DNA of 64,000 nucleotides, taken from contig CAJYAN010000005.1 of NCBI GenBank assembly GCA_913064945.1, positions 1 to 64,000 of the forward strand. Direction: 5' to 3'. The stretch comes from an uncultured Gammaproteobacteria bacterium. Its GTDB lineage: Bacteria > Pseudomonadota > Gammaproteobacteria > UBA6429 > Thiohalophilaceae. Positions 1 to 64,000 of this stretch are shown piece by piece (positions within the stretch are counted from its first letter, which is position 1; each line of letters starts with the position of its first letter). The position numbers and the translations under genes were made by a program. A model generated the notes under the pieces. That model was not told the DNA's origin, did not search any database, and worked only from the letters and a program-made list of their open reading frames with translations.

Positions 1-141
1 AACGCGCAGTGGAGTGGTGCGGTTTCCAAGAATCCTTACCTGTCTTTCAAGTTCAGTGGTGCCAAAATCGGCGATACCATCAAGCTGAGCTGGGTCGACA
101 ATACCGGTATGAGCGATTCTGCAGAAGTAAAAGTTAAATAA
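1..141 (+). CDS. soxZ: SoxZ, thiosulfate-oxidation carrier subunit (3' end only)
   Basis: The first 46 codons in frame 1 end at a TAA and read as the C-terminal half of SoxZ, with segments such as NPYLSFKF and IKLSWVDN followed by SDSAE. SoxZ pairs with SoxY in the periplasm. SoxY carries sulfur intermediates on its C-terminal cysteine while SoxZ presents it to the other Sox enzymes. The start lies outside the window, so soxY and the rest of the cluster are probably just upstream. A strong terminator follows 20 bases after the stop, so this is the end of the transcript. Identification rests on remembered family sequence. Confidence 0.85.
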   Translation, partial: NAQWSGAVSKNPYLSFKFSGAKIGDTIKLSWVDNTGMSDSAEVKVK

Positions 142-161
142 GGTCCAGGTCTTATTTAAAC

Positions 162-193
162 AAAAAGGCGATGCTTGCATCGCCTTTTTCTTT
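162..193 (+). terminator. Rho-independent terminator after soxZ
   Basis: The arm GGCGATG (167-173) pairs with CATCGCC (178-184) around a CTTG loop. The flanking A5 and T5 extend the stem to 12 pairs, and a T-rich run follows. It closes the soxZ transcript. Confidence 0.9.
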
Positions 194-250
194 TTACGGT
201 CAGCAAATTTTGCTAGATTGCCTGTTTATTGTTGTCGATGGAATTCAGAT

Positions 251-916
251 ATGTCTCTCCCCTTTATTGAAATTGCCACAAGAAATGCACAGGCGAGTGT
301 TATCTGGTTACACGGGCTTGGTGCGGATGGACATGATTTTGAGGCCATTGTGCCTGAATTGAGTCTGCCGGAAAGCAGTGGGGTACGATTTATTTTTCCT
401 CATGCGCCAGAGCGCCCGGTCACCGTTAACCGTGGCTATGTGATGCGCTCCTGGTACGATATTCAATCACAGGATATTGATGCCATGCAGGATGCCGCCG
501 GAATTCAGGCGTCAGCGGAACAGATCGCTGCCTTGATCGACGTTGAGCATCGGCGCGGCATTGCCTATGAAAAAATTATGCTGGCCGGCTTTTCACAGGG
601 CGGGGTGATTGCCCTGCAGGCCGGGCTGCGTTTTCCACATCGTCTGGCCGGTATCATGGCATTATCCACCTACCTCGCCTTGCCGGCGACGCTGGCGGCA
701 GAGGCGAGTCCGGCAAATCGTGATGTGCCTGTCTTTATGGCGCATGGCATTGATGACTCGGTAGTGCCTTTTTCGCTGGGAGACAGATCACGACAACAGC
801 TGGTCGCACAGGGTTACCCGGTAAGCTGGCATCAATATCCGATGGATCACTCTGTCCACCCGGATGAGATTGATGATATTGCTGCCTGGTTAAGGGCGAT
901 ATTTATCATCACTTAA
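251..916 (+). CDS. Carboxylesterase / acyl-protein-thioesterase-like alpha/beta hydrolase
   Basis: A 221-residue serine hydrolase of the bacterial carboxylesterase/phospholipase family, which cleaves short-chain carboxyl esters. The nucleophile is Ser115 in GFSQGG. The likely acid is Asp169 in HGIDDSVVP and the histidine is His200 in MDHSV. An early HGLGADGHDF segment (21-30) supplies the oxyanion region. Length matches the family. The reading frame can be extended upstream to a TTG at 218, but the ATG at 251 gives the usual family N-terminus and is preferred. There is no signal peptide, so it is probably cytoplasmic. It follows the soxZ terminator and stands alone. The natural substrate is unknown. 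Confidence 0.9.
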   Translation: MSLPFIEIATRNAQASVIWLHGLGADGHDFEAIVPELSLPESSGVRFIFPHAPERPVTVNRGYVMRSWYDIQSQDIDAMQDAAGIQASAEQIAALIDVEHRRGIAYEKIMLAGFSQGGVIALQAGLRFPHRLAGIMALSTYLALPATLAAEASPANRDVPVFMAHGIDDSVVPFSLGDRSRQQLVAQGYPVSWHQYPMDHSVHPDEIDDIAAWLRAIFIIT

Positions 917-986
917 AACTGCGGTCTGTATCACGTCGCGAAGGAAAAATTTGTTTAAGACTGTTTACAATTTCAGTGGATTGACA

Positions 987-1493
987 ATGTACAGGATGCT
1001 TACCGAGATAATACTATTAGCGGGACTGTTATTTTTACAGGGCTGCAGTGTGATGCCTCGCACCCCGGCACCTCTGGAGACGATGCTACAGGCGGCGCTG
1101 CAGCAATCGAGCGAGACAGCAGGCGTTGAAGAACCCGCACAGAGGCTGCCTGTCAAACTTGATTATGAACTCAAACATATCGCCTTGCCGGGCGAGGATC
1201 TGCAAATTGCGTTGGCGATAAAGCCCTCGGCTGATTTTATATACAGCGTCTACGCGGTCAAGGTGCCTGATGCCTTTGAGGTGGAAGCGCCGCTGCAAAC
1301 GATTAATCTTGGTCGCTTAAAGGCGGGTGAGATATATCATCAGGATGTCTGGGTCAAGCCGCGACAGGAAGGTCTGTTTGCAATTAAAATTTTTCTTGTC
1401 GTCGAGACAAAGGGTGGGCTGCCGCAGCTCAAGCTGGTCAGTATTCCGATCTCGGTGGGTCCTTTTCTCAAAAGCCCTGTGACCTTGCAGTAG
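987..1493 (+). CDS. Putative outer-membrane lipoprotein, unknown function
   Basis: A 168-residue protein with a lipoprotein signal: a short basic N-terminus, a hydrophobic stretch (about 7-17) and a lipobox ending LQGC with Cys20. The mature part has no domain I recognise and reads as a beta-rich small periplasmic domain. An alternative TTG start at 951 has a better Shine-Dalgarno (AAGGAA at 941-946) but gives a long signal peptide. The ATG at 987 fits a lipoprotein signal better. The downstream 380 bases are non-coding. Confidence 0.7.
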   Translation: MYRMLTEIILLAGLLFLQGCSVMPRTPAPLETMLQAALQQSSETAGVEEPAQRLPVKLDYELKHIALPGEDLQIALAIKPSADFIYSVYAVKVPDAFEVEAPLQTINLGRLKAGEIYHQDVWVKPRQEGLFAIKIFLVVETKGGLPQLKLVSIPISVGPFLKSPVTLQ

Positions 1494-1874
1494 GACCGTT
1501 GGAGATATGACAGAGGCGGGTGACTCGTGGCCCAGGGTCCAATAGGCCTGCTCTGCCGTCGCCAGTCCCGATTCCTGTCGAGCTTACAGGTGTGGCTGGT
1601 GATCGCATCGATGCCGTGCAGGAGAGAAAGGCCCTGGAGGCGGGGGCGGCATCGCGAGCTGGTTAATTTCACGAATTAGTCAAATTGACCAAAAATCAGC
1701 GCCGACGTAGCGGCAAAACTGCGGTAAAATCCTACAGCGAAACAGGTCGTCTACCCGTAACAGGTCGTGATTTCGGTGTGGCTCAGGAGAGTGAGCCACG
1801 GCGCTGCAGACCTGATCACAGCGTACGGCCGGGGTTAACCAACACAACATAGCGTAAAGGTTTCAGTTTCAGAT
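1494..1874 (+). other. 380-bp non-coding leader region upstream of aroG
   Basis: I see no convincing gene here. Visible elements are a perfect 8-bp hairpin with a 6-base loop (1778-1799, arms GTGGCTCA/TGAGCCAC), a 5-bp hairpin at 1574-1590 (CCTGT/ACAGG), and a 10-base direct repeat AACAGGTCGT at 1741-1750 and 1759-1768, 18 bases apart. The repeat and hairpin lie within 140 bases of aroG and could be a repressor site or a structured mRNA leader. No T-run follows the hairpin, so it is not an obvious terminator. Confidence 0.45.
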
Positions 1875-2969
1875 ATGGAAACAGCATCCAACCAGAGTAC
1901 GAAATACCACACCGATGACCTGCGTATTGTCGGGATCAAAGAGGTCAGCGCCCCCGAGGCCGTGCATGGTGAATATCCTATTACCGACGTCGCCTCGCAG
2001 ACCATTTGTGACACCCGCAATGCCATCCACAACATTCTACGTGGCGCAGATGATCGCCTGCTGGTGATTATCGGTCCCTGCTCAATACACAATCCTGAGG
2101 CGGGTCTGGAATATGCCAGTCGTCTGGCCGAGATTCGCACGCGACTGCAAAAAGACCTGCTCATTGTGATGCGGGTCTATTTTGAGAAGCCACGGACGAC
2201 GGTTGGCTGGAAGGGCCTGATTAATGACCCGGACCTGGATGAGACCTACAAAATTAATAAAGGCCTGCGTCTGGCCCGAAAGGTGTTGCTGGATGTGAAC
2301 AATCTCGGCGTGCCGGCGGCAACCGAGTATCTAGACCTGATTACCCCGCAGTATATTGCCGACCTGATTAGCTGGGGCGCGATCGGTGCCCGTACCACCG
2401 AGAGTCAGGTACACCGCGAGCTGGCCTCGGGACTGTCCTGCCCGGTGGGATTCAAGAATGGTACCGATGGCACTTTGAGTGTGGCGATTGACGGCATTCG
2501 TGCCGCCGAGCGGCCGCATCATTTTCTATCGCTGACCAAGGCCGGGCGTTCGGCCATTTTTTCCACCTCGGGTAACGATGATTGCCATATTATTCTGCGC
2601 GGAGGCAAGCGTCCCAATTATGATGCCAAGCATGTGGATGCCGCTGCCAGGGCGTTAGAAAAGGCCGGTCTGAGGGATAAGCTCATGGTGGACTGTAGTC
2701 ATGCCAATAGCGCCAAACAGCATAAAAACCAGCTACAGGTGGCCGAGGATGTGGCGGCACAACTACGCTCCGGTGAGCAGCGCATCATGGGGGTCATGGT
2801 CGAAAGCCACCTGATAGAAGGGCGGCAGGATGTGGTGCCGGGTAAAGAACTGGTCTTCGGTCAGAGTATTACCGATGCCTGTATCGGCTGGGAAGACAGT
2901 GAGTCATTACTTGAGAACCTTGCCGACGCGGTACACCAGCGCCGGCAGAGACAGGCAAAAGTTATCTGA
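1875..2969 (+). CDS. aroG: 3-deoxy-7-phosphoheptulonate (DAHP) synthase, class I
   Basis: Condenses phosphoenolpyruvate with erythrose 4-phosphate, the first step of the shikimate pathway, in the cytoplasm. The 364 residues match the AroF/G/H family (about 350). Family signatures are GPCSIHNP (67-74), KPRTTVGWKG (105-114), GARTTESQVHR (171-181) and DCSHANS (273-279). The N-terminal extension of about 15 residues is in the range where the regulatory helix lies. Which aromatic amino acid inhibits it cannot be told from sequence, so the symbol means class, not effector. It is preceded by a long leader with a direct repeat and hairpin. A small gene on the other strand overlaps its last 8 bases. 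Confidence 0.95.
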   Translation: METASNQSTKYHTDDLRIVGIKEVSAPEAVHGEYPITDVASQTICDTRNAIHNILRGADDRLLVIIGPCSIHNPEAGLEYASRLAEIRTRLQKDLLIVMRVYFEKPRTTVGWKGLINDPDLDETYKINKGLRLARKVLLDVNNLGVPAATEYLDLITPQYIADLISWGAIGARTTESQVHRELASGLSCPVGFKNGTDGTLSVAIDGIRAAERPHHFLSLTKAGRSAIFSTSGNDDCHIILRGGKRPNYDAKHVDAAARALEKAGLRDKLMVDCSHANSAKQHKNQLQVAEDVAAQLRSGEQRIMGVMVESHLIEGRQDVVPGKELVFGQSITDACIGWEDSESLLENLADAVHQRRQRQAKVI

Positions 2970-3159
2970 GCGACGTCCGCGTGGCGTCTTTATGGCGCAG
3001 CAGATAGGGCTGTTTCTGTGCCAGGACCTGCGAATTAATAGCGCTGCTAGAAGACTCCGTTGCGCTGTTGTGTTGATGCTCCGGCATCAGGCTAATCAGG
3101 GCCGCCAGACCTAAAACGGCCAGCATTAAAGATATTAGTTTTCTGGTATTGGTATGCAT
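2962..3159 (-). CDS. Small single-pass membrane protein, unknown
   Basis: A 65-residue reading frame starting MHTNTRKLISLML, with one hydrophobic helix (about residues 8-24) after a short basic N-terminus, then a polar Ser-rich tail. A purine-rich run of seven G (3168-3174 on the + strand as C) sits just upstream as a possible ribosome site. The frame can be extended to 3216 but this ATG gives the sensible membrane anchor. It converges on aroG and overlaps it by 8 bases. No family recognised, and it could be a chance frame. Confidence 0.45.
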   Translation of the reverse strand: MHTNTRKLISLMLAVLGLAALISLMPEHQHNSATESSSSAINSQVLAQKQPYLLRHKDATRTSLR

Positions 3160-3258
3160 GCTTAATTTCCCCCCCCTAAATTTAATTGTGCAATCCTGGC
3201 AGGGTTGTGTGTCCATAGAATGACAGGACGGCGAGTATATGCCCTTTAGTCGCCGCCG

Positions 3259-3792
3259 TCAGTCAGTAGATCTACATAGTGATTGTAGGGAATGGCTGAC
3301 AGGGCTTACCGAGTGACGATAATCGGGAGGCAGCTTGATATCGCCAAGCTCCGCGCTGGCCATGAGCTGGCGAAAGGTTTTGCCATCGAGATGTATCAGG
3401 GCCTCGTGATCGCCACCTTCAAAGTAGACGTCACGCGCATTCCATATTTGCTGATCAATGATGCTGTCAAAGCCGTAGGCCTCGCAAACGGGCGGCACCG
3501 AGCCTGGCAGACAGTCATAAAAAAGGTCGGCAATTTCCGCCTCAGAGGCCAGGGCAAAATCCCGCTGCAGGGTCTGGCTAATATGAGCAATGTCCACATT
3601 GCGGTCTGCGGGTACAATCGCCATGAGGTAACCGTAACCATCGCCAAGGACGACGCACTTGGCGAGTTTTTTTGCCGGAATTCGACTAATGCGGGCGGTA
3701 GCGAGACTGCTGTAGGTACAGGGGTGTGATATGACATCATAGGGAACCTCTTCCCATTCCAGATATTCCTGAACGGTCTGCGCCAGACTCAT
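3259..3792 (-). CDS. YbaK/EbsC-family aminoacyl-tRNA deacylase-like protein
   Basis: A 177-residue single-domain protein of the YbaK/ProX editing-domain superfamily. Relatives hydrolyse mischarged tRNAs in trans, such as Cys-tRNA(Pro) or Ala-tRNA(Pro). The N-terminal half has the expected layout, with YDVISHPCTYSS and then the conserved lysine in AKKLAKCVVL (about residue 45). The C-terminal third (after about 160) is variable. An excellent Shine-Dalgarno (AAGGAGG) precedes the ATG. It is a stand-alone gene on the minus strand. The exact tRNA substrate is not predictable. Confidence 0.85.
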   Translation of the reverse strand: MSLAQTVQEYLEWEEVPYDVISHPCTYSSLATARISRIPAKKLAKCVVLGDGYGYLMAIVPADRNVDIAHISQTLQRDFALASEAEIADLFYDCLPGSVPPVCEAYGFDSIIDQQIWNARDVYFEGGDHEALIHLDGKTFRQLMASAELGDIKLPPDYRHSVSPVSHSLQSLCRSTD

Positions 3793-3903
3793 TATGGGCC
3801 TCCTTGGTGGGCTGAGGAGTAAGTGGGGTAAGATTTAGTGTAGACGATCCTGGCCAGGGTTAAAGGCGGGAGCTTTACGCGGATATAGCCTCAGGGGCAC
3901 CGC

Positions 3904-4560
3904 TCAATATATATAGTACAGGGCAAGCCTGTTGACGAACTGAACAATGGGGAACAGATATTCACCGAGCAGTCCACTGGCCAGCAGGGCAACGATTATG
4001 ATCAGGCCAAGCGGCTCAATGCGGGCCAGGGGTCTGGCCAGGCTCGGAGGCAGTAAGCCGACAGCAACGCGCCCGCCATCCAGTGGCGGCAGGGGCAGCA
4101 GATTAAAGACCATTAGAATCGTGTTGACCAGAATGGCAATGGTGCACATGACAATGAGCATGCCGACCAGGGGTGTGGGGAGGAAGGTCAGCAGGGTTAA
4201 AATCTTTGCCAACAGGGTCCAGGCCAGTAGCATTATGAAATTACTGCCGGGACCGGCAATGGCGACCAGCACCATGTCGCGGCGTGGCTGGCGGAGTAGC
4301 TGCCAGTTAATCGGTACCGGTTTGGCCCAGCCAAAGACAAAATTCGTCAGGATCAGCATCAGCAGCGGTACAATAATGGTGCCGACGGGGTCGATGTGGC
4401 GCAAGGGATTTAGCGATAGCCGCCCCAGGCGCGACGCCGTATCATCGCCCAGCTGCCTGGCCACCCAGCCGTGCGCGACTTCATGGACGATAATGGCAGA
4501 GAGGACGGGTACGATGGAGAGCAGCACCAGCAGCCAGGTAGGTAACGTGGCAAAATTCAT
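3904..4560 (-). CDS. Site-2 protease family (M50) membrane metalloprotease
   Basis: A 218-residue, strongly hydrophobic intramembrane zinc protease. The zinc site is HEVAH at 26-30, with the second ligand Asp161 in NLLPLPPLDGGR (153-164). About five to six membrane helices are visible. There is no PDZ or CBS domain, so it belongs to the short YwhC-like group rather than RseP, and its substrate is unknown. It starts 29 bases from a divergently transcribed hydrolase, so the two probably share a promoter region. Confidence 0.9.
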   Translation of the reverse strand: MNFATLPTWLLVLLSIVPVLSAIIVHEVAHGWVARQLGDDTASRLGRLSLNPLRHIDPVGTIIVPLLMLILTNFVFGWAKPVPINWQLLRQPRRDMVLVAIAGPGSNFIMLLAWTLLAKILTLLTFLPTPLVGMLIVMCTIAILVNTILMVFNLLPLPPLDGGRVAVGLLPPSLARPLARIEPLGLIIIVALLASGLLGEYLFPIVQFVNRLALYYIY

Positions 4561-4589
4561 GAATTAACAGATTTCCGATTTGGGATGTA

Positions 4590-5471
4590 ATGGAAAGCGA
4601 CCGATTTCTGACAGTGAACCATCACTGCCAATTACACTATCGTATCGACAAGCACGCGACGGCACAAGCAGCGGTGGTCTTGCTGCATGGCCTGTCGAGT
4701 AACCTGACGCGCTGGACCGAATTCCTGCAGCACACCGTCCTGACGCAGGACTGGACGATGCTGCGCCTGGACCTGCGCGGTCATGGTGAATCGCGTTATC
4801 GCGGTAAGCTGAGCACCGGCCTCTGGGCGACGGACCTGCAGCAGGTGCTTGCCGCCGAGAATATACAACGCGTGGTGATCGTCGGCCACAGCCTCGGTGC
4901 CAGAGTGGCTGCCGAATATGCCCGTCAGTATCCAGACAAATGCCTGGGTATCGTATTGATTGACCCGGTGGTCCCCGAGGCATTACAGGGGCGCGGCCTC
5001 AGGCTCTATCGCCGCCGTTTTGTTTTGAAGGCCTTAATCTATGTCGTGCGTTTGCTCAATGCGCTGGGGCTGCACCGTCGGCATATCCCGCTGCGTGACC
5101 TGTTTGAGCTGGATATCAAGACACGTGCGCTACTGGCCAGCCAGTCGCATGAAACGATCGCCAGGCAGTATATGAGTCCACGCATCGACCTTGAATTTAA
5201 CCCGTTGGCGAACTACCTGCAGGACATGCTGGAGACGCTGTCAGCCTTTCCGGAGATATTGCACAGTTCTGTGCCGGGCCACATTTTGCTGTCATCGGGA
5301 GGGAGTATTTCCAGTGTTGATCTGCTGGAACATTACTTCAGGCAGGGTCGAAATCTCAGTGTCGAACACCTGGAGGCCGATCACTGGCCGCTCACTGAGA
5401 AACCAACGCAGACGCGAGAGGCTATTGAAAAAGCGATCCGCGGCATCGCCTTAAATCACCGCAACGCTTAA
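4590..5471 (+). CDS. Alpha/beta-fold hydrolase
   Basis: A 293-residue alpha/beta hydrolase. The oxyanion motif is LLHGLSSN (31-38), a DLRGHGES segment is at 61-68, the nucleophile is Ser101 in GHSLGA, and the likely histidine is His265 in ADHWPL. Between core halves lies a basic helical cap (about 135-175). The layout is that of small-molecule esterases, dehalogenases and lactonases of the MhpC type, so the substrate cannot be assigned. No signal peptide. It is transcribed divergently from the M50 protease and followed by about 450 bases with no gene. Confidence 0.85.
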   Translation: MESDRFLTVNHHCQLHYRIDKHATAQAAVVLLHGLSSNLTRWTEFLQHTVLTQDWTMLRLDLRGHGESRYRGKLSTGLWATDLQQVLAAENIQRVVIVGHSLGARVAAEYARQYPDKCLGIVLIDPVVPEALQGRGLRLYRRRFVLKALIYVVRLLNALGLHRRHIPLRDLFELDIKTRALLASQSHETIARQYMSPRIDLEFNPLANYLQDMLETLSAFPEILHSSVPGHILLSSGGSISSVDLLEHYFRQGRNLSVEHLEADHWPLTEKPTQTREAIEKAIRGIALNHRNA

Positions 5472-5919
5472 GGCCACCAGATAAAGTCCTCTCAAGGTAT
5501 TCAGCACGGTGTTCGAGGTCGGCATTTGCGTCTTGCCAGCGATACACAGGCGCTACCGGCACAGTCGTCCAGGGTCGTTTCAATTTTAAGGGGCGATGCC
5601 ATTTCCCGTTGAAATAGGGCGCGAAACGCCGTGTCCGTCAGGTTATTGCAAACGGCTGGCGGGGCTGAGTATTGTCCTGTATAGCAAGGTTCGAGGTTGT
5701 GTCAGCTGCTGGCATCAAAAGCTGAAATGGTTTTACGGTAACCGGACTTCGGTTTCACTCGGGCGTAGATGCCCGAGGTTGGTCTGCATCGAATAATGAC
5801 AGGTAATTTTTTGTTTTTTGTCGTAGGCTTACAGGGCTTATAGGGCTTACGGTGAAAAAACCGGGGCTTGGCAGGGAGTATTACTGTAAAAATCTCTACA
5901 GGTGACGCTATATAAAAGT
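5472..5919 (+). other. About 450-bp non-coding region rich in small hairpins
   Basis: No convincing gene. A series of short inverted repeats is visible: ATTTC/GAAAT (5601-5615), GGCG/CGCC (5618-5630), ACCG/CGGT near 5751-5763, and a perfect 7-bp stem CTCGGGC/GCCCGAG with a GTAGAT loop (5758-5777). Near 5829-5851 a short repeat with TTACAGGGC, TTATAGGGC and TTACGG occurs. This could be a structured leader of the patatin gene, a small RNA, or decayed DNA. I could not match it to a known riboswitch. Confidence 0.4.
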
Positions 5920-7086
5920 ATGGGTGAAGGGATGCCGCAGCGGGGAAAAATTGCACTGGTCATGACGGGCGGCGGGGCACATGCTGCCTATCAGATCGGT
6001 GTCTTACTGGCCCTGACCAAAATGCTGCCCAAAACAGCGGTCTCACCGTTTTCCATTATTTGTGGCACTTCGGCAGGTGCGATCAATGCCGTCGCGCTGG
6101 CCTGTTATGCCGATAATTTTCGTCGTGCGGTTTCACAGATGGTCTCGGTATGGGCCAACTTCAGCATGGATCAGGTGATTCGTGCGGATACCTTTGGGCT
6201 CCTCAAAACCGGGGCGCACTGGATGCTGGCAATGATGCTGGCAGGCCTGGGCAGGCAAAACCCGCTCAGCCTGTTAAATCGCCAGCCGCTACATGATCTC
6301 CTGTGTCGACGTATGCCACTGGATAGCATTCAAAAGAATATTGATGCCGGACTTATTCATGCAGTGAGCGTGACGACCTCGGGTTATGCCTCAGGTCAGT
6401 CTGTCACTTTTTTTCAGGGGCATGAAGACATCCCGATATGGCAACGTATAAATCGCGTCGGTTGTCGGGAACGGCTTACCGTGGAACATCTGATGGCATC
6501 ATCGGCGATTCCTTTTTTGTTTGAGCCGGTCAAGATCCACCGGGAGTTTTTTGGTGACGGCTCCATGCGACAAATGGCACCGCTGAGTGCGCCGCTACAT
6601 TTACAGGCGGATCGTTTACTAGTCATCGGCAATAAACCCGAGGGGCTGGGTAAGCCAGGGCGCGTACAGGTCGATGAGTCACCGACACTGGCCGAAGTAG
6701 CCGGGCATGTACTGAACAGTATTTTTCTAGACAGTATGGAGGCGGATCTGGAACGTCTAAAACGTATTAATAACACCATTACCCTGATTCCGGATCACCA
6801 CTTGCGTGACAATGGCCTTGACCTGCGACGTGTCGAGGCAAGAATGATCTCTCCCAGCAGGGATCTGGCGGAGGTGGCTCAACCTTATGCCAGTGAATTG
6901 CCACGTAACATGAAACTCCTGCTGCGGGGGATTGGGGCGCTCCATAAAAAAAGTTCAACGCTGGTGAGTTATCTGTTATTTGAAAAGGCCTATTGCCGGG
7001 AACTGATTCGACTCGGTTATCAAGATACGCTGGTTCAGGCCGATAGTATAAAAAGCTTTATTGGTGAAGGTCTGGAGCAAATTTAA
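5920..7086 (+). CDS. Patatin-like phospholipase family protein
   Basis: A 388-residue protein with the patatin Ser-Asp dyad. It has a glycine-rich oxyanion loop TGGGAHA (16-22), the nucleophile Ser51 in GTSAG (49-53), and Asp213 in FGDGSMR, preceded by the typical ASSAIPFLFEP stretch. Patatin enzymes release fatty acids from lipids. A C-terminal 100 residues beyond the core is helical and unassigned. Possible starts are GTG 5902, ATG 5920 and ATG 5932. I chose 5920 because it leaves a short N-terminus before the first strand. No signal peptide is seen, so it acts from the cytoplasmic side or is exported another way. Confidence 0.9.
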   Translation: MGEGMPQRGKIALVMTGGGAHAAYQIGVLLALTKMLPKTAVSPFSIICGTSAGAINAVALACYADNFRRAVSQMVSVWANFSMDQVIRADTFGLLKTGAHWMLAMMLAGLGRQNPLSLLNRQPLHDLLCRRMPLDSIQKNIDAGLIHAVSVTTSGYASGQSVTFFQGHEDIPIWQRINRVGCRERLTVEHLMASSAIPFLFEPVKIHREFFGDGSMRQMAPLSAPLHLQADRLLVIGNKPEGLGKPGRVQVDESPTLAEVAGHVLNSIFLDSMEADLERLKRINNTITLIPDHHLRDNGLDLRRVEARMISPSRDLAEVAQPYASELPRNMKLLLRGIGALHKKSSTLVSYLLFEKAYCRELIRLGYQDTLVQADSIKSFIGEGLEQI

Positions 7087-7219
7087 TTCGGCAGTAATAT
7101 TCAGTTGCAGGATTCATTGTCTGAATTAAAATCTGACTGGTGATTGATCTAAGATTACCGAGGTGTTGTCAGGAAACTAAACGAGTGTGTCACTGTCCAC
7201 TAATGCAAGGAGGGGAAAG

Positions 7220-7906
7220 GTGAGAATTGCAATTGTTGATGATGACGTGCAATTGGCCGAGCTAATGCAACTATGGCTGGAGGCAAAGGGTTACGCTTGT
7301 TCGTTATTTAGTAGTGGGCGCGTGTTTCTCAGTGAACTCAAACGTGAAACCTATGATTTGGTAATCCTCGACTGGATCATGCCCGAAATGGATGGCGAGG
7401 CCGTCCTGACCCGAATGATGAGTAACACTCAGCAGAGCATACCGGTTATTTTTGTCACTTCCAAAACGCGTGAAGATGATATCGCCCATATCCTGAATCT
7501 GGGTGCCGATGATTACGTCACCAAACCGGTGCATGAAAAAGAATTACTGGCACGTATTCTGGCGGTTACCCGGCGAACCATGCCTGAACAAACGCAACAG
7601 ATCCTTGAAGTCCCCCCGTATCACATTGATGTTGTCAGCCACAGCGTTACTTATCAGGAGACCACGATCAATCTGACGCAGAAGGAATTTGAGCTGGTGC
7701 TGTTTCTGTTTCGTAATGCCGGTAAGCTGCTTTCTCGCGGGCATATTCTCTCCAGTGTCTGGGGTCATGGTGAGGACTTCAGTACCCGGACGGTCGATAC
7801 CCATATCAGCCGAATTCGGAAAAAACTGGAATTGACCCCGGAGAACGGCTGGAAGCTTTCGGCGATTTATCACCAGGGCTATCGCCTGGAGCATCTGGGT
7901 GCCTAG
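7220..7906 (+). CDS. OmpR/PhoB-family response regulator
   Basis: A 228-residue two-domain regulator. The receiver domain (about 1-115) has the acidic pair in VDDD (6-9), phospho-acceptor Asp50 in LVILDWIMP, and Lys101 in DDYVTKPVH. The C-terminal winged helix (about 130-225) has the recognition-helix region ending RTVDTHISRIRKKL. The longer frame begins at 7187, but a strong Shine-Dalgarno (AAGGAGGGG, 7207-7215) sits just before GTG 7220, which starts directly on the first receiver strand, so this is the chosen start. No kinase gene is adjacent, so its partner is elsewhere or is one of the kinases in this window. Confidence 0.92.
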   Translation: MRIAIVDDDVQLAELMQLWLEAKGYACSLFSSGRVFLSELKRETYDLVILDWIMPEMDGEAVLTRMMSNTQQSIPVIFVTSKTREDDIAHILNLGADDYVTKPVHEKELLARILAVTRRTMPEQTQQILEVPPYHIDVVSHSVTYQETTINLTQKEFELVLFLFRNAGKLLSRGHILSSVWGHGEDFSTRTVDTHISRIRKKLELTPENGWKLSAIYHQGYRLEHLGA

Positions 7907-8058
7907 CCCCGCGTAATCACCCGCCGCGCCTAAGGAAATGCCTGTCGCCGGGTCGACGGCCGCGTCCCCACCTGTGCGTTGGTCGCCAGATGCCAGTAAT
8001 AAACCCGCTATTTATCATCTGAAAGACGAAAAAAGCATACTGTAGCGCAAAGCAGGCG

Positions 8059-8064
8059 TATAAT
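8059..8064 (+). promoter_or_regulatory. Probable -10 element for bipA
   Basis: A perfect TATAAT lies 34 bases upstream of the bipA start. The hexamer 17 bases further upstream is a poor -35, so recognition may depend on other contacts. Confidence 0.5.
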
Positions 8065-8097
8065 ACGCCGCTTTTGCGCCCCTGTGAGTACCTACCC

Positions 8098-9921
8098 ATG
8101 ACCGATATCAGCAAGCTCCGTAACATTGCCATTATTGCCCACGTTGACCACGGCAAGACCACCCTGGTCGATGAACTGCTCAAGCAGTCCCAAACCCTGG
8201 ATTCCCGGGTCAAGCTGGAGGTGCGGGCGATGGACTCCAATGCGCTGGAAAAGGAGCGTGGCATTACGATTCTGGCCAAGAATACCGCTATTCGCTGGAA
8301 TGACTACCGCATCAATATCGTTGACACCCCTGGACACGCCGACTTTGGCGGTGAGGTGGAGCGAGTACTCTCCATGGTCGATTCCGTTTTACTGCTGGTG
8401 GATGCCGTCGATGGCCCAATGCCGCAGACGCGTTTTGTGACCCAGAAGGCGTTGGCCCGTGGTCTGCACCCGATTGTGGTGATTAACAAGATTGACCGTC
8501 CCAGCGCCCGTCCCAGCTGGGTCCTGGACCAGACCTTCGACCTGTTTGACCGCCTCGGCGCGACCGACGAACAGCTCGATTTCCCTGTCATTTACGCCTC
8601 CGGCCTGGGTGGTTACGCCGGCGCCGATGAAACGGTGCGTGAAGGAGATATGACCTACCTGCTACAGACCGTGGTCGATAAGGTGCACCCGCCGCAGGTC
8701 GAGCGGGAAGACCCCCTGCAGCTACAGGTGTCACAGCTGGACTACAACAGCTATGTTGGCGTCATCGGCATTGGCCGTATTGCCCGTGGTCGGGTCAAGA
8801 CCAATACCCAGGTGACGATTGTAGGCGCCGACGGCAAGCGCCGTAATGGTCGTATCTTACAGATTTTTGGTTTTCTCGGTCTGGAGCGTATCGAAGTGCC
8901 GGATGCCGCCGCCGGCGATATTATTGCCTTCACCGGTATTGAAGACCTGAATATTTCCGACACCCTCTGTGATCCGAACGCGGTTGAAGCCCTGGTGCCT
9001 TTATCGGTGGATGAGCCGACCGTGAGCATGACCTTCCAGGTCAACAACTCACCCTTCGCCGGTAACGACGGTAAGTTCGTCACGACCCGTCAGATTAAGG
9101 AACGCCTGGAACGTGAGCTGCTGCACAACGTGGCCCTGCGCGTCGAGGAAACCGAAGACCCGGACAAGTTTCGCGTCTCAGGCCGTGGTGAGCTGCACCT
9201 CTCAGTGTTGATCGAAAACATGCGCCGCGAAGGTTTTGAGCTGGGTGTGTCGCGTCCCGAGGTTATTATTCGTGAAGTCGACGGCGTCAGGCAGGAACCT
9301 TATGAGCAGGTGACCATTGATGTGGAAGAACAGCATCAGGGTAGTGTGATGGAAAAGATCGGCGAGCGCGGCGGCGACCTGAAAGATATGGTGCCGGATG
9401 GCAAGGGCCGTGTGCGTCTGGATTACATTATGCCGGCACGTGGGCTGATCGGTTTTCGTACCGAGTTTTTGACGGCGACCCAGGGTACCGGGCTTATTTA
9501 TAGTGTTTTTGACAGCTATGGTCCTATCAAGAAGGGTGATTATGGCAGCCGCAATAATGGCGTGTTGATCTCCAATGGCAAGGGCAAGGCCGTCGGCTTT
9601 TCGATTTTCAATTTGCAGGAACGTGGTCGTATGTTTGTCAGCCACGGCGACGAAGTCTATGAAGGTATGGTTATCGGCATTCACTCCCGTACCAATGACC
9701 TGGTCGTCAACCCGCTCAAGGGCAAACAGTTAACCAACGTTCGGGCCTCCGGTACCGACGAGGCGATTACCCTGACGCCACCGATTCGCCAGTCTCTGGA
9801 ACAGGCTCTGGAATTTATCGATGAAGACGAGCTGGTCGAGGTCACCCCCAACCATATCCGTATTCGTAAAAAACTGCTCATTGAACACGAACGCAAAAAG
9901 GCCTCCCGCGAGGCCAAATAA
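8098..9921 (+). CDS. bipA: Translational GTPase BipA/TypA
   Basis: A ribosome-associated GTPase of the EF-G family, involved in 50S assembly and in growth at low temperature or under stress. The 607 residues equal the usual length. It has the P-loop AHVDHGKTT (14-22), switch [15 protein letters not shown], and NKID for guanine recognition, followed by domain II, the two EF-G-like domains and the BipA-specific C-terminal domain ending in a basic tail. The frame is open upstream to 8074 but ATG 8098 gives the family N-terminus ([13 protein letters not shown]). It is monocistronic, with a likely terminator downstream. Confidence 0.98.
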
Positions 9922-9967
9922 GGCCCCGTCACGGCGGGCGATGCCGTTGTCATAAAAGCGTCACCTC

Positions 9968-9993
9968 CCCGGAGTATTCTTGCTCCGGGTTTG
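9968..9993 (+). terminator. Probable terminator after bipA
   Basis: A 7-bp GC-rich stem CCCGGAG/CTCCGGG (9968-9974 with 9983-9989) is followed by a short T-rich stretch. The T-run is weak, so the call is moderate. Confidence 0.6.
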
Positions 9994-10054
9994 TCCCTCT
10001 ATGGATGTTGGGGCATTTTGATATGCATCCTGTCTGTCAAGAGGTGAGGTAACT

Positions 10055-11842
10055 ATGAGTATTGCCGTTTTAAAATGTCGTGCCGACGTGGAAGATTTAT
10101 ATCGTGAGTTAGACGTGGTGATACAGCATGGCCAGCTAAATGCCATGTTTCAACCCATCGTTGATATCCACGCGCAGAAAATTCTGGGCTATGAAGCCCT
10201 CATTCGCGGACCCTCGGATAGCCCCCTGCATAGTCCGATCACCCTGTTCGAGACGGGACATAGCCATGGCTGCCTAAGTGACCTGGACCTGTTGTGCCGC
10301 AAGGTCTCCATCAAGCGCTTCAATAACCTGGCACTACCCGGCAAGCTCTTTCTCAATACCTGTCCTTCTGTCCTGCTGGCACAGGATCATCCCAGCGGCG
10401 AGACCCTGACGACACTGCAAAAGCTGGGTATTAGCCCGGATGACATTGTCATTGAGCTGACCGAGCAGTTCCCGCTGGACGATTACAAGGTCATGCGTGA
10501 GGCGCTGTTCCATTACCGTGCCATGGGTTTCAAGATTGCGATTGATGACCTGGGTGCGGGTTATGCAGGACTGCGGATGTGGTCCGAGCTGCGCCCGGAT
10601 TACGTCAAGATTGATCGTCACTTTATTCAGAATATCAACGAGGATGCGGTCAAGAAAGAGTTTGTCCACTCCATTATCGATATTGCCCGTGGCCTGGAGT
10701 GTAAGGTCATCGCGGAAGGGATAGAGAACGAGCTCGAATACCAGACCATTTGCAGCCTCGGTATCAAATATGGGCAGGGTTATTATTTTGCCCGCCCCCA
10801 GATGCAGCCGGTACACCAGTTACCGACAACGCTGTTTACCTGTAACAAGTCGTATCGGCGTAGCGGGCGCGCGGTGCGTCTCTCGGAAACCGTTTCCAGC
10901 CTACGCCGTGATGTGCCCATGGTGACCATGAACACTTCGACCAGTCGGGTGGTCGAAATTTTCAAGGCCTCCCCGCACCTGTTATCGATTCCGGTGCTGG
11001 AGAAAAACAATGTCGCCAAAGGCATGGTACGTCGATATCGCCTGATGGACGTTTTCGCCAGTCAGTACGGCCGAGACCTCTACAGTAAAAAACCGATTTC
11101 TCAGTTGATGGATACAGCAGCTGTGATTGTCGAAGAGGCCATGAGTGTGGAACAGGTCAGTCAGCTGGTTACCGATTCGGTAAAAATGCGTATTGAAGAT
11201 GATTTTATTATTACCCGACAGGGCGAGTACGCGGGTGTTGGCAGCGTACTGGATTTACTGAAAAAAATTACCGACCTGCAGGTTCGCAACGCACGCTATG
11301 CCAATCCACTGACCATGTTACCGGGGAATGTACCCATCTATGAATTCATTGATGACCTGCTGGCACGGCAGGAAAGTTTTGCAGTGGCCTACTGCGACCT
11401 GGATCACTTCAAGCCCTATAACGATGTCTATGGTTATGGCCGTGGTGATCAGGTCTTGCAAAAAGTCGCGGAAATTCTTACCTCACATATTAATCCGGCC
11501 GTCGATTTTGTTGGTCATGTCGGCGGTGACGATTTTATTCTGGTCTTTGGCGGTGAACACTGGCAACAAAGTTGCGAGGACATGATCCTGCAGTTCGATA
11601 CAGCGATTCCCTCGTTTTATACGGCGGAAGACCGGGCACGTCAGGGTATTGTGGCATTTGATCGTCGCGGTGAGAGTGAGTTTTTCCCCATGCTGAGTCT
11701 GTCGATCGGACTGGTCATTCCTGATCTACAAGCCTGCCATTCACATCACGACGTCGCCGCGATGGCCAGTGAGGCCAAGCGCCAGGCCAAGGGCGTGACA
11801 GGCTCGGTCGTCTATGTCGACCGACGCAAGCTACCCGACTAA
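10055..11842 (+). CDS. EAL-CBS-GGDEF cyclic-di-GMP signalling protein
   Basis: A 595-residue cytoplasmic protein with an unusual order: EAL first (about 25-265), then two CBS repeats (about 285-400), then GGDEF (about 425-590). The EAL domain keeps its catalytic signatures: EAL at 47-49, ELTEQ, IDDLGAGY, KIDR, AEGIEN and QGYYFARP. It is therefore probably an active c-di-GMP phosphodiesterase. The cyclase motif reads GGDDF (490-494), a conservative change from GGDEF that leaves its activity uncertain, so it may be regulatory. The CBS pair probably binds a nucleotide. AGGTGAGG upstream is a clear ribosome site. No membrane segments. Confidence 0.93.
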   Translation: MSIAVLKCRADVEDLYRELDVVIQHGQLNAMFQPIVDIHAQKILGYEALIRGPSDSPLHSPITLFETGHSHGCLSDLDLLCRKVSIKRFNNLALPGKLFLNTCPSVLLAQDHPSGETLTTLQKLGISPDDIVIELTEQFPLDDYKVMREALFHYRAMGFKIAIDDLGAGYAGLRMWSELRPDYVKIDRHFIQNINEDAVKKEFVHSIIDIARGLECKVIAEGIENELEYQTICSLGIKYGQGYYFARPQMQPVHQLPTTLFTCNKSYRRSGRAVRLSETVSSLRRDVPMVTMNTSTSRVVEIFKASPHLLSIPVLEKNNVAKGMVRRYRLMDVFASQYGRDLYSKKPISQLMDTAAVIVEEAMSVEQVSQLVTDSVKMRIEDDFIITRQGEYAGVGSVLDLLKKITDLQVRNARYANPLTMLPGNVPIYEFIDDLLARQESFAVAYCDLDHFKPYNDVYGYGRGDQVLQKVAEILTSHINPAVDFVGHVGGDDFILVFGGEHWQQSCEDMILQFDTAIPSFYTAEDRARQGIVAFDRRGESEFFPMLSLSIGLVIPDLQACHSHHDVAAMASEAKRQAKGVTGSVVYVDRRKLPD

Positions 11843-11853
11843 TCTCCTCGAAA

Positions 11854-11913
11854 GCAGGCGAACCACACGGCAGTGATTGCGGTGCCTCCGTGATACGGGT
11901 AAGGTGTGCCTGC
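11854..11913 (+). other. Long-range inverted repeat between the EAL protein and the membrane protein
   Basis: GCAGGC at 11854-11859 is complementary to GCCTGC at 11908-11913, with CACAC/GTGTG nested inside. This gives a two-part stem in the 110-base gap. No T-run follows, so it may be an mRNA processing or stability element rather than a terminator. Confidence 0.35.
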
Positions 11914-11952
11914 TAAGGCAAGCACCAAGACAACCCTGGAGGAGGCATTACC

Positions 11953-12507
11953 ATGATCGGCAAAAAAAATATCGTTTTTGGTTTTCTGTATCTAGTCCTG
12001 ACGGCGTCACTGGGTCCCTACATGATCGTTAAGCTATTCCCCGATGTTGGTAAGGCGGCGGCCGTTAAACAGGTTGCAGTAGGTCGTCTGCAGGCATTAC
12101 AGCAAAATAATTTTGAAGAAGAGCTGGAGCCATTAAAGGCTGGACAGATTGCCCGAGCCAATACGGCGGGCATTCTCGCGCTAAACAAGGTCTATAACGC
12201 GGAACAGCCGATTGATGACGTTAAGGGTGGCCCGCATGCCCATGGCAACCTCGAGGCGTTGTTGAACATCGCGGCGGGGCTGGTATTGTGTTTTATCGCC
12301 GTCGCGACGGTCTTCAAACAGATCATTAGCTGGCTGTTTATTGCCGGCGCCATTTTTCATTCGGGCATGCTGTACTTGCGCATGTTTGGCTTTGAATGGG
12401 CAGGTACCCTGTTGCAAATCGGCCCGTTTCTGGTCCTGCTGGCGCTGCTGCTGATGGGTATTGCTGCGCTGATGGGTTTTCGTGGCGAGATCGTCAAAGA
12501 CCACTAG
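11953..12507 (+). CDS. Four-helix membrane protein, unknown function
   Basis: A 184-residue inner-membrane protein. One helix lies near the N-terminus (about 7-27) and three more at about 103-122, 125-145 and 153-175. Between the first and second helix is a polar loop of about 75 residues ending in GGPHAHGNLE, whose two histidines could bind metal. A strong GGAGGAGG ribosome site precedes the ATG. The next gene, pip, starts 2 bases after its stop, so they are co-transcribed. I do not recognise the family. Confidence 0.8.
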   Translation: MIGKKNIVFGFLYLVLTASLGPYMIVKLFPDVGKAAAVKQVAVGRLQALQQNNFEEELEPLKAGQIARANTAGILALNKVYNAEQPIDDVKGGPHAHGNLEALLNIAAGLVLCFIAVATVFKQIISWLFIAGAIFHSGMLYLRMFGFEWAGTLLQIGPFLVLLALLLMGIAALMGFRGEIVKDH

Positions 12508-12509
12508 CG

Positions 12510-13460
12510 ATGCACAGTCTCTATCCGGCCATCAAGCCTTATGTCACGCACAGTATCAAGGTAGGCCTGCCGCATACCCTCCATGTTGAGGAGTGCGGTG
12601 ATCCCAAAGGTATACCGGTGCTGTTCGTGCATGGTGGTCCGGGCTCAGGCTGTGAGTCCTATCACCGGCAGTTTTTTAACCCGGAAAAATATCGGATTAT
12701 TCTTTTTGATCAACGCGGTTGCGGCCGTTCTACACCGCATGCCTGCCTGGAGGGAAACACTACCCAGGCACTGGTAAGTGACATGGAGGTCATCCGTGAA
12801 AAACTGGGTATCGATAAATGGGTACTGTTTGGTGGCAGCTGGGGTTCAACCTTGTCGCTCGTCTATGCGGAGACACATCCTGAGCGTGTCCATGCGCTTA
12901 TCCTGCGCGGTATCTTTCTGTGTCGACAGCGGGAGATCGACTGGTTCTATCAGGAAGGGGCGAGTCGTATTTTTCCCGATCTCTGGCAGGACTTTCTCGA
13001 ACCGATAGCTCCCGCTAAGCGTGCCAGCCTGGTCAATGCCTATTATGAATTGTTGACGGGTGATAACGAAATCAAGCGCATGTCAGCGGCCAAGGCCTGG
13101 TCGATCTGGGAAGGGCGTACCGCGACGCTGAAGGGCCGCAAGAGTGTGGTCAATCATTTTGCCGATCCCTATACCGCGTTATCGTTGGCGCGCATCGAGT
13201 GTCACTATTTCATCAATAAGAGTTTTTTGTCCGAAAATCAGATCTTAAATGACGTGGAAAAACTCCATGGTATCCCCGGTGTCATTGTACAGGGGCGCTA
13301 TGATGTTATTTGTCCCATGGAAAGCGCCTGGGCATTGCACCAGGCCTGGGCGGATTCGACGTTGGCCGTCGTTGGAGATGCCGGGCACTCCGCCAGCGAA
13401 CCAGGCATTGTCAACGCCCTGATTCGTGCTACCGATGAGACCGCTGCACGTCTGTCATGA
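12510..13460 (+). CDS. pip: Proline iminopeptidase
   Basis: An alpha/beta-hydrolase peptidase (S33) that removes N-terminal proline from peptides in the cytoplasm. 316 residues, as usual. Signatures are the oxyanion segment [21 protein letters not shown] and the nucleophile in [10 protein letters not shown]. Near the C-terminus, GRYDVICP supplies the acid and GDAGHSA the histidine. The frame is open to 12396 but that part overlaps the upstream gene. ATG 12510, two bases after the previous stop, gives the family start. It overlaps dtd by ATGA. Confidence 0.95.
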
Positions 13461-13894
13461 TCGGTTTGTTGCAGCGAGTTAGTCATGCCAGTGTCAGTGT
13501 CGAAAACAGACTGATCGGCGAGATTGGTCGCGGTCTACTGGTTCTGGTAGGCGTGGAGCAGGGCGATGACGAGGCCAGGGCCAGACGTCTGCTGGAGCGT
13601 TTATGGTCCTATCGCGTCTTTGCCGATGCTAGTGATAAAATGAATCTGAGTGTCTCAGATATTGATGGTGCGATGTTGCTGGTACCGCAGTTTACCCTGG
13701 CAGCAGATACCAATAAGGGCACACGCCCCAGTTTTACCTCGGCTGCGACGCCACAAGAGGCAAAACGTTTATTTGATTATTTATTGCAACAGGCAAAACA
13801 ATCGCCGATGACAATTCAAAGCGGTCAATTTGGCGCGGATATGCAAGTCTCGCTGCTGAATGATGGTCCGGTAACTTTTTGGTTAAAGACATGA
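13457..13894 (+). CDS. dtd: D-aminoacyl-tRNA deacylase
   Basis: Hydrolyses D-aminoacyl-tRNAs and Gly-tRNA(Ala), preventing D-amino acid use in translation. The 145 residues match the family. The two catalytic-site motifs are present: PQFTLAADT (equivalent of SQFTL) and the Gly-cisPro motif in NDGPVTFW near the C-terminus. It begins inside the last codon of pip (ATGA) and its stop overlaps the next gene's ATG, so the three genes form one translationally coupled run. Confidence 0.96.
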
Positions 13895-14553
13895 ACGTAT
13901 TCAAAACTATTTTTCTACTGAGCATGCTCCTCGTATTGTCGGCCTGTAATGACAGCGCCACGCAGAGTGATATGTACCCCTGGCAAGCCAAAGCCGTAGC
14001 GAACGGTAATAGTAGAGTCTTTGGAATGGAGCTGGGTAAGGCGACCTTTGAAGATGCTGAAGATGTCTTGGGTCGGCTCTATGACGCCGCCGTGTTTGAA
14101 AATCCCGACGGCAGTCTGTCCCTGGAAGTGTATTACAAAGAAGTGACCCTGGCGGGCCTGACTGCCAGGTTTGTATTTACACTCCAGGCCAGTGAGGCAA
14201 TTAAGCGACACCTAAAAGGGCGGCCATTAAAAAAGGAAACTCTGCCGAGTGGAGTAATCAAGTACAGCGTCGCCAGGAATGACGATGATGTATTACTGCC
14301 GTTAGAGATTACGGCGATAACTTATATGCCAATTACGAATCTTGATGATGATATTGTGAGTCGGCGTTTTGGTAAACCGGCTGAAAAGATTCGGACCCAC
14401 AAGAGTGCCGAGCACTGGTTGTATCCCGACAAGGGACTGGATGTCATTATTAATTCCGAAGGTAAAGATGTGCTGGAGTTCGTGCCGCCGAGAGAGTTTG
14501 ATAAGCTGGTGGAGCCTTTAAAGAAGAAGCCGCCCGTCAGGCAAAAACAGTGA
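13891..14553 (+). CDS. Putative lipoprotein, unknown function
   Basis: A 220-residue protein with a lipoprotein signal: MNVFKTIF, a hydrophobic stretch, and a lipobox LSAC with Cys19. The mature region is mixed alpha/beta with no domain I recognise. It includes a stretch on a RRFGKPAEK pattern followed by [13 protein letters not shown], which resembles small periplasmic domains where a calculated structural parameter recurs, but this is only an impression. It overlaps the dtd stop (ATGA). The tail is Lys/Pro-rich. Confidence 0.8.
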
Positions 14554-14668
14554 TGGCCTATTCCTCGGTGCGAACCGATGGCATAGCCCGCTAATCCAGT
14601 TGACCGATTTCAGGCGACAGTGAGCGCTATTCGTCGGATGTTTCTCGGGCCAGGCACCATTCTTTACA

Positions 14669-15790
14669 TCAGGCGCTCTGTTCATCCAGTCTCAACAACG
14701 ACTCGGCGCAGACGACACGATTGCGCCCCTGGTGTTTGGCCTGATACAGGGCCTGGTCGGCGGCCTTGACCAGCTGCGCGCCGGTAATTTCAGGGTTGAG
14801 CTGGTAATGACTATCCAGTGTGGCGCAGCCGATGGAAATGGTGATGTTTAGTTTGATCTTCCCTGCCATGGCAAATGCCTCGGCACAGATTTGCTGCCGG
14901 ATACGTTCGGCGATCTCAACGGCAGACTCCTGAGTTGTATTCACCAGCAAGGCAGAAAATTCTTCTCCCCCCAGTCGCGCCATGACGTCGCTGATGCGCA
15001 TGAACTTTTTGATTTGCCGTGAGACATGTCGTAAGACGGTATCGCCGGTGGCATGACCGTGTTCGTCGTTGATGTGCTTAAAATGATCAAGGTCAAAATA
15101 CAGACACGATAAAGGCTGCTGCAGTCGTGTAGCGCGATCACACTCTTCTTTCAGGCGTTGTTCAAAGTAGCGGCGATTGTGGACGCCGGTGAGTGAGTCG
15201 AGAATACCGAGCAGTTTGAGGCGTTCATTATTCAGGGAATTTTCCAGACAAATGGCCAGTACGGCGGTCAGGCTACTGAGGAAATCCGTGGCCGAACCGG
15301 CAACAAACCGAGAGGCATCGTGACTGCCGAGGCTTAAGGCACCGATGAGCGTTTGTTGGCGGATCAGTGGAAAAATCGCAATGCTGGCATATTTGCTGGT
15401 GTGTTGAGGGAAAAACAGCAGATTACAGGTGTTATCGCAGCTACCAAGTTTAGGCGACAGGTTATCCGGAAAGGCCTGTTGCAGTGCCTGGATATTCTCG
15501 ACGAATAGCAGGTTAGGATGCTCATGGCGGTCCCATTCCAGGGTATTTAAGATACGGCGAATCTCATAATGTTCATCTGCCAGGAGCAGGCTAACGGCAT
15601 CGTGGTCAAACTCGCGGCGATAGGCATAGAGAATATTTTCCAGCACATCGGGCAGCGACGTTGCCTGCATCAGGCGTAACTGCAGATCCTGGAAGCGTTG
15701 CAGCTTGGACTGATTCTCGTTGGCCTGAGTGACAAAGGCGCGTAGACGTTTGCGCAGGTCAGCATTTTCCCTGCTGATGCTATCATTCAT
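14669..15790 (-). CDS. DUF484/GAF-like sensor - GGDEF diguanylate cyclase
   Basis: A 373-residue cytoplasmic enzyme. It has an N-terminal coiled coil (about 1-40), a DUF484/GAF-type sensory domain (about 40-185), and a GGDEF domain (about 195-365) making c-di-GMP. The active-site motif is GGEEF (274-278). An RxxD inhibitory site (RISD, 265-268) lies at the canonical five-residue distance, so product inhibition is expected. Its ATG overlaps the stop of the upstream RpfC-like kinase by 4 bases, which points to translational coupling and a shared pathway. Confidence 0.95.
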   Translation of the reverse strand: MNDSISRENADLRKRLRAFVTQANENQSKLQRFQDLQLRLMQATSLPDVLENILYAYRREFDHDAVSLLLADEHYEIRRILNTLEWDRHEHPNLLFVENIQALQQAFPDNLSPKLGSCDNTCNLLFFPQHTSKYASIAIFPLIRQQTLIGALSLGSHDASRFVAGSATDFLSSLTAVLAICLENSLNNERLKLLGILDSLTGVHNRRYFEQRLKEECDRATRLQQPLSCLYFDLDHFKHINDEHGHATGDTVLRHVSRQIKKFMRISDVMARLGGEEFSALLVNTTQESAVEIAERIRQQICAEAFAMAGKIKLNITISIGCATLDSHYQLNPEITGAQLVKAADQALYQAKHQGRNRVVCAESLLRLDEQSA

Positions 15791-17472
15791 GGGCTTAGTT
15801 CCAGTGCATCCAGCTGATGCCTTTGTGCCAGTATCTGGTTGAGCTTTTCGGGGGTCACCGGCTTACTGAGAAAGGCATCCATCCCTGCCGTTAAACAGTT
15901 GTGACGATCGGTCTCGGTCGCATTGGCCGTCAGGGCCACAATAGGCAGGTGCTGCTCCTGGGGCTCCTGTTCGCGCCACAGTCTGGTCGTCGTCAGGCCA
16001 TCCTGCTTGGGCATACGCATATCCATCAGCACGAGGTCGTAGCGGTGGCGCTGCATTTGTTGCAAGGTAGCTTCACCATCGGTGACATGGTCAGAGGTGT
16101 GTCCTGCCTGCGCCAGAAACGTGGTAATGACTTTGGCATTAATGGCATTGTCCTCGGCCACCAGGACGTGCAGTGCGGCTGGCGAAGACGAAGAAGTTTG
16201 TATTGTCGTCATCAATGTTTCAGCGATCTGCGCCTGTGTGGGTAAGGTGAGCTCAAACCAGACGGTACTGCCCTGGTTGGGGACACTGCGAATTCCAATA
16301 CTACCACCCATGAGTTCGACCAGGTTGCGGGTGATGGTGGTGCCCAGACCCGTCCCCATATGACGGTGTTGCTCGGCATTACTTTGATAAAAAGGCTCAA
16401 AAATGCGGTCGGCCTGCTGTTCTGTCATCCCACAGCCGGTGTCGATAATCTCGAAGCGAATCAGCAGGGGCTGACTGGCGGCAGGGGATTTGATATAGAC
16501 GCGACAGGTAATTGACCCCTGTTCGGTAAATTTAAGTGCATTACTGATTAGATTCAGCAGTATTTGGCGGATATGTTTTTCATCACCGACCAGGGTCTCG
16601 GGTATGGCCGGTGAAATCTCGGCAGTAAGCGTAATACCTTTGTCCCGCGCCCCGGGCTGGTAGAGATTAATCGCGCTGCTAATCAGTCTTTTCAGGTCAA
16701 AGGCAGAATGGGCCAGGTGATATTTGCCCGCCTCGATCTTGGAGAGGTCCAGAATATCGTCAATGAGTGCGTGCATGGCAGTCGAGGCATCCTTCAGGCC
16801 ATCGACGTAATCGCGTTGCGTTGTGTTGAGTGGCGTTTTGTCCAGCAGTGTCGTCAGGCCAATAATGCCATTCATCGGGGTACGAATCTCGTGACTCATG
16901 GCGGCGAGAAAATTACTCTTGGCGGTATTGGCGCTATCCGCATGCTGTCGAGCCTTTTTCAGGCTGCGTATCATACTGTCCAGATAGGGCGGAATAATGA
17001 TCAGAAAGAACAGATAGGCTCCGGCGCGGAGCGGGTAGATTGACCAGGTACCAAAATAATGTAACACGATTATAAAGCCCAGCAGGCTGGCCCCGGTAGC
17101 GGCATACAACTGGCTGCTGCCATAGCGCACACCGTAGCTGATATAGGCCCAGTGATAGAACATATAATAGGGGCTGAAGGGACCATCGCTGGTCATGATC
17201 ATGGCATAACTAATGGTGCCAAAGTCCAGCGGGATCGTGAGATAGGAACGCAGTAGGCAGTGGCGCCATTTGATGATAGTAAATAAAATAATGAGCGAGC
17301 CGGTCAGAAAGATCGAAGAAAAGACCAGATAATCGGCGTATTTTGCCTCATAGATGTTATTCAGCATGGCATAGCCGATATACAGCGAGACCACGATCCA
17401 GGTAAACAGGCGAATCAGGGCCTGCCCGAATTCAGGATGGTGCAAGAGTGGCTGTGAGGCTTGTTGTGTCAT
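15787..17472 (-). CDS. RpfC-like hybrid sensor histidine kinase
   Basis: A 561-residue membrane kinase. The N-terminal third has about five helices (23-170) whose loops read DFGTISYAMI, GVRYGSS and PPYLDSMIRSL, closely like the DSF sensor RpfC. Then come HisKA with His194 in SHEIRTPMNG, HATPase_c (NLISNALKFT, DTGCGM, GTGLGTT), and a receiver (about 433-555) with AEDN, Asp484 in LMDMRMP and Lys537. RpfC's C-terminal Hpt domain is absent, and no rpfF or rpfG is in the window. It is coupled to the downstream diguanylate cyclase. The ligand is unknown. Confidence 0.93.
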   Translation of the reverse strand: MTQQASQPLLHHPEFGQALIRLFTWIVVSLYIGYAMLNNIYEAKYADYLVFSSIFLTGSLIILFTIIKWRHCLLRSYLTIPLDFGTISYAMIMTSDGPFSPYYMFYHWAYISYGVRYGSSQLYAATGASLLGFIIVLHYFGTWSIYPLRAGAYLFFLIIIPPYLDSMIRSLKKARQHADSANTAKSNFLAAMSHEIRTPMNGIIGLTTLLDKTPLNTTQRDYVDGLKDASTAMHALIDDILDLSKIEAGKYHLAHSAFDLKRLISSAINLYQPGARDKGITLTAEISPAIPETLVGDEKHIRQILLNLISNALKFTEQGSITCRVYIKSPAASQPLLIRFEIIDTGCGMTEQQADRIFEPFYQSNAEQHRHMGTGLGTTITRNLVELMGGSIGIRSVPNQGSTVWFELTLPTQAQIAETLMTTIQTSSSSPAALHVLVAEDNAINAKVITTFLAQAGHTSDHVTDGEATLQQMQRHRYDLVLMDMRMPKQDGLTTTRLWREQEPQEQHLPIVALTANATETDRHNCLTAGMDAFLSKPVTPEKLNQILAQRHQLDALELSP

Positions 17473-17556
17473 TCTGAACGCTATGTTGAATCGACGCCTG
17501 CTTTCTTCGTTATTTTGATATACTAGCGTATTCTATTATATGCACGTGGTGAGTTA

Positions 17557-17970
17557 ATGTCTGCCCAAGATACGTATATCCCGATTCAGGTCGGAAATAC
17601 TGACAACAAATGCGATTTGTGCACACGCACCATTTGTTGCACCTACTTTACTCAGTCGCTGGATACGCCCCGCACCAAAGATGATTTTGACCATATGTTA
17701 TGGCAAATGACCCATCGGAATACCCAGATCTATAAAGATGAAGATGGCTGGTTTCTGCTGGTCAATAACGCCTGCCAGTTTCTGGGACAGGATGGGCGCT
17801 GTACCAACTATGAAAATCGGCCACAGCTCTGTCGTGACTATAAGAATGACTACTGTGAATATGACGCCCCAGCGGAAGACGGTTTTGAGCTGTTTTTTGA
17901 AAACTATGAAGCCTTGCTGAAATATTGCCGCAAACGATTTAAGAGCTGGGATAAGCGGTTTACGGAATAA
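17557..17970 (+). CDS. YkgJ-family cysteine-cluster protein
   Basis: A 137-residue cytoplasmic protein with the metal-chelating cysteine pattern of the YkgJ (CxxCxxxxCC) family. CDLC followed by TICC is near residue 20-30, then NACQFL, GRCTNY, QLCRDY and DYCEY further on. The family is thought to bind zinc or iron, but no reaction is established. It is transcribed divergently from the RpfC-like kinase. A CTAG-rich inverted repeat lies just after the stop. Confidence 0.85.
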   Translation: MSAQDTYIPIQVGNTDNKCDLCTRTICCTYFTQSLDTPRTKDDFDHMLWQMTHRNTQIYKDEDGWFLLVNNACQFLGQDGRCTNYENRPQLCRDYKNDYCEYDAPAEDGFELFFENYEALLKYCRKRFKSWDKRFTE

Positions 17971-17974
17971 GGAA

Positions 17975-18002
17975 CTAGCGGCTAGGGCCTGGGCCCTAGT
18001 GC
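17975..18002 (+). repeat. CTAG heptamer array A
   Basis: CTAG occurs at 17975, 17982 and 17996, on an exact 7-base pitch with one degenerate unit (CTGG at 17989). The last part is also an inverted repeat, CTAGGGCC (17982-17989) with GGCCCTAG (17992-17999), which could end both convergent transcripts. It has the same unit length and phase as arrays B and C. Confidence 0.6.
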
Positions 18003-18009
18003 CTTTGTT

Positions 18010-18660
18010 TCATGGCATTATTTCATTAAAATAGGTTATTCCCTCGAACTCCTCGGTATCCTTCTCCGGTCGCTTGCTATCCGGCTTGTAAATCGCCAGC
18101 AAGTGTTCAATGCCATATTGTTTTGCCGAACGCAGTACCGGCAGGCTGTCGTCACACAGTAAGGTGCGTTTTTTATCAAATTCATGCTCACCCCTCAGCC
18201 TATCCCAGAAGGTTTGTTCTTCCTTGGGCATACCAAAGTCATGGGCACAAATGATGTGATCCAGATGCTTGTGCAGGCGGGTCTTGTCCATTTTGAGCAT
18301 CAGGCTTTTCTGGTGTGCATTCGTCACCAGGATGGATTGTTTGCCGGTTGCTTTCAGGCGTTCCAAAAAGGCAATGACATAAGGATGAATGTCGATCAGG
18401 TGTCTTACCTCGGCCTTCAATTGCGCGATGTCCATTTGCAGTGAGTCGGTCCAGTAGTCGACGCTGTACCAGTCCATGGTGCCTTCGACCTCACGAAACA
18501 TGGGAAATAGCGTGTCTTTGGCCGCGGGGATATCGATGCCGTGTTTTTCCGCGAAGCGAAGTGGGACGTGTTCCTGCCAGAAATGATTGTCGAAGTTCAG
18601 GTCCAGCAGGGTGCCGTCCATATCGAGGAGTACGATATCGATTTGTTGCCAGTCAATCAT
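18010..18660 (-). CDS. yrfG: HAD-family GMP/IMP nucleotidase YrfG
   Basis: A 216-residue haloacid-dehalogenase phosphatase, closely like E. coli YrfG, which dephosphorylates purine nucleoside monophosphates. Motif I is DMDGTLLDL (13-21), motif II is in LVTNAHQKS, and motif III/IV is the acidic pair in LLCDDSLPVL. The FGMPKEEQTFW segment is typical of this subfamily. It is cytoplasmic and converges on the YkgJ-family gene, with the CTAG array between them. Confidence 0.92.
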   Translation of the reverse strand: MIDWQQIDIVLLDMDGTLLDLNFDNHFWQEHVPLRFAEKHGIDIPAAKDTLFPMFREVEGTMDWYSVDYWTDSLQMDIAQLKAEVRHLIDIHPYVIAFLERLKATGKQSILVTNAHQKSLMLKMDKTRLHKHLDHIICAHDFGMPKEEQTFWDRLRGEHEFDKKRTLLCDDSLPVLRSAKQYGIEHLLAIYKPDSKRPEKDTEEFEGITYFNEIMP

Positions 18661-18705
18661 GTTGAAATCTTTTTGTGCTGCCCCATCGTCGGGACATTCT
18701 ACTGA

Positions 18706-18909
18706 CTAATTGTCGCGAGGGCGATCATAGACGGCCATAATGGCCTTGAGCTCAATCAGGACGCGATCTCTTTCGGTTCCATCCAGGCCATCGAGCTGGC
18801 TCAGTGGCAGTTTGTCTTCCATGGCGCGGATATAACTGCGTACAGCATCGCAACCCTGTTGGCACATGGCTTCGACGCGTTGCTGAACATGGTTAGACGT
18901 CATACGCAT
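18706..18909 (-). CDS. Small conserved-looking cytoplasmic protein
   Basis: A reading frame of 67 residues (start MRMTSNHVQQ). Its pattern QQRVEAMCQQGCDAVRSYI, then an acidic helix and ELKAIMAVYD at the end, recalls a family of short gammaproteobacterial proteins with the same CxxGC and AIMAVY features. No function is known to me. ATG 18903 is an equally good start. The frame extends to 19017, but that part is unlikely to be translated because it runs toward the tRNA gene and lacks the family pattern. It lies between yrfG and tRNA-Phe. Confidence 0.65.
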   Translation of the reverse strand: MRMTSNHVQQRVEAMCQQGCDAVRSYIRAMEDKLPLSQLDGLDGTERDRVLIELKAIMAVYDRPRDN

Positions 18910-19031
18910 ACAGACCGGTTCGTCGAACTTACTGTTGAGAAAAATGCTCACCACGGGGGAATCGACAAGAGCAGAATTCCGTCGTCTGAACACTTGAATA
19001 GCATGTGCGCTACGCAAACAGGCGTTAAAAA

Positions 19032-19107
19032 TGGTGCCCAGGGGCGGAATCGAACCACCGACACGGGGATTTTCAGTCCCCTGCTCTACCGACTGAGCTA
19101 CCTGGGC
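19032..19107 (-). tRNA. tRNA-Phe (GAA)
   Basis: A 76-nt cloverleaf on the minus strand: acceptor GCCCAGG/CCTGGGC, D-arm GCTC/GAGC, anticodon stem GGGGA/TCCCC around loop CTGAAAA (anticodon GAA), T-arm GGTGG-TTCGATT-CCGCC, and an encoded CCA end. CTAG array B starts 4 bases before its 5' end. Confidence 0.98.
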
Positions 19108-19110
19108 AAT

Positions 19111-19146
19111 CTAGCTACTAGCACCTAGGAGCTAGCGCCTAGGACC
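19111..19146 (+). repeat. CTAG heptamer array B, beside tRNA-Phe
   Basis: Five CTAG tetranucleotides start at 19111, 19118, 19125, 19132 and 19139, exactly 7 bases apart, with variable three-base spacers (CTA, CAC, GAG, CGC, GAC). The array sits immediately upstream of the tRNA. Its first unit and a half (AGCTACTAG) is shared with array C beside tRNA-Gly. Confidence 0.75.
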
Positions 19147-19200
19147 TTTTTGCAAGAGCGGCGTATTAGACGCGATCAGACCGTTATCGTCAAGTCGGGC

Positions 19201-19470
19201 TTACTGCTTCGGGGTAAATTCAGGGGGGAGTTCGGCGCCATCACCAAAAAAGTAGTTCTCCATGGCCTTTTCCAGGAAGGCGCGGTGCTCGGGGTTGATG
19301 GGGGAGAGGCGGTTTTCATTGATCAGGATGGTCTGATGCCCGAGCCAGCCCTGCCAGGCCTCTTTCGAAACACTGTCGAGAATGCGCTGGCCCAGGTCGC
19401 CGGGGTAAGGGGCTCGTTCCAGGCCTTCGGCCTCTTTTTTCAGTTTGATGCAGTTGACCATTCGCGTCAT
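19201..19470 (-). CDS. yggX: Fe(2+)-trafficking / oxidative damage protection protein YggX
   Basis: An 89-residue protein matching YggX, which protects Fe-S clusters from oxidation and may traffic iron. Typical segments are the CIKLKKEAEGL start and PYPGDLGQRI, then WLGHQTILINENRL and the C-terminal MENYFFGD. The single cysteine near residue 7 is the conserved one. It overlaps the mutY stop by 4 bases, the standard mutY-yggX arrangement. MutY is itself an Fe-S enzyme. Confidence 0.96.
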   Translation of the reverse strand: MTRMVNCIKLKKEAEGLERAPYPGDLGQRILDSVSKEAWQGWLGHQTILINENRLSPINPEHRAFLEKAMENYFFGDGAELPPEFTPKQ

Positions 19471-20537
19471 GCGGGACTCCTCGATTGTCGAATTAGGGAT
19501 TGCTCGATTAAGGCCTTGACCGGGGTAGGTAACCCCAGACGGCGTGGTTGCTGTGGGTTATACCAGAGCGTGGCGGCCGGTTCCAATGCCTGCTGGCCGC
19601 TGGACCTGACTTGGGCATAGATGGGCTGAATCTCAAGACGGAAGTGACTAAACGTGTGCTGCAGGCACGGCAGGGCCTTGTGGTGACTGATTTCAAGGCC
19701 AAATTGCTGTCGGCACCAGTCACCGATGTGCTGTGATGGCGGACATTCGGGCAGGCTCCACAGGCCACCCCAGATACCGGCGGGTGGGCGTTGTACCAGC
19801 AGGAGGCGTTGCCGATCGTCAGCCAGTAACAGCATACGGGTCGATTTTTGCGGCAGGGCCTTGTGCGGTTTGCGGTGTGGAAACTCGGCCTGACGCCCCT
19901 CCTGACAGGCCGCACAGATTGTAGCAAAGGGACAGGCCGGGCAGTCCGGGGCACTACGCTTACAGAGGGTTGCGCCGAGGTCCATGATAGCCTGGGTGTA
20001 GTCGACAATGCGCGTTTTTGGGGTGTAGGACTCGGCCAGCGTCCAGAGTTGTTGCTCAACCGCTGGCAGGCCCGGCCAGCCCTCGACGGCATGCAGGCGG
20101 CTCAGAACGCGCTTGACGTTGCCATCCAGGATGGCTTGCGACTGCTCACAGGCCTGCGCGAGGATGGCCCCGGCGGTGGAACGGCCGATGCCGGGCAGGG
20201 ACATGACGGTTTCCAGGTCACGGGGAAAGCGACCGCCAAAATCGGTCTGAATAATCTGCGCGGCCTTATGCAGATTGCGTCCCCGTGCATAGTACCCGAG
20301 GCCGGTCCATAGGTGCAGGACGTCATCCAGCGGTGCACTGGCCAGTTGTTTCAGGTTGGGGAAGCGGTGCATGAACCGTTGAAAGTAAGGAATGACCGTG
20401 GTGACCTGAGTCTGTTGCAGCATGATCTCCGAGACCCAGACACGATAGGGGTTGCGGTTTTTTTGCCACGGCAGGTCATGTCGACCGTAGCGATCAAACC
20501 ATTTCAGCAGGCGACGGCGGAATTCAGCGGCGCTCAT
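19467..20537 (-). CDS. mutY: A/G-specific adenine DNA glycosylase
   Basis: Removes adenine mispaired with 8-oxoguanine, acting with MutM (also in this window) in the GO repair system. From MSAAEFRRRL it is 356 residues. Visible are the helix-hairpin-helix LPGIGRSTAGAIL with its catalytic-acid neighbourhood, the 4Fe-4S ligands C-x6-C-x2-C-x5-C (CKRSAPDCPACPFATIC), and the NUDIX-like C-terminal 8-oxoG-recognition domain. A start at 20561 is possible but lacks a ribosome site. ATG 20537 fits homologues and overlaps the upstream gene by 14 bases. Confidence 0.95.
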   Translation of the reverse strand: MSAAEFRRRLLKWFDRYGRHDLPWQKNRNPYRVWVSEIMLQQTQVTTVIPYFQRFMHRFPNLKQLASAPLDDVLHLWTGLGYYARGRNLHKAAQIIQTDFGGRFPRDLETVMSLPGIGRSTAGAILAQACEQSQAILDGNVKRVLSRLHAVEGWPGLPAVEQQLWTLAESYTPKTRIVDYTQAIMDLGATLCKRSAPDCPACPFATICAACQEGRQAEFPHRKPHKALPQKSTRMLLLADDRQRLLLVQRPPAGIWGGLWSLPECPPSQHIGDWCRQQFGLEISHHKALPCLQHTFSHFRLEIQPIYAQVRSSGQQALEPAATLWYNPQQPRRLGLPTPVKALIEQSLIRQSRSPA

Positions 20538-21099
20538 GTTGTGCCTGTCGTTCAATGCCATTGATGGTTTTCTGACCCTCGCTGAGCAGACGCTTTTTCA
20601 GTAGCCACGGGCCTATAAGTGGCGGGATAAAAAAGGCGGGTTCAAAGTCGGCGCTATAGGTAATCAATGTCTGCTGTGTCTGTTGGGGGTCAGGGCGAAC
20701 ATGCCAGAGGACCTTGCCTGAGGCCATATCACTTTGGGTGGGGTCGGTGATGGACTGCAAATAACCGTTGCCCATGTCGGTGATGACCTGGACCTGGCGG
20801 ATGCGGCGACAATAAAACCAGACACAGGCCCTGGATTCCATTAGTACGGTGTATTTTTTGTCGTGGTGGGCAAGCAGGCGACTGAGCGTAATCGTGTCAT
20901 TCACTTTACGCAGGGCATTAAAGTCGAACAATACGGCGCGTACCTTCTTCAATGGGGCGACAATACGCATATCGAGATTGAGTAAATAGTGTCCGTGGTG
21001 ATAATCGACGTGGGAATGAAGCACCTCACCGGCATGAGACTGCGCGAGGAAGAACATCAATAGCAGACTAGCGGTTAAGCAGTTTTTTGAGGAAGTCAT
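20524..21099 (-). CDS. SRPBCC/START-like exported protein
   Basis: A 191-residue protein with a signal peptide (MTSSKNCLTASLLLMFFLAQSHAGE, cut after the SHA) and a polyketide-cyclase/START-type fold. The N-terminal strand leads to KKVRAVLFDFNALRKVND and the C-terminal long helix contains IPPLIGPWLLKKRL. Such domains bind hydrophobic ligands, and this one would be periplasmic. The start at 21099 overlaps the end of the asmA-like gene by 32 bases. The frame extends upstream into asmA, giving a Lys/Ser-rich stretch that is surely spurious. A membrane-lipid role is only guessed from the neighbour. Confidence 0.8.
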   Translation of the reverse strand: MTSSKNCLTASLLLMFFLAQSHAGEVLHSHVDYHHGHYLLNLDMRIVAPLKKVRAVLFDFNALRKVNDTITLSRLLAHHDKKYTVLMESRACVWFYCRRIRQVQVITDMGNGYLQSITDPTQSDMASGKVLWHVRPDPQQTQQTLITYSADFEPAFFIPPLIGPWLLKKRLLSEGQKTINGIERQAQHERR

Positions 21100-23218
21100 C
21101 GGTTTTTTGCTGAAGCTTTTCCTTGAGCTGCTGCTTTTCCTGCTGGATCTTTTGCTCGACCCGGGCCTTCTCTTCCGTCTTGCGTTTATCAATTTCACGT
21201 TGCAGTAAAGCCTTCAGGGCGGCATCAAAGTCGATATTATATTCCGGTTGGCTCAGCGGCCCACGCAGGTGAACGGGCAGGGCAACACGGTCGAGTTCTA
21301 CATAGGACTTACCGGCCTGACCGGCGACATCGGAACTGAATTTAAAATTCAGCGTCAGATTGAGCTGTTCACGTATCAGATCGATATCACCACTACCTTG
21401 CATCCGGGCATGGGGTAGTTGTGCCGTTAATGTCTGTGTATGGGCAATACCATTTTGCAAATTAAATACGGCTTCCAGTTTGCTAAAACCGGTTTGCGGT
21501 TTCTCCGGTTTGGTGGGCAATGGTTCATGTTTGATCTGGGCACGTAATTTGCGCTCGGCATAGTCAATATCAACACCTTTGAGATAACCGTCTTTCAGGG
21601 TCGCCGTGAGTGTACCAGTGAGGCGCTGGCGCATCGTGGTTACGTCGCTGCCCCGGGTGGTGAGTTTGGCCTGCAGGTGAGTGGTGCCATGGAGTTTGTC
21701 GTCACCCATAAAATCTTTGAGTAACGGTCCAAGGGCGACAGCCTGTAGATTTTCATTCGTTGACAACAGTGGCTGTGTGCCCTGTGCGTTGAGTTGCAGG
21801 TCGCCATTATACGTGCCGGTATATAGCTGGGCGCGTAAGGGATGCAAACGTAGCAGTCCTTTTTGAGCATTTAGCTCGGTTTCAATTTTATGTATGTCCA
21901 GATTACCGACAGTTAACTGGCCGATATTGAAAGTCCCCTTCACATCTAGACTACGCAGCACGGACAGAGGCAGCTGGCTGGCGGCGGCTGCACCCGCGGC
22001 GGGTGAAGCGGCGACCTTGTTAGTCTTTTTCGCTGTCTTTGGCAGATAGGCATCGACATCAAGCTTGTCCAGTGACAGTTGGTAGCGGTAACGCAGTGGC
22101 GCCAGTGCAGGCAGGGAAATATTGCCGGTTAAGTGACTGCTATCGAGTTGCAGGTCGAGTTCTGAGATGGCCAGGTTGCTGTTCGTGCCTTTTAGATCGA
22201 AGTGCGCCTGCAAGCTTTTCAGCGCACTTGCAGATAAATTCTCAGGCAAATGAAGGTTGTTTTTGGTTAGCCACTGGCGTGGATTAAATTGCGTGATCAC
22301 CATCCTGGATTGGTATTGCGGTGTGCTGAGAATTTTTTCAACACGGCCATCTGCCTGAATGTGTAATTCACCATTCTGTAATTCAAGCTTATCCAGTCGT
22401 AAGCTCTGTTTGTGGTAATTAAAGTCGGCCGTCTCCAGAGAGGCCTGCAGATTGAGTGGCGATAGCGGGAGTGCGGGATACCAAAGTCGTTGTGCCAGCT
22501 TGAGTCCATAGAGGGTGACACGTTTATCGCGGTAGAGCGTAATATGGGTAGCGAGTTTGATTTCAGTGCGCGCCTGCAGGTGTTTGGCCTGTGCGGAAAG
22601 CGCGAGCTTTAACGGGAACTCCTTGCCCCACTGAATGGCGCCGCTGCTCAAGGCAAGATTGTGAATTTGCCAGTGCTGTTTGGCTTGATGATCATCCCAG
22701 TTGACGCTGGCGTTTTCGAGTAGTAGTCCGCCAATGGCGAGTGCAGCGAACGGTCTACTTACCGCCCTGTCAGTTTTATTGGGCGTGGATTTTGCACCGT
22801 GAGTCTGTGTTGGCGTCAGCAGGTCGTCCCAGTTGGTTTTGCCATTGGCCAGACGTTGCAGGTTGAGCTGTAGGCCATGGATGGCGGTTTGATCGATTTG
22901 TAAATCACGGTGGAATAATGGCAGCAGTTTGACGCCGAGCTTAAGGCTGTCGACCTGGAGCATGGGTGTCTGACCAAAGCCAGGGGCGTTACTCAGGCGC
23001 GTCTTGCCCAGGTGCAGGCCAAGCCACGGAAAAACGGATAGCTGGATATCACCTTCAATCGTCAGGACCCGACCGGTTTGTTGTTGTATGGCGGTGGTAA
23101 TTTCTTGTTTAAAGTCATTCGGGTTAATGAGCAAGGGCAAGGCAATAATGAGCGCGACCAGCAGACCGATGATGGCGAGCAGGAGAATGGACAGCCATTT
23201 GAAAAATTTTTTCAGCAT
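21068..23218 (-). CDS. AsmA family protein
   Basis: A 716-residue inner-membrane-anchored periplasmic protein. One N-terminal helix (about 9-30) is followed by the AsmA N-terminal domain (LLINPNDFKQEITTAIQQQTGR), a long beta-rich middle with repeated strand patterns, and a C-terminal AsmA_2 region (DVTTMRQRLTGTLTATLKDGYLKG). The very C-terminus (about 670-716) is a Lys/Gln-rich coiled coil. AsmA-like proteins form bridges moving phospholipids to the outer membrane. A Pro/Ala linker is at about 398-410. It heads the run AsmA-SRPBCC-mutY-yggX, where each gene overlaps the next. Confidence 0.93.
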   Translation of the reverse strand: MLKKFFKWLSILLLAIIGLLVALIIALPLLINPNDFKQEITTAIQQQTGRVLTIEGDIQLSVFPWLGLHLGKTRLSNAPGFGQTPMLQVDSLKLGVKLLPLFHRDLQIDQTAIHGLQLNLQRLANGKTNWDDLLTPTQTHGAKSTPNKTDRAVSRPFAALAIGGLLLENASVNWDDHQAKQHWQIHNLALSSGAIQWGKEFPLKLALSAQAKHLQARTEIKLATHITLYRDKRVTLYGLKLAQRLWYPALPLSPLNLQASLETADFNYHKQSLRLDKLELQNGELHIQADGRVEKILSTPQYQSRMVITQFNPRQWLTKNNLHLPENLSASALKSLQAHFDLKGTNSNLAISELDLQLDSSHLTGNISLPALAPLRYRYQLSLDKLDVDAYLPKTAKKTNKVAASPAAGAAAASQLPLSVLRSLDVKGTFNIGQLTVGNLDIHKIETELNAQKGLLRLHPLRAQLYTGTYNGDLQLNAQGTQPLLSTNENLQAVALGPLLKDFMGDDKLHGTTHLQAKLTTRGSDVTTMRQRLTGTLTATLKDGYLKGVDIDYAERKLRAQIKHEPLPTKPEKPQTGFSKLEAVFNLQNGIAHTQTLTAQLPHARMQGSGDIDLIREQLNLTLNFKFSSDVAGQAGKSYVELDRVALPVHLRGPLSQPEYNIDFDAALKALLQREIDKRKTEEKARVEQKIQQEKQQLKEKLQQKTDDFLKKLLNR

Positions 23219-23429
23219 ATTTATTTTAGGTGAGCCACATAGCCTGTCGGTGATGCCTTTTTTCTATCCGCGGGATGAACACTTTATTTCCAGAGTCTCT
23301 TTATTTTTATAGTGTAGCTGTTTCATGACATTGTAAAAGTGTCACGGCCTTCCGGTTTCAAGGTGGTTTACTCCACTGCATGGCGAGCCCGTGTTAGATA
23401 TGCAGGAACGTTCACTTGTCATTGAAAAC

Positions 23430-23503
23430 TGGAGCGGGTGAAGGGAATCGAACCCTCGTATGCAGCTTGGGAAGCTGCCGTTCTACCATTGAACTACACC
23501 CGC
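23430..23503 (-). tRNA. tRNA-Gly (CCC)
   Basis: A 74-nt cloverleaf on the minus strand with acceptor GCGGGTG/CACCCGC, anticodon stem GCAGC/GCTGC around loop TTCCCAA (anticodon CCC), T-arm GAGGG-TTCGATT-CCCTT and an encoded CCA end. CTAG array C begins 13 bases from its 5' end. Confidence 0.98.
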
Positions 23504-23516
23504 GTAAAATCAGCTA

Positions 23517-23565
23517 CTAGGTACTAGGTACTAGGTACTAGGTACTAGGTACTAGGTACTAGGTA
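23517..23565 (+). repeat. CTAG heptamer array C: seven perfect CTAGGTA repeats
   Basis: Seven identical head-to-tail copies of CTAGGTA (49 bases) follow a degenerate unit TCAGCTA (23510-23516) and end in CTTGCAA. It lies between tRNA-Gly and thiS. Perfect identity implies recent slippage expansion or homogenisation. CTAG is normally rare in gammaproteobacterial DNA. Confidence 0.95.
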
Positions 23566-23658
23566 CTTGCAATATTGTAGGGCCTGACGGGAATATGTGA
23601 AAGCATTAACCCATCGGGGTAATTGAACTTTAATTCTGGCCCCAGTAGGCTAGGCGAC

Positions 23659-23859
23659 ATGGAAATTATAGTAAATGGTGAATCCCGACAGGTGCCGCAG
23701 GACTATACAGCGGCCCAGCTCGTCGCCGAGATGGGACTTGAGGGTCGGCGTATTGCCATGGAGGTCAATCTGGAAATTGTTCCTCGCAGCACATATGCCA
23801 CGCACCCGTTCCAGCCCGGCGACCGCATTGAAATCGTCCACGCGGTGGGTGGTGGCTGA
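23659..23859 (+). CDS. thiS: Sulfur carrier protein ThiS
   Basis: A 66-residue ubiquitin-like protein ending in the Gly-Gly tail that is adenylated and then thiocarboxylated to donate sulfur for the thiazole ring of thiamine. It starts MEIIVNGESRQ, with PGDRIEIVHAVGGG at the C-terminus. The frame is open from 23623 but the ATG at 23659 gives the family length. thiG follows after 63 bases, so ThiS and its partner are co-expressed. Confidence 0.97.
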   Translation: MEIIVNGESRQVPQDYTAAQLVAEMGLEGRRIAMEVNLEIVPRSTYATHPFQPGDRIEIVHAVGGG

Positions 23860-23922
23860 GGTATAATTCCTCTATAAGTGAATCTGCTGCCCCTGCAGCC
23901 AATCAATGAATTTGAGAAACTC

Positions 23923-24720
23923 ATGACGGAAAAAGCCACCCTCGACAGCCCCTTAATTATTGCGGGCAAGCAATATCATTCCCGCCTGCTGGTGGGCTCT
24001 GGTAAGTACAAAGACCTGGAAGAGACACGCCTGGCCACCGAGGCCAGTGGTGCCGAGATTGTCACTGTGGCTGTGCGGCGCTCAAATATTGGCCAGAATC
24101 CCGATGAGCCCAACCTGCTCGACGCGATCCCGCCCGATAAATACACCATCCTGCCCAACACGGCCGGTTGCTATACCGCTGATGACGCGATCCGCACCTG
24201 TCGTCTGGCCCGTGAACTGCTCGATGGCCACGACCTGGTCAAGCTGGAGGTCCTCGGTGACGAAAAGACCCTGTTCCCCGATGTGCTGCAAACGTTGAAG
24301 GCCGCAGAGATTCTGATCAAAGACGGCTTCAAGGTGATGGTCTATACCAGCGACGACCTGCTAATCGCCAGAGAACTGGAGTCAATGGGGTGTGTCGCCG
24401 TGATGCCCCTGGCGGCACCCATTGGCTCGGGTCTTGGTATTCGCAATCCCTACAACATCCGTTTTATTATCGAAGAGCTAAAAGTCCCGGTACTGGTCGA
24501 TGCCGGTGTCGGTACCGCCAGTGATGCCGCCGTGGCGATGGAGCTGGGTTGCGCCGGGGTGTTGATGAACACCGCGATCGCGGCGGCGCAAAACCCGGTC
24601 CTGATGGCCTCGGCCATGAAAAAGGCAATCGAAGCCGGACGTGAAGCTTTCCTCGCCGGGCGCATGCCGCGCAAGCGTTATGCCAGTGCCTCGTCACCGT
24701 TAGACGGCACGTTCTTTTAG
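23923..24720 (+). CDS. thiG: Thiazole synthase ThiG
   Basis: Combines deoxyxylulose phosphate, dehydroglycine and ThiS-thiocarboxylate into the thiamine thiazole. It is a 265-residue TIM barrel. Signatures are [13 protein letters not shown], the Schiff-base lysine in [23 protein letters not shown] for phosphate binding, and [18 protein letters not shown]. The frame extends to 23878 without a ribosome site, and ATG 23923 matches homologues. A CorA-type gene follows 8 bases after the stop and is probably in the same transcript. Confidence 0.97.
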
Positions 24721-24728
24721 GAGGAGAT

Positions 24729-25691
24729 ATGGATATCCTGCTGCTCGACAGGGAACAGGTTAGCCAGCTTGCCGAATTACCCCCGTGTCTGCCAGAGAGC
24801 GGTTTTCTCTGGCTGGATATCATTCATGGCGAGGACGATGACTGGCCTCGGCTGGTATTGCAGCTGACCGGTGTCAGCATTCACGAGCGGCATATCGCCG
24901 ATAGCCGCAATGATACACATCCCTCTCATTATGACGGCACGCAGGCCTACGAGATTCTGATCTTCAGAGGACTTTCGCCCGCCGGTCAGCGCAATGATTT
25001 TAAGACGCGCCCCGCGGTATTTCTACTGCTGGATACTATGCTGGTAACAATACGCCCGAGAGACAGCGTCTCGGTGGCCAGTATTAAACCGCGCCTGCTG
25101 GATAAAAATGTTCGCATACCGCGACGCCCGGCCGGCCTGATGCACCAGCTGATGACCCTGATGGTAGATCGATTCCTCGCCCTGCGCGAGCCCTTACTGG
25201 AGCGCTTTGACACCTGGCGGACAGAGTTGCTAGACCCGCGTAATCCATATGAAGACTGGATGGCGGTTATGAACTACACCAGCGACCTGCGTAAACTCGA
25301 GCGCCTGTGTGATGAGCAAATTACCGCCCTGATGGCCTGGCAGGAAGAGACCGATACCGAGTTTGATGACCATATCGCGGTGCGTTTTAATGACCTGGTT
25401 GAGCACGTACAGCGGGTATTGAAGTTTGCCATCGATCAAAAACACGAGGCCGAGGCCCTGGTACAAATGCACTTCTCAGCAGTGGCGCATCGCACCAATG
25501 AGATCATGCGCACCCTGACAGTATTATCCGCCATCTTCTTACCGTTGAGTTTTATCGCCGGGGTCTTCGGCATGAACTTCGAGTACATGCCGGAACTGAA
25601 AATTCACTACGCCTACTACTTTGCACTCGGCGGCATGTTAGGCATCGCCATCGTGCTACTGGTGTTGTTCAGGAAAAAACGCTGGATCTAA
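24729..25691 (+). CDS. CorA-family Mg2+/divalent cation transporter
   Basis: A 320-residue pentameric channel subunit. It has an N-terminal cytoplasmic alpha/beta domain, a long stalk helix (about 150-255), and two C-terminal helices joined by the pore signature GMN in AGVFGMNFEYMPE. The basic C-terminus RKKRW is typical. This group (often called ZntB-like or short CorA) may carry Mg2+, Ni2+, Co2+ or Zn2+, so the ion is not assignable. GGAGGAG lies directly before the ATG. Its stop is 24 bases from the convergent mscS gene. Confidence 0.93.
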   Translation: MDILLLDREQVSQLAELPPCLPESGFLWLDIIHGEDDDWPRLVLQLTGVSIHERHIADSRNDTHPSHYDGTQAYEILIFRGLSPAGQRNDFKTRPAVFLLLDTMLVTIRPRDSVSVASIKPRLLDKNVRIPRRPAGLMHQLMTLMVDRFLALREPLLERFDTWRTELLDPRNPYEDWMAVMNYTSDLRKLERLCDEQITALMAWQEETDTEFDDHIAVRFNDLVEHVQRVLKFAIDQKHEAEALVQMHFSAVAHRTNEIMRTLTVLSAIFLPLSFIAGVFGMNFEYMPELKIHYAYYFALGGMLGIAIVLLVLFRKKRWI

Positions 25692-25715
25692 AAACCCTGT
25701 CGCTGTGCAACAGGT

Positions 25716-27014
25716 CTATTCCTGCGCGACATTACTCTTGATATAGACATCGCGTTGCGGAAAGGGGATCGTGATGCCGGCCTCTTTAAACTTACGCCAC
25801 ATATTCAGGTTTAATTCCGAGCGCACGTTATTGATTCCCTGTTGCGGGTCAGTGATCCAGATGCGGCACTCCAATTGGATACCGTTATCGCCAAAACCCA
25901 TTAGCCGCGCCACCGGGATCGGGTCGGCCAGCACGCGGGGGGTTGCCTGTGCCGCTTCTACCATGAGCTTCATGGCCTGCTCGGGGTCATCCTTATAGCT
26001 GATGCTGATGGGCGCCTTGAGGCGCACATTGCGATCCTTGTAACTCCAGTTAATCACTTCGGTGGTGACCAGATTCTCATTGGGGATCAGGGTATCGACG
26101 CCATCACGGTCGCGGACCACGATATAACGGGCGTGCAGCTCTTCCACCCAGCCAAATTTGTCGCCAATACTGATGACATCCCCGGGTTTGATGGACTTGT
26201 CAAAGATCAGGATAAAGCCACTAATAAAGTTACTGGTGATACGCTGTAGACCAAAGCCTAGCCCGACACCCAGGGCACCACCAAAGACCGTTAGTGCGGT
26301 TAAATCAATACCGGCGGTATCAAGGGCCACCAGCAGGGCGAAGGTGATCAGGACCACTTTAACGATTTTGACCAGGGCAATCTTGAGACTGGCGTCGAGA
26401 CTGCGTGAGGCCAGCATCCGCCGTTCTATATGATTGGACGACCATACTGCCAGGGTAAAGAAAAGGGCGATCAGGATGACAAAGTTAATGATACTCAGCA
26501 GGGTGATATGATTTTGTCCCAGCTTAAAACCGATGCTGTCCAGATTTTTGGCAACGACGGGTAGCCAGTCCAGTAAATAGAGGGCAACGACAATCCAGAC
26601 CACTGTACTGACAATACTCTCCCAGGCCTTGAGCAGTGGTGACGGGGAGAAGGCCTTGCGCAGCATATAGATAATCATGCGAATACCGGCCAGCGAGATC
26701 AGGAGTGTCACGGCAATGCCTAAAAAGTGGGCAGGCAGGTTCAGGGCATGTAAAATGCCGCGGCCAAGCTGGATCAGGAGCATGGCGGAAATAGGGAACA
26801 GCAGGCGCTGTACCGAGCGCAGGGTGAGGCGGCGCAGACTCTTATCGGCACCCGGTGAGGCGTGGGCGGTCAGATAAGTAGAGGCTTTTTTGGCGACAAA
26901 ATAGCTAATGAGCAGGGCGGCCAGGATAAGGCCCAATTGCCACCAGTTATCGCCGCGATCGAGATCGAGAGTCTCAAACCAGAGTGCAGAGAGTATATCC
27001 TGAATATTTTTCAT
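25716..27014 (-). CDS. Small-conductance mechanosensitive channel, MscS family
   Basis: A 432-residue protein that releases solutes under osmotic downshock. It has about five membrane helices. The pore helix is Gly/Ala-rich (GGALGVGLGFGLQRITSNFISG), followed by the beta domain (SIKPGDVISIGDKFGWVEEL) and the cytoplasmic vestibule ending ITIPFPQRDVYIKS. It is longer than E. coli MscS by about 150 N-terminal residues. A second MscS-family gene sits at 50 kb with a matching C-terminal IPFPQRD motif. Confidence 0.95.
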   Translation of the reverse strand: MKNIQDILSALWFETLDLDRGDNWWQLGLILAALLISYFVAKKASTYLTAHASPGADKSLRRLTLRSVQRLLFPISAMLLIQLGRGILHALNLPAHFLGIAVTLLISLAGIRMIIYMLRKAFSPSPLLKAWESIVSTVVWIVVALYLLDWLPVVAKNLDSIGFKLGQNHITLLSIINFVILIALFFTLAVWSSNHIERRMLASRSLDASLKIALVKIVKVVLITFALLVALDTAGIDLTALTVFGGALGVGLGFGLQRITSNFISGFILIFDKSIKPGDVISIGDKFGWVEELHARYIVVRDRDGVDTLIPNENLVTTEVINWSYKDRNVRLKAPISISYKDDPEQAMKLMVEAAQATPRVLADPIPVARLMGFGDNGIQLECRIWITDPQQGINNVRSELNLNMWRKFKEAGITIPFPQRDVYIKSNVAQE

Positions 27015-27087
27015 GACCTTGAGGCGTCGTCCAGGTGAGACATGTATAGAATCATACGCACAAGTTTAGACAGGTAACAAGGGAAAT

Positions 27088-27786
27088 ATGAACGACGTTG
27101 AAAACACTACAATGATGCGGCGTATTCGTTCCTTTGTTCGTCGCGAGGGTCGCTTAACCAAAGGCCAGCAGCGGGCACTGGATATCCTGTTACCACAATT
27201 TGGTATTGTGCCGGATGATGGCCTGATTGATCTCTGCGCGCTATTTGGTCGTGAGGCCAGGACCGTCCTGGAAATTGGTTTTGGTAATGGGGCTTCGCTG
27301 GCGGCGATGGCCCGGGAGAATCCTGACCTGAATTATCTGGGTATCGAAGTCCATCGACCGGGTGTCGGTAACCTGTTGCTGCAGATTGAGCAGGAAGAGA
27401 TGCATAATATTCGTGTGATCTGTGCCGATGCGGTGGACGTACTGGAGCAGATGATCCCGGACGCCTCGCTGCACCGAGTGCAATTGTTTTTTCCCGACCC
27501 CTGGCATAAAAAGAAACATCACAAACGTCGTATCGTGCAGCCAACCTTTATTAAATTACTAAGTAAAAAAGTAACATCCGGGGGTGTCTTTCATATGGCG
27601 ACCGACTGGCAGGATTATGCAGAACATATGCTGAAAGTGATGTCGGAGGCCGCAGGCTTTTCCAACCAGTGCGGCACCGGGCAGTATGCCGATCGACCGG
27701 CCTATCGTCCCTTGACCAAGTTTGAACAGCGTGGTCATCGGCTGGGTCATGGTGTCTGGGATTTACTCTTTGAACGAAGGGCGTGA
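27088..27786 (+). CDS. trmB: tRNA (guanine-N7-)-methyltransferase
   Basis: Methylates G46 in the variable loop of tRNAs using SAM. 232 residues. The SAM-binding site is in [12 protein letters not shown] (about 56-67), followed by [13 protein letters not shown]. The catalytic/tRNA region is [15 protein letters not shown], and the C-terminus has [20 protein letters not shown]. In many relatives trmB follows thiG directly. Here the CorA-like and MscS genes lie between. YcgL starts 11 bases after its stop. Confidence 0.97.
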
Positions 27787-27797
27787 GTGGGTGCGTT

Positions 27798-28091
27798 ATG
27801 AAGTGTATTGTATTTCGATGTAGTAAAAAAAATGAAATGTATCTCTACGTTCCGTATCAGGAAGACGAGGCGTCTGTGCTGGGCAATCTGCCCGATGGCC
27901 TGCAACAACTGACAGGTGGACTGGATAAGGTCATGGAGCTGGAGCTGACAGCGGAGCGTAAACTGGCACGGGTTAACGTAAATGATGTTATGACGGCATT
28001 AGAGACAAAAGGGTTTTACATCCAGATGCCACCTAATGACATCCTCCGTAAAGACGATAGCATGTTATATGACCCAACCGACTCGTTCTAA
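27798..28091 (+). CDS. YcgL domain-containing protein
   Basis: A 97-residue cytoplasmic protein of the YcgL family, unknown function. It starts MKCIVFRCSKKNEMYLYV and has the family features PEGLQ-like (PDGLQQLTG) and VMTALETKGFYIQMPP near the C-terminus. The reading frame extends to a GTG at 27783, inside trmB's end, but the ATG at 27798 is the family start. It is a likely operon partner of trmB. Confidence 0.9.
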   Translation: MKCIVFRCSKKNEMYLYVPYQEDEASVLGNLPDGLQQLTGGLDKVMELELTAERKLARVNVNDVMTALETKGFYIQMPPNDILRKDDSMLYDPTDSF

Positions 28092-28119
28092 GTGATTCAA
28101 AGTTTGCAGCGGACGTTTA

Positions 28120-28418
28120 TTACCTATCATCGTGTAAACGTTTCTGTAAGTAGGCGGGCATATCCAGTGTCTTCATATCCCAGCTTTCGAGTTTTAAAAT
28201 ATCGGTGAGGCACTTTTCCAGTTCGGCATGAGTTCTCTCTGCAGATTCTTTGATGCGTGCATGCACCGCATGATCGGTATCGGTCACATTGAGACATTCA
28301 CATACAAACCACGTAGCGTGTCAAGCACATCACATACATGCGCCGGGCAGGCACATTGGTAAACCATGGCCTGATCACGGATATGGGTAATTTGTTCGTT
28401 ACTGTATATTTGTTGCAT
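28120..28418 (-). pseudogene. Small cysteine-containing protein gene broken by a frameshift
   Basis: The minus strand has an ideal ribosome site (CGGAGG) five bases before ATG 28418. The frame reads MQQIYSNEQITHIRDQAMVY, then QCACPAHVCDVLDTLRGLYV, and stops after 44 codons. In another frame the protein continues from CECLNVTDTDHAV through LEKCLTDILKLESWDMKTLDM to the end AYLQKRLHDDR at stop 28120. From ATG to stop is 299 bases, one short of a multiple of three, so a single lost base near 28296-28310 explains it. The pattern CPAxVC...YLQKRL recalls a small conserved gammaproteobacterial family of unknown function. A sequencing error is the alternative. Confidence 0.8.
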
Positions 28419-28613
28419 AACGCCTCCGGATAACATAAATCGAATTATAATGCGATCGCACGGACTTGTTTGTCCCCAGTTGCTCGCATTTTGTATACAC
28501 AGGCATGGCGCAGGTGAAATACGAGAGAATATTTTTAGTAAAAATTTAATTGTCCTTGAGATTATGAATTTTGAACCAATATCAGTACTTCTGCATAAAT
28601 AAAAGAGGTACCA

Positions 28614-29372
28614 ATGTTATTTGATCTTCGGGCAATTGAGCCATTACAGAAACAGCTGGATAACCATCCTATTTATACCGCTCTTCATACGATTGATGAT
28701 GTGCGTATTTTTATGCAGCACCATGTTTATTCCGTCTGGGATTTTATGTCGCTGGTGAAATACTTACAAAATCAAGTGGCGTCAACACAATATCCCTGGC
28801 TTCCAGGTGGTGATAATCAGGTGAAACGCTTTATCACGGAAATGGTGCTGGCGGAAGAGTGTGATGTGACGTCTGATAATGTTACGAATGACAAGGATTA
28901 TATCAGCCATTTTGAGTTGTACTGTGGCGCGATGCAGGAGATCGGTGCGGACACGAAACCCATAAAGGCATTTCTGGAACTGGTGCGTGCAAAGGGGGTC
29001 GACCAGGCACTTGCCTCAGATCATATTACCACCCCGGCGCGCCAGTTTTGCCGCACAACGTTCGACTTTATCCAGTCGGGCAAGCCTTATGCCGTTGCGG
29101 CGGCACTGGCCCTCGGTCGTGAACATATTATTCCGGATATGTTTAGGCATATTTTACAGGAGATAGATATCAAGCATCTGCAGGCCCCCACGTTTCATTA
29201 TTACCTGGAACGGCATGTACATCTGGATGAAGGCGAGCATGGGCCGATGTCACTACGCATGCTGGAGATGCTATGTCACACCGAGGCCGAACGAGAAGAG
29301 GCGATTGCCTATGCACAACAGGCGATAAAGGCACGTATTGCCTTCTGGGATGGGGTGCAAGACAATCTATAA
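28614..29372 (+). CDS. DUF3050 protein, haem-oxygenase-like fold
   Basis: A 252-residue, mostly helical cytoplasmic protein matching DUF3050 (unknown function). It carries candidate metal ligands in a haem-oxygenase-like spacing: Glu81/Glu82, His99, Glu170/His171, Asp175, and the cluster His201-His203-Asp205-Glu208-His209 (ERHVHLDEGEHG). That resembles haem-oxygenase-like diiron oxidases, but this is inference. An AAAGAGG ribosome site precedes the ATG. It lies divergent from the frameshifted gene and is followed by cbiX. Confidence 0.85.
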   Translation: MLFDLRAIEPLQKQLDNHPIYTALHTIDDVRIFMQHHVYSVWDFMSLVKYLQNQVASTQYPWLPGGDNQVKRFITEMVLAEECDVTSDNVTNDKDYISHFELYCGAMQEIGADTKPIKAFLELVRAKGVDQALASDHITTPARQFCRTTFDFIQSGKPYAVAAALALGREHIIPDMFRHILQEIDIKHLQAPTFHYYLERHVHLDEGEHGPMSLRMLEMLCHTEAEREEAIAYAQQAIKARIAFWDGVQDNL

Positions 29373-29426
29373 GCCAGGGCCGCGTAAGGTTCCAGAGATC
29401 ATCCGCTATATTGAACTGGAGGTAAT

Positions 29427-29783
29427 ATGAAACATTTACTGGTCGTTGCCCATGGCAGTCGCCGCGACGCATCCAATGATGAGGTGCGGGAGCTGGTGAA
29501 TCAGATGCGTAAACATAATCAGACCTATGCACGGATTGAGTGTGCCTTTCTGGAGCTGGCGGAGCCCTCGATCCCGGATGGTATTCAAACCTGTATTGAT
29601 GCCGGTGCAAATGAAGTCATTGTCCTGCCCTATTTTCTTGCGGCGGGCACACACGTCGTCAATGATATACCGGGTCTGATTAGAGAAAAGCAGCAACAAC
29701 ACCCGGACGTGCTGATACGCCAGACCGGGCATGTCGGTGCCTTGAATGGTATGGTAGACCTTATGTTGGAAGCCGCCGACTAG
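29427..29783 (+). CDS. cbiX: Single-domain CbiX sirohydrochlorin chelatase
   Basis: A 118-residue protein of the CbiX-S/SirB type, which inserts cobalt, iron or nickel into sirohydrochlorin. The N-terminal VVAHGSRRDASNDE contains the catalytic histidine (His9), and a VLPYFLAAGTHV segment carries the second (His85). The short form works as a dimer. Sirohaem made this way would serve sulfite or dissimilatory sulfur enzymes, fitting a sulfur oxidiser. Its TAG stop lies in a CTAG that is also the stop of the convergent M48 peptidase gene. Confidence 0.9.
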   Translation: MKHLLVVAHGSRRDASNDEVRELVNQMRKHNQTYARIECAFLELAEPSIPDGIQTCIDAGANEVIVLPYFLAAGTHVVNDIPGLIREKQQQHPDVLIRQTGHVGALNGMVDLMLEAAD

Positions 29784-30814
29784 TCTGCGTGAAGTTTAAG
29801 GGCTCTTAGGTGTTGCAGGCGCTCCGGTGTTGATGGATGACTGGAGAGAAAGTTGGGCAAGCTCTGCTGGTTGCGATGGTTTTCCTCCAGGCGGGCCAGA
29901 ATGGTGCCGAGCCAGTGCTGAGATAAGCCCTGTTTTTGCAGCGCCTGTGCCGCATAGGCGTCAGCATGGTCTTCGAACTGACGTGAGAATTTTGCCTGTA
30001 TCAGCAACGTCGGTATGCTGGCGACCAGTGATGAGGCGGAATGCACATCACCGGTAATCATGACCAGGACAATGACGGCAAGCGAATCCTGCAACACATG
30101 GCGTAGCGTATGGTGTTCTTCCACGTGTCCCATTTCATGTGCCAACACGGCAACTAATTCCCGATCATCCTTCGCCAGTTTTACCATGTCATCCGTAAAG
30201 ACGATAATCCCTGATGGCAGGGCGAAGGCATTGGCGCCAATTTTTTCACTCTTGCGGAACAGAATTCGATAGTGATAACTACCGCCATTGTTGTGTATGA
30301 ATTTGGCAAACTCAGCCTGTAACTGGCTGACGCGTGCAGCGGGTAAGTCGCTGGGTTCTAAAAACACCTTGTCCATGCCGTTGAGGACCTGTTCGCCCAT
30401 CGACTGTTCCATGCTCAATGGAATATGGTCAGCAATGCTGCGCGCGGCATAAGGTACGCCGAATTCAATCAGCCCCCAGATAATAATAATGGATAGCAGC
30501 AGCGCGATCGCAATGTAGTGCAGCTTGTTCTCGAGGCGATGTATGAAAGAGAGGGTTGTTTGCTGGTGTTCGGCAGGCACGGCACGCATGAGGGCCTTGC
30601 CATCCTCGACTTCACACATAGCGCCATCGGCGAAGCGTATCTGGCCACGTAAGTGGCCGATCTGTGGCTCAATACGAACATCAGCAAGCGGTACGCGGCG
30701 TGATATGCCGTTGCCGGTAATTGTCAGGTGCGTGTCATTGAACTGAATCTCAACCGGCCAGCGCCCGGATGTAATGCCATCATAGTAGACGGCTGTAAAG
30801 GTTTTAAAAGCCAA
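29780..30814 (-). CDS. M48-family membrane metallopeptidase
   Basis: A zinc peptidase of about 344 residues. It has an N-terminal cytoplasmic beta domain, a membrane helix (about 99-121), then the catalytic domain with HEMGH (226-230) followed by VEEHH, and FEDHADAYA carrying the third ligand. The start is unclear: the frame is open to ATG 30889, but that lies well inside the upstream yjgN-like gene. I chose TTG 30814, which overlaps the upstream stop and starts on a typical AFKTFTAVYYDG sequence. It forms a unit with the DUF898 gene, a pairing found widely. Likely role is membrane-protein quality control. Confidence 0.85.
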   Translation of the reverse strand: MAFKTFTAVYYDGITSGRWPVEIQFNDTHLTITGNGISRRVPLADVRIEPQIGHLRGQIRFADGAMCEVEDGKALMRAVPAEHQQTTLSFIHRLENKLHYIAIALLLSIIIIWGLIEFGVPYAARSIADHIPLSMEQSMGEQVLNGMDKVFLEPSDLPAARVSQLQAEFAKFIHNNGGSYHYRILFRKSEKIGANAFALPSGIIVFTDDMVKLAKDDRELVAVLAHEMGHVEEHHTLRHVLQDSLAVIVLVMITGDVHSASSLVASIPTLLIQAKFSRQFEDHADAYAAQALQKQGLSQHWLGTILARLEENHRNQQSLPNFLSSHPSTPERLQHLRALKLHAD

Positions 30815-31856
30815 TATCGATGTCCATGATGTCGCCGATTTCTTCACCAATGGCGTTTTCTTCCTGCTGCTTGGCAGCGAGGAAGGCATTGAGGTTGCCG
30901 CCAGGAATCAACGTCATTTTGCTGAGTCGATAACGGGTGGTACGTACCCTTGCCCAGGGGATCAGTAATCCCAGAGAACAGAGCATCGCAATGGTATTTG
31001 AGATATAGAGCCACAGCATATAGGTCACTTTCAACTCACTGCGAAACGTATGTTGTTCAAGTCGAATACTGTTCCAGACGAGATTTGTCAGCCTGGTTTG
31101 CCAATAAGCAAACATGAAGAAATAGATCAGCATCATGGGCAGCATGATCATTAGTTGAAATGCATTTTTGTCGGTATTCGGCGAGACCTTGATGCCGGTA
31201 CCTAAGACACCTCCGACAATGGAGATCGCGACGATCATCAGAATGAATATTCCCAGAGTCTTAAACGCCAGCTTATAAAACGCCCCGGCCCCAGAGGAAA
31301 AGTTAAAGGCGGTCTGGCCATAGTGACTATTGTCGACAAGGAATTGCCGTTGACGGAAGATCATGTAAGGAATAATCAGACCGAGAGTAAAAGGAACCAG
31401 TAACGTCAGGCCGATATAAACCAGTGCCGCTTCCTTGTAATTTTTGTTAAAGACAAAACGGATATTACGGTAGGCGGTATTGCGATGGCGAAAGGCCATG
31501 GCGCGGACGACGAACCAGGGAATAATGAGAAATATTAGCAGGGCGAAGACAGCGCCGAAAATGGGAAAAAATCGAATTGTAACGGAGTAGGTGGCGAAGA
31601 TGGCAATCCCAATAAACCAGCCGATTAAAATTGATATTGGGTTGGCGAGATAGTCAAACGGTGTGTTGTCTAAAAGTGTATGTCCATAAAAATACCGCTT
31701 GGTCCTCACCTTGGCCCAGGCGGTATAAATGCCCAGGGTCACAATAATGAGTAATAGATTCACAATCCAGATGCCGAAATATTCCCCCGTCTTACCGGTA
31801 AATGAAAATGGTAGTTCTTTATCTGTGTGCGAAGCTAACGCTACCTCGGTATCCAT
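30804..31856 (-). CDS. YjgN/DUF898 family membrane protein
   Basis: A 350-residue inner-membrane protein with about six to seven helices. The family signature is near the N-terminus: FSFTGKTGEYFGIWIVNLLL, then LGIYTAWAKVRTKRYFYGHT, and it is repeated in part as IPWARVRTTRYRLSKMTL near the C-terminus. Function is unknown. It is translationally coupled to an M48 peptidase, which suggests a joint envelope role. It ends in an acidic tail GEEIGDIMDIDIGF. Confidence 0.9.
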   Translation of the reverse strand: MDTEVALASHTDKELPFSFTGKTGEYFGIWIVNLLLIIVTLGIYTAWAKVRTKRYFYGHTLLDNTPFDYLANPISILIGWFIGIAIFATYSVTIRFFPIFGAVFALLIFLIIPWFVVRAMAFRHRNTAYRNIRFVFNKNYKEAALVYIGLTLLVPFTLGLIIPYMIFRQRQFLVDNSHYGQTAFNFSSGAGAFYKLAFKTLGIFILMIVAISIVGGVLGTGIKVSPNTDKNAFQLMIMLPMMLIYFFMFAYWQTRLTNLVWNSIRLEQHTFRSELKVTYMLWLYISNTIAMLCSLGLLIPWARVRTTRYRLSKMTLIPGGNLNAFLAAKQQEENAIGEEIGDIMDIDIGF

Positions 31857-31940
31857 GTCCCTTCCCCCTTCGTTATAATTATTATGCTTAACTTTAAAAG
31901 TTGAGCGATGCTTTGTAAAGGCACGTTGTGGAAAGCATTA

Positions 31941-32843
31941 TTAGTCAGGTAAAGGCCATAACCAGGCGGCGCCGCGGACACCACTGGCGTCACCATGCAT
32001 CGGTGCTACGAGTCTGGTTGTGATGTGATCCGAAAAGACATACGGTAACCATAGCCTGGGAACATTCTCATATAACGGTGCAATATTCGACAGGCCACCA
32101 CCGAGGACAATCACATCCGGGTCAAGCACATTAATGATACTGGCGAGTCCACGGGCGAGACGATCCTGATAGCGCGCCAGGGTATGCAGAGCGGCATCAT
32201 TGTGCTGTTCCGCCAGGGCAACAATTTGTTTTGCTGATAAACGTTGAGCGGTGTGTCGTAGATGGTCACGCGCCATCGCCGGGCCGGATAAAAACGTCTC
32301 GATGCAGCCATGCAGACCACAATAGCAGGACTCACCCGGCAACTCATTCTCCTGCGGCCAGGGCAGTGGATTATGGCCCCACTCGCCGCTAATGGCATTG
32401 GTGCCGATTAACGGACGGCCATTCACACATATTCCACCACCGGTACCAGTGCCGATAATCACACCGAAGACGACGTGTGCCCCGGCGGCAGCGCCGTCTG
32501 TGGCCTCGGAGACCGTAAAGCAATTGGCATCGTTGGCGATGCGGACCTCACGTTGCAGGTATTGTTGTAGATCGTCCTGTAGTGGTTTGCCAATGAGCCA
32601 GGTTGAATTGGCATTCTTGACCAGACCGGTGGCGGGTGAAATCGTCCCGGGAATACCGATACCTATCGTCGTGGTCGTCCTGAGTTCCGCTTCAGCATCG
32701 GCGACTAACTGCGTGATTGCTGACAGCGTCGCTGCATAATCATGCTGTGGCGAGTCGATGCGTCGACGGTAACACTCCGTCCCCGAGTCATCCAGGGCAA
32801 TAGTCTCGATCTTGGTACCGCCAAGGTCAATGCCGAGGCGCAT
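31941..32843 (-). CDS. mak: Fructokinase (ROK family)
   Basis: A 300-residue sugar kinase very close to E. coli Mak. The ATP/phosphate loop is GIDLGGTKIE (4-13). GIPGTISP and VKNANSTWL (75-83) are family-specific, the catalytic base is Asp105 in IANDAN, and the zinc-binding set is His157 with CYCGLHGC (173-180). It phosphorylates fructose (also mannose weakly) in the cytoplasm. No sugar transporter is nearby, so it may serve sucrose or storage-sugar turnover. Confidence 0.93.
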   Translation of the reverse strand: MRLGIDLGGTKIETIALDDSGTECYRRRIDSPQHDYAATLSAITQLVADAEAELRTTTTIGIGIPGTISPATGLVKNANSTWLIGKPLQDDLQQYLQREVRIANDANCFTVSEATDGAAAGAHVVFGVIIGTGTGGGICVNGRPLIGTNAISGEWGHNPLPWPQENELPGESCYCGLHGCIETFLSGPAMARDHLRHTAQRLSAKQIVALAEQHNDAALHTLARYQDRLARGLASIINVLDPDVIVLGGGLSNIAPLYENVPRLWLPYVFSDHITTRLVAPMHGDASGVRGAAWLWPLPD

Positions 32844-32921
32844 TTACAACAGGTCCGAGGTTCGAGGGCAAAGGAAAAAAATGTGCATAGTTATTATTTT
32901 TGTGTCACAGAGCTTGAATTA

Positions 32922-33290
32922 CTACACCAGTAGTTCAGTATCTTCGTGTGCATAGGGAGGGCTGCAACTACAGAGTATATGCAGGGGCTGGTCGCCGGTG
33001 TTTTTAATACAGTGTGCAGTGCCGGGCGGGATACAAACGGTGTCCTGAGGTTTAACCACAAACTGTTCTGCACCGAGTGTCATCAGGCCTTCACCTTGCA
33101 GGATGAAATACAGTTCTTCGCTCTGGTGATGGCAATGACGGGTGGTGGTTTTGCCGGGATGGACAATGGCCTCGGCCAGGCTTTGATTTTTGCTGGCATG
33201 ATGGCGAGGGTGCATGAGCTCGCGTATCTGCGAGGCATCCTTGGTGGTATAGGGGGTAATGCTGGCGTATCGATTATGCAGGTTTTTCAT
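32922..33290 (-). CDS. Cupin domain-containing protein
   Basis: A 122-residue single-domain cupin. The first metal motif is H52-x-H54 with Glu58 (TRHCHHQSEELYF), then G68, and the second motif has His93 in PPGTAH. Such proteins are sugar isomerases, dioxygenases or ligand sensors, and the reaction cannot be assigned. It overlaps the upstream PrcB-like gene by 4 bases (ATGA), so the two are translated together. An unusual feature is CSCSPP near the C-terminus. Confidence 0.88.
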   Translation of the reverse strand: MKNLHNRYASITPYTTKDASQIRELMHPRHHASKNQSLAEAIVHPGKTTTRHCHHQSEELYFILQGEGLMTLGAEQFVVKPQDTVCIPPGTAHCIKNTGDQPLHILCSCSPPYAHEDTELLV

Positions 33291-33748
33291 CTGATTTGGT
33301 GATAAATAAATTTTACCGGCAGACCATAGCTCGGTAGTTTAATAATTGTATGTGCCTGGGTCAGGGCCATGCTGTGTTGTCGATGTGGATCCGGATAATG
33401 GATCGTCAGTTCAACCTGTAACTGGTTATTGACGACACGTATGTGCTGGACGTGAATGGCATAACCGCTGGTCGGGCGTTCACCCAGATAAAAGGCCATT
33501 ACCATCTCGCTACGAAAATCCACGGGAGGCGGACGTTTCCGCGGGTCACCGGTATGGGCCAGCCACAGGTACTGCCATTCTTTGTTATCACGGATGACCA
33601 GCTCCTTGGCAAGCGTAAGGTGGCTGTCGTCACCACTGTTAATCACGCTAAAGGGGACATTATAGATATCCTCTTCTTTGACCGGTGCCTGGCAGGCGGT
33701 CAGCAACATCGCGATGAGTAAAAAAAAGTAAGATGGCGTTTTAGTCAT
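33287..33748 (-). CDS. PrcB-like lipoprotein
   Basis: A 153-residue predicted lipoprotein (signal MTKTPSYFFLLIAMLLTAC, Cys19) whose mature part matches the PrcB C-terminal domain: VDFRSEMVMAFYLGERPTSGYAI, then a strand-rich stretch with YPDPHRQ. PrcB-type proteins accompany proteases in spirochaetes and other bacteria, but this one has no protease beside it, and many relatives are solitary. It is coupled to the cupin downstream and its ATG shares a base with the rof stop. Confidence 0.85.
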   Translation of the reverse strand: MTKTPSYFFLLIAMLLTACQAPVKEEDIYNVPFSVINSGDDSHLTLAKELVIRDNKEWQYLWLAHTGDPRKRPPPVDFRSEMVMAFYLGERPTSGYAIHVQHIRVVNNQLQVELTIHYPDPHRQHSMALTQAHTIIKLPSYGLPVKFIYHQIR

Positions 33749-33999
33749 CAGTCAAGGATACGATATTGCTGTATGTAGTCCAACCGTATTTTCAGGGGCT
33801 GTCCCTTATCGCCTTGTGCGAGAAGATATTCTGCCTGGTTTTCTGTCCTGAGATCCAGTGGTTGTAACTGACCGATGTGTTCAATCTTGTTTGTATCATG
33901 CCATACCAGCTGTAGTATCCGGCGATGCATAATGGCCAGCTCATATTCGCTATGCATGGCACAGGAAATGGGCTGGTAGGGTGTGTCGCTGTCAGTCAT
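33748..33999 (-). CDS. rof: Rof-family modulator of Rho-dependent termination
   Basis: An 83-residue Sm-like protein resembling E. coli Rof (YaeO), which binds Rho and blocks its primary RNA site. Matching features are the N-terminal YQPISC motif, an acidic patch (YELAIMHRR), LRLDYI-like (KIRLDYIQQY) near the C-terminus and the overall length. The start MTDSDTPYQP (33999) is preferred over 34017. It overlaps its upstream neighbour by 8 bases. Confidence 0.85.
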   Translation of the reverse strand: MTDSDTPYQPISCAMHSEYELAIMHRRILQLVWHDTNKIEHIGQLQPLDLRTENQAEYLLAQGDKGQPLKIRLDYIQQYRILD

Positions 34000-34183
34000 T
34001 CTCGCGGCGGGTATCACAGCTAATCAGGACGCCGTTGTCGATGTGCAGGTTGAGTACGATGGGCTGGCAGCAGACCTGACAGTCCTCCACCAGCATCTGG
34101 TCACCGGCACTAATGTCCATGAGCAGGGTGAATTCGCTACTGCAGTAGGGGCAGGTGATTTGAGCTTCCTGTTCAATATTCAT
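33992..34183 (-). CDS. CPXCG motif-containing cysteine-rich protein
   Basis: A 63-residue zinc-ribbon protein with Cys11/Cys14 (TCPYCSS) and Cys35/Cys38/Cys39 (DCQVCCQPI). The start ATG at 34183 overlaps the hemW stop (ATGA), so it is translated with hemW. The family is common next to small regulators in gammaproteobacteria but has no assigned role. Confidence 0.9.
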   Translation of the reverse strand: MNIEQEAQITCPYCSSEFTLLMDISAGDQMLVEDCQVCCQPIVLNLHIDNGVLISCDTRREND

Positions 34184-35334
34184 GGCATAAAGTATTGTAA
34201 GAGTTCGTTTAAAAAGTGCAGCCCCTTGCTGCTGGGCCACAGCCGTTGCGTATCCTGTTGCAGTAAGCCGGCCTGCATTGCCTGTGCCAGTGGGGTCTCG
34301 ATCGCTTCTAACGGCAAACCGGTACGTTCGGTAAAGATGGTTTTATCAAAGCCCTGTACCAGGCGCAGGGCATTGAGCATGAATTCAACGGGCAAATCTG
34401 CTGGCGTTAAAACATGTTCACCACCGAGGTGTTGCCTGTGACGTACCTTGTCGAGATAGTCCTGCGGATTTTTCACACGCCACTGTCGTGTAATCTGCAG
34501 AGGCTGTCCCAGGCTGAGCTTGCTATGTGCGCCCGCGCCGATACCCAGATAATCACCAAATTGCCAGTAGTTCAGGTTGTGCTGACACTGCTGTCCTGCC
34601 CTGGCATAGGCCGAAACCTCATATTGAGTATAGTCGCGATCCGCCAACAGTGTCTGGCACTGCTGTTGCATCTCAAACAACTGGTCATCGTCGGGGACGA
34701 GTGGTGGCTGGTGATAAAAAAAGGTATTCGGTTCGATGGTGAGTTGATAGTGCGAGAGATGGGTTGGTTCCAGGTCAATCGCGTTTTGCAAATCGGCCAG
34801 CGCCTGCGCGCTGGTTTGTTTGGGCAGGCCAAACATCAGGTCCAGATTGAGATTTTCAAAACCGGCGGCATGGGCAATCTCGACCGCGCGAAAGGCCTCG
34901 CGACGATTGTGTATTCTGCCCAATGTTTGTAGCTGCCCATCATCAAATGACTGGATGCCAATAGACAGTCGGTTAATACCGACGGCAAAAAATTCGCTGA
35001 ACTTGCCGTGTTCGGCGGTGCCGGGATTGGCCTCCATGGTAGTTTCAATCGATGGTGAAAAATTCAGCCGTGAGCGCAGCCCCGATAATAAATAGTCCAT
35101 TGATTCTGGAGAAAACAGACTCGGGGTCCCACCCCCCATAAAAATGCTCTGGATACTTCGACCCCAGATGTTGGGTAAGGCATCATCCAGATCGCTGAGC
35201 AGGGCATCGATATATTGCCGTTCGGGAATAACGCCTTTGGCCTCATGCGAATTGAAATCACAATAAGGACACTTACGCACACACCAGGGAAAGTGGATAT
35301 ATAAGCTTAACGGGATCGCGGTAGGTTCTTGCAT
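34180..35334 (-). CDS. hemW: HemW, haem chaperone (radical SAM)
   Basis: A 384-residue radical-SAM protein related to HemN. The iron-sulfur ligands are CVRKCPYC (18-25), followed by FNSHE, and GGGTPSLF marks the SAM site. HemW binds and delivers haem to membrane enzymes rather than oxidising coproporphyrinogen. The fourth cysteine and the N-terminal extension of true HemN are missing. It is an apparent operon: hemW, CPXCG protein, rof, PrcB-like lipoprotein and cupin, each overlapping the next. Confidence 0.94.
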   Translation of the reverse strand: MQEPTAIPLSLYIHFPWCVRKCPYCDFNSHEAKGVIPERQYIDALLSDLDDALPNIWGRSIQSIFMGGGTPSLFSPESMDYLLSGLRSRLNFSPSIETTMEANPGTAEHGKFSEFFAVGINRLSIGIQSFDDGQLQTLGRIHNRREAFRAVEIAHAAGFENLNLDLMFGLPKQTSAQALADLQNAIDLEPTHLSHYQLTIEPNTFFYHQPPLVPDDDQLFEMQQQCQTLLADRDYTQYEVSAYARAGQQCQHNLNYWQFGDYLGIGAGAHSKLSLGQPLQITRQWRVKNPQDYLDKVRHRQHLGGEHVLTPADLPVEFMLNALRLVQGFDKTIFTERTGLPLEAIETPLAQAMQAGLLQQDTQRLWPSSKGLHFLNELLQYFMP

Positions 35335-35394
35335 GTGTTTTGTTTTAACAATCTTACGTTATTGCTAAGGCTTTCTGTGTTGATTAAAACTCAT

Positions 35395-35452
35395 GTAGGA
35401 GCGCGCCCTCGGCGCGATGTATGTTATTCATTGCGCCGAGGGCGCGTTCCTA
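35395..35452 (+). repeat. REP-like palindrome 1 (GTAGGAGCGCGCCC class)
   Basis: An inverted repeat, arms about 20 bases, with GTAGGAGCG on the left and a matching CGCGTTCCTA on the right, and a TATGTTATT-like loop. It lies between hemW and rimO. Three similar elements occur at 38477, 38690 and 47862, with the shared ends GTAGGAGCG...CGCTCC(T/C)AC, typical of REP families of gammaproteobacteria. Confidence 0.85.
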
Positions 35453-35463
35453 TAGAGAATTAT

Positions 35464-36786
35464 TTAATCAACAAGCCGTGCATAAAGGTCGTAGGCATCG
35501 CTGTTGGTGATCTCGACCTCAACAAATTCACCGGCAGGCAAATCAAACTCGCCTTCCACATAGACAACACCATCGACCTCGGGGGCATCGGCCTGGCGAC
35601 GGGTAATGCTGCCGTGCTCATCCTGGCCATCGACAATCACGGTCATGCGCTGGCCGACTTTAGTGGCGAGTTTGCTGGCACTGATCTCTGCCTGCACCTC
35701 CATAAATTCCTGCAGGCGATCCTGTTTTTCGTCTTCGGATATATGTCCCGTTAAATCATTGGCAGCGGCACCTTCGACGGGCGAATAGGCAAAGGCACCG
35801 ACCCGGTCGAGCTGGGCGACCTTGAGAAATTCCAGTAGCTCGGTAAAGTCCTGTGCGGTCTCGCCGGGAAAGCCAACGATAAAGGTACTGCGCAGGGTAA
35901 TATCAGGGCAGTCACGACGCCAGCTCTCGATACGACGTAACACGTTCTCGCTATTGGCGGGGCGTTTCATGCTTTTTAGGATCTTCGGACTGGCATGTTG
36001 CAGCGGGATATCCAGATACGGCACGATTCTACCCTCGGCCATTAACGGGATCACTTCGTCGACATGCGGGTAGGGGTACACGTAATGTAGTCGCACCCAG
36101 GCATCCAGTGAGCCGAGCGCCGCCGCCAGTTCCGTAAAGCGCGTCTTTACCGGGCGTCCCCCCCAGAAGTCGGTGCGATATTTGACATCCACGCCATAGG
36201 CGCTGGTGTCCTGCGACACGACCAGTAATTCCTTCACCCCGGCCTGCACCAGGTTCTCGGCCTCCTGTAATACCTCACCGACCGGCCGACTGACCAGGTC
36301 ACCGCGCAGCGCCGGAATAATGCAAAAACGACAACGATGGTTACAGCCCTCGGAGATCTTTAAATAGGCATAGTGGCGCGGTGTCAGTTTGATACCACCG
36401 GGCGGAATCAGGCTGGTGTAGGGATCATGTGCGGCTGGCAGGTGCTTGTGGACCGCTGTCATCACCTCTTCCAGGGCGTGTGGTCCCGTCACGGCCAGCA
36501 CCTGGGGGTGCGACTGTTGCACGATGTCGCCCTTGGCGCCAAGGCAACCGGTGACGATGACCTTGCCATTTTCCTGCAGGGCCTCACCAATGGTGTCGAG
36601 GGACTCTTCCACCGCTGCATCGATAAAACCGCAGGTGTTGACCACCACCAGGTCGGCACCGGCGTAGTCAGGCACGATGTCATAACCCTCGGCCCGTAAC
36701 TGGGTGAGGATGCGTTCAGAGTCGACCAGGGCCTTGGGGCAACCGAGGCTAATAAAACCAACCCGTGGGGGAGAGGAGTGAGTCAA
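35464..36786 (-). CDS. rimO: RimO, ribosomal protein S12 methylthiotransferase
   Basis: A radical-SAM enzyme adding a methylthio group to Asp89 (E. coli numbering) of ribosomal protein S12, using two 4Fe-4S clusters. 440 residues. The N-terminal MTTase domain begins [18 protein letters not shown]. The radical-SAM cluster is CNHRCRFC (in [12 protein letters not shown]), and the C-terminal TRAM domain ends [16 protein letters not shown]. Length and layout are standard. Confidence 0.97.
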
Positions 36787-36894
36787 GGATTTCTACCGCG
36801 CATATAGTATGTGATTAAGAAACAGGCGTAATTATATCGCTTATTGATCGCCAGCAAGTGAAATATTTCAGTTCTATTCAGCGTCGTGACTACC

Positions 36895-36925
36895 CGCTTA
36901 GCGGCCTGATGTTTGAACCATCAGG
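36895..36925 (+). other. Two adjacent hairpins in the rimO-xthA gap
   Basis: CCGC/GCGG (36895-36905) and CCTGATG/CATCAGG (36905-36925) sit side by side downstream of xthA. No T-run follows on the minus strand, so this is at best a weak or factor-dependent terminator. Confidence 0.3.
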
Positions 36926-36943
36926 TTTGCTGCTGTCGTGGGC

Positions 36944-37711
36944 CTAGATATCGTAATCAATAATCAGAGGCGCATGATCGGAGAATTTCTGCTCTTTGTA
37001 GATCGATGTCTTTTTAACTTTATCCTTTAAACCCGGTGTGACCACCTGATAGTCGATGCGCCAACCCACGTTATTGGCATAGGCCTGGCCACGATTGGAC
37101 CACCAGGTATATTGATCGGCCTGTTGGTTGACGACACGAAAGGCATCCACCCAGCCCATTTCGTCATAGAGTTTGTCGAGCCAGGCATGTTCCGCCGGAG
37201 TACAGCCGGAGTTTTTCTGATTACTGGTCCAGTTCTTAATATCGATACGCTTGTGTACGGTATTCCAGTCGCCGGCAATAATGTATTCACGACGTTTACG
37301 CCGCATGGCCTGCATTTCATCCATAAAATGGTCCATGAAGCGCAGCTTGCGCTGGTGTCGTTCTTCGTCTGCCGAGCCGGAAGGTAAATACAGCGAGGCA
37401 ACACTGAGCTTGCCAAAATCAACCTGCAGATAACGGCCCTCGCTATCGACCGGGTCCCAGCCGAGGCCGGTATAAACATTGTCGGGTTTTTCACGGCAAA
37501 AAACGGCAACACCGCTATAACCTTTTTTTTCTGCATCAAAGTAATAACAGTGAAAACCCCTGGGATAAAAAATGTCGTCGTCGAGCTGGTGTTCCTGCGC
37601 CTTGGTCTCCTGAATACAGACCACATCGGCGCACTGGCGTGATAGCCATTTAAAAAACCCTTTTTTTTCCGCTGAACGGATGCCGTTGACGTTGGCGGTG
37701 ATGACTCGCAC
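36944..37711 (-). CDS. xthA: Exodeoxyribonuclease III (AP endonuclease)
   Basis: A 255-residue exonuclease/endonuclease/phosphatase-fold enzyme that cuts at abasic sites. Catalytic residues are visible: the ITANVNGIRS start, Glu in CIQETK, DWNTVH for the metal centre, and SDHAPL with the histidine base. Start GTG 37711 is supported by an AGGGGA ribosome site. A longer frame to ATG 37747 would lack one. These active-site residues rule out the related non-catalytic Crc protein. It is transcribed divergently from pyrE. Confidence 0.93.
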   Translation of the reverse strand: MRVITANVNGIRSAEKKGFFKWLSRQCADVVCIQETKAQEHQLDDDIFYPRGFHCYYFDAEKKGYSGVAVFCREKPDNVYTGLGWDPVDSEGRYLQVDFGKLSVASLYLPSGSADEERHQRKLRFMDHFMDEMQAMRRKRREYIIAGDWNTVHKRIDIKNWTSNQKNSGCTPAEHAWLDKLYDEMGWVDAFRVVNQQADQYTWWSNRGQAYANNVGWRIDYQVVTPGLKDKVKKTSIYKEQKFSDHAPLIIDYDI

Positions 37712-37779
37712 GATGACTTTTCCCCTGGTTTCGAAAACGTGTATCATACCGCAGCTTGGACACCGACGGGACGCCTGAC

Positions 37780-38421
37780 ATGCAAGATTATCAACGTGAA
37801 TTCATTCAACTGGCACTGAACCATCAGGTCTTGCGCTTCGGTAGCTTTACCCTCAAGTCCGGTCGCCAGAGTCCCTACTTTTTTAATGCAGGCCTGTTTA
37901 ACACCGGCAAGGCCCTGGCCAGACTCGGTCAGTATTACGCCCAGGCCATTGTCGATAGTGGTATTGAGTTTGATGTCCTGTTTGGCCCGGCCTATAAAGG
38001 CATTCCCCTGGCGGCGGCCTGCAGCATTGCGCTTTCCGAACATCACAATATCAATACGCCCTACGCCTTTAATCGCAAAGAGGCCAAGGCGCATGGTGAA
38101 GGCGGCAATATTGTCGGTGCGCCGCTGGAAGGTCGAGTTCTGATTATTGATGATGTGATGACGGCCGGTACGGCCATTCGGGAATCGATGGAAATTATTA
38201 AGGCGGCGAAGGCAGAGGCCGCTGGCGTCATTATTGCGTTAGACCGTCAGGAAAAAGGTCAGGGCGAACTCTCCGCCGTGCAGGAAGTGGAGCAGCAGAA
38301 CCGTATTCCGGTGCTCAATATTATTACACTGGATCATCTCATTGCCTATCTACAGCATGAGAAAACCCAGCAGGAAAATCTGGACGCCATGCTGGCTTAT
38401 CGTCAGCAGTACGGGGTTTAA
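37780..38421 (+). CDS. pyrE: Orotate phosphoribosyltransferase
   Basis: Converts orotate plus PRPP to orotidine 5'-phosphate in pyrimidine synthesis. 213 residues. Signatures are [12 protein letters not shown], the flexible-loop segment [12 protein letters not shown], and the PRPP motif [13 protein letters not shown]. The frame is open from 37756 but ATG 37780 (MQDYQREF) matches homologues. The last 17 codons are repeated in a second, non-functional copy 213 bases downstream. Confidence 0.97.
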
Positions 38422-38476
38422 ATACAGGCTCCTGCCCACGTCAAATAGCGACATATTAGCAGGACAGAATTGTCCT

Positions 38477-38547
38477 GTAGGAGCGCCGCCCCCGGCGCGA
38501 TGATGATCCCGAGCCAAGATCGATCGCGCCGGGGGCGGCGCTCCCAC
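38477..38547 (+). repeat. REP-like palindrome 2
   Basis: GTAGGAGCGCCGCCCCCGGC at the left pairs with the GCCGGGGGCGGCGCTCCCAC arm at the right, around a loop ATGATCCCGAGCCAAGAT. It is in copy 1 of the tandem duplication downstream of pyrE and could stabilise or end the mRNA. It has the same class ends as the elements at 35395 and 47862. Confidence 0.88.
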
Positions 38548-38689
38548 AAAAAAACTTCATCGGGTAGTCTCATGAAAACCCGGCAGGAAAATCTGGACGC
38601 CATGCTGGCTTATCGTCAGCAGTACGGGGTTTAAATACAGGCTCCTGCCCACGTCAAATAGCGACATATTAGCAGGACAGAATTGTCCT

Positions 38690-38760
38690 GTAGGAGCGCC
38701 GCCCCCGGCGCGATGATGATCCCGAGCCAAGATCGATCGCGCCGAGGGCGGCGCTCCCAC
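38690..38760 (+). repeat. REP-like palindrome 3 (duplicate of palindrome 2)
   Basis: The duplicated copy of the preceding element, 213 bases downstream. One mismatch is visible in the right arm (GCCGAGGGCGG instead of GCCGGGGGCGG), so the stem is slightly weakened. Confidence 0.88.
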
Positions 38761-38816
38761 AAAAAAACTTTATCGGGTTGTCTTACGCAGGTGAATAGCT
38801 TTGGGACACTGTTTTA

Positions 38817-39566
38817 TTAACCGACAATAAGCTTTACGCCAACGACCAACGTAACAATCTCATACACCCGCTTGATCCATTTATTGCCTTTGAGTATGGC
38901 AAAGTGTGCCCCCACATAACCGCCGAGCAGCGAGGCCAGTAACAGGACTGGCACCCAGTCCCAGCGGATGACACCCTGCAGACCCAGCGTGAGTGCACCG
39001 CTACCATTCCAGGCCAGACCTACCAGCACCAGGGTATGTGCGACGGCCAGTTTGTAATCCATTCCAAACCAGCGGACCAGCCACAGGGTGACAAACAGGC
39101 CGGTACCGGAAGTGAGTGAGCCATTTAAGATGCCGATCAGGAAAAGGCCTATGCCACCGATAATAAAGCCCGATCGGTCACGATGTGTCGCCTGGGGGTC
39201 TTGACCAAGCGTTGGGTGGCGCAGAGAGTAAAGCCCCAGACTCATGGTCAGAACGCCGAGTGCAATCTCCGCCAGGCGGTCATCAATATGGACGATGCCG
39301 AGGGCGCCAATGATCACGCCGGGGACACCACAGGCGAGCATTACCAGAGAGAACCTCAGGTCCAGGCTGCCTTCACGCCAGTGACGCAGGGTGGCGCCGA
39401 CGCCCAGTGCGACACTGGCCAGTTTATGTGTGGCCAGGGCGACACTGAATGTCAGTCCCAGAAAAATCAGCGCCGGTAGCTGCAGCAGCCCGGCACCACC
39501 ACCGGCAAAGGCAGAGAAGGCATTGGCGATAAATGACACCAGAAACAGCAGTGATTGTTCCAGCAT
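38817..39566 (-). CDS. TSUP (TauE/SafE) family anion exporter
   Basis: A 249-residue membrane protein with about eight helices. It has the family repeat signature in both halves: the N-terminal FAGGGAGLLQLPALIF and the second half with NGSLTSGTGLFVTL. TSUP proteins move sulfite, sulfoacetate, taurine-derived sulfite or other organic acids. In a sulfur oxidiser, sulfite export or thiosulfate uptake is the likely role, but substrate cannot be read from sequence. It stands alone. Confidence 0.9.
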   Translation of the reverse strand: MLEQSLLFLVSFIANAFSAFAGGGAGLLQLPALIFLGLTFSVALATHKLASVALGVGATLRHWREGSLDLRFSLVMLACGVPGVIIGALGIVHIDDRLAEIALGVLTMSLGLYSLRHPTLGQDPQATHRDRSGFIIGGIGLFLIGILNGSLTSGTGLFVTLWLVRWFGMDYKLAVAHTLVLVGLAWNGSGALTLGLQGVIRWDWVPVLLLASLLGGYVGAHFAILKGNKWIKRVYEIVTLVVGVKLIVG

Positions 39567-39650
39567 GGCTTATTTTATGATTGAATTCGTGTTAGTTTGA
39601 AAGACTTATCGGTGTATCATAAACGAGATGTTCTGTCTGCCGTAAAAAAT

Positions 39651-40298
39651 ATGACTACCAATATGCAACGTATACGTTTGATTGTTTCAGGCTGCGGCTT
39701 TCTCCTGCTGGTCATTGGTTTCCAGCCGGTATCGTATGCCAGCAATATCATGTGCTGGATGAATAAACAGGGCGTCCGGGAATGTGGCGCCATGGTACCG
39801 CCGGAGTATGCACAACAGCGCATTGAAGTCATTAATGACAAGGGCCAGATTGTCAAAGTCTTTCCACGGGCGCTTACCCCCAAAGAATTAGAAGCGGCCA
39901 GGCAGGCGGAGAAGCAAAAGGAAAAAGAACTTCAACGCGAGAGAGCCAGAAAACGCCAGGATATGATTTTATTACGCACCTTTACCACGGAACGTGATAT
40001 TGAAATGTCGCGCAAGAGTAAAGTGGATGCCATTAAGGGCATTATTGACATTACCAATAGTAATACCAGGACACTGGAGAAAAACCTGCATGATCTGCAG
40101 AAAAAGGCGGCAAATTCCGAACGTAGTGGCGAAAAGCCGTCGGCTGTCCTGATTGAGGATATGGGCAATCTTCGGAGTCAGATTCATGATAACAATGACT
40201 TCGTGGCAAAAAAACAGCAGGCCATTATTCAGCTGGAAAAGAAATACGATAATGATTTACAGCGTTATCGTGAACTAAAGAAAGTCAGGCCACGTTAA
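39651..40298 (+). CDS. Exported coiled-coil protein, unknown
   Basis: About 215 residues with a signal peptide (MTTNMQRIRLIVSGCGFLLL..., cut near YAS-N), a short N-terminal domain (NIMCWMNKQGVRECG, PPEYAQQRIEV) that resembles the DUF4124 family of periplasmic proteins, and a long charged helical region (about 85-210) that looks like a coiled coil. The start may be ATG 39651, ATG 39663 or TTG 39597. Its TAA stop overlaps the slmA stop in a TTAA. It is periplasmic or tethered. No function known. Confidence 0.8.
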   Translation: MTTNMQRIRLIVSGCGFLLLVIGFQPVSYASNIMCWMNKQGVRECGAMVPPEYAQQRIEVINDKGQIVKVFPRALTPKELEAARQAEKQKEKELQRERARKRQDMILLRTFTTERDIEMSRKSKVDAIKGIIDITNSNTRTLEKNLHDLQKKAANSERSGEKPSAVLIEDMGNLRSQIHDNNDFVAKKQQAIIQLEKKYDNDLQRYRELKKVRPR

Positions 40299-40897
40299 CC
40301 GGCGGACTTTGTCATTAGCAGTTGCATCTCCTGCCACTGCGCCTCCCAGTGTTCCAGTGGCTCGCGTTTAAAGCCGCTGCGGACAAACTGATTCATTCTG
40401 CCTTCCGCGATCGACATTAACAAATTGGCCATCACCGGGACACTGCAGTGCAGTTGTATATCATGATTCAGCTCGCCCTCACGCAAGACCTGTTTTAACT
40501 GGGTCTCCAAACGTTCATAAAACTGGTTAATCCGCACACGCAGGCGCTCGGTTTCACCCGTTAGGGCATCTCCCGTCAGCAGGCGGCTAATACCGGGGTT
40601 GCGTGCGGCAAACCCCAGTAGGAGTGAGATAATATTCTGGGTTCTTGTCAGCGTGGATCGGTGTTCCTGCAGGATGTGATTGATGAGGCCAAACACAGAT
40701 TCTTCAATAAACTCGATCAGGGCCTCGAACATTTTCGCCTTGCTGGGAAAGTGTCGATACAGCGCCGCTTCCGATACGCCTACCGCGCGTGCCAGTGCAG
40801 CCGTGGTAATGCGTTCGCCGGGGCTGTTTTCCAGTTCCTGCGCCAGGGTCTCGAGGATTTGCTGGCGGCGCGAAGGTTTATTCTGAACAGTGGCCAT
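40295..40897 (-). CDS. slmA: SlmA, TetR-family nucleoid occlusion factor
   Basis: A 200-residue TetR-fold protein that binds sites on the chromosome and blocks FtsZ assembly over the nucleoid. The N-terminal helix-turn-helix contains ITTAALARAVGVSEAALYRHFPSK (about 31-54), and the C-terminal ligand-type domain holds GFAARNPGISRLLTGDAL. Identity as SlmA is supported by the argB-slmA neighbourhood, common in gammaproteobacteria. It converges on the coiled-coil gene with a shared TTAA stop. Confidence 0.93.
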   Translation of the reverse strand: MATVQNKPSRRQQILETLAQELENSPGERITTAALARAVGVSEAALYRHFPSKAKMFEALIEFIEESVFGLINHILQEHRSTLTRTQNIISLLLGFAARNPGISRLLTGDALTGETERLRVRINQFYERLETQLKQVLREGELNHDIQLHCSVPVMANLLMSIAEGRMNQFVRSGFKREPLEHWEAQWQEMQLLMTKSAG

Positions 40898-40902
40898 GTT
40901 GT

Positions 40903-41838
<936 letters not shown>

Positions 41839-41841
41839 TTA

Positions 41842-44424
41842 CTAGAACGGAAAGTTCAGCCCCGGCTCAACCTGTAGCATGGCCGTTTTGAATTCATCCT
41901 GAATGCGCTGCAGGGCTTCCTGGGTTTTACCTTCAAAGCGCAGCACCAGGACCGGCGTGGTGTTAGAGGCACGCACCAGCCCCCAGCCATCTTCGAAGTC
42001 GGCGCGGACACCGTCAATCATAATAACGTTGGCACTACCGAAGTCTGCCTGCAGCATAAATTTTTCCATAAATTGATGGTGCTCACCTTCGGGCATGCTG
42101 ATATTAATTTCCGGCGTGTTAAAGGCATCCGGTAGTGTCTTGAAGAGTACTGCCGAAGTGTCCGTTTGATCAGAAAGTATTTCCAGCAGACGCGCGGCGG
42201 AATAAATACCATCATCAAAACCATACCAGCGTTCTTTAAAGAAAATGTGCCCGCTCATTTCACCGGCGAGTAATGCCCCGCTATCAATCATCTTGGCCTT
42301 GATCAGGGAGTGACCGGTCTTCCACATCAGGGGTTCGCCACCTTTTTCCCAGATAACCTTGGTCAGGTTGCTACTGCACTTAATATCGTAAATGATCTTG
42401 GCACCGGGATTACGTGACAGCACATCGGCGGCGAATAACATCATGAGACGATCGGGCCACAGGATCGCACCCTCGGAGTCGACAACACCGACACGGTCAC
42501 CATCACCATCAAAGGCCAGACCCAGATCGGCTTTGTGTAGCTTAACGGCCTCGATTACGTCACGCAGGTTTTCCGGTTTACTGGGGTCAGGGTGGTGATT
42601 GGGAAACTTTCCATCCACATTACAGTAGAGTTCAATCAGTTCACAGCCCATGGCCTTGAGGAGCTTGGGCGCAATGACACCGGCGACACCATTACCGCAA
42701 TCGATCACGACTTTAAGAGGACGTTTTAGGCGTACGTCGGAACCGATGCGTTCCATGTACGGCTTGGTGACGGGCAGTGTTTTGTACTGACCATCGCCCG
42801 AGGTATAGTCGCTGTTTTCAATGCGCTGGCGAAGTTGTTGAATTGTGTCGCCAGAGAGGGTTTCACCACCGAGGACCATTTTGAAACCATTATAGTCTGG
42901 CGGGTTGTGACTGCCGGTGAGCATCACGCCTGTACCCTCTGTATGTTCTGCCGCGGCATAGTAGAGTACGGGCGTTGGCACCATTCCGACATCGATTACA
43001 TTCATACCGCTCTGTTGCAAACCCTGTACCAGGGACTGTCCCAGCTCGGGGCCGGACAGGCGTCCATCCCGCGCAAAGGCGATGGCGGTCAGGCCGCGCG
43101 ACCTGGCCTCCGAGCCCAGCGCCAGACCGATCATTCGTGCGTAACTGGCATTCAGCGTCTGGCCCACAATGCCGCGAATGTCATAGGCCTTGAAAATGAC
43201 TGCCGGTGGAAATTTCGATGAGCTCGTCACTGGCGGCGTTGACGTAACGGTGGGCGCCGGTGTGCTGGCCGAGCTGATCTCCGTCAGGGCTTCATCGGAG
43301 AGTTCTTCCACTGACATACTGTCCCGGCTCATGAACATAGGATTCATTTCATGATCGGGTGTGTTACTGACCATGCTCATGGCTTCGGGGTCATCGTCGC
43401 GCTCGCGCTCCATGGTGGCACCCGGGTCAAAGCTGATCGTCTGCCGCGCCGCCTCGGCAAACTCCGGTAATATGAAATGATAATCGTGCTTCTTGAGTCC
43501 CTTGGCGTGTTCAAAACTGAGGCGCATAAAATTTTCGAGGTCGGCTCGCACGGCACCACTGACAGAACGTTTGAGTAATAAGATCACCAGCGCACCCATC
43601 ACGAGAGAGAGCAGGGCGGCAACATACATCCACTTGGTCCAGTGTGTGGTCACCATCGAGGCCGGCAGGAAAATTTCTGCCTGCCAGACCGTCCCCGGAA
43701 TGTCGATGACTTCGGCATCATTATTCTTCTGACCATTTCCGCCGCTGGCGAGCAGCAGGGCGTGTTTGGGGTCGACCGTTTGCGTCACCTCGATGTAGGC
43801 GTCGCCAGCGGCTTTTTTGACCCAACGCTCGATTTCAGCCACGTTGAGACTGAGCAGGATATCACCCAGGACTTTGCCCTTCGCACTCAGGACCGGCTGA
43901 ACGATATCAATATGTTGCTGCGCCGTACTAAAAACATGCACTTCGGTCGGTGTGACTTCCCGGGTTTGGTTGGCGCGGCTCATCAGGTCAAGACAGGCAT
44001 AACCGATGGGCGGTGTTTGTGACGGTTCCAGTTGCGCCGTACCCTGCTTGAAAATACGCAGGTTGAGGGCACCGGGAAAGAAAGCCCGGTGTTGCTTGGC
44101 ATAGGCCTGCACAGCGTCGATATCATCGCTCTGCAGCAGGTTTTGCAGGTGCTGTCCCATCGACATCCCCCACAGCGCATAACGATAACGTTGTACTTCA
44201 TCACCCAGGCGTTGGGCATAGACCTCGGCGGCTGTGCGCTTCATATTGAGCTGCTGGTGATGGATCTGACTACGAGATTCCCAGTTGGCGACAAAGACAA
44301 TGACGACAATGATGGCGCAGAACAGGACTATCGCGAGAAGACTAACGGCCCCCAGCGTTAAACCCCCCGATTTTTTTCCTGCAGCGCGTTTGCGTCGGCT
44401 GCGACGACTTGATCTCAATGCCAT
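41842..44424 (-). CDS. algC: Long AlgC: membrane-anchored phosphomannomutase/phosphoglucomutase
   Basis: An 860-residue protein, about twice the length of the classical enzyme. A basic N-terminus leads to a membrane helix (about 27-48), an extracytoplasmic Cache-like segment (about 50-255), a second helix (about 258-283), an unstructured linker, and then the phosphohexomutase (about 400-860). The active site is in TGSHNPPDYNG with the phosphoserine, the metal loop is DGDGDRVGV, and RASNTTPVLVLRFEG is the phosphate-binding loop. It interconverts mannose or glucose 6- and 1-phosphates for exopolysaccharide or LPS. The sensory half suggests regulation by an extracellular signal. Confidence 0.95.
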   Translation of the reverse strand: MALRSSRRSRRKRAAGKKSGGLTLGAVSLLAIVLFCAIIVVIVFVANWESRSQIHHQQLNMKRTAAEVYAQRLGDEVQRYRYALWGMSMGQHLQNLLQSDDIDAVQAYAKQHRAFFPGALNLRIFKQGTAQLEPSQTPPIGYACLDLMSRANQTREVTPTEVHVFSTAQQHIDIVQPVLSAKGKVLGDILLSLNVAEIERWVKKAAGDAYIEVTQTVDPKHALLLASGGNGQKNNDAEVIDIPGTVWQAEIFLPASMVTTHWTKWMYVAALLSLVMGALVILLLKRSVSGAVRADLENFMRLSFEHAKGLKKHDYHFILPEFAEAARQTISFDPGATMERERDDDPEAMSMVSNTPDHEMNPMFMSRDSMSVEELSDEALTEISSASTPAPTVTSTPPVTSSSKFPPAVIFKAYDIRGIVGQTLNASYARMIGLALGSEARSRGLTAIAFARDGRLSGPELGQSLVQGLQQSGMNVIDVGMVPTPVLYYAAAEHTEGTGVMLTGSHNPPDYNGFKMVLGGETLSGDTIQQLRQRIENSDYTSGDGQYKTLPVTKPYMERIGSDVRLKRPLKVVIDCGNGVAGVIAPKLLKAMGCELIELYCNVDGKFPNHHPDPSKPENLRDVIEAVKLHKADLGLAFDGDGDRVGVVDSEGAILWPDRLMMLFAADVLSRNPGAKIIYDIKCSSNLTKVIWEKGGEPLMWKTGHSLIKAKMIDSGALLAGEMSGHIFFKERWYGFDDGIYSAARLLEILSDQTDTSAVLFKTLPDAFNTPEINISMPEGEHHQFMEKFMLQADFGSANVIMIDGVRADFEDGWGLVRASNTTPVLVLRFEGKTQEALQRIQDEFKTAMLQVEPGLNFPF

Positions 44425-44450
44425 GTGCTTCGCCTGGTTCCCTTCAGTTT

Positions 44451-44906
44451 TTAATTTTTACCGGTATGACCGAAGCCGCCTGTGGCACGCGAAGAGGTCG
44501 TAAAGTCATCGACAATTTCAAAACGGGCCTGTACGACAGGCACCACCACCAGTTGCGCAATGCGATCACCGATTTCGATAGTAAAAGAATCATGGCCCCG
44601 GTTCCAGCAGGAAACAAACAGCTGACCCTGATAATCCGAGTCGATCAGGCCAACGAGATTACCAAGCACAATGCCGTGCTTATGGCCGAGCCCGGAGCGC
44701 GGCAGGATAATGGCGGCCAGGCCCGGGTCATCGATGTGAATCGAGAGGCCTGTGGGGATCAGATGGGTCTCACCGGGGTGGAGGGTGAGGGCCTGATCCA
44801 GACAGGCGCGTAAATCCATACCGGCAGAACCGGTTGTGGCATATTCGGGTAGCGGGATCTCGTTACCGACACGGCTATCGAGAACTTTCATCTTAATGAC
44901 CTGCAT
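44451..44906 (-). CDS. dut: dUTP diphosphatase
   Basis: A 151-residue trimeric enzyme hydrolysing dUTP to dUMP, keeping uracil out of DNA. All five motifs are visible: [38 protein letters not shown] and [10 protein letters not shown] at the C-terminus. It lies downstream of coaBC and upstream of algC in the standard order. Confidence 0.97.
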
Positions 44907-45088
44907 TAAGTCTCCTTAATCTATGGATCGATATTGTAGTGTTGTTTAAAGATGGTGTGTATTGCTTAAACGAGTCGATCTTAAGGCCGATGCGTCGGCC
45001 ATATAGTCACCCGTATTTTTCCTCCAAGTCGTGCTGCCATGTTTATGGAGACGATGGTATTCATTGTCGGCGGGCTCTCGCCTGCCAT

Positions 45089-46372
45089 TTAATCCCGCTG
45101 GCCGGGACGGTGCTGGTGCAAGGTGACGACCTTGTCTGATTCCTGCTTATTTTCCTGTCGCTCAAAGCGTTGTGCGATAAGGACAATAAGTTCACGTGCA
45201 AGACGCTGCTTGCTGGCCAGTGGCAGTGCAACTTCACCGCCGTGCCAGTAGACCTGCAGGGCATTGTCATCACTGCCAAAGGTACCCGCGGTCGCCTGCG
45301 CGGCTGGACCAACCAGGTTGGCAGCGACCATGTCGAGCTTCTTGCTGGCCAGTTTTGCCTTTGCATGTTCGGTGAGCTTTTCGGTCTCGGCGGCAAAACC
45401 CACACAAAACAGCTCTGGTCGTTGTGCCTTGATGGTCTTGATAATATCGCGGGTAGGTTCAAGTTGCAGCGTCAGGGTCTGGTCGTCTTTTTTCAGTTTC
45501 TGTTTGAGGGGCGCAACCGGACGATAATCGGCGACGGCGGCGGCGCCAATAAAAATGTCGGCGGACGCCGTGATGTCGAGACAGGTATTCAGCATGACTT
45601 CGGCGCTAGTGACGGCCATCAGTGTGGCACGATCCGGCGGCGTCAGCGCCGTCGGGCCGCTGACTAAGGTGACGCTGGCACCGGCATCAATAGCCGCCGC
45701 GGCCAGGGCATAACCCATTTTGCCGGAGCTGTGGTTGGAGAGATAGCGCACCGGGTCAATCGCCTCGTGGGTGGGACCGGCGGTAATCACAACATGCTTA
45801 CCCGCCAGGCAGCCGATCTCGAACATGGAGGCCAGGGCAGTAATCAGTGCCTCCGGTTCCTGCATGCGCCCAGGCCCCACATCACCACAGGCCTGTTCGC
45901 CACTATCGGGACTCAACAGGAGAACGCCACGTTGTTGCAGTGTCTTGATGTTGTCCTGGGTGGCGGCATCGGCCCACATATGCTGATTCATGGCCGGTGC
46001 CAGCACGAGGGGTATTTTACTCGCCAGACAGACGGCACCCAGCAGGTCGCTGGCACGACCACCGGTGAGCCGGGCGATAAAATCGGCGCTGGCTGGGGCG
46101 ACCAGAATAACATCGGCCCAGCGGGATAATTCGATGTGGCCCATACCCGCCTCGGCGGTTTCATCGATGAGCGCATGGTGGACTGGATGTCCACTGAGTG
46201 CCTGAAACGTCAGCGGCGTGACAAAGGCGGTGGCCGCCTCGGTCATGACGACGCGCACATCGGCACCGACATCACGCAGGCGGCGGACCAGCTCAGCCGA
46301 TTTATAGGCGGCAATTGAACCGGTGATACCCAGCAGGATTCGTTTGTTGGTTAGTGCTTGCATACCTGACAT
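45089..46372 (-). CDS. coaBC: CoaBC, phosphopantothenoylcysteine synthetase/decarboxylase
   Basis: A bifunctional coenzyme A enzyme of 427 residues. The N-terminal CoaC flavoprotein has GITGSIAAYKSAEL and the active-site region APAMNQHMW. The C-terminal CoaB half starts at about 190 with VVITAGPTHEAIDPVRYLSN and NHSSGKMGYALA. It joins cysteine to phosphopantothenate and decarboxylates the product. It is divergent from radC. Confidence 0.97.
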   Translation of the reverse strand: MSGMQALTNKRILLGITGSIAAYKSAELVRRLRDVGADVRVVMTEAATAFVTPLTFQALSGHPVHHALIDETAEAGMGHIELSRWADVILVAPASADFIARLTGGRASDLLGAVCLASKIPLVLAPAMNQHMWADAATQDNIKTLQQRGVLLLSPDSGEQACGDVGPGRMQEPEALITALASMFEIGCLAGKHVVITAGPTHEAIDPVRYLSNHSSGKMGYALAAAAIDAGASVTLVSGPTALTPPDRATLMAVTSAEVMLNTCLDITASADIFIGAAAVADYRPVAPLKQKLKKDDQTLTLQLEPTRDIIKTIKAQRPELFCVGFAAETEKLTEHAKAKLASKKLDMVAANLVGPAAQATAGTFGSDDNALQVYWHGGEVALPLASKQRLARELIVLIAQRFERQENKQESDKVVTLHQHRPGQRD

Positions 46373-46474
46373 ATTCTAGCAGACTTGTCTTTAGATCCAG
46401 TATTGCCGTAAATTTTCTTTACTATATAACAAAGCAAGTCACAAACTTAAATCAGGCAACGACAAGGAGGTCGT

Positions 46475-47149
46475 ATGGCGATTAACCACTGGCCCATGGC
46501 GGAACGTCCACGGGAAAAACTCCTCTTACAGGGGGCGGCCGCCCTATCCGACGCCGAGTTACTGGCCATATTCCTGCGTACCGGGGTGCCGGGTCGTACC
46601 GCAGTGGATCTGGCGCGGGACCTGCTTGGTCGCTTTGGCAGCCTGCGCCGGTTACTGGTGGCGGATAAAGCCAGCTTTTGCGAGACACCGGGCCTGGGGC
46701 CAGCCAAATTTAGCCAGCTACAGGCCGTTGTCGAAATGGCCCGACGCCACCTGTTTGAGGAACTGGAGCGTGGCGAAGGCCTGACCGACCCTCGGCAGTC
46801 GGCGCGCTATTTACAGGCGCGGTTGCGCGACCTGCCGCATGAGGTCTTTGCCTGCCTGTTTCTGGACAATCGTCATCGGGTCATCGCCTTCGAGGAGCTG
46901 TTTCGCGGTACCATCAATGGCGCCAGTGTCCACCCCCGCGAGGTGGTTAAGCGGGCGCTGGGTTTGAACGCGGCGGCGGTGATCCTGGCCCACAACCATC
47001 CCTCCGGCGTGGCGGAACCCAGCCAGGCCGACCGGGACCTGACCCAACGGCTGCAACAGGCTTTGGAGCTGGTCGAGGTGCGAGTTCTGGACCATATTGT
47101 GGTCGGTGACGGCGAACCAGTGGCTTTTGCAGAAAGAGGCTGGATTTAG
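46475..47149 (+). CDS. radC: RadC family protein (JAB/MPN domain)
   Basis: A 224-residue protein with an N-terminal helix-hairpin-helix region ([27 protein letters not shown]) and a C-terminal JAB metalloprotease-like domain with [15 protein letters not shown], where the two histidines and the aspartate would bind zinc. The proposed role in DNA repair is disputed. It ends with the family's conserved DHIVVGDGE. It lies upstream of rpmB in the usual radC-rpmB-rpmG-mutM order. Confidence 0.96.
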
Positions 47150-47151
47150 CC

Positions 47152-47180
47152 TTGTGTCGACAGGCGCTTTTGCGTAGAAT
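47152..47180 (+). promoter_or_regulatory. Probable promoter for rpmB-rpmG
   Basis: TTGTGT (47152-47157) and TAGAAT (47175-47180) are separated by 17 bases, placing a start site about 50 bases before the rpmB ATG. The -10 is good (5 of 6), the -35 weak (3 of 6). Confidence 0.5.
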
Positions 47181-47236
47181 TCGCGGTCTTTCGGCACAAG
47201 CCGTATTATTTTTAAACAGGATTTTGGAGTTGAGCC

Positions 47237-47473
47237 ATGTCTCGAGTCTGTCAAGTAACCGGTAAACGACCCATGACGGGGAACAATGTGTCCCACGCCA
47301 AGAACAGAACCCGGCGTCGTTTTCTGCCCAACCTGCATGAACGTCGCATCTGGGTAGAAACAGAAAATCGTTGGGTCAAGCTACGCACCAGTGCCAAGGG
47401 TCTGCGTATTATCGACAAGAAGGGTATTGATGCTGTGCTAACAGACATCCGTGCCCGCGGTGAGAAGATTTAA
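47237..47473 (+). CDS. rpmB: Ribosomal protein bL28
   Basis: A 78-residue basic 50S protein with the family start [20 protein letters not shown], then [15 protein letters not shown] and the C-terminal [18 protein letters not shown] lies 10 bases before the ATG. rpmG follows after 11 bases, the normal pair. Confidence 0.98.
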
Positions 47474-47484
47474 GGAGACGCCTC

Positions 47485-47655
47485 ATGGCCAAGAAAGGTA
47501 TCCGTGAAAAGATTCGTCTGGTTTCCAGTGCTGGTACCGGTCATTTCTATACCACATCAAAGAATAAGCGCAACATGCCCGAGAAAATGGAAATCAAAAA
47601 GTTTGATCCCGTGGTTCGCCAGCATGTCATGTATAAAGAAGCCAAGATCAAATAG
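47485..47655 (+). CDS. rpmG: Ribosomal protein bL33
   Basis: A 56-residue basic 50S protein: [20 protein letters not shown] and then [22 protein letters not shown]. It has no cysteines, so it is the zinc-free form. The ribosome site AAGGAGA sits 7 bases upstream. A strong terminator follows 27 bases after the stop, closing the rpmB-rpmG transcript. Confidence 0.98.
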
Positions 47656-47681
47656 CCTCGGTTACAGCGTCATGATTAAAG

Positions 47682-47707
47682 AACCCGCCATTGGCGGGTT
47701 TTTTATT
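47682..47707 (+). terminator. Rho-independent terminator after rpmG
   Basis: An 8-bp stem AACCCGCC/GGCGGGTT (47682-47689 with 47693-47700), a three-base ATT loop, and a following T-rich run TTTTATT. Confidence 0.95.
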
Positions 47708-48046
47708 GCCGGTATAAACTGATAGAAAAATTCTTTACCGCCAAGATGCGGAGGACGCCAAGCAGTGCTGTAGATAATTATACAAAAGGTTTTAATCCCG
47801 TTGGTTTCACTTTCCTGCGGCTCGCCTATGGGTGTCTGCTTCTGGTGCTAATAAGTGATAGCAGGAGCGCTGTCTTCAGCGCGAGTGGGCTAGATGAAAT
47901 CTTGCGGTCATAGCCCGCTCCTACAACGTAATATCCTGTCAGCCTGTCGTGGGGAAGTTGATGTACTGCAGCAAGAACTTCCGCTTATATTTATGTCATG
48001 CCGGGTGATAGACTATTAAAAATAGTATTGAAGGTGCTGAAACGGT
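47708..48046 (+). other. 340-bp non-coding stretch with REP-like elements before mutM
   Basis: No gene seen. It holds a short motif of the type ACCGCCAAG...GGACGCCAAG (47737-47762), which resembles scattered repeats in many bacterial genomes, and a REP-like palindrome (listed separately). Confidence 0.5.
47862..47924 (+). repeat. REP-like palindrome 4 (diverged)
   Basis: GCAGGAGCGCTGTCTTCAGC on the left and a right arm ending AGCCCGCTCCTAC. It is the most diverged member of the class at 35395, 38477 and 38690, and has a longer interior loop. Confidence 0.7.
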
Positions 48047-48859
48047 ATGCCGGAACTCCCTGAAGTCGAAACCACCCGCCGTGGTATCGAAAAACATCTG
48101 CGCGGTAAAACCGTCAGCGACGTGGTGGTCCGCCAGAGGCAATTGCGCTGGCCGATTCCGAAGTCGCTGGCACGCCACCTCAAGACTCAGACGATCAACG
48201 CCGTCGAGCGGCGTGGTAAATATTTACTCGTCCAGTTTGATCGCGGCACGTTAATGATTCACCTCGGCATGTCCGGCAGTTTGCGGGTACTGGGTAAAGC
48301 GGTGCCTGCAGAAAAGCACGATCACTTTGACCTGGTATTGAATAGTGACAAATGCCTGCGCCTGCGTGACCCGCGTCGCTTCGGCGCAATCCTGTGGGCG
48401 GATAACTGGCGGCAACACGACCTGATTAAAGATCTCGGCCCGGAACCATTGGGCAATGACTTCAATGCCGATTACCTCTACGCCAAATCGCGCAAACGCA
48501 AAGTCGCCGTAAAGAATTTTATTATGAACAGCCATATTGTTGTTGGCGTGGGGAATATTTATGCCAGTGAAGCATTGTTCCGCGCCGGAGTTCGGCCAAC
48601 GCGCCTGGCGGGGAAAATCAGTAAGCTTGAGGCGACCACGCTGGTCGAGGTGAGTAAGACTGTGTTGCAAGAGGCCATAAAACAGGGCGGCACGACACTG
48701 CGGGATTTTACCGCCAGCGATGGCAAGCCGGGATATTTTAAACAGCAATTGGCGGTATATGGCAGAGAAGGGGAACCTTGTCTACACTGTAAGGCAATAA
48801 TAAAACAGATAACGATTGGGCGGCGGGCGAGTTATTACTGCCCGAAGTGTCAGATATAG
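48047..48859 (+). CDS. mutM: Formamidopyrimidine-DNA glycosylase
   Basis: Removes 8-oxoguanine and formamidopyrimidines from DNA, partnering MutY. 270 residues. It starts MPELPEVE with the catalytic Pro and Glu, and the zinc finger CLHCKAIIKQITIGRRASYYC ends the C-terminal region (split CxxC...CxxC). The active-site lysine is in RRGKYLLVQFD. Standard length. It is preceded by the 340-base repeat-bearing gap. Confidence 0.97.
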   Translation: MPELPEVETTRRGIEKHLRGKTVSDVVVRQRQLRWPIPKSLARHLKTQTINAVERRGKYLLVQFDRGTLMIHLGMSGSLRVLGKAVPAEKHDHFDLVLNSDKCLRLRDPRRFGAILWADNWRQHDLIKDLGPEPLGNDFNADYLYAKSRKRKVAVKNFIMNSHIVVGVGNIYASEALFRAGVRPTRLAGKISKLEATTLVEVSKTVLQEAIKQGGTTLRDFTASDGKPGYFKQQLAVYGREGEPCLHCKAIIKQITIGRRASYYCPKCQI

Positions 48860-48892
48860 CGCTAAAAAATAAAATAAAAATGGGAGGCGGGG

Positions 48893-49423
48893 ATGATCAG
48901 GGAAAGACTGTGTCTAGGCTTGGCGTTGAGCTTATCCCTGGGGGCATGCTCTAAACCAGAATACAGAATAACCATTCCACCCGGAAAGAATTTCTCCATC
49001 ACTATGCCGTGCCAGCCAAAGCCACATAGAGAGACTTCCAGCTTTAAGGATTATATTGTACAGAGCCAGGTGTATGAGTGTCATGGGCTGGATTATGCCT
49101 ATGTGGTGACCTATAGCGAATATCCGGTCGATATCTATAAGGAATACTCAGCAGAGGAGTTGCTGTCGGATGTTGTCCAACACATCGAATATGCGGAACC
49201 ACCACTTAAATTTATTAGTAAAGAGCCTGTTGAAATCGGTACGACCAAAGGTGTGGAGGTAAAGAGTCGCATACTCTCACCGCACGCCTTATATAAAAAT
49301 ATTATATTTTATGCCGGTGACGGTATTTATCAGGTGACCTATAGCGCCAAAAAAGAAAAATTCAAGACACCGCAAGTCGAGGCTTTTTATGCCTCGATGA
49401 AAATTACCGAGAAAAAGCGATAA
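48893..49423 (+). CDS. Putative lipoprotein, unknown function
   Basis: A 176-residue predicted lipoprotein: MIRERLCLGLALSLSLGAC, with Cys19 as the lipid site. The mature domain begins with KPEYRITIPPGKNFSITMPC and ends in a helix FKTPQVEAFYASMKI, a pattern seen in small periplasmic domains of many proteobacteria. Three other cysteines could form a disulfide. It is 33 bases after mutM and may be read through. No family known to me. Confidence 0.8.
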   Translation: MIRERLCLGLALSLSLGACSKPEYRITIPPGKNFSITMPCQPKPHRETSSFKDYIVQSQVYECHGLDYAYVVTYSEYPVDIYKEYSAEELLSDVVQHIEYAEPPLKFISKEPVEIGTTKGVEVKSRILSPHALYKNIIFYAGDGIYQVTYSAKKEKFKTPQVEAFYASMKITEKKR

Positions 49424-49780
49424 ATTTTTTATTACGATGATGGCCGTTAGCGAGTCCATTCAATTCGGCCACGTTAGGATGAAATATTGAAAAGTGTCAT
49501 ATTGGCAATAGGGCTATTAATTCTGTGCGGTCCAGCAGCCTCGATTCTTTCGCTGGGACTGTTGTACTCGCCAGTCTTTATTTTTGCGCCTACCTCGTGA
49601 AGAATAGACCTGAGGTTCCCCCAATAAAACGGACGATTTCATAAATTTAAAAGCAGGAGTGTAGAATATCGATTCCATGAGTGGGTTTTTCTACAGCATC
49701 ATAAACATATCCAATATTACACATATGAGAATTATATCCTATACATGTACCCTATAGCGTACATGTTAGGAGTGCTAAAA
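49424..49780 (+). other. About 350-bp gap before yefM with a possible tiny membrane peptide
   Basis: Most of this stretch is non-coding. A TTG-initiated frame (49487-49600, 37 codons) reads as a hydrophobic peptide KSVILAIGLLILCGPAAS..., with a TAGGA site 8 bases upstream. It may be a small membrane protein or chance. The AT-rich end (about 49690-49780) holds the yefM promoter and operator. Confidence 0.3.
49743..49766 (+). promoter_or_regulatory. Predicted YefM operator: palindrome ACATGTAC-8-GTACATGT
   Basis: A perfect 8-bp inverted repeat (49743-49750 and 49759-49766) flanking an 8-base spacer, 14 bases before the yefM ATG. It carries the ATGTAC/GTACAT core that resembles the TGTACA palindromes bound by E. 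coli YefM-YoeB. It is placed to block transcription of the module. Confidence 0.75.
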
Positions 49781-50035
49781 ATGCGGATTGTATCGTTTAC
49801 TGAAGCTCGAAATGCTCTTAAATCTGTATTAGATCAAGTGGTTAGTGATGTTGATTGTGCCATTATCACGCGCCGTGACAGCGAAGCTTCTGTCGTAATG
49901 TCACTCGATTTCTATAATAGTCTTATAGAGACGGTCTATTTACTCAAGAGCCCTGCAAATGCCGAACATTTAAATAAATCAATAGAGCAATATCAACAAG
50001 GTAAAGCCAAGGGAAGAGATTTACTGGATGAGTAA
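49781..50035 (+). CDS. yefM: YefM-type antitoxin (Phd/YefM family)
   Basis: An 84-residue antitoxin of the Phd/YefM fold. It starts MRIVSFTEARNALKSVLDQV with the N-terminal DNA-binding half, then ITRRDSEASVVMSLDFYNSL, and a C-terminal tail (NAEHLNKSIEQYQQGK) that normally wraps the toxin. The frame is open from 49745; the ATG at 49781 has an AGGAG site at 49768-49772. It still looks intact although its toxin is broken, so it may act alone as a repressor of its own operator. Confidence 0.9.
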   Translation: MRIVSFTEARNALKSVLDQVVSDVDCAIITRRDSEASVVMSLDFYNSLIETVYLLKSPANAEHLNKSIEQYQQGKAKGRDLLDE

Positions 50036-50272
50036 AAATTTATTATGGACTGACGCTGGTTGGTCAGATTACATATATTGGCAAAGTCAGAATAAAAAAA
50101 CATTAAGGTGAATTAATAAACTAATCGAAAATATTATTCGCACACCTTTCGATGGTATCGGTAAACCAGAACGTTTAAAAGAAAACCGAAGCTGATAGTT
50201 AAGCATTGAATGTCGGCTTTTCTCAAGACTCATGGCTGGATCGGATGACCGCTACTGACCGACAAGAGACCT
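50028..50272 (+). pseudogene. yoeB: yoeB toxin pseudogene
   Basis: The ATG overlaps the yefM stop, as in intact modules, and the frame reads MSKNLLWTDAGWSDYIYWQS, a YoeB N-terminus. A TGA interrupts after 27 codons (50109). Past it the same frame continues INKLIENIIRTPFDGIGKPERLKENRS, the YoeB core, then meets TGA and TAG at about 50193. Beyond that, a further region near 50220-50260 (SWLDRMTATDR) may be a frameshifted end. Several lesions mean it cannot make an RNase. Confidence 0.88.
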
Positions 50273-52603
50273 TTACTCTTCTTTTTTATCCTTTTTAGTA
50301 AACGACTCCGGCATACTGCGAATATGGATGTCACGCTGTGGGAAGGGTATTTCGATATGATTTTCTCGAAATATTTTATCAATGGCAAAATTGAGTTCGC
50401 TGATGGCGTTTAGACGTTCATCGATATTCTGGATGTAGACGCGTAATTCGAAATCCAGTGAGCTTTCGCCAAAGGCACGGAACAATACCTTGGGTTTATA
50501 TTTGTCATTGCTATGCAGTACCAGTGGGTTCGCTTGTGCGACTTCGAGTAATAACTGGCGGACTTTTTCAGTATCGGTGCCATAGGCAACACCGACGCTA
50601 ATTTTTATCCGTCCCTGTGTATCCTGTAGCATCCAGTTGGTGACCTGTCCGGAGATGAGTTCAGAATTTGGTACAATCACGTCGGCACGATCAAAGGTCT
50701 GAATCTGCGTCGAACGTATACGTATGCGCCGGACATAACCTTCGGTGGCACCGACGACGATCCAGTCGCCGGTCTTGATAGGGCGCTCGAATAATAAGAT
50801 CAAACCTGAAACAAAGTTATTAACGATATTTTGCAAGCCAAAACCGATACCGACAGAGAGCGCACCGGCAATGAGTGCCAGATGACTAAAGTCAACTCCG
50901 GCAACACTGAGGCTGACAATGACGGTCAGGGCAAAGCCGAGATAGCCACTAATGGTTTCACTGGCTTCGCGGGCACCGCGATCTAGGCGTGTCTTTTTTA
51001 ACCAGTGTGTCGAGAGTCGATTCTTGAGCCAGCCGGTAATAATGGTCAGCAGGGCAAAACTGCCGATGGCGAGTACAATGCGCGCTGGCACGATACTCAG
51101 GGAGCCCACCTGAAAGCCGCTATTCATAGAGTCGAACATTTGCTGCCAGGTGGCCTCGGAGAAGTCCCAGATCAGCATGAGTATCCAGATCAGTCCAATC
51201 CAGAGTGACATATCAATAATAAAACGTAACCAGGCGAGGCCGGGTATCGGGTTGCCAGCAGCTACCGATAACCAGCTACGGACTCGCCTGTGCCAGTCGG
51301 CGCGACCACTGGTTAGGCCCTGGCAGGTTTCGGCAAGCAGACGCTTAAGCAGCGAGAAAATCCCAATCGCAATACTCGTACCGAGCAGGGCGCGTAGAAT
51401 GTAAAAAGACAGATTGCGATAGCCCGCCCATTCGATTAGTAGTGTGCTACCGATCAGGATCACCAGAAAAATACGTCTGCCATTGGCCTGGGCATAGTGA
51501 GGTACTTTTCCCAATAACAGCACCAGCCAAATCAGGTTGGTGACAAGCAACGCAGCAAAAATAGCGCGGCTCAATAAAAAGGCCGGTTCGGGCAGGCTCT
51601 GTGACAGGATGGTTTGAAACAGGAGGTAGCCGCAGAATAACAGGGCCAAGAGGAATTTTATCCGTCGGGCAAATTGTTGAGCGACCTCTTCGTGTAGCGG
51701 GACAAAGCTAACGGCAGGTGCCGGTGGCCTTAAAAAAATTCGAACGATGGTGATCAGGAAATAATACATGGGTAAAACCAGCATAATCGCGGCGAGAAAT
51801 CCCGGTACATCGTCGAAATAGAGCGCTAAAAAAGTAATATAGGCCAGGGTGCCAATCGTAGGGATGGCGTAGTGCCGGATGCTGGTGAGACAGGCGCACA
51901 GGAAACGACTGGTGAAATCGCGGGTCCATTTTCCTCGTGCAATCAGATGTGTGAATAAACGGCGGAATCCGAGTGAGATAATAAAGGATACCAGTAGACC
52001 AAGTATTAGTGCGCGCCATTCTTTGAGTATGAATTTGCCCAGGCCGCTGTCGGTAAAAATAAATTGACGACTGGCATTCAGCCATAGGCCAGGTTGTTGC
52101 CAGTTATCGGCTAACAGGCTGAAGATATTCGGGCCTCTATTTAATAAATGTTTTTTAGTAAGGTGTTTCTGGTAGTCGAGCAGCGATTGATAAACTTCAT
52201 CACTGCGAAGCTGTAACAGGCGACATTGTCCCAGGTTGCGTTCGAGGTGTTCTTTGTCTTTTTGAATTGACAGGCGTTTACTGGTGACCTGCCAGTTTTC
52301 ACCGCGAACCTTTTTACCCAGGCTGTCCATATCCTGCAGGGTATGTTTGAGTTCGACTTCACCATCACTGATGCACTGGGATATCTCGTTACGGTAATCC
52401 GCGACCTGTTTGGTGCTATTGCCAATTTCAGACTCAGGCAGGCGTTTGTGTTTTATCAGGTTCTCGATTTTGGCGAGTCCTGATTCTATATTCTGTGGGA
52501 CCCGGGTGGTCACTTCTGCCTGCAGGGCCGGGGGTAGACTGAAAATGCCTGTGATAAGTAAAAGTAGTGTGAGGCTAAGGCGCGTGAAGTTGGTGTGTCT
52601 CAT
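50273..52603 (-). CDS. Large MscS-family mechanosensitive channel (MscK/KefA-like)
   Basis: A 776-residue membrane protein. It has a signal peptide (about 1-29), a periplasmic helical domain with coiled-coil pattern (about 35-185), about ten hydrophobic segments, and the C-terminal MscS core: pore LIAGALSVGIGFGLQNIVNNFVSG, beta domain with IKTGDWIVVG, then EIPFPQRDIHIRS. The domain order is like MscK or YbdG-type channels, which open on tension and ionic change. It ends Lys/Glu-rich. It is a paralogue of the 432-residue channel at 25.7 kb. Confidence 0.93.
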   Translation of the reverse strand: MRHTNFTRLSLTLLLLITGIFSLPPALQAEVTTRVPQNIESGLAKIENLIKHKRLPESEIGNSTKQVADYRNEISQCISDGEVELKHTLQDMDSLGKKVRGENWQVTSKRLSIQKDKEHLERNLGQCRLLQLRSDEVYQSLLDYQKHLTKKHLLNRGPNIFSLLADNWQQPGLWLNASRQFIFTDSGLGKFILKEWRALILGLLVSFIISLGFRRLFTHLIARGKWTRDFTSRFLCACLTSIRHYAIPTIGTLAYITFLALYFDDVPGFLAAIMLVLPMYYFLITIVRIFLRPPAPAVSFVPLHEEVAQQFARRIKFLLALLFCGYLLFQTILSQSLPEPAFLLSRAIFAALLVTNLIWLVLLLGKVPHYAQANGRRIFLVILIGSTLLIEWAGYRNLSFYILRALLGTSIAIGIFSLLKRLLAETCQGLTSGRADWHRRVRSWLSVAAGNPIPGLAWLRFIIDMSLWIGLIWILMLIWDFSEATWQQMFDSMNSGFQVGSLSIVPARIVLAIGSFALLTIITGWLKNRLSTHWLKKTRLDRGAREASETISGYLGFALTVIVSLSVAGVDFSHLALIAGALSVGIGFGLQNIVNNFVSGLILLFERPIKTGDWIVVGATEGYVRRIRIRSTQIQTFDRADVIVPNSELISGQVTNWMLQDTQGRIKISVGVAYGTDTEKVRQLLLEVAQANPLVLHSNDKYKPKVLFRAFGESSLDFELRVYIQNIDERLNAISELNFAIDKIFRENHIEIPFPQRDIHIRSMPESFTKKDKKEE

Positions 52604-52715
52604 AAGAGGGCGTAGGCTACCTGAAAAGAGTTCGCTAAAATATACGTAAAAGTGGTGGTGAATACTAGAACACGATTATGCCCGGTAACTACTCCCAGGA
52701 GGTGATTTTGAACAC

Positions 52716-53594
52716 TCAGTGGTTGGCCAGCCAGGCCTTTAGTGACGGATGGATCAATGTCACTCGCAGCTCACGTAGCATTTTGCGGTTGTCCAGGCGA
52801 CGCGACTCCTTCAGGTACGACAACATGCCTTTGCTCATGACGCGTTCGGCCTCGGGCCAGTCCACGGCGGGTGGGCGTGGCAGCTGGAAGTGGTCGGCGA
52901 GTTGATAAAAGTATCCGGTCATGTCGCTGTCTTCACCGTCACTGACGTTGTAGATGTGATCGGCCTGTCCATGCAGGCCCGCCGCCACGCAGATCCGGGC
53001 GAGGTCGTCTTCGTGAATGCGATTGGTTTTGGGTGACAGGGACGGCTGTAGCACTGGCGTACCCTGGCGGATGCGCTCCAGCGGCAGGCGATGTAGGCCA
53101 TAGATGCCGCCAACGCGCAGTACCATGACCGGGACATCGTGCTGCCGACCCCAGTCGCGCAGCAGGCTTTCGCCGTGCAGTCGACGCCGGGCACGTGCCG
53201 TCTGTGGCTGCGGGGTATCATCTTCATGTACCCAGCCACCCTGGCGATCACCATACACCCCGGTGGTGCTAATCTGGACGATGCGTGCTGGCTGATTGTC
53301 GCCCAAGGTGGCCAGCAGGTTTTGCATGCGACGATCCAAATCCCCCTGGGCCGGAGGTGGAAAAAAGGTATAGAGCAGGGATTTGTCCAGCGAGGGTAAC
53401 GCGAGTGGTGAGCGATCCAGATCCAGCTGTAGTGGTTCCAGCCCGGCGGTGACAATTCTGGACAGGCTGGTGTCCGAACGGGCAAAACCCCTGACCGATA
53501 AGCCTTTTTCACGCCACAGGCGACCGACCCGGGTGCCGATATCACCGCAGCCAATGATCGCCACGTCCTCAAAGGGTGTTCTTTCGTTGTCCAT
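52716..53594 (-). CDS. YeeZ-like NAD-dependent epimerase/dehydratase
   Basis: A 292-residue Rossmann-fold protein of the YeeZ/extended SDR family. The nucleotide site is IIGCGDIGTRVGRLW (14-28). STTGVYGDRQGGWV marks the catalytic region with Tyr, and RVGGIYG is typical. Near the C-terminus the protein is helical and basic. The substrate is unknown; relatives are called sugar-nucleotide epimerases by similarity only. It is divergent from the ferredoxin reductase gene. Confidence 0.9.
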   Translation of the reverse strand: MDNERTPFEDVAIIGCGDIGTRVGRLWREKGLSVRGFARSDTSLSRIVTAGLEPLQLDLDRSPLALPSLDKSLLYTFFPPPAQGDLDRRMQNLLATLGDNQPARIVQISTTGVYGDRQGGWVHEDDTPQPQTARARRRLHGESLLRDWGRQHDVPVMVLRVGGIYGLHRLPLERIRQGTPVLQPSLSPKTNRIHEDDLARICVAAGLHGQADHIYNVSDGEDSDMTGYFYQLADHFQLPRPPAVDWPEAERVMSKGMLSYLKESRRLDNRKMLRELRVTLIHPSLKAWLANH

Positions 53595-53637
53595 TAAGAG
53601 ATAATGCCGCGCTTTTCACCAATACCCAAGTCTTTCG

Positions 53638-54651
53638 ATGAGTTATCAAGTCACTTTAAAGCCCAGCAACCACCAATTTAGTGTCGAGGACGAAGAAACG
53701 GTCCTGGAAGCGGCCCTGCGTCAGGGTTTTGACCTGAATTATGGCTGTCGCAACGGTGCCTGTGGTTCATGTAGGGGTAAGGTGCTGGAGGGGGGTGTTA
53801 CCTACGGTGATCACCCGCGCGATGCCCTGGATAGTGAGGATGAAGCCGCCGGGCAGGCACTGTTCTGCCAGGCCATGCCGACGACGGACCTGGTCATCGA
53901 GGCGCACGAAATCGGCGCCGTAAAGGATATCCCCATTAAGACGCTCCCCTGTAAAGTTGCCGCGCTTGAGCGCCTAAATCACGATGTCATGCTGGTGAAG
54001 CTAAAGCTACCCGCTACCGAGCGCCTGCAGTTTCTTGCCGGACAGTATATCGACTTTCTCTTAAAAGATGGTCGCCGCCGCAGTTTCTCCATTGCCAATG
54101 CACCGCATGAAGATGACTTTATCGAACTGCATATTCGTCACGTCGAGGGCGGCCGTTTCACCTCGGAAGTATTTGATGCCATGCACACCAAAGACCTGGT
54201 TCGTATCCAGGGGCCACTGGGCAGTTTCTTTCTACGGGAAGACTCCACGCGCCCAGTGATCTTCATGGTTGGTGGCACCGGTTTTGGCCCGGTCAAAGGT
54301 ATCATCGAGCACGTACTGGCCAAGAGGATGGAGCGCCCGATGCATCTGTACTGGGGCGCTCGCGCCAAAGAAGACCTTTACATGGACGCAGAGGTGAAAG
54401 GCTGGATGCGACAATATCCATTAATCAGATACACACCGGTGTTATCGGCACCCAAAGCAGAAGATCACTGGCAGGGGCGCACCGGATATGTCCACGAGGC
54501 CATCGCCGCCGACTATGCCGACCTTGGCAGCTGCGAAATCTACGCCTCCGGCCCACCGGTGATGGTGTATGCCGGTAAAGAGGTGTTTGAAAAACAGGGA
54601 CTGGATCTCCAGCACTATTTTTCAGATGCATTTGAGTACCAGAAGGATTGA
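53638..54651 (+). CDS. 2Fe-2S/FAD/NAD reductase (CDP-6-deoxyglucoseen reductase-like)
   Basis: A 337-residue electron-transfer flavoenzyme. The plant-type 2Fe-2S domain has CRNGACGSCRGKV (37-49) and a fourth Cys in LFCQAMP. The FAD domain has RRRSFSIANAP with the RxxS motif, and the NAD domain contains VGGTGFGPVKGI and ASGPPVMVYAG. Annotation as CDP-6-deoxy-delta-3,4-glucoseen reductase is family-based. No deoxysugar genes are nearby, so in this strain it is more likely a general NAD(P)H reductase for an oxygenase. Confidence 0.9.
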   Translation: MSYQVTLKPSNHQFSVEDEETVLEAALRQGFDLNYGCRNGACGSCRGKVLEGGVTYGDHPRDALDSEDEAAGQALFCQAMPTTDLVIEAHEIGAVKDIPIKTLPCKVAALERLNHDVMLVKLKLPATERLQFLAGQYIDFLLKDGRRRSFSIANAPHEDDFIELHIRHVEGGRFTSEVFDAMHTKDLVRIQGPLGSFFLREDSTRPVIFMVGGTGFGPVKGIIEHVLAKRMERPMHLYWGARAKEDLYMDAEVKGWMRQYPLIRYTPVLSAPKAEDHWQGRTGYVHEAIAADYADLGSCEIYASGPPVMVYAGKEVFEKQGLDLQHYFSDAFEYQKD

Positions 54652-54787
54652 TAGACAGGCTTTCAGTAGTGTAAATAAAGGCGAGGGTCAGTTGATTATC
54701 CGTCGAGATTTCCGCAGTGGCGGCTCTCCCATTGGCATGATGAACGAGACTTGAATCACGCTGTCCTTTTGCCACGTTCAGCGAGCA

Positions 54788-55258
54788 TCAGGGTGCTTGA
54801 TCCCAGATAAGATTGAGTAGACCGATTTTATCACGTTCGTGTTTTACCGGACATTGAGGACAGCCTTTTGACGTGGGTTGGTTTTGACAGCCACGACATT
54901 TTGTAATTGCCTTCATTGCCTGCAGAATCTCTTTTTTAAGGTGTTCGAGTTCAGAGAGCCTGGCAGAAATAATATCGAGCTCGTTACTAAGCTGTGCAGA
55001 GACCAGATTGCTACTCTGGTCACCCGTCTTGCATTTATCTCTGATCGAGGCGAGCTGTCGAATTGATTCGAGTGAAAAACCCTGATCCGCCAGCTGCAAA
55101 ATTGTCGTGAGCCGGGTGAGGTGTTGCTGGTGATAGAGTCGCGTCCCTCCCCCGGTTCGCAAGGGTAGCAGCAAGCCTTCCTCTTCATAATATCGTATGG
55201 TGCGGATGGTCGTACCAGCCAGGGCCGCGACCTCACCAATCTTGTATTCTTCGGCCAT
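54788..55258 (-). CDS. MerR-family regulator with a C-terminal cysteine cluster
   Basis: A 156-residue regulator. The winged helix (about 5-40) reads YKIGEVAALAGTTIRTIRYYEEEGLL. Then come a long dimerisation helix (about 85-118) and a metal-like cysteine set: Cys76, then Cys121-x2-Cys124 and Cys133-x2-Cys136. Cys76 sits where CueR/ZntR have their key ligand. It is the third gene of a compact operon with a TusA-like and a ferredoxin-fold protein. The upstream promoter carries a MerR-style operator, so it likely controls its own operon in response to a metal or persulfide. Confidence 0.9.
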   Translation of the reverse strand: MAEEYKIGEVAALAGTTIRTIRYYEEEGLLLPLRTGGGTRLYHQQHLTRLTTILQLADQGFSLESIRQLASIRDKCKTGDQSSNLVSAQLSNELDIISARLSELEHLKKEILQAMKAITKCRGCQNQPTSKGCPQCPVKHERDKIGLLNLIWDQAP

Positions 55259-55260
55259 GT

Positions 55261-55488
55261 CTATGTCTTTCTAATCCAGAAATGATAGAGATTATCGCTA
55301 CTTTCCTGTTTGATAAGTTCGTGCCTGGTCATTGCACAATAGGCGGGAATGTCACTAAGCATTGAAGATTTGTCCGAGATAACCAGAATGATGTCGCCAG
55401 GGGCATATGTCTTGAATTCCCTGGTAAGTCGAATAACGGGCGCAGAACAGCATAATCCTTTTATATCAATGACATGATCATGGGCCAT
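55261..55488 (-). CDS. TusA-like sulfurtransferase
   Basis: A 75-residue protein with the TusA fold. The active-site motif Cys-x2-Pro is Cys14-Pro17 in GLCCSAPVIRL, following IDIKG as in TusA. A second cysteine (Cys13) is adjacent, and Cys51 lies near the C-terminal half. TusA-like proteins carry persulfide sulfur between enzymes in sulfur oxidation and tRNA thiolation. It begins 14 bases after the ferredoxin-fold gene and stops 2 bases before merR, so all three form one operon. Confidence 0.88.
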   Translation of the reverse strand: MAHDHVIDIKGLCCSAPVIRLTREFKTYAPGDIILVISDKSSMLSDIPAYCAMTRHELIKQESSDNLYHFWIRKT

Positions 55489-55502
55489 GTTATCGAACCT
55501 GT

Positions 55503-55730
55503 TTATATCCCGACCAGTTGCGCGGTGTAACCATGGGCAGCGACACGGTTAAGCAGGGTCTGTGATGCGACCTCCTGTGGATTGTATGCTATTAGCAGAA
55601 GATGAGACGTTTGCCTGTTAAAGCGTGGTGCAATAACACCGTTCTGCTTACGCAGGTCCAGTTCGAGGGACTCACGTGCAGCAGGGTCAAGGCTTTCGTT
55701 GACATGGATGATCAGGTCGACAAGATTCAT
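55503..55730 (-). CDS. Small ferredoxin-fold (HMA-like) protein without the metal-binding cysteines
   Basis: A 75-residue protein with a beta-alpha-beta-beta-alpha-beta-like pattern, similar in shape to heavy-metal-associated domains: LVDLIIHVNESLD, then RESLELDLRKQNGVIA, SHLLLIAYNP and the C-terminal HGYTAQLVGI. The CxxC of metal chaperones is absent, so it does not bind metal that way. It is the first gene of the TusA/MerR operon, preceded by a good AGGAGAG site. The operon position suggests a sulfur-handling role, but there is no direct evidence. Confidence 0.75.
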   Translation of the reverse strand: MNLVDLIIHVNESLDPAARESLELDLRKQNGVIAPRFNRQTSHLLLIAYNPQEVASQTLLNRVAAHGYTAQLVGI

Positions 55731-55768
55731 TTTATCTCTCCTGTTAAAGGTGGCGTCAAACGTGTCTT

Positions 55769-55799
55769 TAAGTATCTGACGTTAACGTTAGATTGTCAA
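55769..55799 (-). promoter_or_regulatory. MerR-type promoter/operator of the TusA-like operon
   Basis: On the minus strand TTGACA (55794-55799) and TACTTA (55769-55774) are separated by 19 bases, the over-long spacer typical of MerR-activated promoters. The spacer holds a perfect 10-bp palindrome ACGTTAACGT (55779-55788), extended by ATCT/AGAT arms to a 20-bp dyad with one mismatched pair (55774-55793). It lies 39 bases upstream of the first gene. Confidence 0.85.
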
Positions 55800-55966
55800 G
55801 CCGGGCTGGAGAGATAGGAGAATTATCAGGCGTATTTCAAAGTGGGGTGAACTCAGCGGTGTTTATGGCACCGCAGGTCGAGCACGACGGGTCAATGACC
55901 GCTGTTGATTAATGCCTGTGCCAGACATTGCTTCACGCCGCCCATCAATGAGTTGCTTCTTATGAG

Positions 55967-56338
55967 TTAGTTTAAGTCCACGGCGTATTTTTTTAGTAGC
56001 TCAAGCGGGATTATTTCCAGTGCCTTCTGATGTGTTCTTGTCAGGTGAACTTTTGGCGCCATGCCACCTTCCAGTGCCTCCAGCCACCTGGCCGCACATA
56101 AACACCAGCTATTACCAGGTTTCACACCCTTAAAATCGAATTCCGGAACCGGGGTCGATAAATCATTGCCCTTAAGTCTTGAGAATTCGAGAAATTCCTT
56201 CGAGGCTTTAATACAGACAGTGTGTGACCCTGCATCTTCATCACAGGTATTGCATTTGCCATCACGATAAAATCCTGTCACCGGGTCTTCACCACACAAT
56301 TCCAAGGTTTCACCAAGAACATTGATTGATTTATCCAT
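55967..56338 (-). CDS. DUF2237 family protein
   Basis: A 123-residue cytoplasmic protein of the DUF2237 family, which is rich in conserved cysteines: one in LCGEDPVTGFYRDG, then CNTCDEDAGSHTVC, and LCAARWLEAL near the C-terminus. Function unknown, though a metal or Fe-S role is plausible. The gene is 235 bases from the MerR operon with no structure seen between, apart from that operon's promoter. It is minus-strand and monocistronic. Confidence 0.92.
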   Translation of the reverse strand: MDKSINVLGETLELCGEDPVTGFYRDGKCNTCDEDAGSHTVCIKASKEFLEFSRLKGNDLSTPVPEFDFKGVKPGNSWCLCAARWLEALEGGMAPKVHLTRTHQKALEIIPLELLKKYAVDLN

Positions 56339-56475
56339 TTCGATTTCTCAATATTGACTGATTTATTTTGGGTTGATGTATTTTATCGTTAACACACTTG
56401 TCCGTGCCGTTATGAGCTTGTCGATAAGCAGGGTGGGCACCGCCCACCAGGCACAACTTCAAATACTATCCTGTA

Positions 56476-57684
56476 TTAACTTACCAACTCTGTTTGTCGT
56501 TGTTCTTTGACTGCCTGCTTCAATCCCTCCCGGAAGTACGCCGCGGCCATGTCCGGTTCTTCGAGTTTTTCCAGCATGCTTGCCAGTTCTTCATAGGCCT
56601 CAACCGTGGGTGTGCTATGCAGGCTGGTTTCAAAAAAACTGCGTGCCTTGCCCCAGAGCTTCTGTCGCGCACATATGCGTCCGAGTGTGAGTAGCAGGGG
56701 GGCATTGGTTTCATGACCCTTCAACCAGGACTCGGCAGTCGCCAGTTGTTTTTCCGGATAGCTAGTCTCGGCCAGACCATAGAGATGTACCAGTGTCGGA
56801 TGCCATTGTCGCTTGATGGCGTCTTTAAGAATAGATTCGGCATCATCGAATAATTTTTGCCGGATCAGACTACGGGTATAACGGCAGAGGACATCGATGT
56901 CGTATCGCAGTATTTTGGGGACGCGCTGCCACTGGGCAAAAAGTGCATCCGGCTTGTTTTGTTTGGCCGCGATACTGAACAGCTCAAGCTGTACGGCCTT
57001 TTCTAGCTCGACTAGTTCTTCGTCGTTGAGGACGTGTTGCTTGCGTAGTGCTGGTAATAGCTCCTGTAAATCTCCCCAGCTTTTTAGCTGTCGATACAAC
57101 TGGCTCAATAAAAAAAGCACATGCGGATGTTTGGGTGATTTGCGTCGTAATTGTTCCAACGTGGCGAGGGCCTGTTCGCGTTGATGATGGGCGAACTGTA
57201 GTTCCGCCTGTGTTAACTGTATGGCGAATTCTGAACCGGCGGTGCTCTTATGTGCCTCGGCCAGATAAAAGTCACGACGTTCCGGGGCATTAAGCTTTTG
57301 TGCAGCGCGGGCGGCCGATAAATAATTTAACAGTGGCACATCGCTATGGGCCGCCCCCTTGAGTAATTTTTTCTCGGCCTGCTTCCAGTGACCCTGTGCC
57401 AGTTCAATCAGGCCTGCATTTGAGGCCGACTGGGCGTTGTGACTAAGGTGTTGTACCCGCCAATGACGAAATTGATCTGACATGTTCCACGTGCGAATCA
57501 TCAGACGCAGGATAAGATACAGCGTTGTAAAACTGACCAGTACGGCAACAACAAAGAGTGACAGGCTCATTTCCAGTGTCGTATGGCCTCGACCAAACAA
57601 TACATAGCCGGGGTCCTGGTGCGCCAGCAGGCCAACAATCACGGCCAGGGTAAAGACCAGCAGGGTGAGAAACAGTTTTTTCAT
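56476..57684 (-). CDS. hemY: HemY, haem-biosynthesis-associated TPR membrane protein
   Basis: A 402-residue protein with two N-terminal membrane helices (about 5-22 and 40-63), then a cytoplasmic/periplasmic TPR-like helical domain. The second loop has GRGHTTLEMSL, and the TPR region includes LIELAQGHWKQAEKKLLKGA. Its exact role is unsettled; it may organise the haem-synthesis complex. It begins 4 bases inside the hemX end, the standard hemC-hemD-hemX-hemY order. Confidence 0.95.
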   Translation of the reverse strand: MKKLFLTLLVFTLAVIVGLLAHQDPGYVLFGRGHTTLEMSLSLFVVAVLVSFTTLYLILRLMIRTWNMSDQFRHWRVQHLSHNAQSASNAGLIELAQGHWKQAEKKLLKGAAHSDVPLLNYLSAARAAQKLNAPERRDFYLAEAHKSTAGSEFAIQLTQAELQFAHHQREQALATLEQLRRKSPKHPHVLFLLSQLYRQLKSWGDLQELLPALRKQHVLNDEELVELEKAVQLELFSIAAKQNKPDALFAQWQRVPKILRYDIDVLCRYTRSLIRQKLFDDAESILKDAIKRQWHPTLVHLYGLAETSYPEKQLATAESWLKGHETNAPLLLTLGRICARQKLWGKARSFFETSLHSTPTVEAYEELASMLEKLEEPDMAAAYFREGLKQAVKEQRQTELVS

Positions 57685-58913
57685 AGCGGTACCTTGCTAC
57701 TATTCGGCGCAGACTGATGCTGGTCATTGGCGGTATTTTTTTCGGGCGTTTTATATTTACGGGTTTTCTTCCTGTGGCTGATATTTTTGGTGGACTTCTC
57801 CACTGGAGACTTGTTTGTTGTCGGCGCAGGCGGGTTTTGTTTTATATCCGTTTGAGCGGGCACCATATCTGCCATATAAGACTTGAGTGCCTGATAACTT
57901 TTTTCGATATTGGGTATCTCTGGTTCGATATTAATGGCGGCCAGTTGTTGCAGACTTTGCAGTGTGTTTTGCACCATGGGGTCTTTTAAATCGAAAAATC
58001 GCTGTAGCCATGCCTGAGCCGTTTGCATGCGTTCGGTAAAGACTTTGCCTTTGCCCAGCAATAAGGCAAGGCGCGCCTGCTCTAGTTGCAGATGCAGGTT
58101 TTGTAGTAAATAAAATTGTTCTTTCGGGCTCAGCAGGGGAACAATGTTGGTGTTGTGCTGACGAATCCTCACCAGTGTCTTGAGTTCCTGCCAGATGGCC
58201 GCGGGGATGGCTCTCCAGTTAGTAAAAGTTTCACCTGTCTTTTGTACTACCGGGGTTGACGGCTGCTCCGGCGTGGAGGCATTGAGTGGTAGCTTATCGA
58301 TGTTGTTGATCAGGGCGGAGAGGGTTAACGACATGCCGGTAATATCTGCGCCCGATATGTTTCGGAGTGCATTTTCATCGTCGGCCAGCAGCTTGCGCAC
58401 GGTGAGCAGTGCCGGGTCGCCAATATCGCGCAGGCGCTCGTCGGCGATACGCATGGCTCGTAGTGCTGTGTTGGTATCCCGTTCCAGTTGCAGGCGATAA
58501 CTGGCGAGCTTTAACAGGTATTCCGCCTCGCCAAGTAACCAGTCCTTGCGCAGGTGTTCATTACGTTTGAGCAATGTTGAGAGGTTGTCGCGTAACTCAT
58601 CCTGGGAGCGTTGCTGCCGGGCAAGTGTCTCCTGCAGGCCGTTGAGTTGGTTCTGCGATTGCTGCTGTACGGCCTGAAGTTTTTCACGTAGCACGTTGAT
58701 CGCATCCTGCTGCTGTACATTCTGGCGGCTCATGGTCTGAAACAGCCAGACACCGCCGACAATACTGCCAAGCAGGAGTAGTCCAATGATGGGTAACAGC
58801 AGAGGGCGGGAGGTTTTTTTATCTGACTGGCCGCGCCGTGAGGGTTTTTCCGGCGGCGTTTTGGTCGACGTCCCGGTCTTGTCATTCGCATTGGAATTTT
58901 CTGTTGTACTCAC
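57681..58913 (-). CDS. hemX: HemX, uroporphyrinogen-III C-methyltransferase-like membrane protein
   Basis: A 410-residue protein with a cytoplasmic Lys/Thr-rich N-terminus, one membrane helix (about 38-60), a periplasmic coiled coil (about 70-130), then the HemX helical domain with NEHLRKDWLLGEAEYLLKLA. There is a Lys/Pro-rich disordered C-terminus. It is named for distant similarity but lacks the methyltransferase motif, so methylation is unlikely. A protein partner of HemY is the better guess. Confidence 0.94.
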   Translation of the reverse strand: MSTTENSNANDKTGTSTKTPPEKPSRRGQSDKKTSRPLLLPIIGLLLLGSIVGGVWLFQTMSRQNVQQQDAINVLREKLQAVQQQSQNQLNGLQETLARQQRSQDELRDNLSTLLKRNEHLRKDWLLGEAEYLLKLASYRLQLERDTNTALRAMRIADERLRDIGDPALLTVRKLLADDENALRNISGADITGMSLTLSALINNIDKLPLNASTPEQPSTPVVQKTGETFTNWRAIPAAIWQELKTLVRIRQHNTNIVPLLSPKEQFYLLQNLHLQLEQARLALLLGKGKVFTERMQTAQAWLQRFFDLKDPMVQNTLQSLQQLAAINIEPEIPNIEKSYQALKSYMADMVPAQTDIKQNPPAPTTNKSPVEKSTKNISHRKKTRKYKTPEKNTANDQHQSAPNSSKVPL

Positions 58914-58948
58914 CGCAAATCCTTAGTTCTATTAGGTCAGTTTAAAAT

Positions 58949-59749
58949 TTAATCATTCGGCTGTTGCTGCCGCCATTTTATTATGGCACTTAACAGGGCG
59001 GCGTCATTAGTTTCTGTTGCCACGGCAGGAATTATTTTGAAGCCCATGCGGCGAGCCGCATCCACCTGTCGTGGATGAATAACAAACAATGGCCGAGACC
59101 ACAACCAGGGGGCCATCGATTCTGCCAGTAACTGAATAAGATTTTGCAGGCCCTCAACACTGGTGGCTGTAATGACATCGACCTGCTGACGCAGTGCATC
59201 TCGATGTTGTTCAGTATTGATGTCCGGCAGGCCTCGGCGATAGACGTTGGCGTAGTGTACAACGGCACCACGCTGTTGCAGCGTGTCACCAAGCAGGGGT
59301 CGACCACCTTCACCACGGATAATGATAATTCGCTGACCTCTGACCTGTTGCAGTTCCGGGTGGAGCAGAAGGGCCTCGCTATTATTGTCACCTTGCGGGA
59401 TGAGATCGGCGCGGAGGCCAAAGGTCGTGGCAAAGGCCTGAGCCGTGGCCTGGCCAATGGCGGCGGTCCTGATCGGGTTCGGCCAGTTACCGACCGGGCC
59501 AAGCAGCACGCGGCTGTATTCCACCGCATTGGCGCTGATGAAAATCAGCCGGTCATTTTCCAGCAAGTGTCCGAGTAGCCCCCTGGCCTGGTGTTGAGCA
59601 GCCTGATTGCTAGGCTCAATAGAGATGGTCGGCAGAGAATAGGGACGACCCCCGGCGGCCTCGATTAACTGACAGAGGTTATTGGCCTGATGGGCCGGTC
59701 GGGTCACCAGGACCCCGAGTCCTTGCAGGTCGTTACTGCCCTTCGGCAT
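58949..59749 (-). CDS. hemD: Uroporphyrinogen-III synthase
   Basis: Cyclises hydroxymethylbilane with inversion of ring D, giving uroporphyrinogen III. 266 residues of two domains, with [12 protein letters not shown] near the start, then VGNWPNP and [13 protein letters not shown]. Sequence in this family is weakly conserved, but position after hemC confirms it. It starts at ATG 59749, overlapping hemC by 17 bases. A longer frame to 59779 is less likely. Confidence 0.93.
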
Positions 59750-60668
59750 ACAGGGCATCCAGAATTTCCCTGGCGCCACGGCTCAACAGGTCATCGGCCA
59801 GCACCTCGCCCAATTCCTCGGCATTTTCCGGTGGCCCCGCGATTTCGCCGGTAATGATGTCGCTGCCATCAGGGTTGCCGACCAGGCCACGTAGCAGCAA
59901 GAGGCCGTGACTGATCTCGGCATAACCGCCGATTGGCACCTGGCAGCCACCCTGTAGGCGTCTGTTCATAGCGCGCTCGGCCAATACGCGGGTCTGGGTG
60001 AGCGGGTCATTGAGCGGGGCCAGTAGGTGGTGCATGCGCTCATCATCAGTACGACACTCGATACCGACTGCCCCCTGGCCGATAGCCGGCAGGCTGATAG
60101 CGGGATCCAGGGCCTCGGCAATACGGTCTTCGAAGCCCAGGCGCTTCAGACCGGCCGCGGCCAGGATAATGGCGTCATAGTGGCCGTCATCGAGTTTCTG
60201 TAAGCGAGTATTCACATTGCCGCGCAGGTCGATAATCTCCAGATCGGGGCGCATGGCCCGGAGCTGGCACTGGCGGCGCAGACTGGAGGTACCGACCCGT
60301 GCCCCTCTGGGTAATGTATCAAAATTGGCAATGGTATTAGAGACGAAGGCATCGCGCGGGTCTTCCCGTGGGCAGATCACCGCCAGGTGCAGTCCGTCGG
60401 GGAACTCTACCGGCACGTCTTTCATAGAGTGCACGGCGATATCGGCACTGCCTTCGAGCATGCCCTGTTCCAGCTCCTTGACAAAGAGGCCCTTGCCGCC
60501 GACCTTGGCCAGCGGGGTATCGAGGATCTTGTCGCCCTTGGTGGTCATGGGGACCAGCTCGACCTGAAGGTCGGGGTGGAAGCGTTGTAGCTGGCTTTTG
60601 ACATATTCCGCCTGCCACAGGGCAAGCTGACTCTGGCGGGTGGCAATACGGACGGGGGTATCTGGCAT
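59733..60668 (-). CDS. hemC: Hydroxymethylbilane synthase (porphobilinogen deaminase)
   Basis: Polymerises four porphobilinogens into hydroxymethylbilane. 311 residues with [16 protein letters not shown] at the N-terminus, [26 protein letters not shown], and the cofactor-binding Cys in [13 protein letters not shown]. It is the first gene of the hemCDXY operon, whose promoter region is shared with the divergent thioredoxin-like gene. Confidence 0.97.
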
Positions 60669-60728
60669 GAGGCTCTTCTATTTATATATTTCGGTTGAAC
60701 TAAGTAGCGATAAATGCGCTCAAACCCG

Positions 60729-60734
60729 TATAAT
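60729..60734 (+). promoter_or_regulatory. Probable -10 element for the thioredoxin-like gene
   Basis: TATAAT lies 31 bases before the ATG at 60765. No good -35 hexamer is found at the right distance. Confidence 0.45.
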
Positions 60735-60764
60735 ACACGAAATTATTTTTGCATTTTGCCGACT

Positions 60765-61313
60765 ATGCTAAATCGACCTCAAAAATCCAGCTTCATTCCC
60801 CGGACAGTCCTGCTGGGATTGCTACTATCGGTCGCCTTTTTCCGCCCGGCGGCGGCGGAAGTCGATGATGACCTACCACCGGTCCAAATCAAGATTTTTA
60901 CCAACTTACAGGCCGTTGCGGATACGGCGCGGGCGCGTCGCCTGCCGATCCTGATGATGTTTGCGATAGAAGATTGTGCCTATTGCCAGACGGTCGAAGA
61001 GGAATTTCTCAAGCCCATGCTGCGTAGTGGTGATTACCAAAACCGTGTCATTATCGGTGAGGTCAGGCTGGATGCAGGTAATCGTATTCGTGATTTTGAT
61101 GGCAAAATGATCAGCGTCAGTAATTTGGCCCTGCGCTATGGCGCCCCGGTGACACCGACGGTGGTCTTTGTTAGCCCTGAAGGTAAAGAACTGTCACCCA
61201 AATTGATCGGCATGAGTACGGTCTATTTTTATGGCGGCGACCTTGATAATGGCATCGACCAGGCCCTGGAAAAAATGCGCCCTACAAATACCGCTATGCG
61301 CTCATCGCTTTAA
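60765..61313 (+). CDS. Periplasmic thioredoxin-like protein
   Basis: A 182-residue exported protein: signal peptide about 1-31 (cut near PAAAE), a thioredoxin fold with CAYC at 71-74 (family-type CxxC), and cis-proline region PVTPTVVFVSP. The YYGGDL-like and acidic C-terminal part resembles SoxW/TlpA-like or DsbD-partner proteins. It probably reduces or isomerises disulfides of periplasmic cytochromes or Sox proteins. The start chosen, MLNRPQKSSF, gives a clean signal; the frame extends to 60714. Its end overlaps algR by 20 bases. Confidence 0.88.
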   Translation: MLNRPQKSSFIPRTVLLGLLLSVAFFRPAAAEVDDDLPPVQIKIFTNLQAVADTARARRLPILMMFAIEDCAYCQTVEEEFLKPMLRSGDYQNRVIIGEVRLDAGNRIRDFDGKMISVSNLALRYGAPVTPTVVFVSPEGKELSPKLIGMSTVYFYGGDLDNGIDQALEKMRPTNTAMRSSL

Positions 61314-62028
61314 TACGTTGACGTAACGCCGGCAGGTGCCGCCGACTGACCTCAATGGCCTCTTCAACCTCCTTTAGACGTACCTGCCACTGACCCTGCT
61401 TATCCTTTTCCAGTCGTTCCAGTGATCGCATATTAATAATGGCATTACGGTGGATGCGAAAAAAATCCTGCTCCAGGTCAGGCTCCAGTGATTTGAGTGA
61501 TTCTTCGATCAGTATCTGCCCGCCACGATGAAAGACGGTGACGTATTTGTGCTCGGCGTGCAGACAGTGAATGCTGTCGAAAGGTATCAATTCCAGCTTG
61601 CCGCCGGAGCGAGCCTGAATGTGGGTACGGCGACGTCCCGCGACATGCTCCATGGCCTGTAACTGGGTGGGACTGAGGTGACTGGCACGTTGCAGGGCCG
61701 TTGCCAGGCGTTCACGGCGTATGGGTTTGACCAGATAATCAATCGCCTGGACATCAAAGGCCTGCAGGGCATATTCATCGTAGGCGGTGGTGAAGATAAT
61801 CGCCGGGGTCTGTGGCCGTTGTGCCAGGCGATGCGCCGTTTCAATACCATCCATGACTGGCATGCGGATATCCAGCAGAACAATATCGAGCCGTTGTTGC
61901 TCGCACAACTCAAGCGCCTGCAAGCCATTCGTGGCCTCGGCGACAACCTCACCCGCCGCTAGATCCTCGATCAGGCGACGCAGGCGTTCCCGTGCCAGTG
62001 GTTCATCGTCAACGATCAAAATCTTCAT
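61294..62028 (-). CDS. algR: AlgR-like LytTR response regulator
   Basis: A 244-residue regulator. Receiver (about 1-120): acidic pair in VDDEP, Asp in LLDIRMP (about 53), and Lys in DYLVKPIRR. LytTR DNA-binding domain (about 140-240): IHCLHAEHKYVTVFH and DFFRIHRNAIINM. In Pseudomonas AlgR controls alginate, type IV pili and virulence. It overlaps the algZ stop by 20 bases, and its own end overlaps the convergent thioredoxin-like gene by 20 bases. Confidence 0.95.
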   Translation of the reverse strand: MKILIVDDEPLARERLRRLIEDLAAGEVVAEATNGLQALELCEQQRLDIVLLDIRMPVMDGIETAHRLAQRPQTPAIIFTTAYDEYALQAFDVQAIDYLVKPIRRERLATALQRASHLSPTQLQAMEHVAGRRRTHIQARSGGKLELIPFDSIHCLHAEHKYVTVFHRGGQILIEESLKSLEPDLEQDFFRIHRNAIINMRSLERLEKDKQGQWQVRLKEVEEAIEVSRRHLPALRQRIKAMSA

Positions 62029-63112
62029 GTCGGGCTCGATATGGAAAAGACAGGGTGACGCGATAGTCGTGATCGTGTTGCGTTAACCGGAGCGTCCCGG
62101 TTTTACCGTACAGGGTGGTGATACGCTCGCGGATGTTCTCCAACGCCAGGTGATTGCCCTCGTGACGCTGGTGACGGTCACTGGACAGGGGGTTTTGTAC
62201 CTGAATCTGCAGTTGATTATTCTCCTTACGGCCCTGGATGGTGATAACCCCACCATCGGCCAGTGGTTCAATACCATAGTAAATGGCATTTTCGAGTAGA
62301 GGTTGCACGACCAGTGGCGGTAACAGTGCATCTGCCGGTAAGGCATCGACCTGCCAGTCAACGCGTAGACGCTCGCCAAGACGCATCGCCTCGATCTCCA
62401 GATAGCGTTCGCACAACAGCTTTTCATCCTGCCAGCGGTGCAGGCGCTGGGCATTCATGCTGGCACGAAACAGGTCGGCCAGGTTTTCCACGGCCGTCTC
62501 CGCCTGTTCCGGCCGGCTACGGGTCAGGCTGGCGATGGTGTTCATACTATTGAATAAGAAGTGTGGCCGGATGCGTGCCTGCAGGGCCTGCAGGCGAGCA
62601 CTCGACTCGGCCTGCACCTGCTGGCGCCATTGGTGCTGTACATAAAAATACCGCAGGATAGGCCCGGCGATAACGGCACCGACGAACAGATTGCGTAGCA
62701 GGAAATAGCCATGGCTCACGAATTCGGGGCCGGGTTTTAGAAATACCCAGTAAGCCGCCTCGGTGATCAGGGCGATCATGAACAGTATCAGTGTATAGGA
62801 AGCTATGGCGGCGCAGCGATTGGTCATGGGCTGCAGCCAGCGTTTGCTGAGACATAAAATAGCGCAGCTGGTCAGGCCGAGCCACTGCACAAACAGCGAG
62901 GTGATGCCCAGCGTCTGCCAGCGTTGTGCGTAGGTCATTTGTAGTGGCGCAAAGGCGAGCAGGAAGGCGCAGAGTTCGGCGATGATCACCACGGCAAAGA
63001 CCACGCGGATACCGCAAAAGTCGGGTAAAAAATTCTGTTTGCCGGGGATGGAAAGTTGTACGGTCAAGTCACGAATTCCTTTTACAGCATTAGTCGCGCC
63101 ACTAACAACCAT
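62009..63112 (-). CDS. algZ: AlgZ/FimS-like sensor histidine kinase
   Basis: A 367-residue kinase of the LytS/YehU class, partner of AlgR. About four to five N-terminal helices (to about 155), then the histidine region in ARIRPHFLFNSMNTIASL, and an ATP-binding part with LLENAIYYGIE and LALENIRERI (N-box and G-box positions). FimS/AlgZ acts on AlgR in pili and exopolysaccharide control. The ATG at 63112 is taken; internal starts are possible. Note that algC, the mutase for alginate precursors, is also in this window. Confidence 0.94.
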   Translation of the reverse strand: MVVSGATNAVKGIRDLTVQLSIPGKQNFLPDFCGIRVVFAVVIIAELCAFLLAFAPLQMTYAQRWQTLGITSLFVQWLGLTSCAILCLSKRWLQPMTNRCAAIASYTLILFMIALITEAAYWVFLKPGPEFVSHGYFLLRNLFVGAVIAGPILRYFYVQHQWRQQVQAESSARLQALQARIRPHFLFNSMNTIASLTRSRPEQAETAVENLADLFRASMNAQRLHRWQDEKLLCERYLEIEAMRLGERLRVDWQVDALPADALLPPLVVQPLLENAIYYGIEPLADGGVITIQGRKENNQLQIQVQNPLSSDRHQRHEGNHLALENIRERITTLYGKTGTLRLTQHDHDYRVTLSFPYRARHEDFDR

Positions 63113-63204
63113 AGCCGATCCCCGTCACGCTGACGAGTCTTTCTCATGCGCCTGCCAGGTAAAAACGTTATACTGCCTGCCTGAATTCAGCACTGAGAGC
63201 ATCC

Positions 63205-64000
63205 ATGAGTAATCAAAACGACAAGCCCTGGGCAGGGCGATTCACCGAAGGCACCGATGCCTTTGTCGAGGCCTTTACCGCCTCGGTAGGCTTCGATAAA
63301 CGACTTTATCGCCATGACATTGCCGGCTCGGTGGCTCATGCCCGCATGCTCAACAAGATTGGTGTACTGACGAATAAGGAGTGTGAGGCCATTATCAATG
63401 GCCTGGCCGAGCTGCAGATCGAGATCGAGCAGGGTCAGTTTGCCTGGTCGGTGGCACTGGAAGACGTGCATATGAATATCGAGGCACGACTGACGGATCG
63501 TATTGGCGATGCTGGTAAAAAACTGCATACCGGTCGTTCGCGCAACGACCAGGTGGCGACGGATATCCGTCTCTATCTGCGTGACGAGATCGACACACTG
63601 CTTGCTGAGTTGAAGCGCCTACAGGTCGGGCTGGTGGACCTGGCGGAACGCGAAGTCGATACCATCCTGCCCGGTTTTACCCATTTACAAACGGCGCAAC
63701 CGATTAGCTTTGGCCACCACATGCTGGCCTGGTTCGAGATGCTCAAGCGAGACGCCGAACGGCTGCGTGACTGTCGCGTGCGCGTCAATCGCATGCCACT
63801 GGGTTCGGCCGCGCTGGCGGGCACTACCTATCCGATCGACCGTGCCTATACGGCCGAGCTGCTCGGCTTTGATGGTCTATGCGAAAATTCGCTGGACGCG
63901 GTCAGTGACCGCGACTTTGCCATTGAGTTTGTCGGTGCCGCCTCGCTGATCATGATGCACCTGTCGCGATTTTCTGAAGAACTGATCCTGTGGAGTTCGG
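63205..64000 (+). CDS. argH: Argininosuccinate lyase (5' part; runs off the window)
   Basis: The last step of arginine synthesis: splits argininosuccinate into arginine and fumarate. The window holds 265 codons. Signatures are the N-terminal [40 protein letters not shown] with the catalytic region, and [12 protein letters not shown]. Another 200 residues or so lie beyond 64000. It starts at ATG 63205. It is transcribed divergently from algZ and next to hemC-algZ in the arrangement known from Pseudomonas. Confidence 0.97.

Follow-up and report, generated by a model that had tools for sequence, protein, structure and literature searches.

The CstR and YrkD clusters (CsoR family; S. aureus, B. 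licheniformis) offer the nearest working analogy to the operon described here. As set out in passages of PMC9774590 and PMC9918477, CstR and YrkD are repressors from a metal-sensor family, they stand over clusters with DsrE- and TusA-type carriers, and they leave the DNA when modified by sulfane sulfur. The second group for comparison is formed by the MerR-family metalloregulators, in which activation is tied to promoter spacers of 19–20 bp in the account given in part of PMC9909328. Shortening of the spacer is described there, and in a passage of PMC8113463, as leaving MerR promoters unresponsive to activation, and a 1997 title cited in PMC9909328 states that spacing turns SoxR from an activator into a repressor.

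The DNA analysed, called the window, is a stretch of 64,000 nucleotides from an uncultured gammaproteobacterium. It contains a three-gene operon, A-B-C, that shares with the CstR and YrkD clusters, as far as those passages describe them, a metal-sensor-family regulator with functional cysteines over sulfur-carrier genes; the carrier here is the TusA-like B, present in A-B-C at eight loci. The likeness is one of analogy and not of membership: the regulator C is of MerR type and lacks the CsoR fold, the operon, of only three genes, lacks SQR and persulfide dioxygenase and includes an HMA-fold protein (A), and sulfane-sulfur sensing by C is only putative. Neither an A-B-C operon nor a MerR-family persulfide sensor was found in the titles and abstract openings of the open-licence papers listed, and the word MerR is absent from the reactive-sulfur-sensing review PMC9774590. 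The picture in the initial annotation, of sulfur-carrier genes governed by a MerR-type protein rich in Cys, is a fair one.

The three genes and their products

The genes are transcribed in the order A, B, C, with intergenic gaps of 14 bp between A and B and 2 bp between B and C (Table 1); C falls beyond positions 55261–55799, the interval covered by the initial annotation. The DUF2237 gene (174 bits) at the upstream flank of A lies outside the conserved cassette. An apparent heme-synthesis cluster is located upstream of the operon at 56476–60668 of the window.

Table 1. Features of the A-B-C operon and its surroundings, in window coordinates
Feature	Position	Strand	Basis
Ferredoxin-type reductase gene, downstream flank of the operon	53638-54651	plus	
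Gene C, 156 aa, MerR-type; Cys76 and tail C121xxC124-x8-C133xxC136	54788-55258	minus	Pfam
Gene B, 75 aa, TusA family; CCSAP (C13, C14) and C51	55261-55488	minus	Pfam
Gene A, 75 aa, HMA/CopZ-fold protein without CxxC	55503-55730	minus	ORF and predicted fold
-10 hexamer GATACT, 17 bp from -35, 3-bp overlap with the operator	55771-55776	minus	promoter scans
Predicted operator ATCTAACGTTAACGTCAGAT (minus-strand sequence), ATCT-N12-AGAT	55774-55793	minus	9/10 pairs, conserved between genomes
-35 hexamer TTGACA	55794-55799	minus	promoter scans
DUF2237 gene, upstream flank of A	55967-56338	minus	
Gene with HemY_N domain	56476-57684		Pfam
hemX-like gene	57681-58913		by-eye reading
hemD-like gene	58949-59779		by-eye reading
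hemC-like gene	59733-60668		by-eye reading

The product of gene A is predicted to adopt a beta-alpha-beta-beta-alpha-beta fold (pLDDT 92.5, pTM 0.78), and its nearest folds are HMA metal-binding domains, with a TM score of 0.89 to 6a71, an ATP7B domain. Its sequence profile matches CopA-type domains (CopA 1p6t, E 8.3e-10). No Pfam family scores above its cut-off, the HMA model gives no match at E <= 1, and a BRCT match (E 0.005) was under the cut-off and was dismissed as noise. Thus A resembles the HMA domains and copper chaperones (CopZ, ATP7B, MerP) in predicted fold (TM up to 0.89) and profile matches, but differs from them in lacking the CxxC metal-binding motif and in having two invariant histidines, His9 and His43, in 48 rows; the window copy contains no Cys at all.

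Gene B exceeds the cut-off of the TusA family (PF01206; E 8.3e-18, 64.4 bits vs 28.6), stays under that of the NCBIfam TusA equivalog (60 bits vs 78), and matches the solved E. coli TusA in profile at E 3e-11. The motif Cys and the last Pro are common to B and TusA, both that of E. coli and those of sulfur oxidisers. Unlike TusA, B always adjoins A and carries CCSAP in place of CPxP in all nine rows, with Ser at the first Pro; C13, C14 and C51 are invariant in the same number of rows. The source genome has five TusA-family matches, B included, among the 63 matches to PF01206 found in 16 genomes, and CCSAP occurs in none of the 29 readable motifs from the 30 matches fetched. Two of these 29 TusA proteins (L122 1495-1731 and L123 1495-1758) read CCPMP, a vicinal Cys pair with the usual Pro kept.

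Gene C is over the Pfam cut-offs for PF13411 (MerR_1; 75.1 bits vs 21.6, E 4.7e-21) and PF00376 (52.3 vs 28.2), and under the cut-off for all 22 NCBIfam families that it matches. The best-scoring of these are ZntR (70.7 bits vs 143), CueR (66.3 vs 147.4), CadR (63.4 vs 151.45) and MerR (56.9 vs 150.85), and the best solved relatives in the profile search are CadR proteins. C shares with these metalloregulators the N-terminal MerR HTH and a long dimerisation helix (residues 79–122 in the predicted monomer, mean pLDDT 92.8), but is distinguished from them by its scores under the NCBIfam cut-offs, its Cys pattern and its 17-bp promoter. Four cysteines at the end of the predicted helix, C121, C124, C133 and C136, are invariant in 22 of 22 rows. 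Position 76 is Cys in ten rows, which comprise all eight rows from complete A-B-C loci plus G001 and G068, Ser in ten, and another residue in two; the Ser rows include G253, G293 and G182, all of which bear the operator described below (weak in G293). Cys76 was consequently rejected as the decisive residue, and the four-Cys tail is ranked before it. The profile alignment has a 3-residue gap in CadR near Cys76, which is therefore no plain equivalent of the CadR cysteine there.

The gene content recorded in the initial annotation agrees with these results: three close-set minus-strand genes, a 75-aa ferredoxin-fold protein, a 75-aa TusA-like protein with Cys-x2-Pro (C14-S-A-P17, the adjoining C13 having gone unmentioned), and a MerR protein with Cys76 and two CxxC motifs. 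Together with the dyad upstream of A, this is the part of its observation that stands; the 19-bp promoter spacer that it also reported was not confirmed.

Distribution and association with sulfur metabolism

Gene A was matched in 22 of 58 genomes, source genome included, and C adjoins A in seven of these (G000, G001, G012, G014, G028, G033 and G035). The search gave 25 matches, of which 20 were fetched as loci and three more (L037–L039) were inspected, where C is absent beside A; G017 and G036 were left out. A profile of four B proteins found seven loci in a collection of named genomes, assigned to Betaproteobacteria, Gammaproteobacteria, Chromatiales and Candidatus Thiodiazotropha. A lies directly upstream of B at all seven and C directly downstream at six, the contig of the remaining one (L056) stopping 36 bp past B. 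With L057 and L059 counted once, being contigs already found in G035 and G014, A-B occurs at nine distinct loci, B is paired with A at each of them, and A-B-C is complete at eight: the window, G167 (L044), L054, L055, L057, L058, L059 and L060. These are all the loci at which the contig continues; the ninth meets a contig edge. Thus the gene order expected by the initial annotation is indeed conserved between genomes. Neighbouring genes vary from locus to locus, and conservation is therefore limited to the cassette itself rather than extending to a larger block. Across the eight triads the protein distances correlate, with Spearman coefficients of 0.53 for A-B, 0.77 for A-C and 0.70 for B-C (28 pairs).

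Ten more genomes carry A and C without B, in the order A-C (G001, G012, G028, G033, G068, G182, G253, G293 and G301) or C-A (G271). A search of 369 genomes of the class for C gave at least 13 matches (up to 10 candidates scored per genome; absences are soft), with A adjoining in nine of these genomes and C without A in four of the 13. The A profile matches at least 72 of the 369 at E <= 1e-6 (up to 15 candidates scored per genome; absences again soft); C adjoins A at nine of 30 fetched loci and not at 21; at one of the latter (L084) a MerR-type gene other than C is close by. The bond of the three genes is therefore not tight: A is often alone, and B is always with A. Two lone A genes (L021 7799-8026 in G020, L022 4435-4662 in G010) have common methyltransferase-like and cysteine synthase-like neighbours as read by eye. 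A further gene, X, of about 237 aa, is found directly 3' of C, or of C-A, in G012, G271, G207, G119 and G125 (L026 9145-9858, L050 424-1134, L046 669-1469, L051 782-1510 and L052 721-1410, respectively); the three copies tested have no Pfam match at E <= 0.01.

The association of the cassette with sulfur metabolism has support from adjoining genes and from co-occurrence. In G028 and G301 A-C is preceded by a DsrE2 gene (PF13686; 154 and 160 bits) in the same orientation, and in G012 a short DsrE2-like ORF occupies the upstream position. At L071 (1498-2353) a lone A points away from a DsrE2-like gene; the latter is broken into two ORFs, 1870-2154 and 2162-2353, which may reflect a frameshift.

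The dsrA gene, which in this class we take to be a mark of sulfur oxidisers, is present in the source genome, in keeping with the initial annotation of the host as a sulfur oxidiser. It was found in 14 of 16 genomes tested and is over the cut-off in 12 of the 14 A-C genomes among them, including four of four with the complete triad; the two in which it is not are G028 and G271. In the class sample dsrA is over the curated cut-off in at least 112 of 369 genomes (up to four candidates scored per genome; absences are soft). Fisher tests, which counted 115 genomes with dsrA at E <= 1e-100 (112 over the curated cut-off) and ignored shared ancestry, gave p 5e-4 for A-C, accompanied by dsrA in eight of nine genomes, and p 1.6e-15 for A at E <= 1e-14, accompanied by dsrA in 43 of 54, with seeds for A largely from relatives of the source organism; both values are ancestry-uncorrected. 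The wider A family at E <= 1e-6, mostly without C (L064, L071, L073, L074 and other lone A loci), has dsrA in 58 of 72 genomes.

Operator and promoter

The 20-bp dyad with one mismatched pair that had been reported upstream of A was found again (Table 1). As a bare palindrome it is unremarkable and was rejected as evidence: the whole window holds five 20-mers of this quality, where an order-1 Markov control averages 2.2, and about 0.008 would be expected in the 245-bp interval that precedes A. The dyad is judged to be real because it is conserved between genomes. It is present in 14 of 21 upstream regions of A, belonging to nine A-B loci and five A-C loci, although weak at L070 (score 8.3). 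The seven regions without it are the five A-C loci L072, L026, L036, L033 (an upstream region of 63 bp only) and L050, and the lone A loci L002 and L003. From these comparisons the dyad is taken as the conserved operator of the A-B-C cassette. The operator matrix was built from 12 sites and then scored on them; genome-wide pattern searches served as the independent test.

Sites with up to two mismatches are confined to this operon in all seven genomes searched. At three mismatches, the same scan gave five off-operon sites (L098, L101, L103, L104 and L105) vs three for a reversed control pattern, and the dyad is not immediately preceded by TTGACA at any of the five. A slightly more permissive pattern, run over 369 genomes, matches exactly in three of them, each time at the operon, and with one mismatch in eight, comprising G068 at the operon and seven sites off it; the one-mismatch pattern misses the degenerate operators of G253, G182 and G293. 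The reversed control gave seven one-mismatch sites in six genomes. All seven off-operon sites are within ORFs of at least 80 aa, and none of A, B, C, DsrE2 and X was found in the stretches fetched around them. A wider regulon was rejected, as the off-operon sites are near control numbers and either lack TTGACA or lie inside ORFs. The exact matches, placed only at the operon, suggest that C probably has a single target, its own operon.

The top promoter match in the window, TTGACA-17-GATACT at 55799–55771, agrees with consensus at 10 of 12 positions. A separate scan also gives 17 bp, with three promoter-like sites in 1.4 kb vs 1.8 in shuffles, so that a lone match means little; scores rest on approximate hexamer frequencies. 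At 11 of the 14 operator-bearing loci the operator occupies the spacer of a promoter close to consensus, TTGAC[A/T]-17-[G/A]AT[A/T][A/C]T, the spacer of 17 bp is the top-scoring reading at each of the 11, and the operator centre is always 12.5 bp before the end of the -10 hexamer. A second operator copy centred 11.5–13.5 bp past the -10 end, and covering the likely start site, accompanies the first at seven of the 11, while the window, L044, L054 and L057 have a single copy. At the other three loci (L061, L070 and L078) the promoter calls are weaker and the sole copy is centred 6.5, 19.5 and 11.5 bp, respectively, past the end of the best -10. A spacing of 17 bp, an operator overlapping the -10 and, often, a second one over the start region point to repression with autoregulation; this arrangement suggests that C does not act by classic MerR activation.

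The initial annotation had instead seen a classic long-spacer MerR-activator promoter. In that case C would activate transcription from TTGACA-19-TACTTA, the GATACT at 17 bp would be incidental, and any signal would be compatible. This is unlikely, though the dyad does fill the spacer, its own AGAT would supply the GAT of the 17-bp hexamer, and spacers of 19–20 bp are typical for MerR-type regulators according to PMC9909328. TACTTA agrees with TATAAT at only two of six positions in the window, and at L044 the 19-bp reading scores 5.8 vs 12.9 for 17 bp. The terminal T of the -10 sits outside the dyad, yet is kept in 11 of 11 loci, and a second operator over the start region at seven of them is ill-suited to activation. 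Of the interpretation given in the initial annotation, the co-conserved gene order and the conserved operator hold, and the long-spacer activator promoter with its 19-bp spacer is not supported.

Possible signal and function

It is proposed, tentatively and with somewhat less than even confidence, that A-B-C is a self-contained cassette for sulfur handling, with autoregulation, in which C represses the operon until a sulfane-sulfur signal arrives, B carries sulfur, and A is an accessory protein. C would bind, as a putative MerR-fold dimer, to the ATCT-N12-AGAT operator inside a strong sigma-70 promoter with a 17-bp spacer, and in many relatives also to the second copy over the start site, and would thereby repress the operon, its sole target. 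The CX2C-X8-CX2C cluster of C would be altered, perhaps with the assistance of Cys76, by a thiophilic signal, for which sulfane sulfur (persulfide or polysulfide) is the likeliest candidate, and repression would be lifted. B may then take up or hand on sulfane sulfur at Cys13-Cys14, and the HMA-fold A, with its two invariant His and Cys-less in the window, may serve as an accessory partner. Sulfane sulfur is favoured as the signal of C by analogy with CstR and YrkD, which follow this logic with a different fold.

Several observations count against a sulfane-sulfur cassette. The window A has no Cys with which to carry sulfur, C is missing from 21 of 30 A loci, B has Ser at the first Pro of CPxP, and no gene for a sulfide-oxidising enzyme is found within the three-gene operon. 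Only one operator is present in the window, L044, L054 and L057, seven of 21 upstream regions have none, and two genomes with A-C (G028 and G271) have no dsrA over the cut-off.

The fold and profile matches of A to HMA domains (TM 0.89 to the ATP7B domain; CopA 1p6t at E 8.3e-10), and the placing of ZntR, CueR, CadR and MerR as best NCBIfam models and of CadR as best solved relatives of C, would also fit a metal or metalloid cassette, in which C responds at its Cys cluster to zinc, copper, cadmium or arsenite, A acts as a metallochaperone with His ligands, and Cys13-Cys14 of B bind metal instead of carrying sulfur. Such a role is rather unlikely, since A is without CxxC, C remains under the cut-off of all 22 NCBIfam families (ZntR 70.7 bits vs 143), by-eye inspection of the loci examined showed neither a metal transporter nor a P-type ATPase beside the operon, and the DsrE2 genes adjoining A-C, with the dsrA association, point to sulfur. 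The four C-terminal cysteines of C, which lie where the predicted dimerisation helix ends and are kept in all 22 rows, might alternatively hold an iron-sulfur cluster, making the operon a response to oxidative or nitrosative stress rather than to sulfane sulfur as such; their position is roughly that at which SoxR bears its cluster. The SoxR model, however, gives 38.5 bits vs a cut-off of 116.9, and the CX2C-X8-CX2C spacing of C is unlike that of SoxR, which is CX2CXCX5C; zinc sites, too, often have spacing of the type seen in C. That C is a redox or Fe-S sensor is hence distinctly improbable.

The sulfane-sulfur reading can be widened to a new family of MerR-fold sulfane-sulfur sensors, counterparts of CstR, acting as pure repressors on a natural 17-bp promoter, with one three-gene target and a Cys-less HMA-fold partner, which is possible but doubtful. 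If C does sense sulfane sulfur, it would represent a second metal-sensing family turned to sulfur sensing, in parallel to CsoR and CstR. With its natural 17-bp promoter, C would be a repressor of MerR fold, in testable departure from activation through distortion of the DNA; the conserved operator offers a ready assay. The cassette also ties the undescribed proteins A and X to sulfur-oxidising bacteria.
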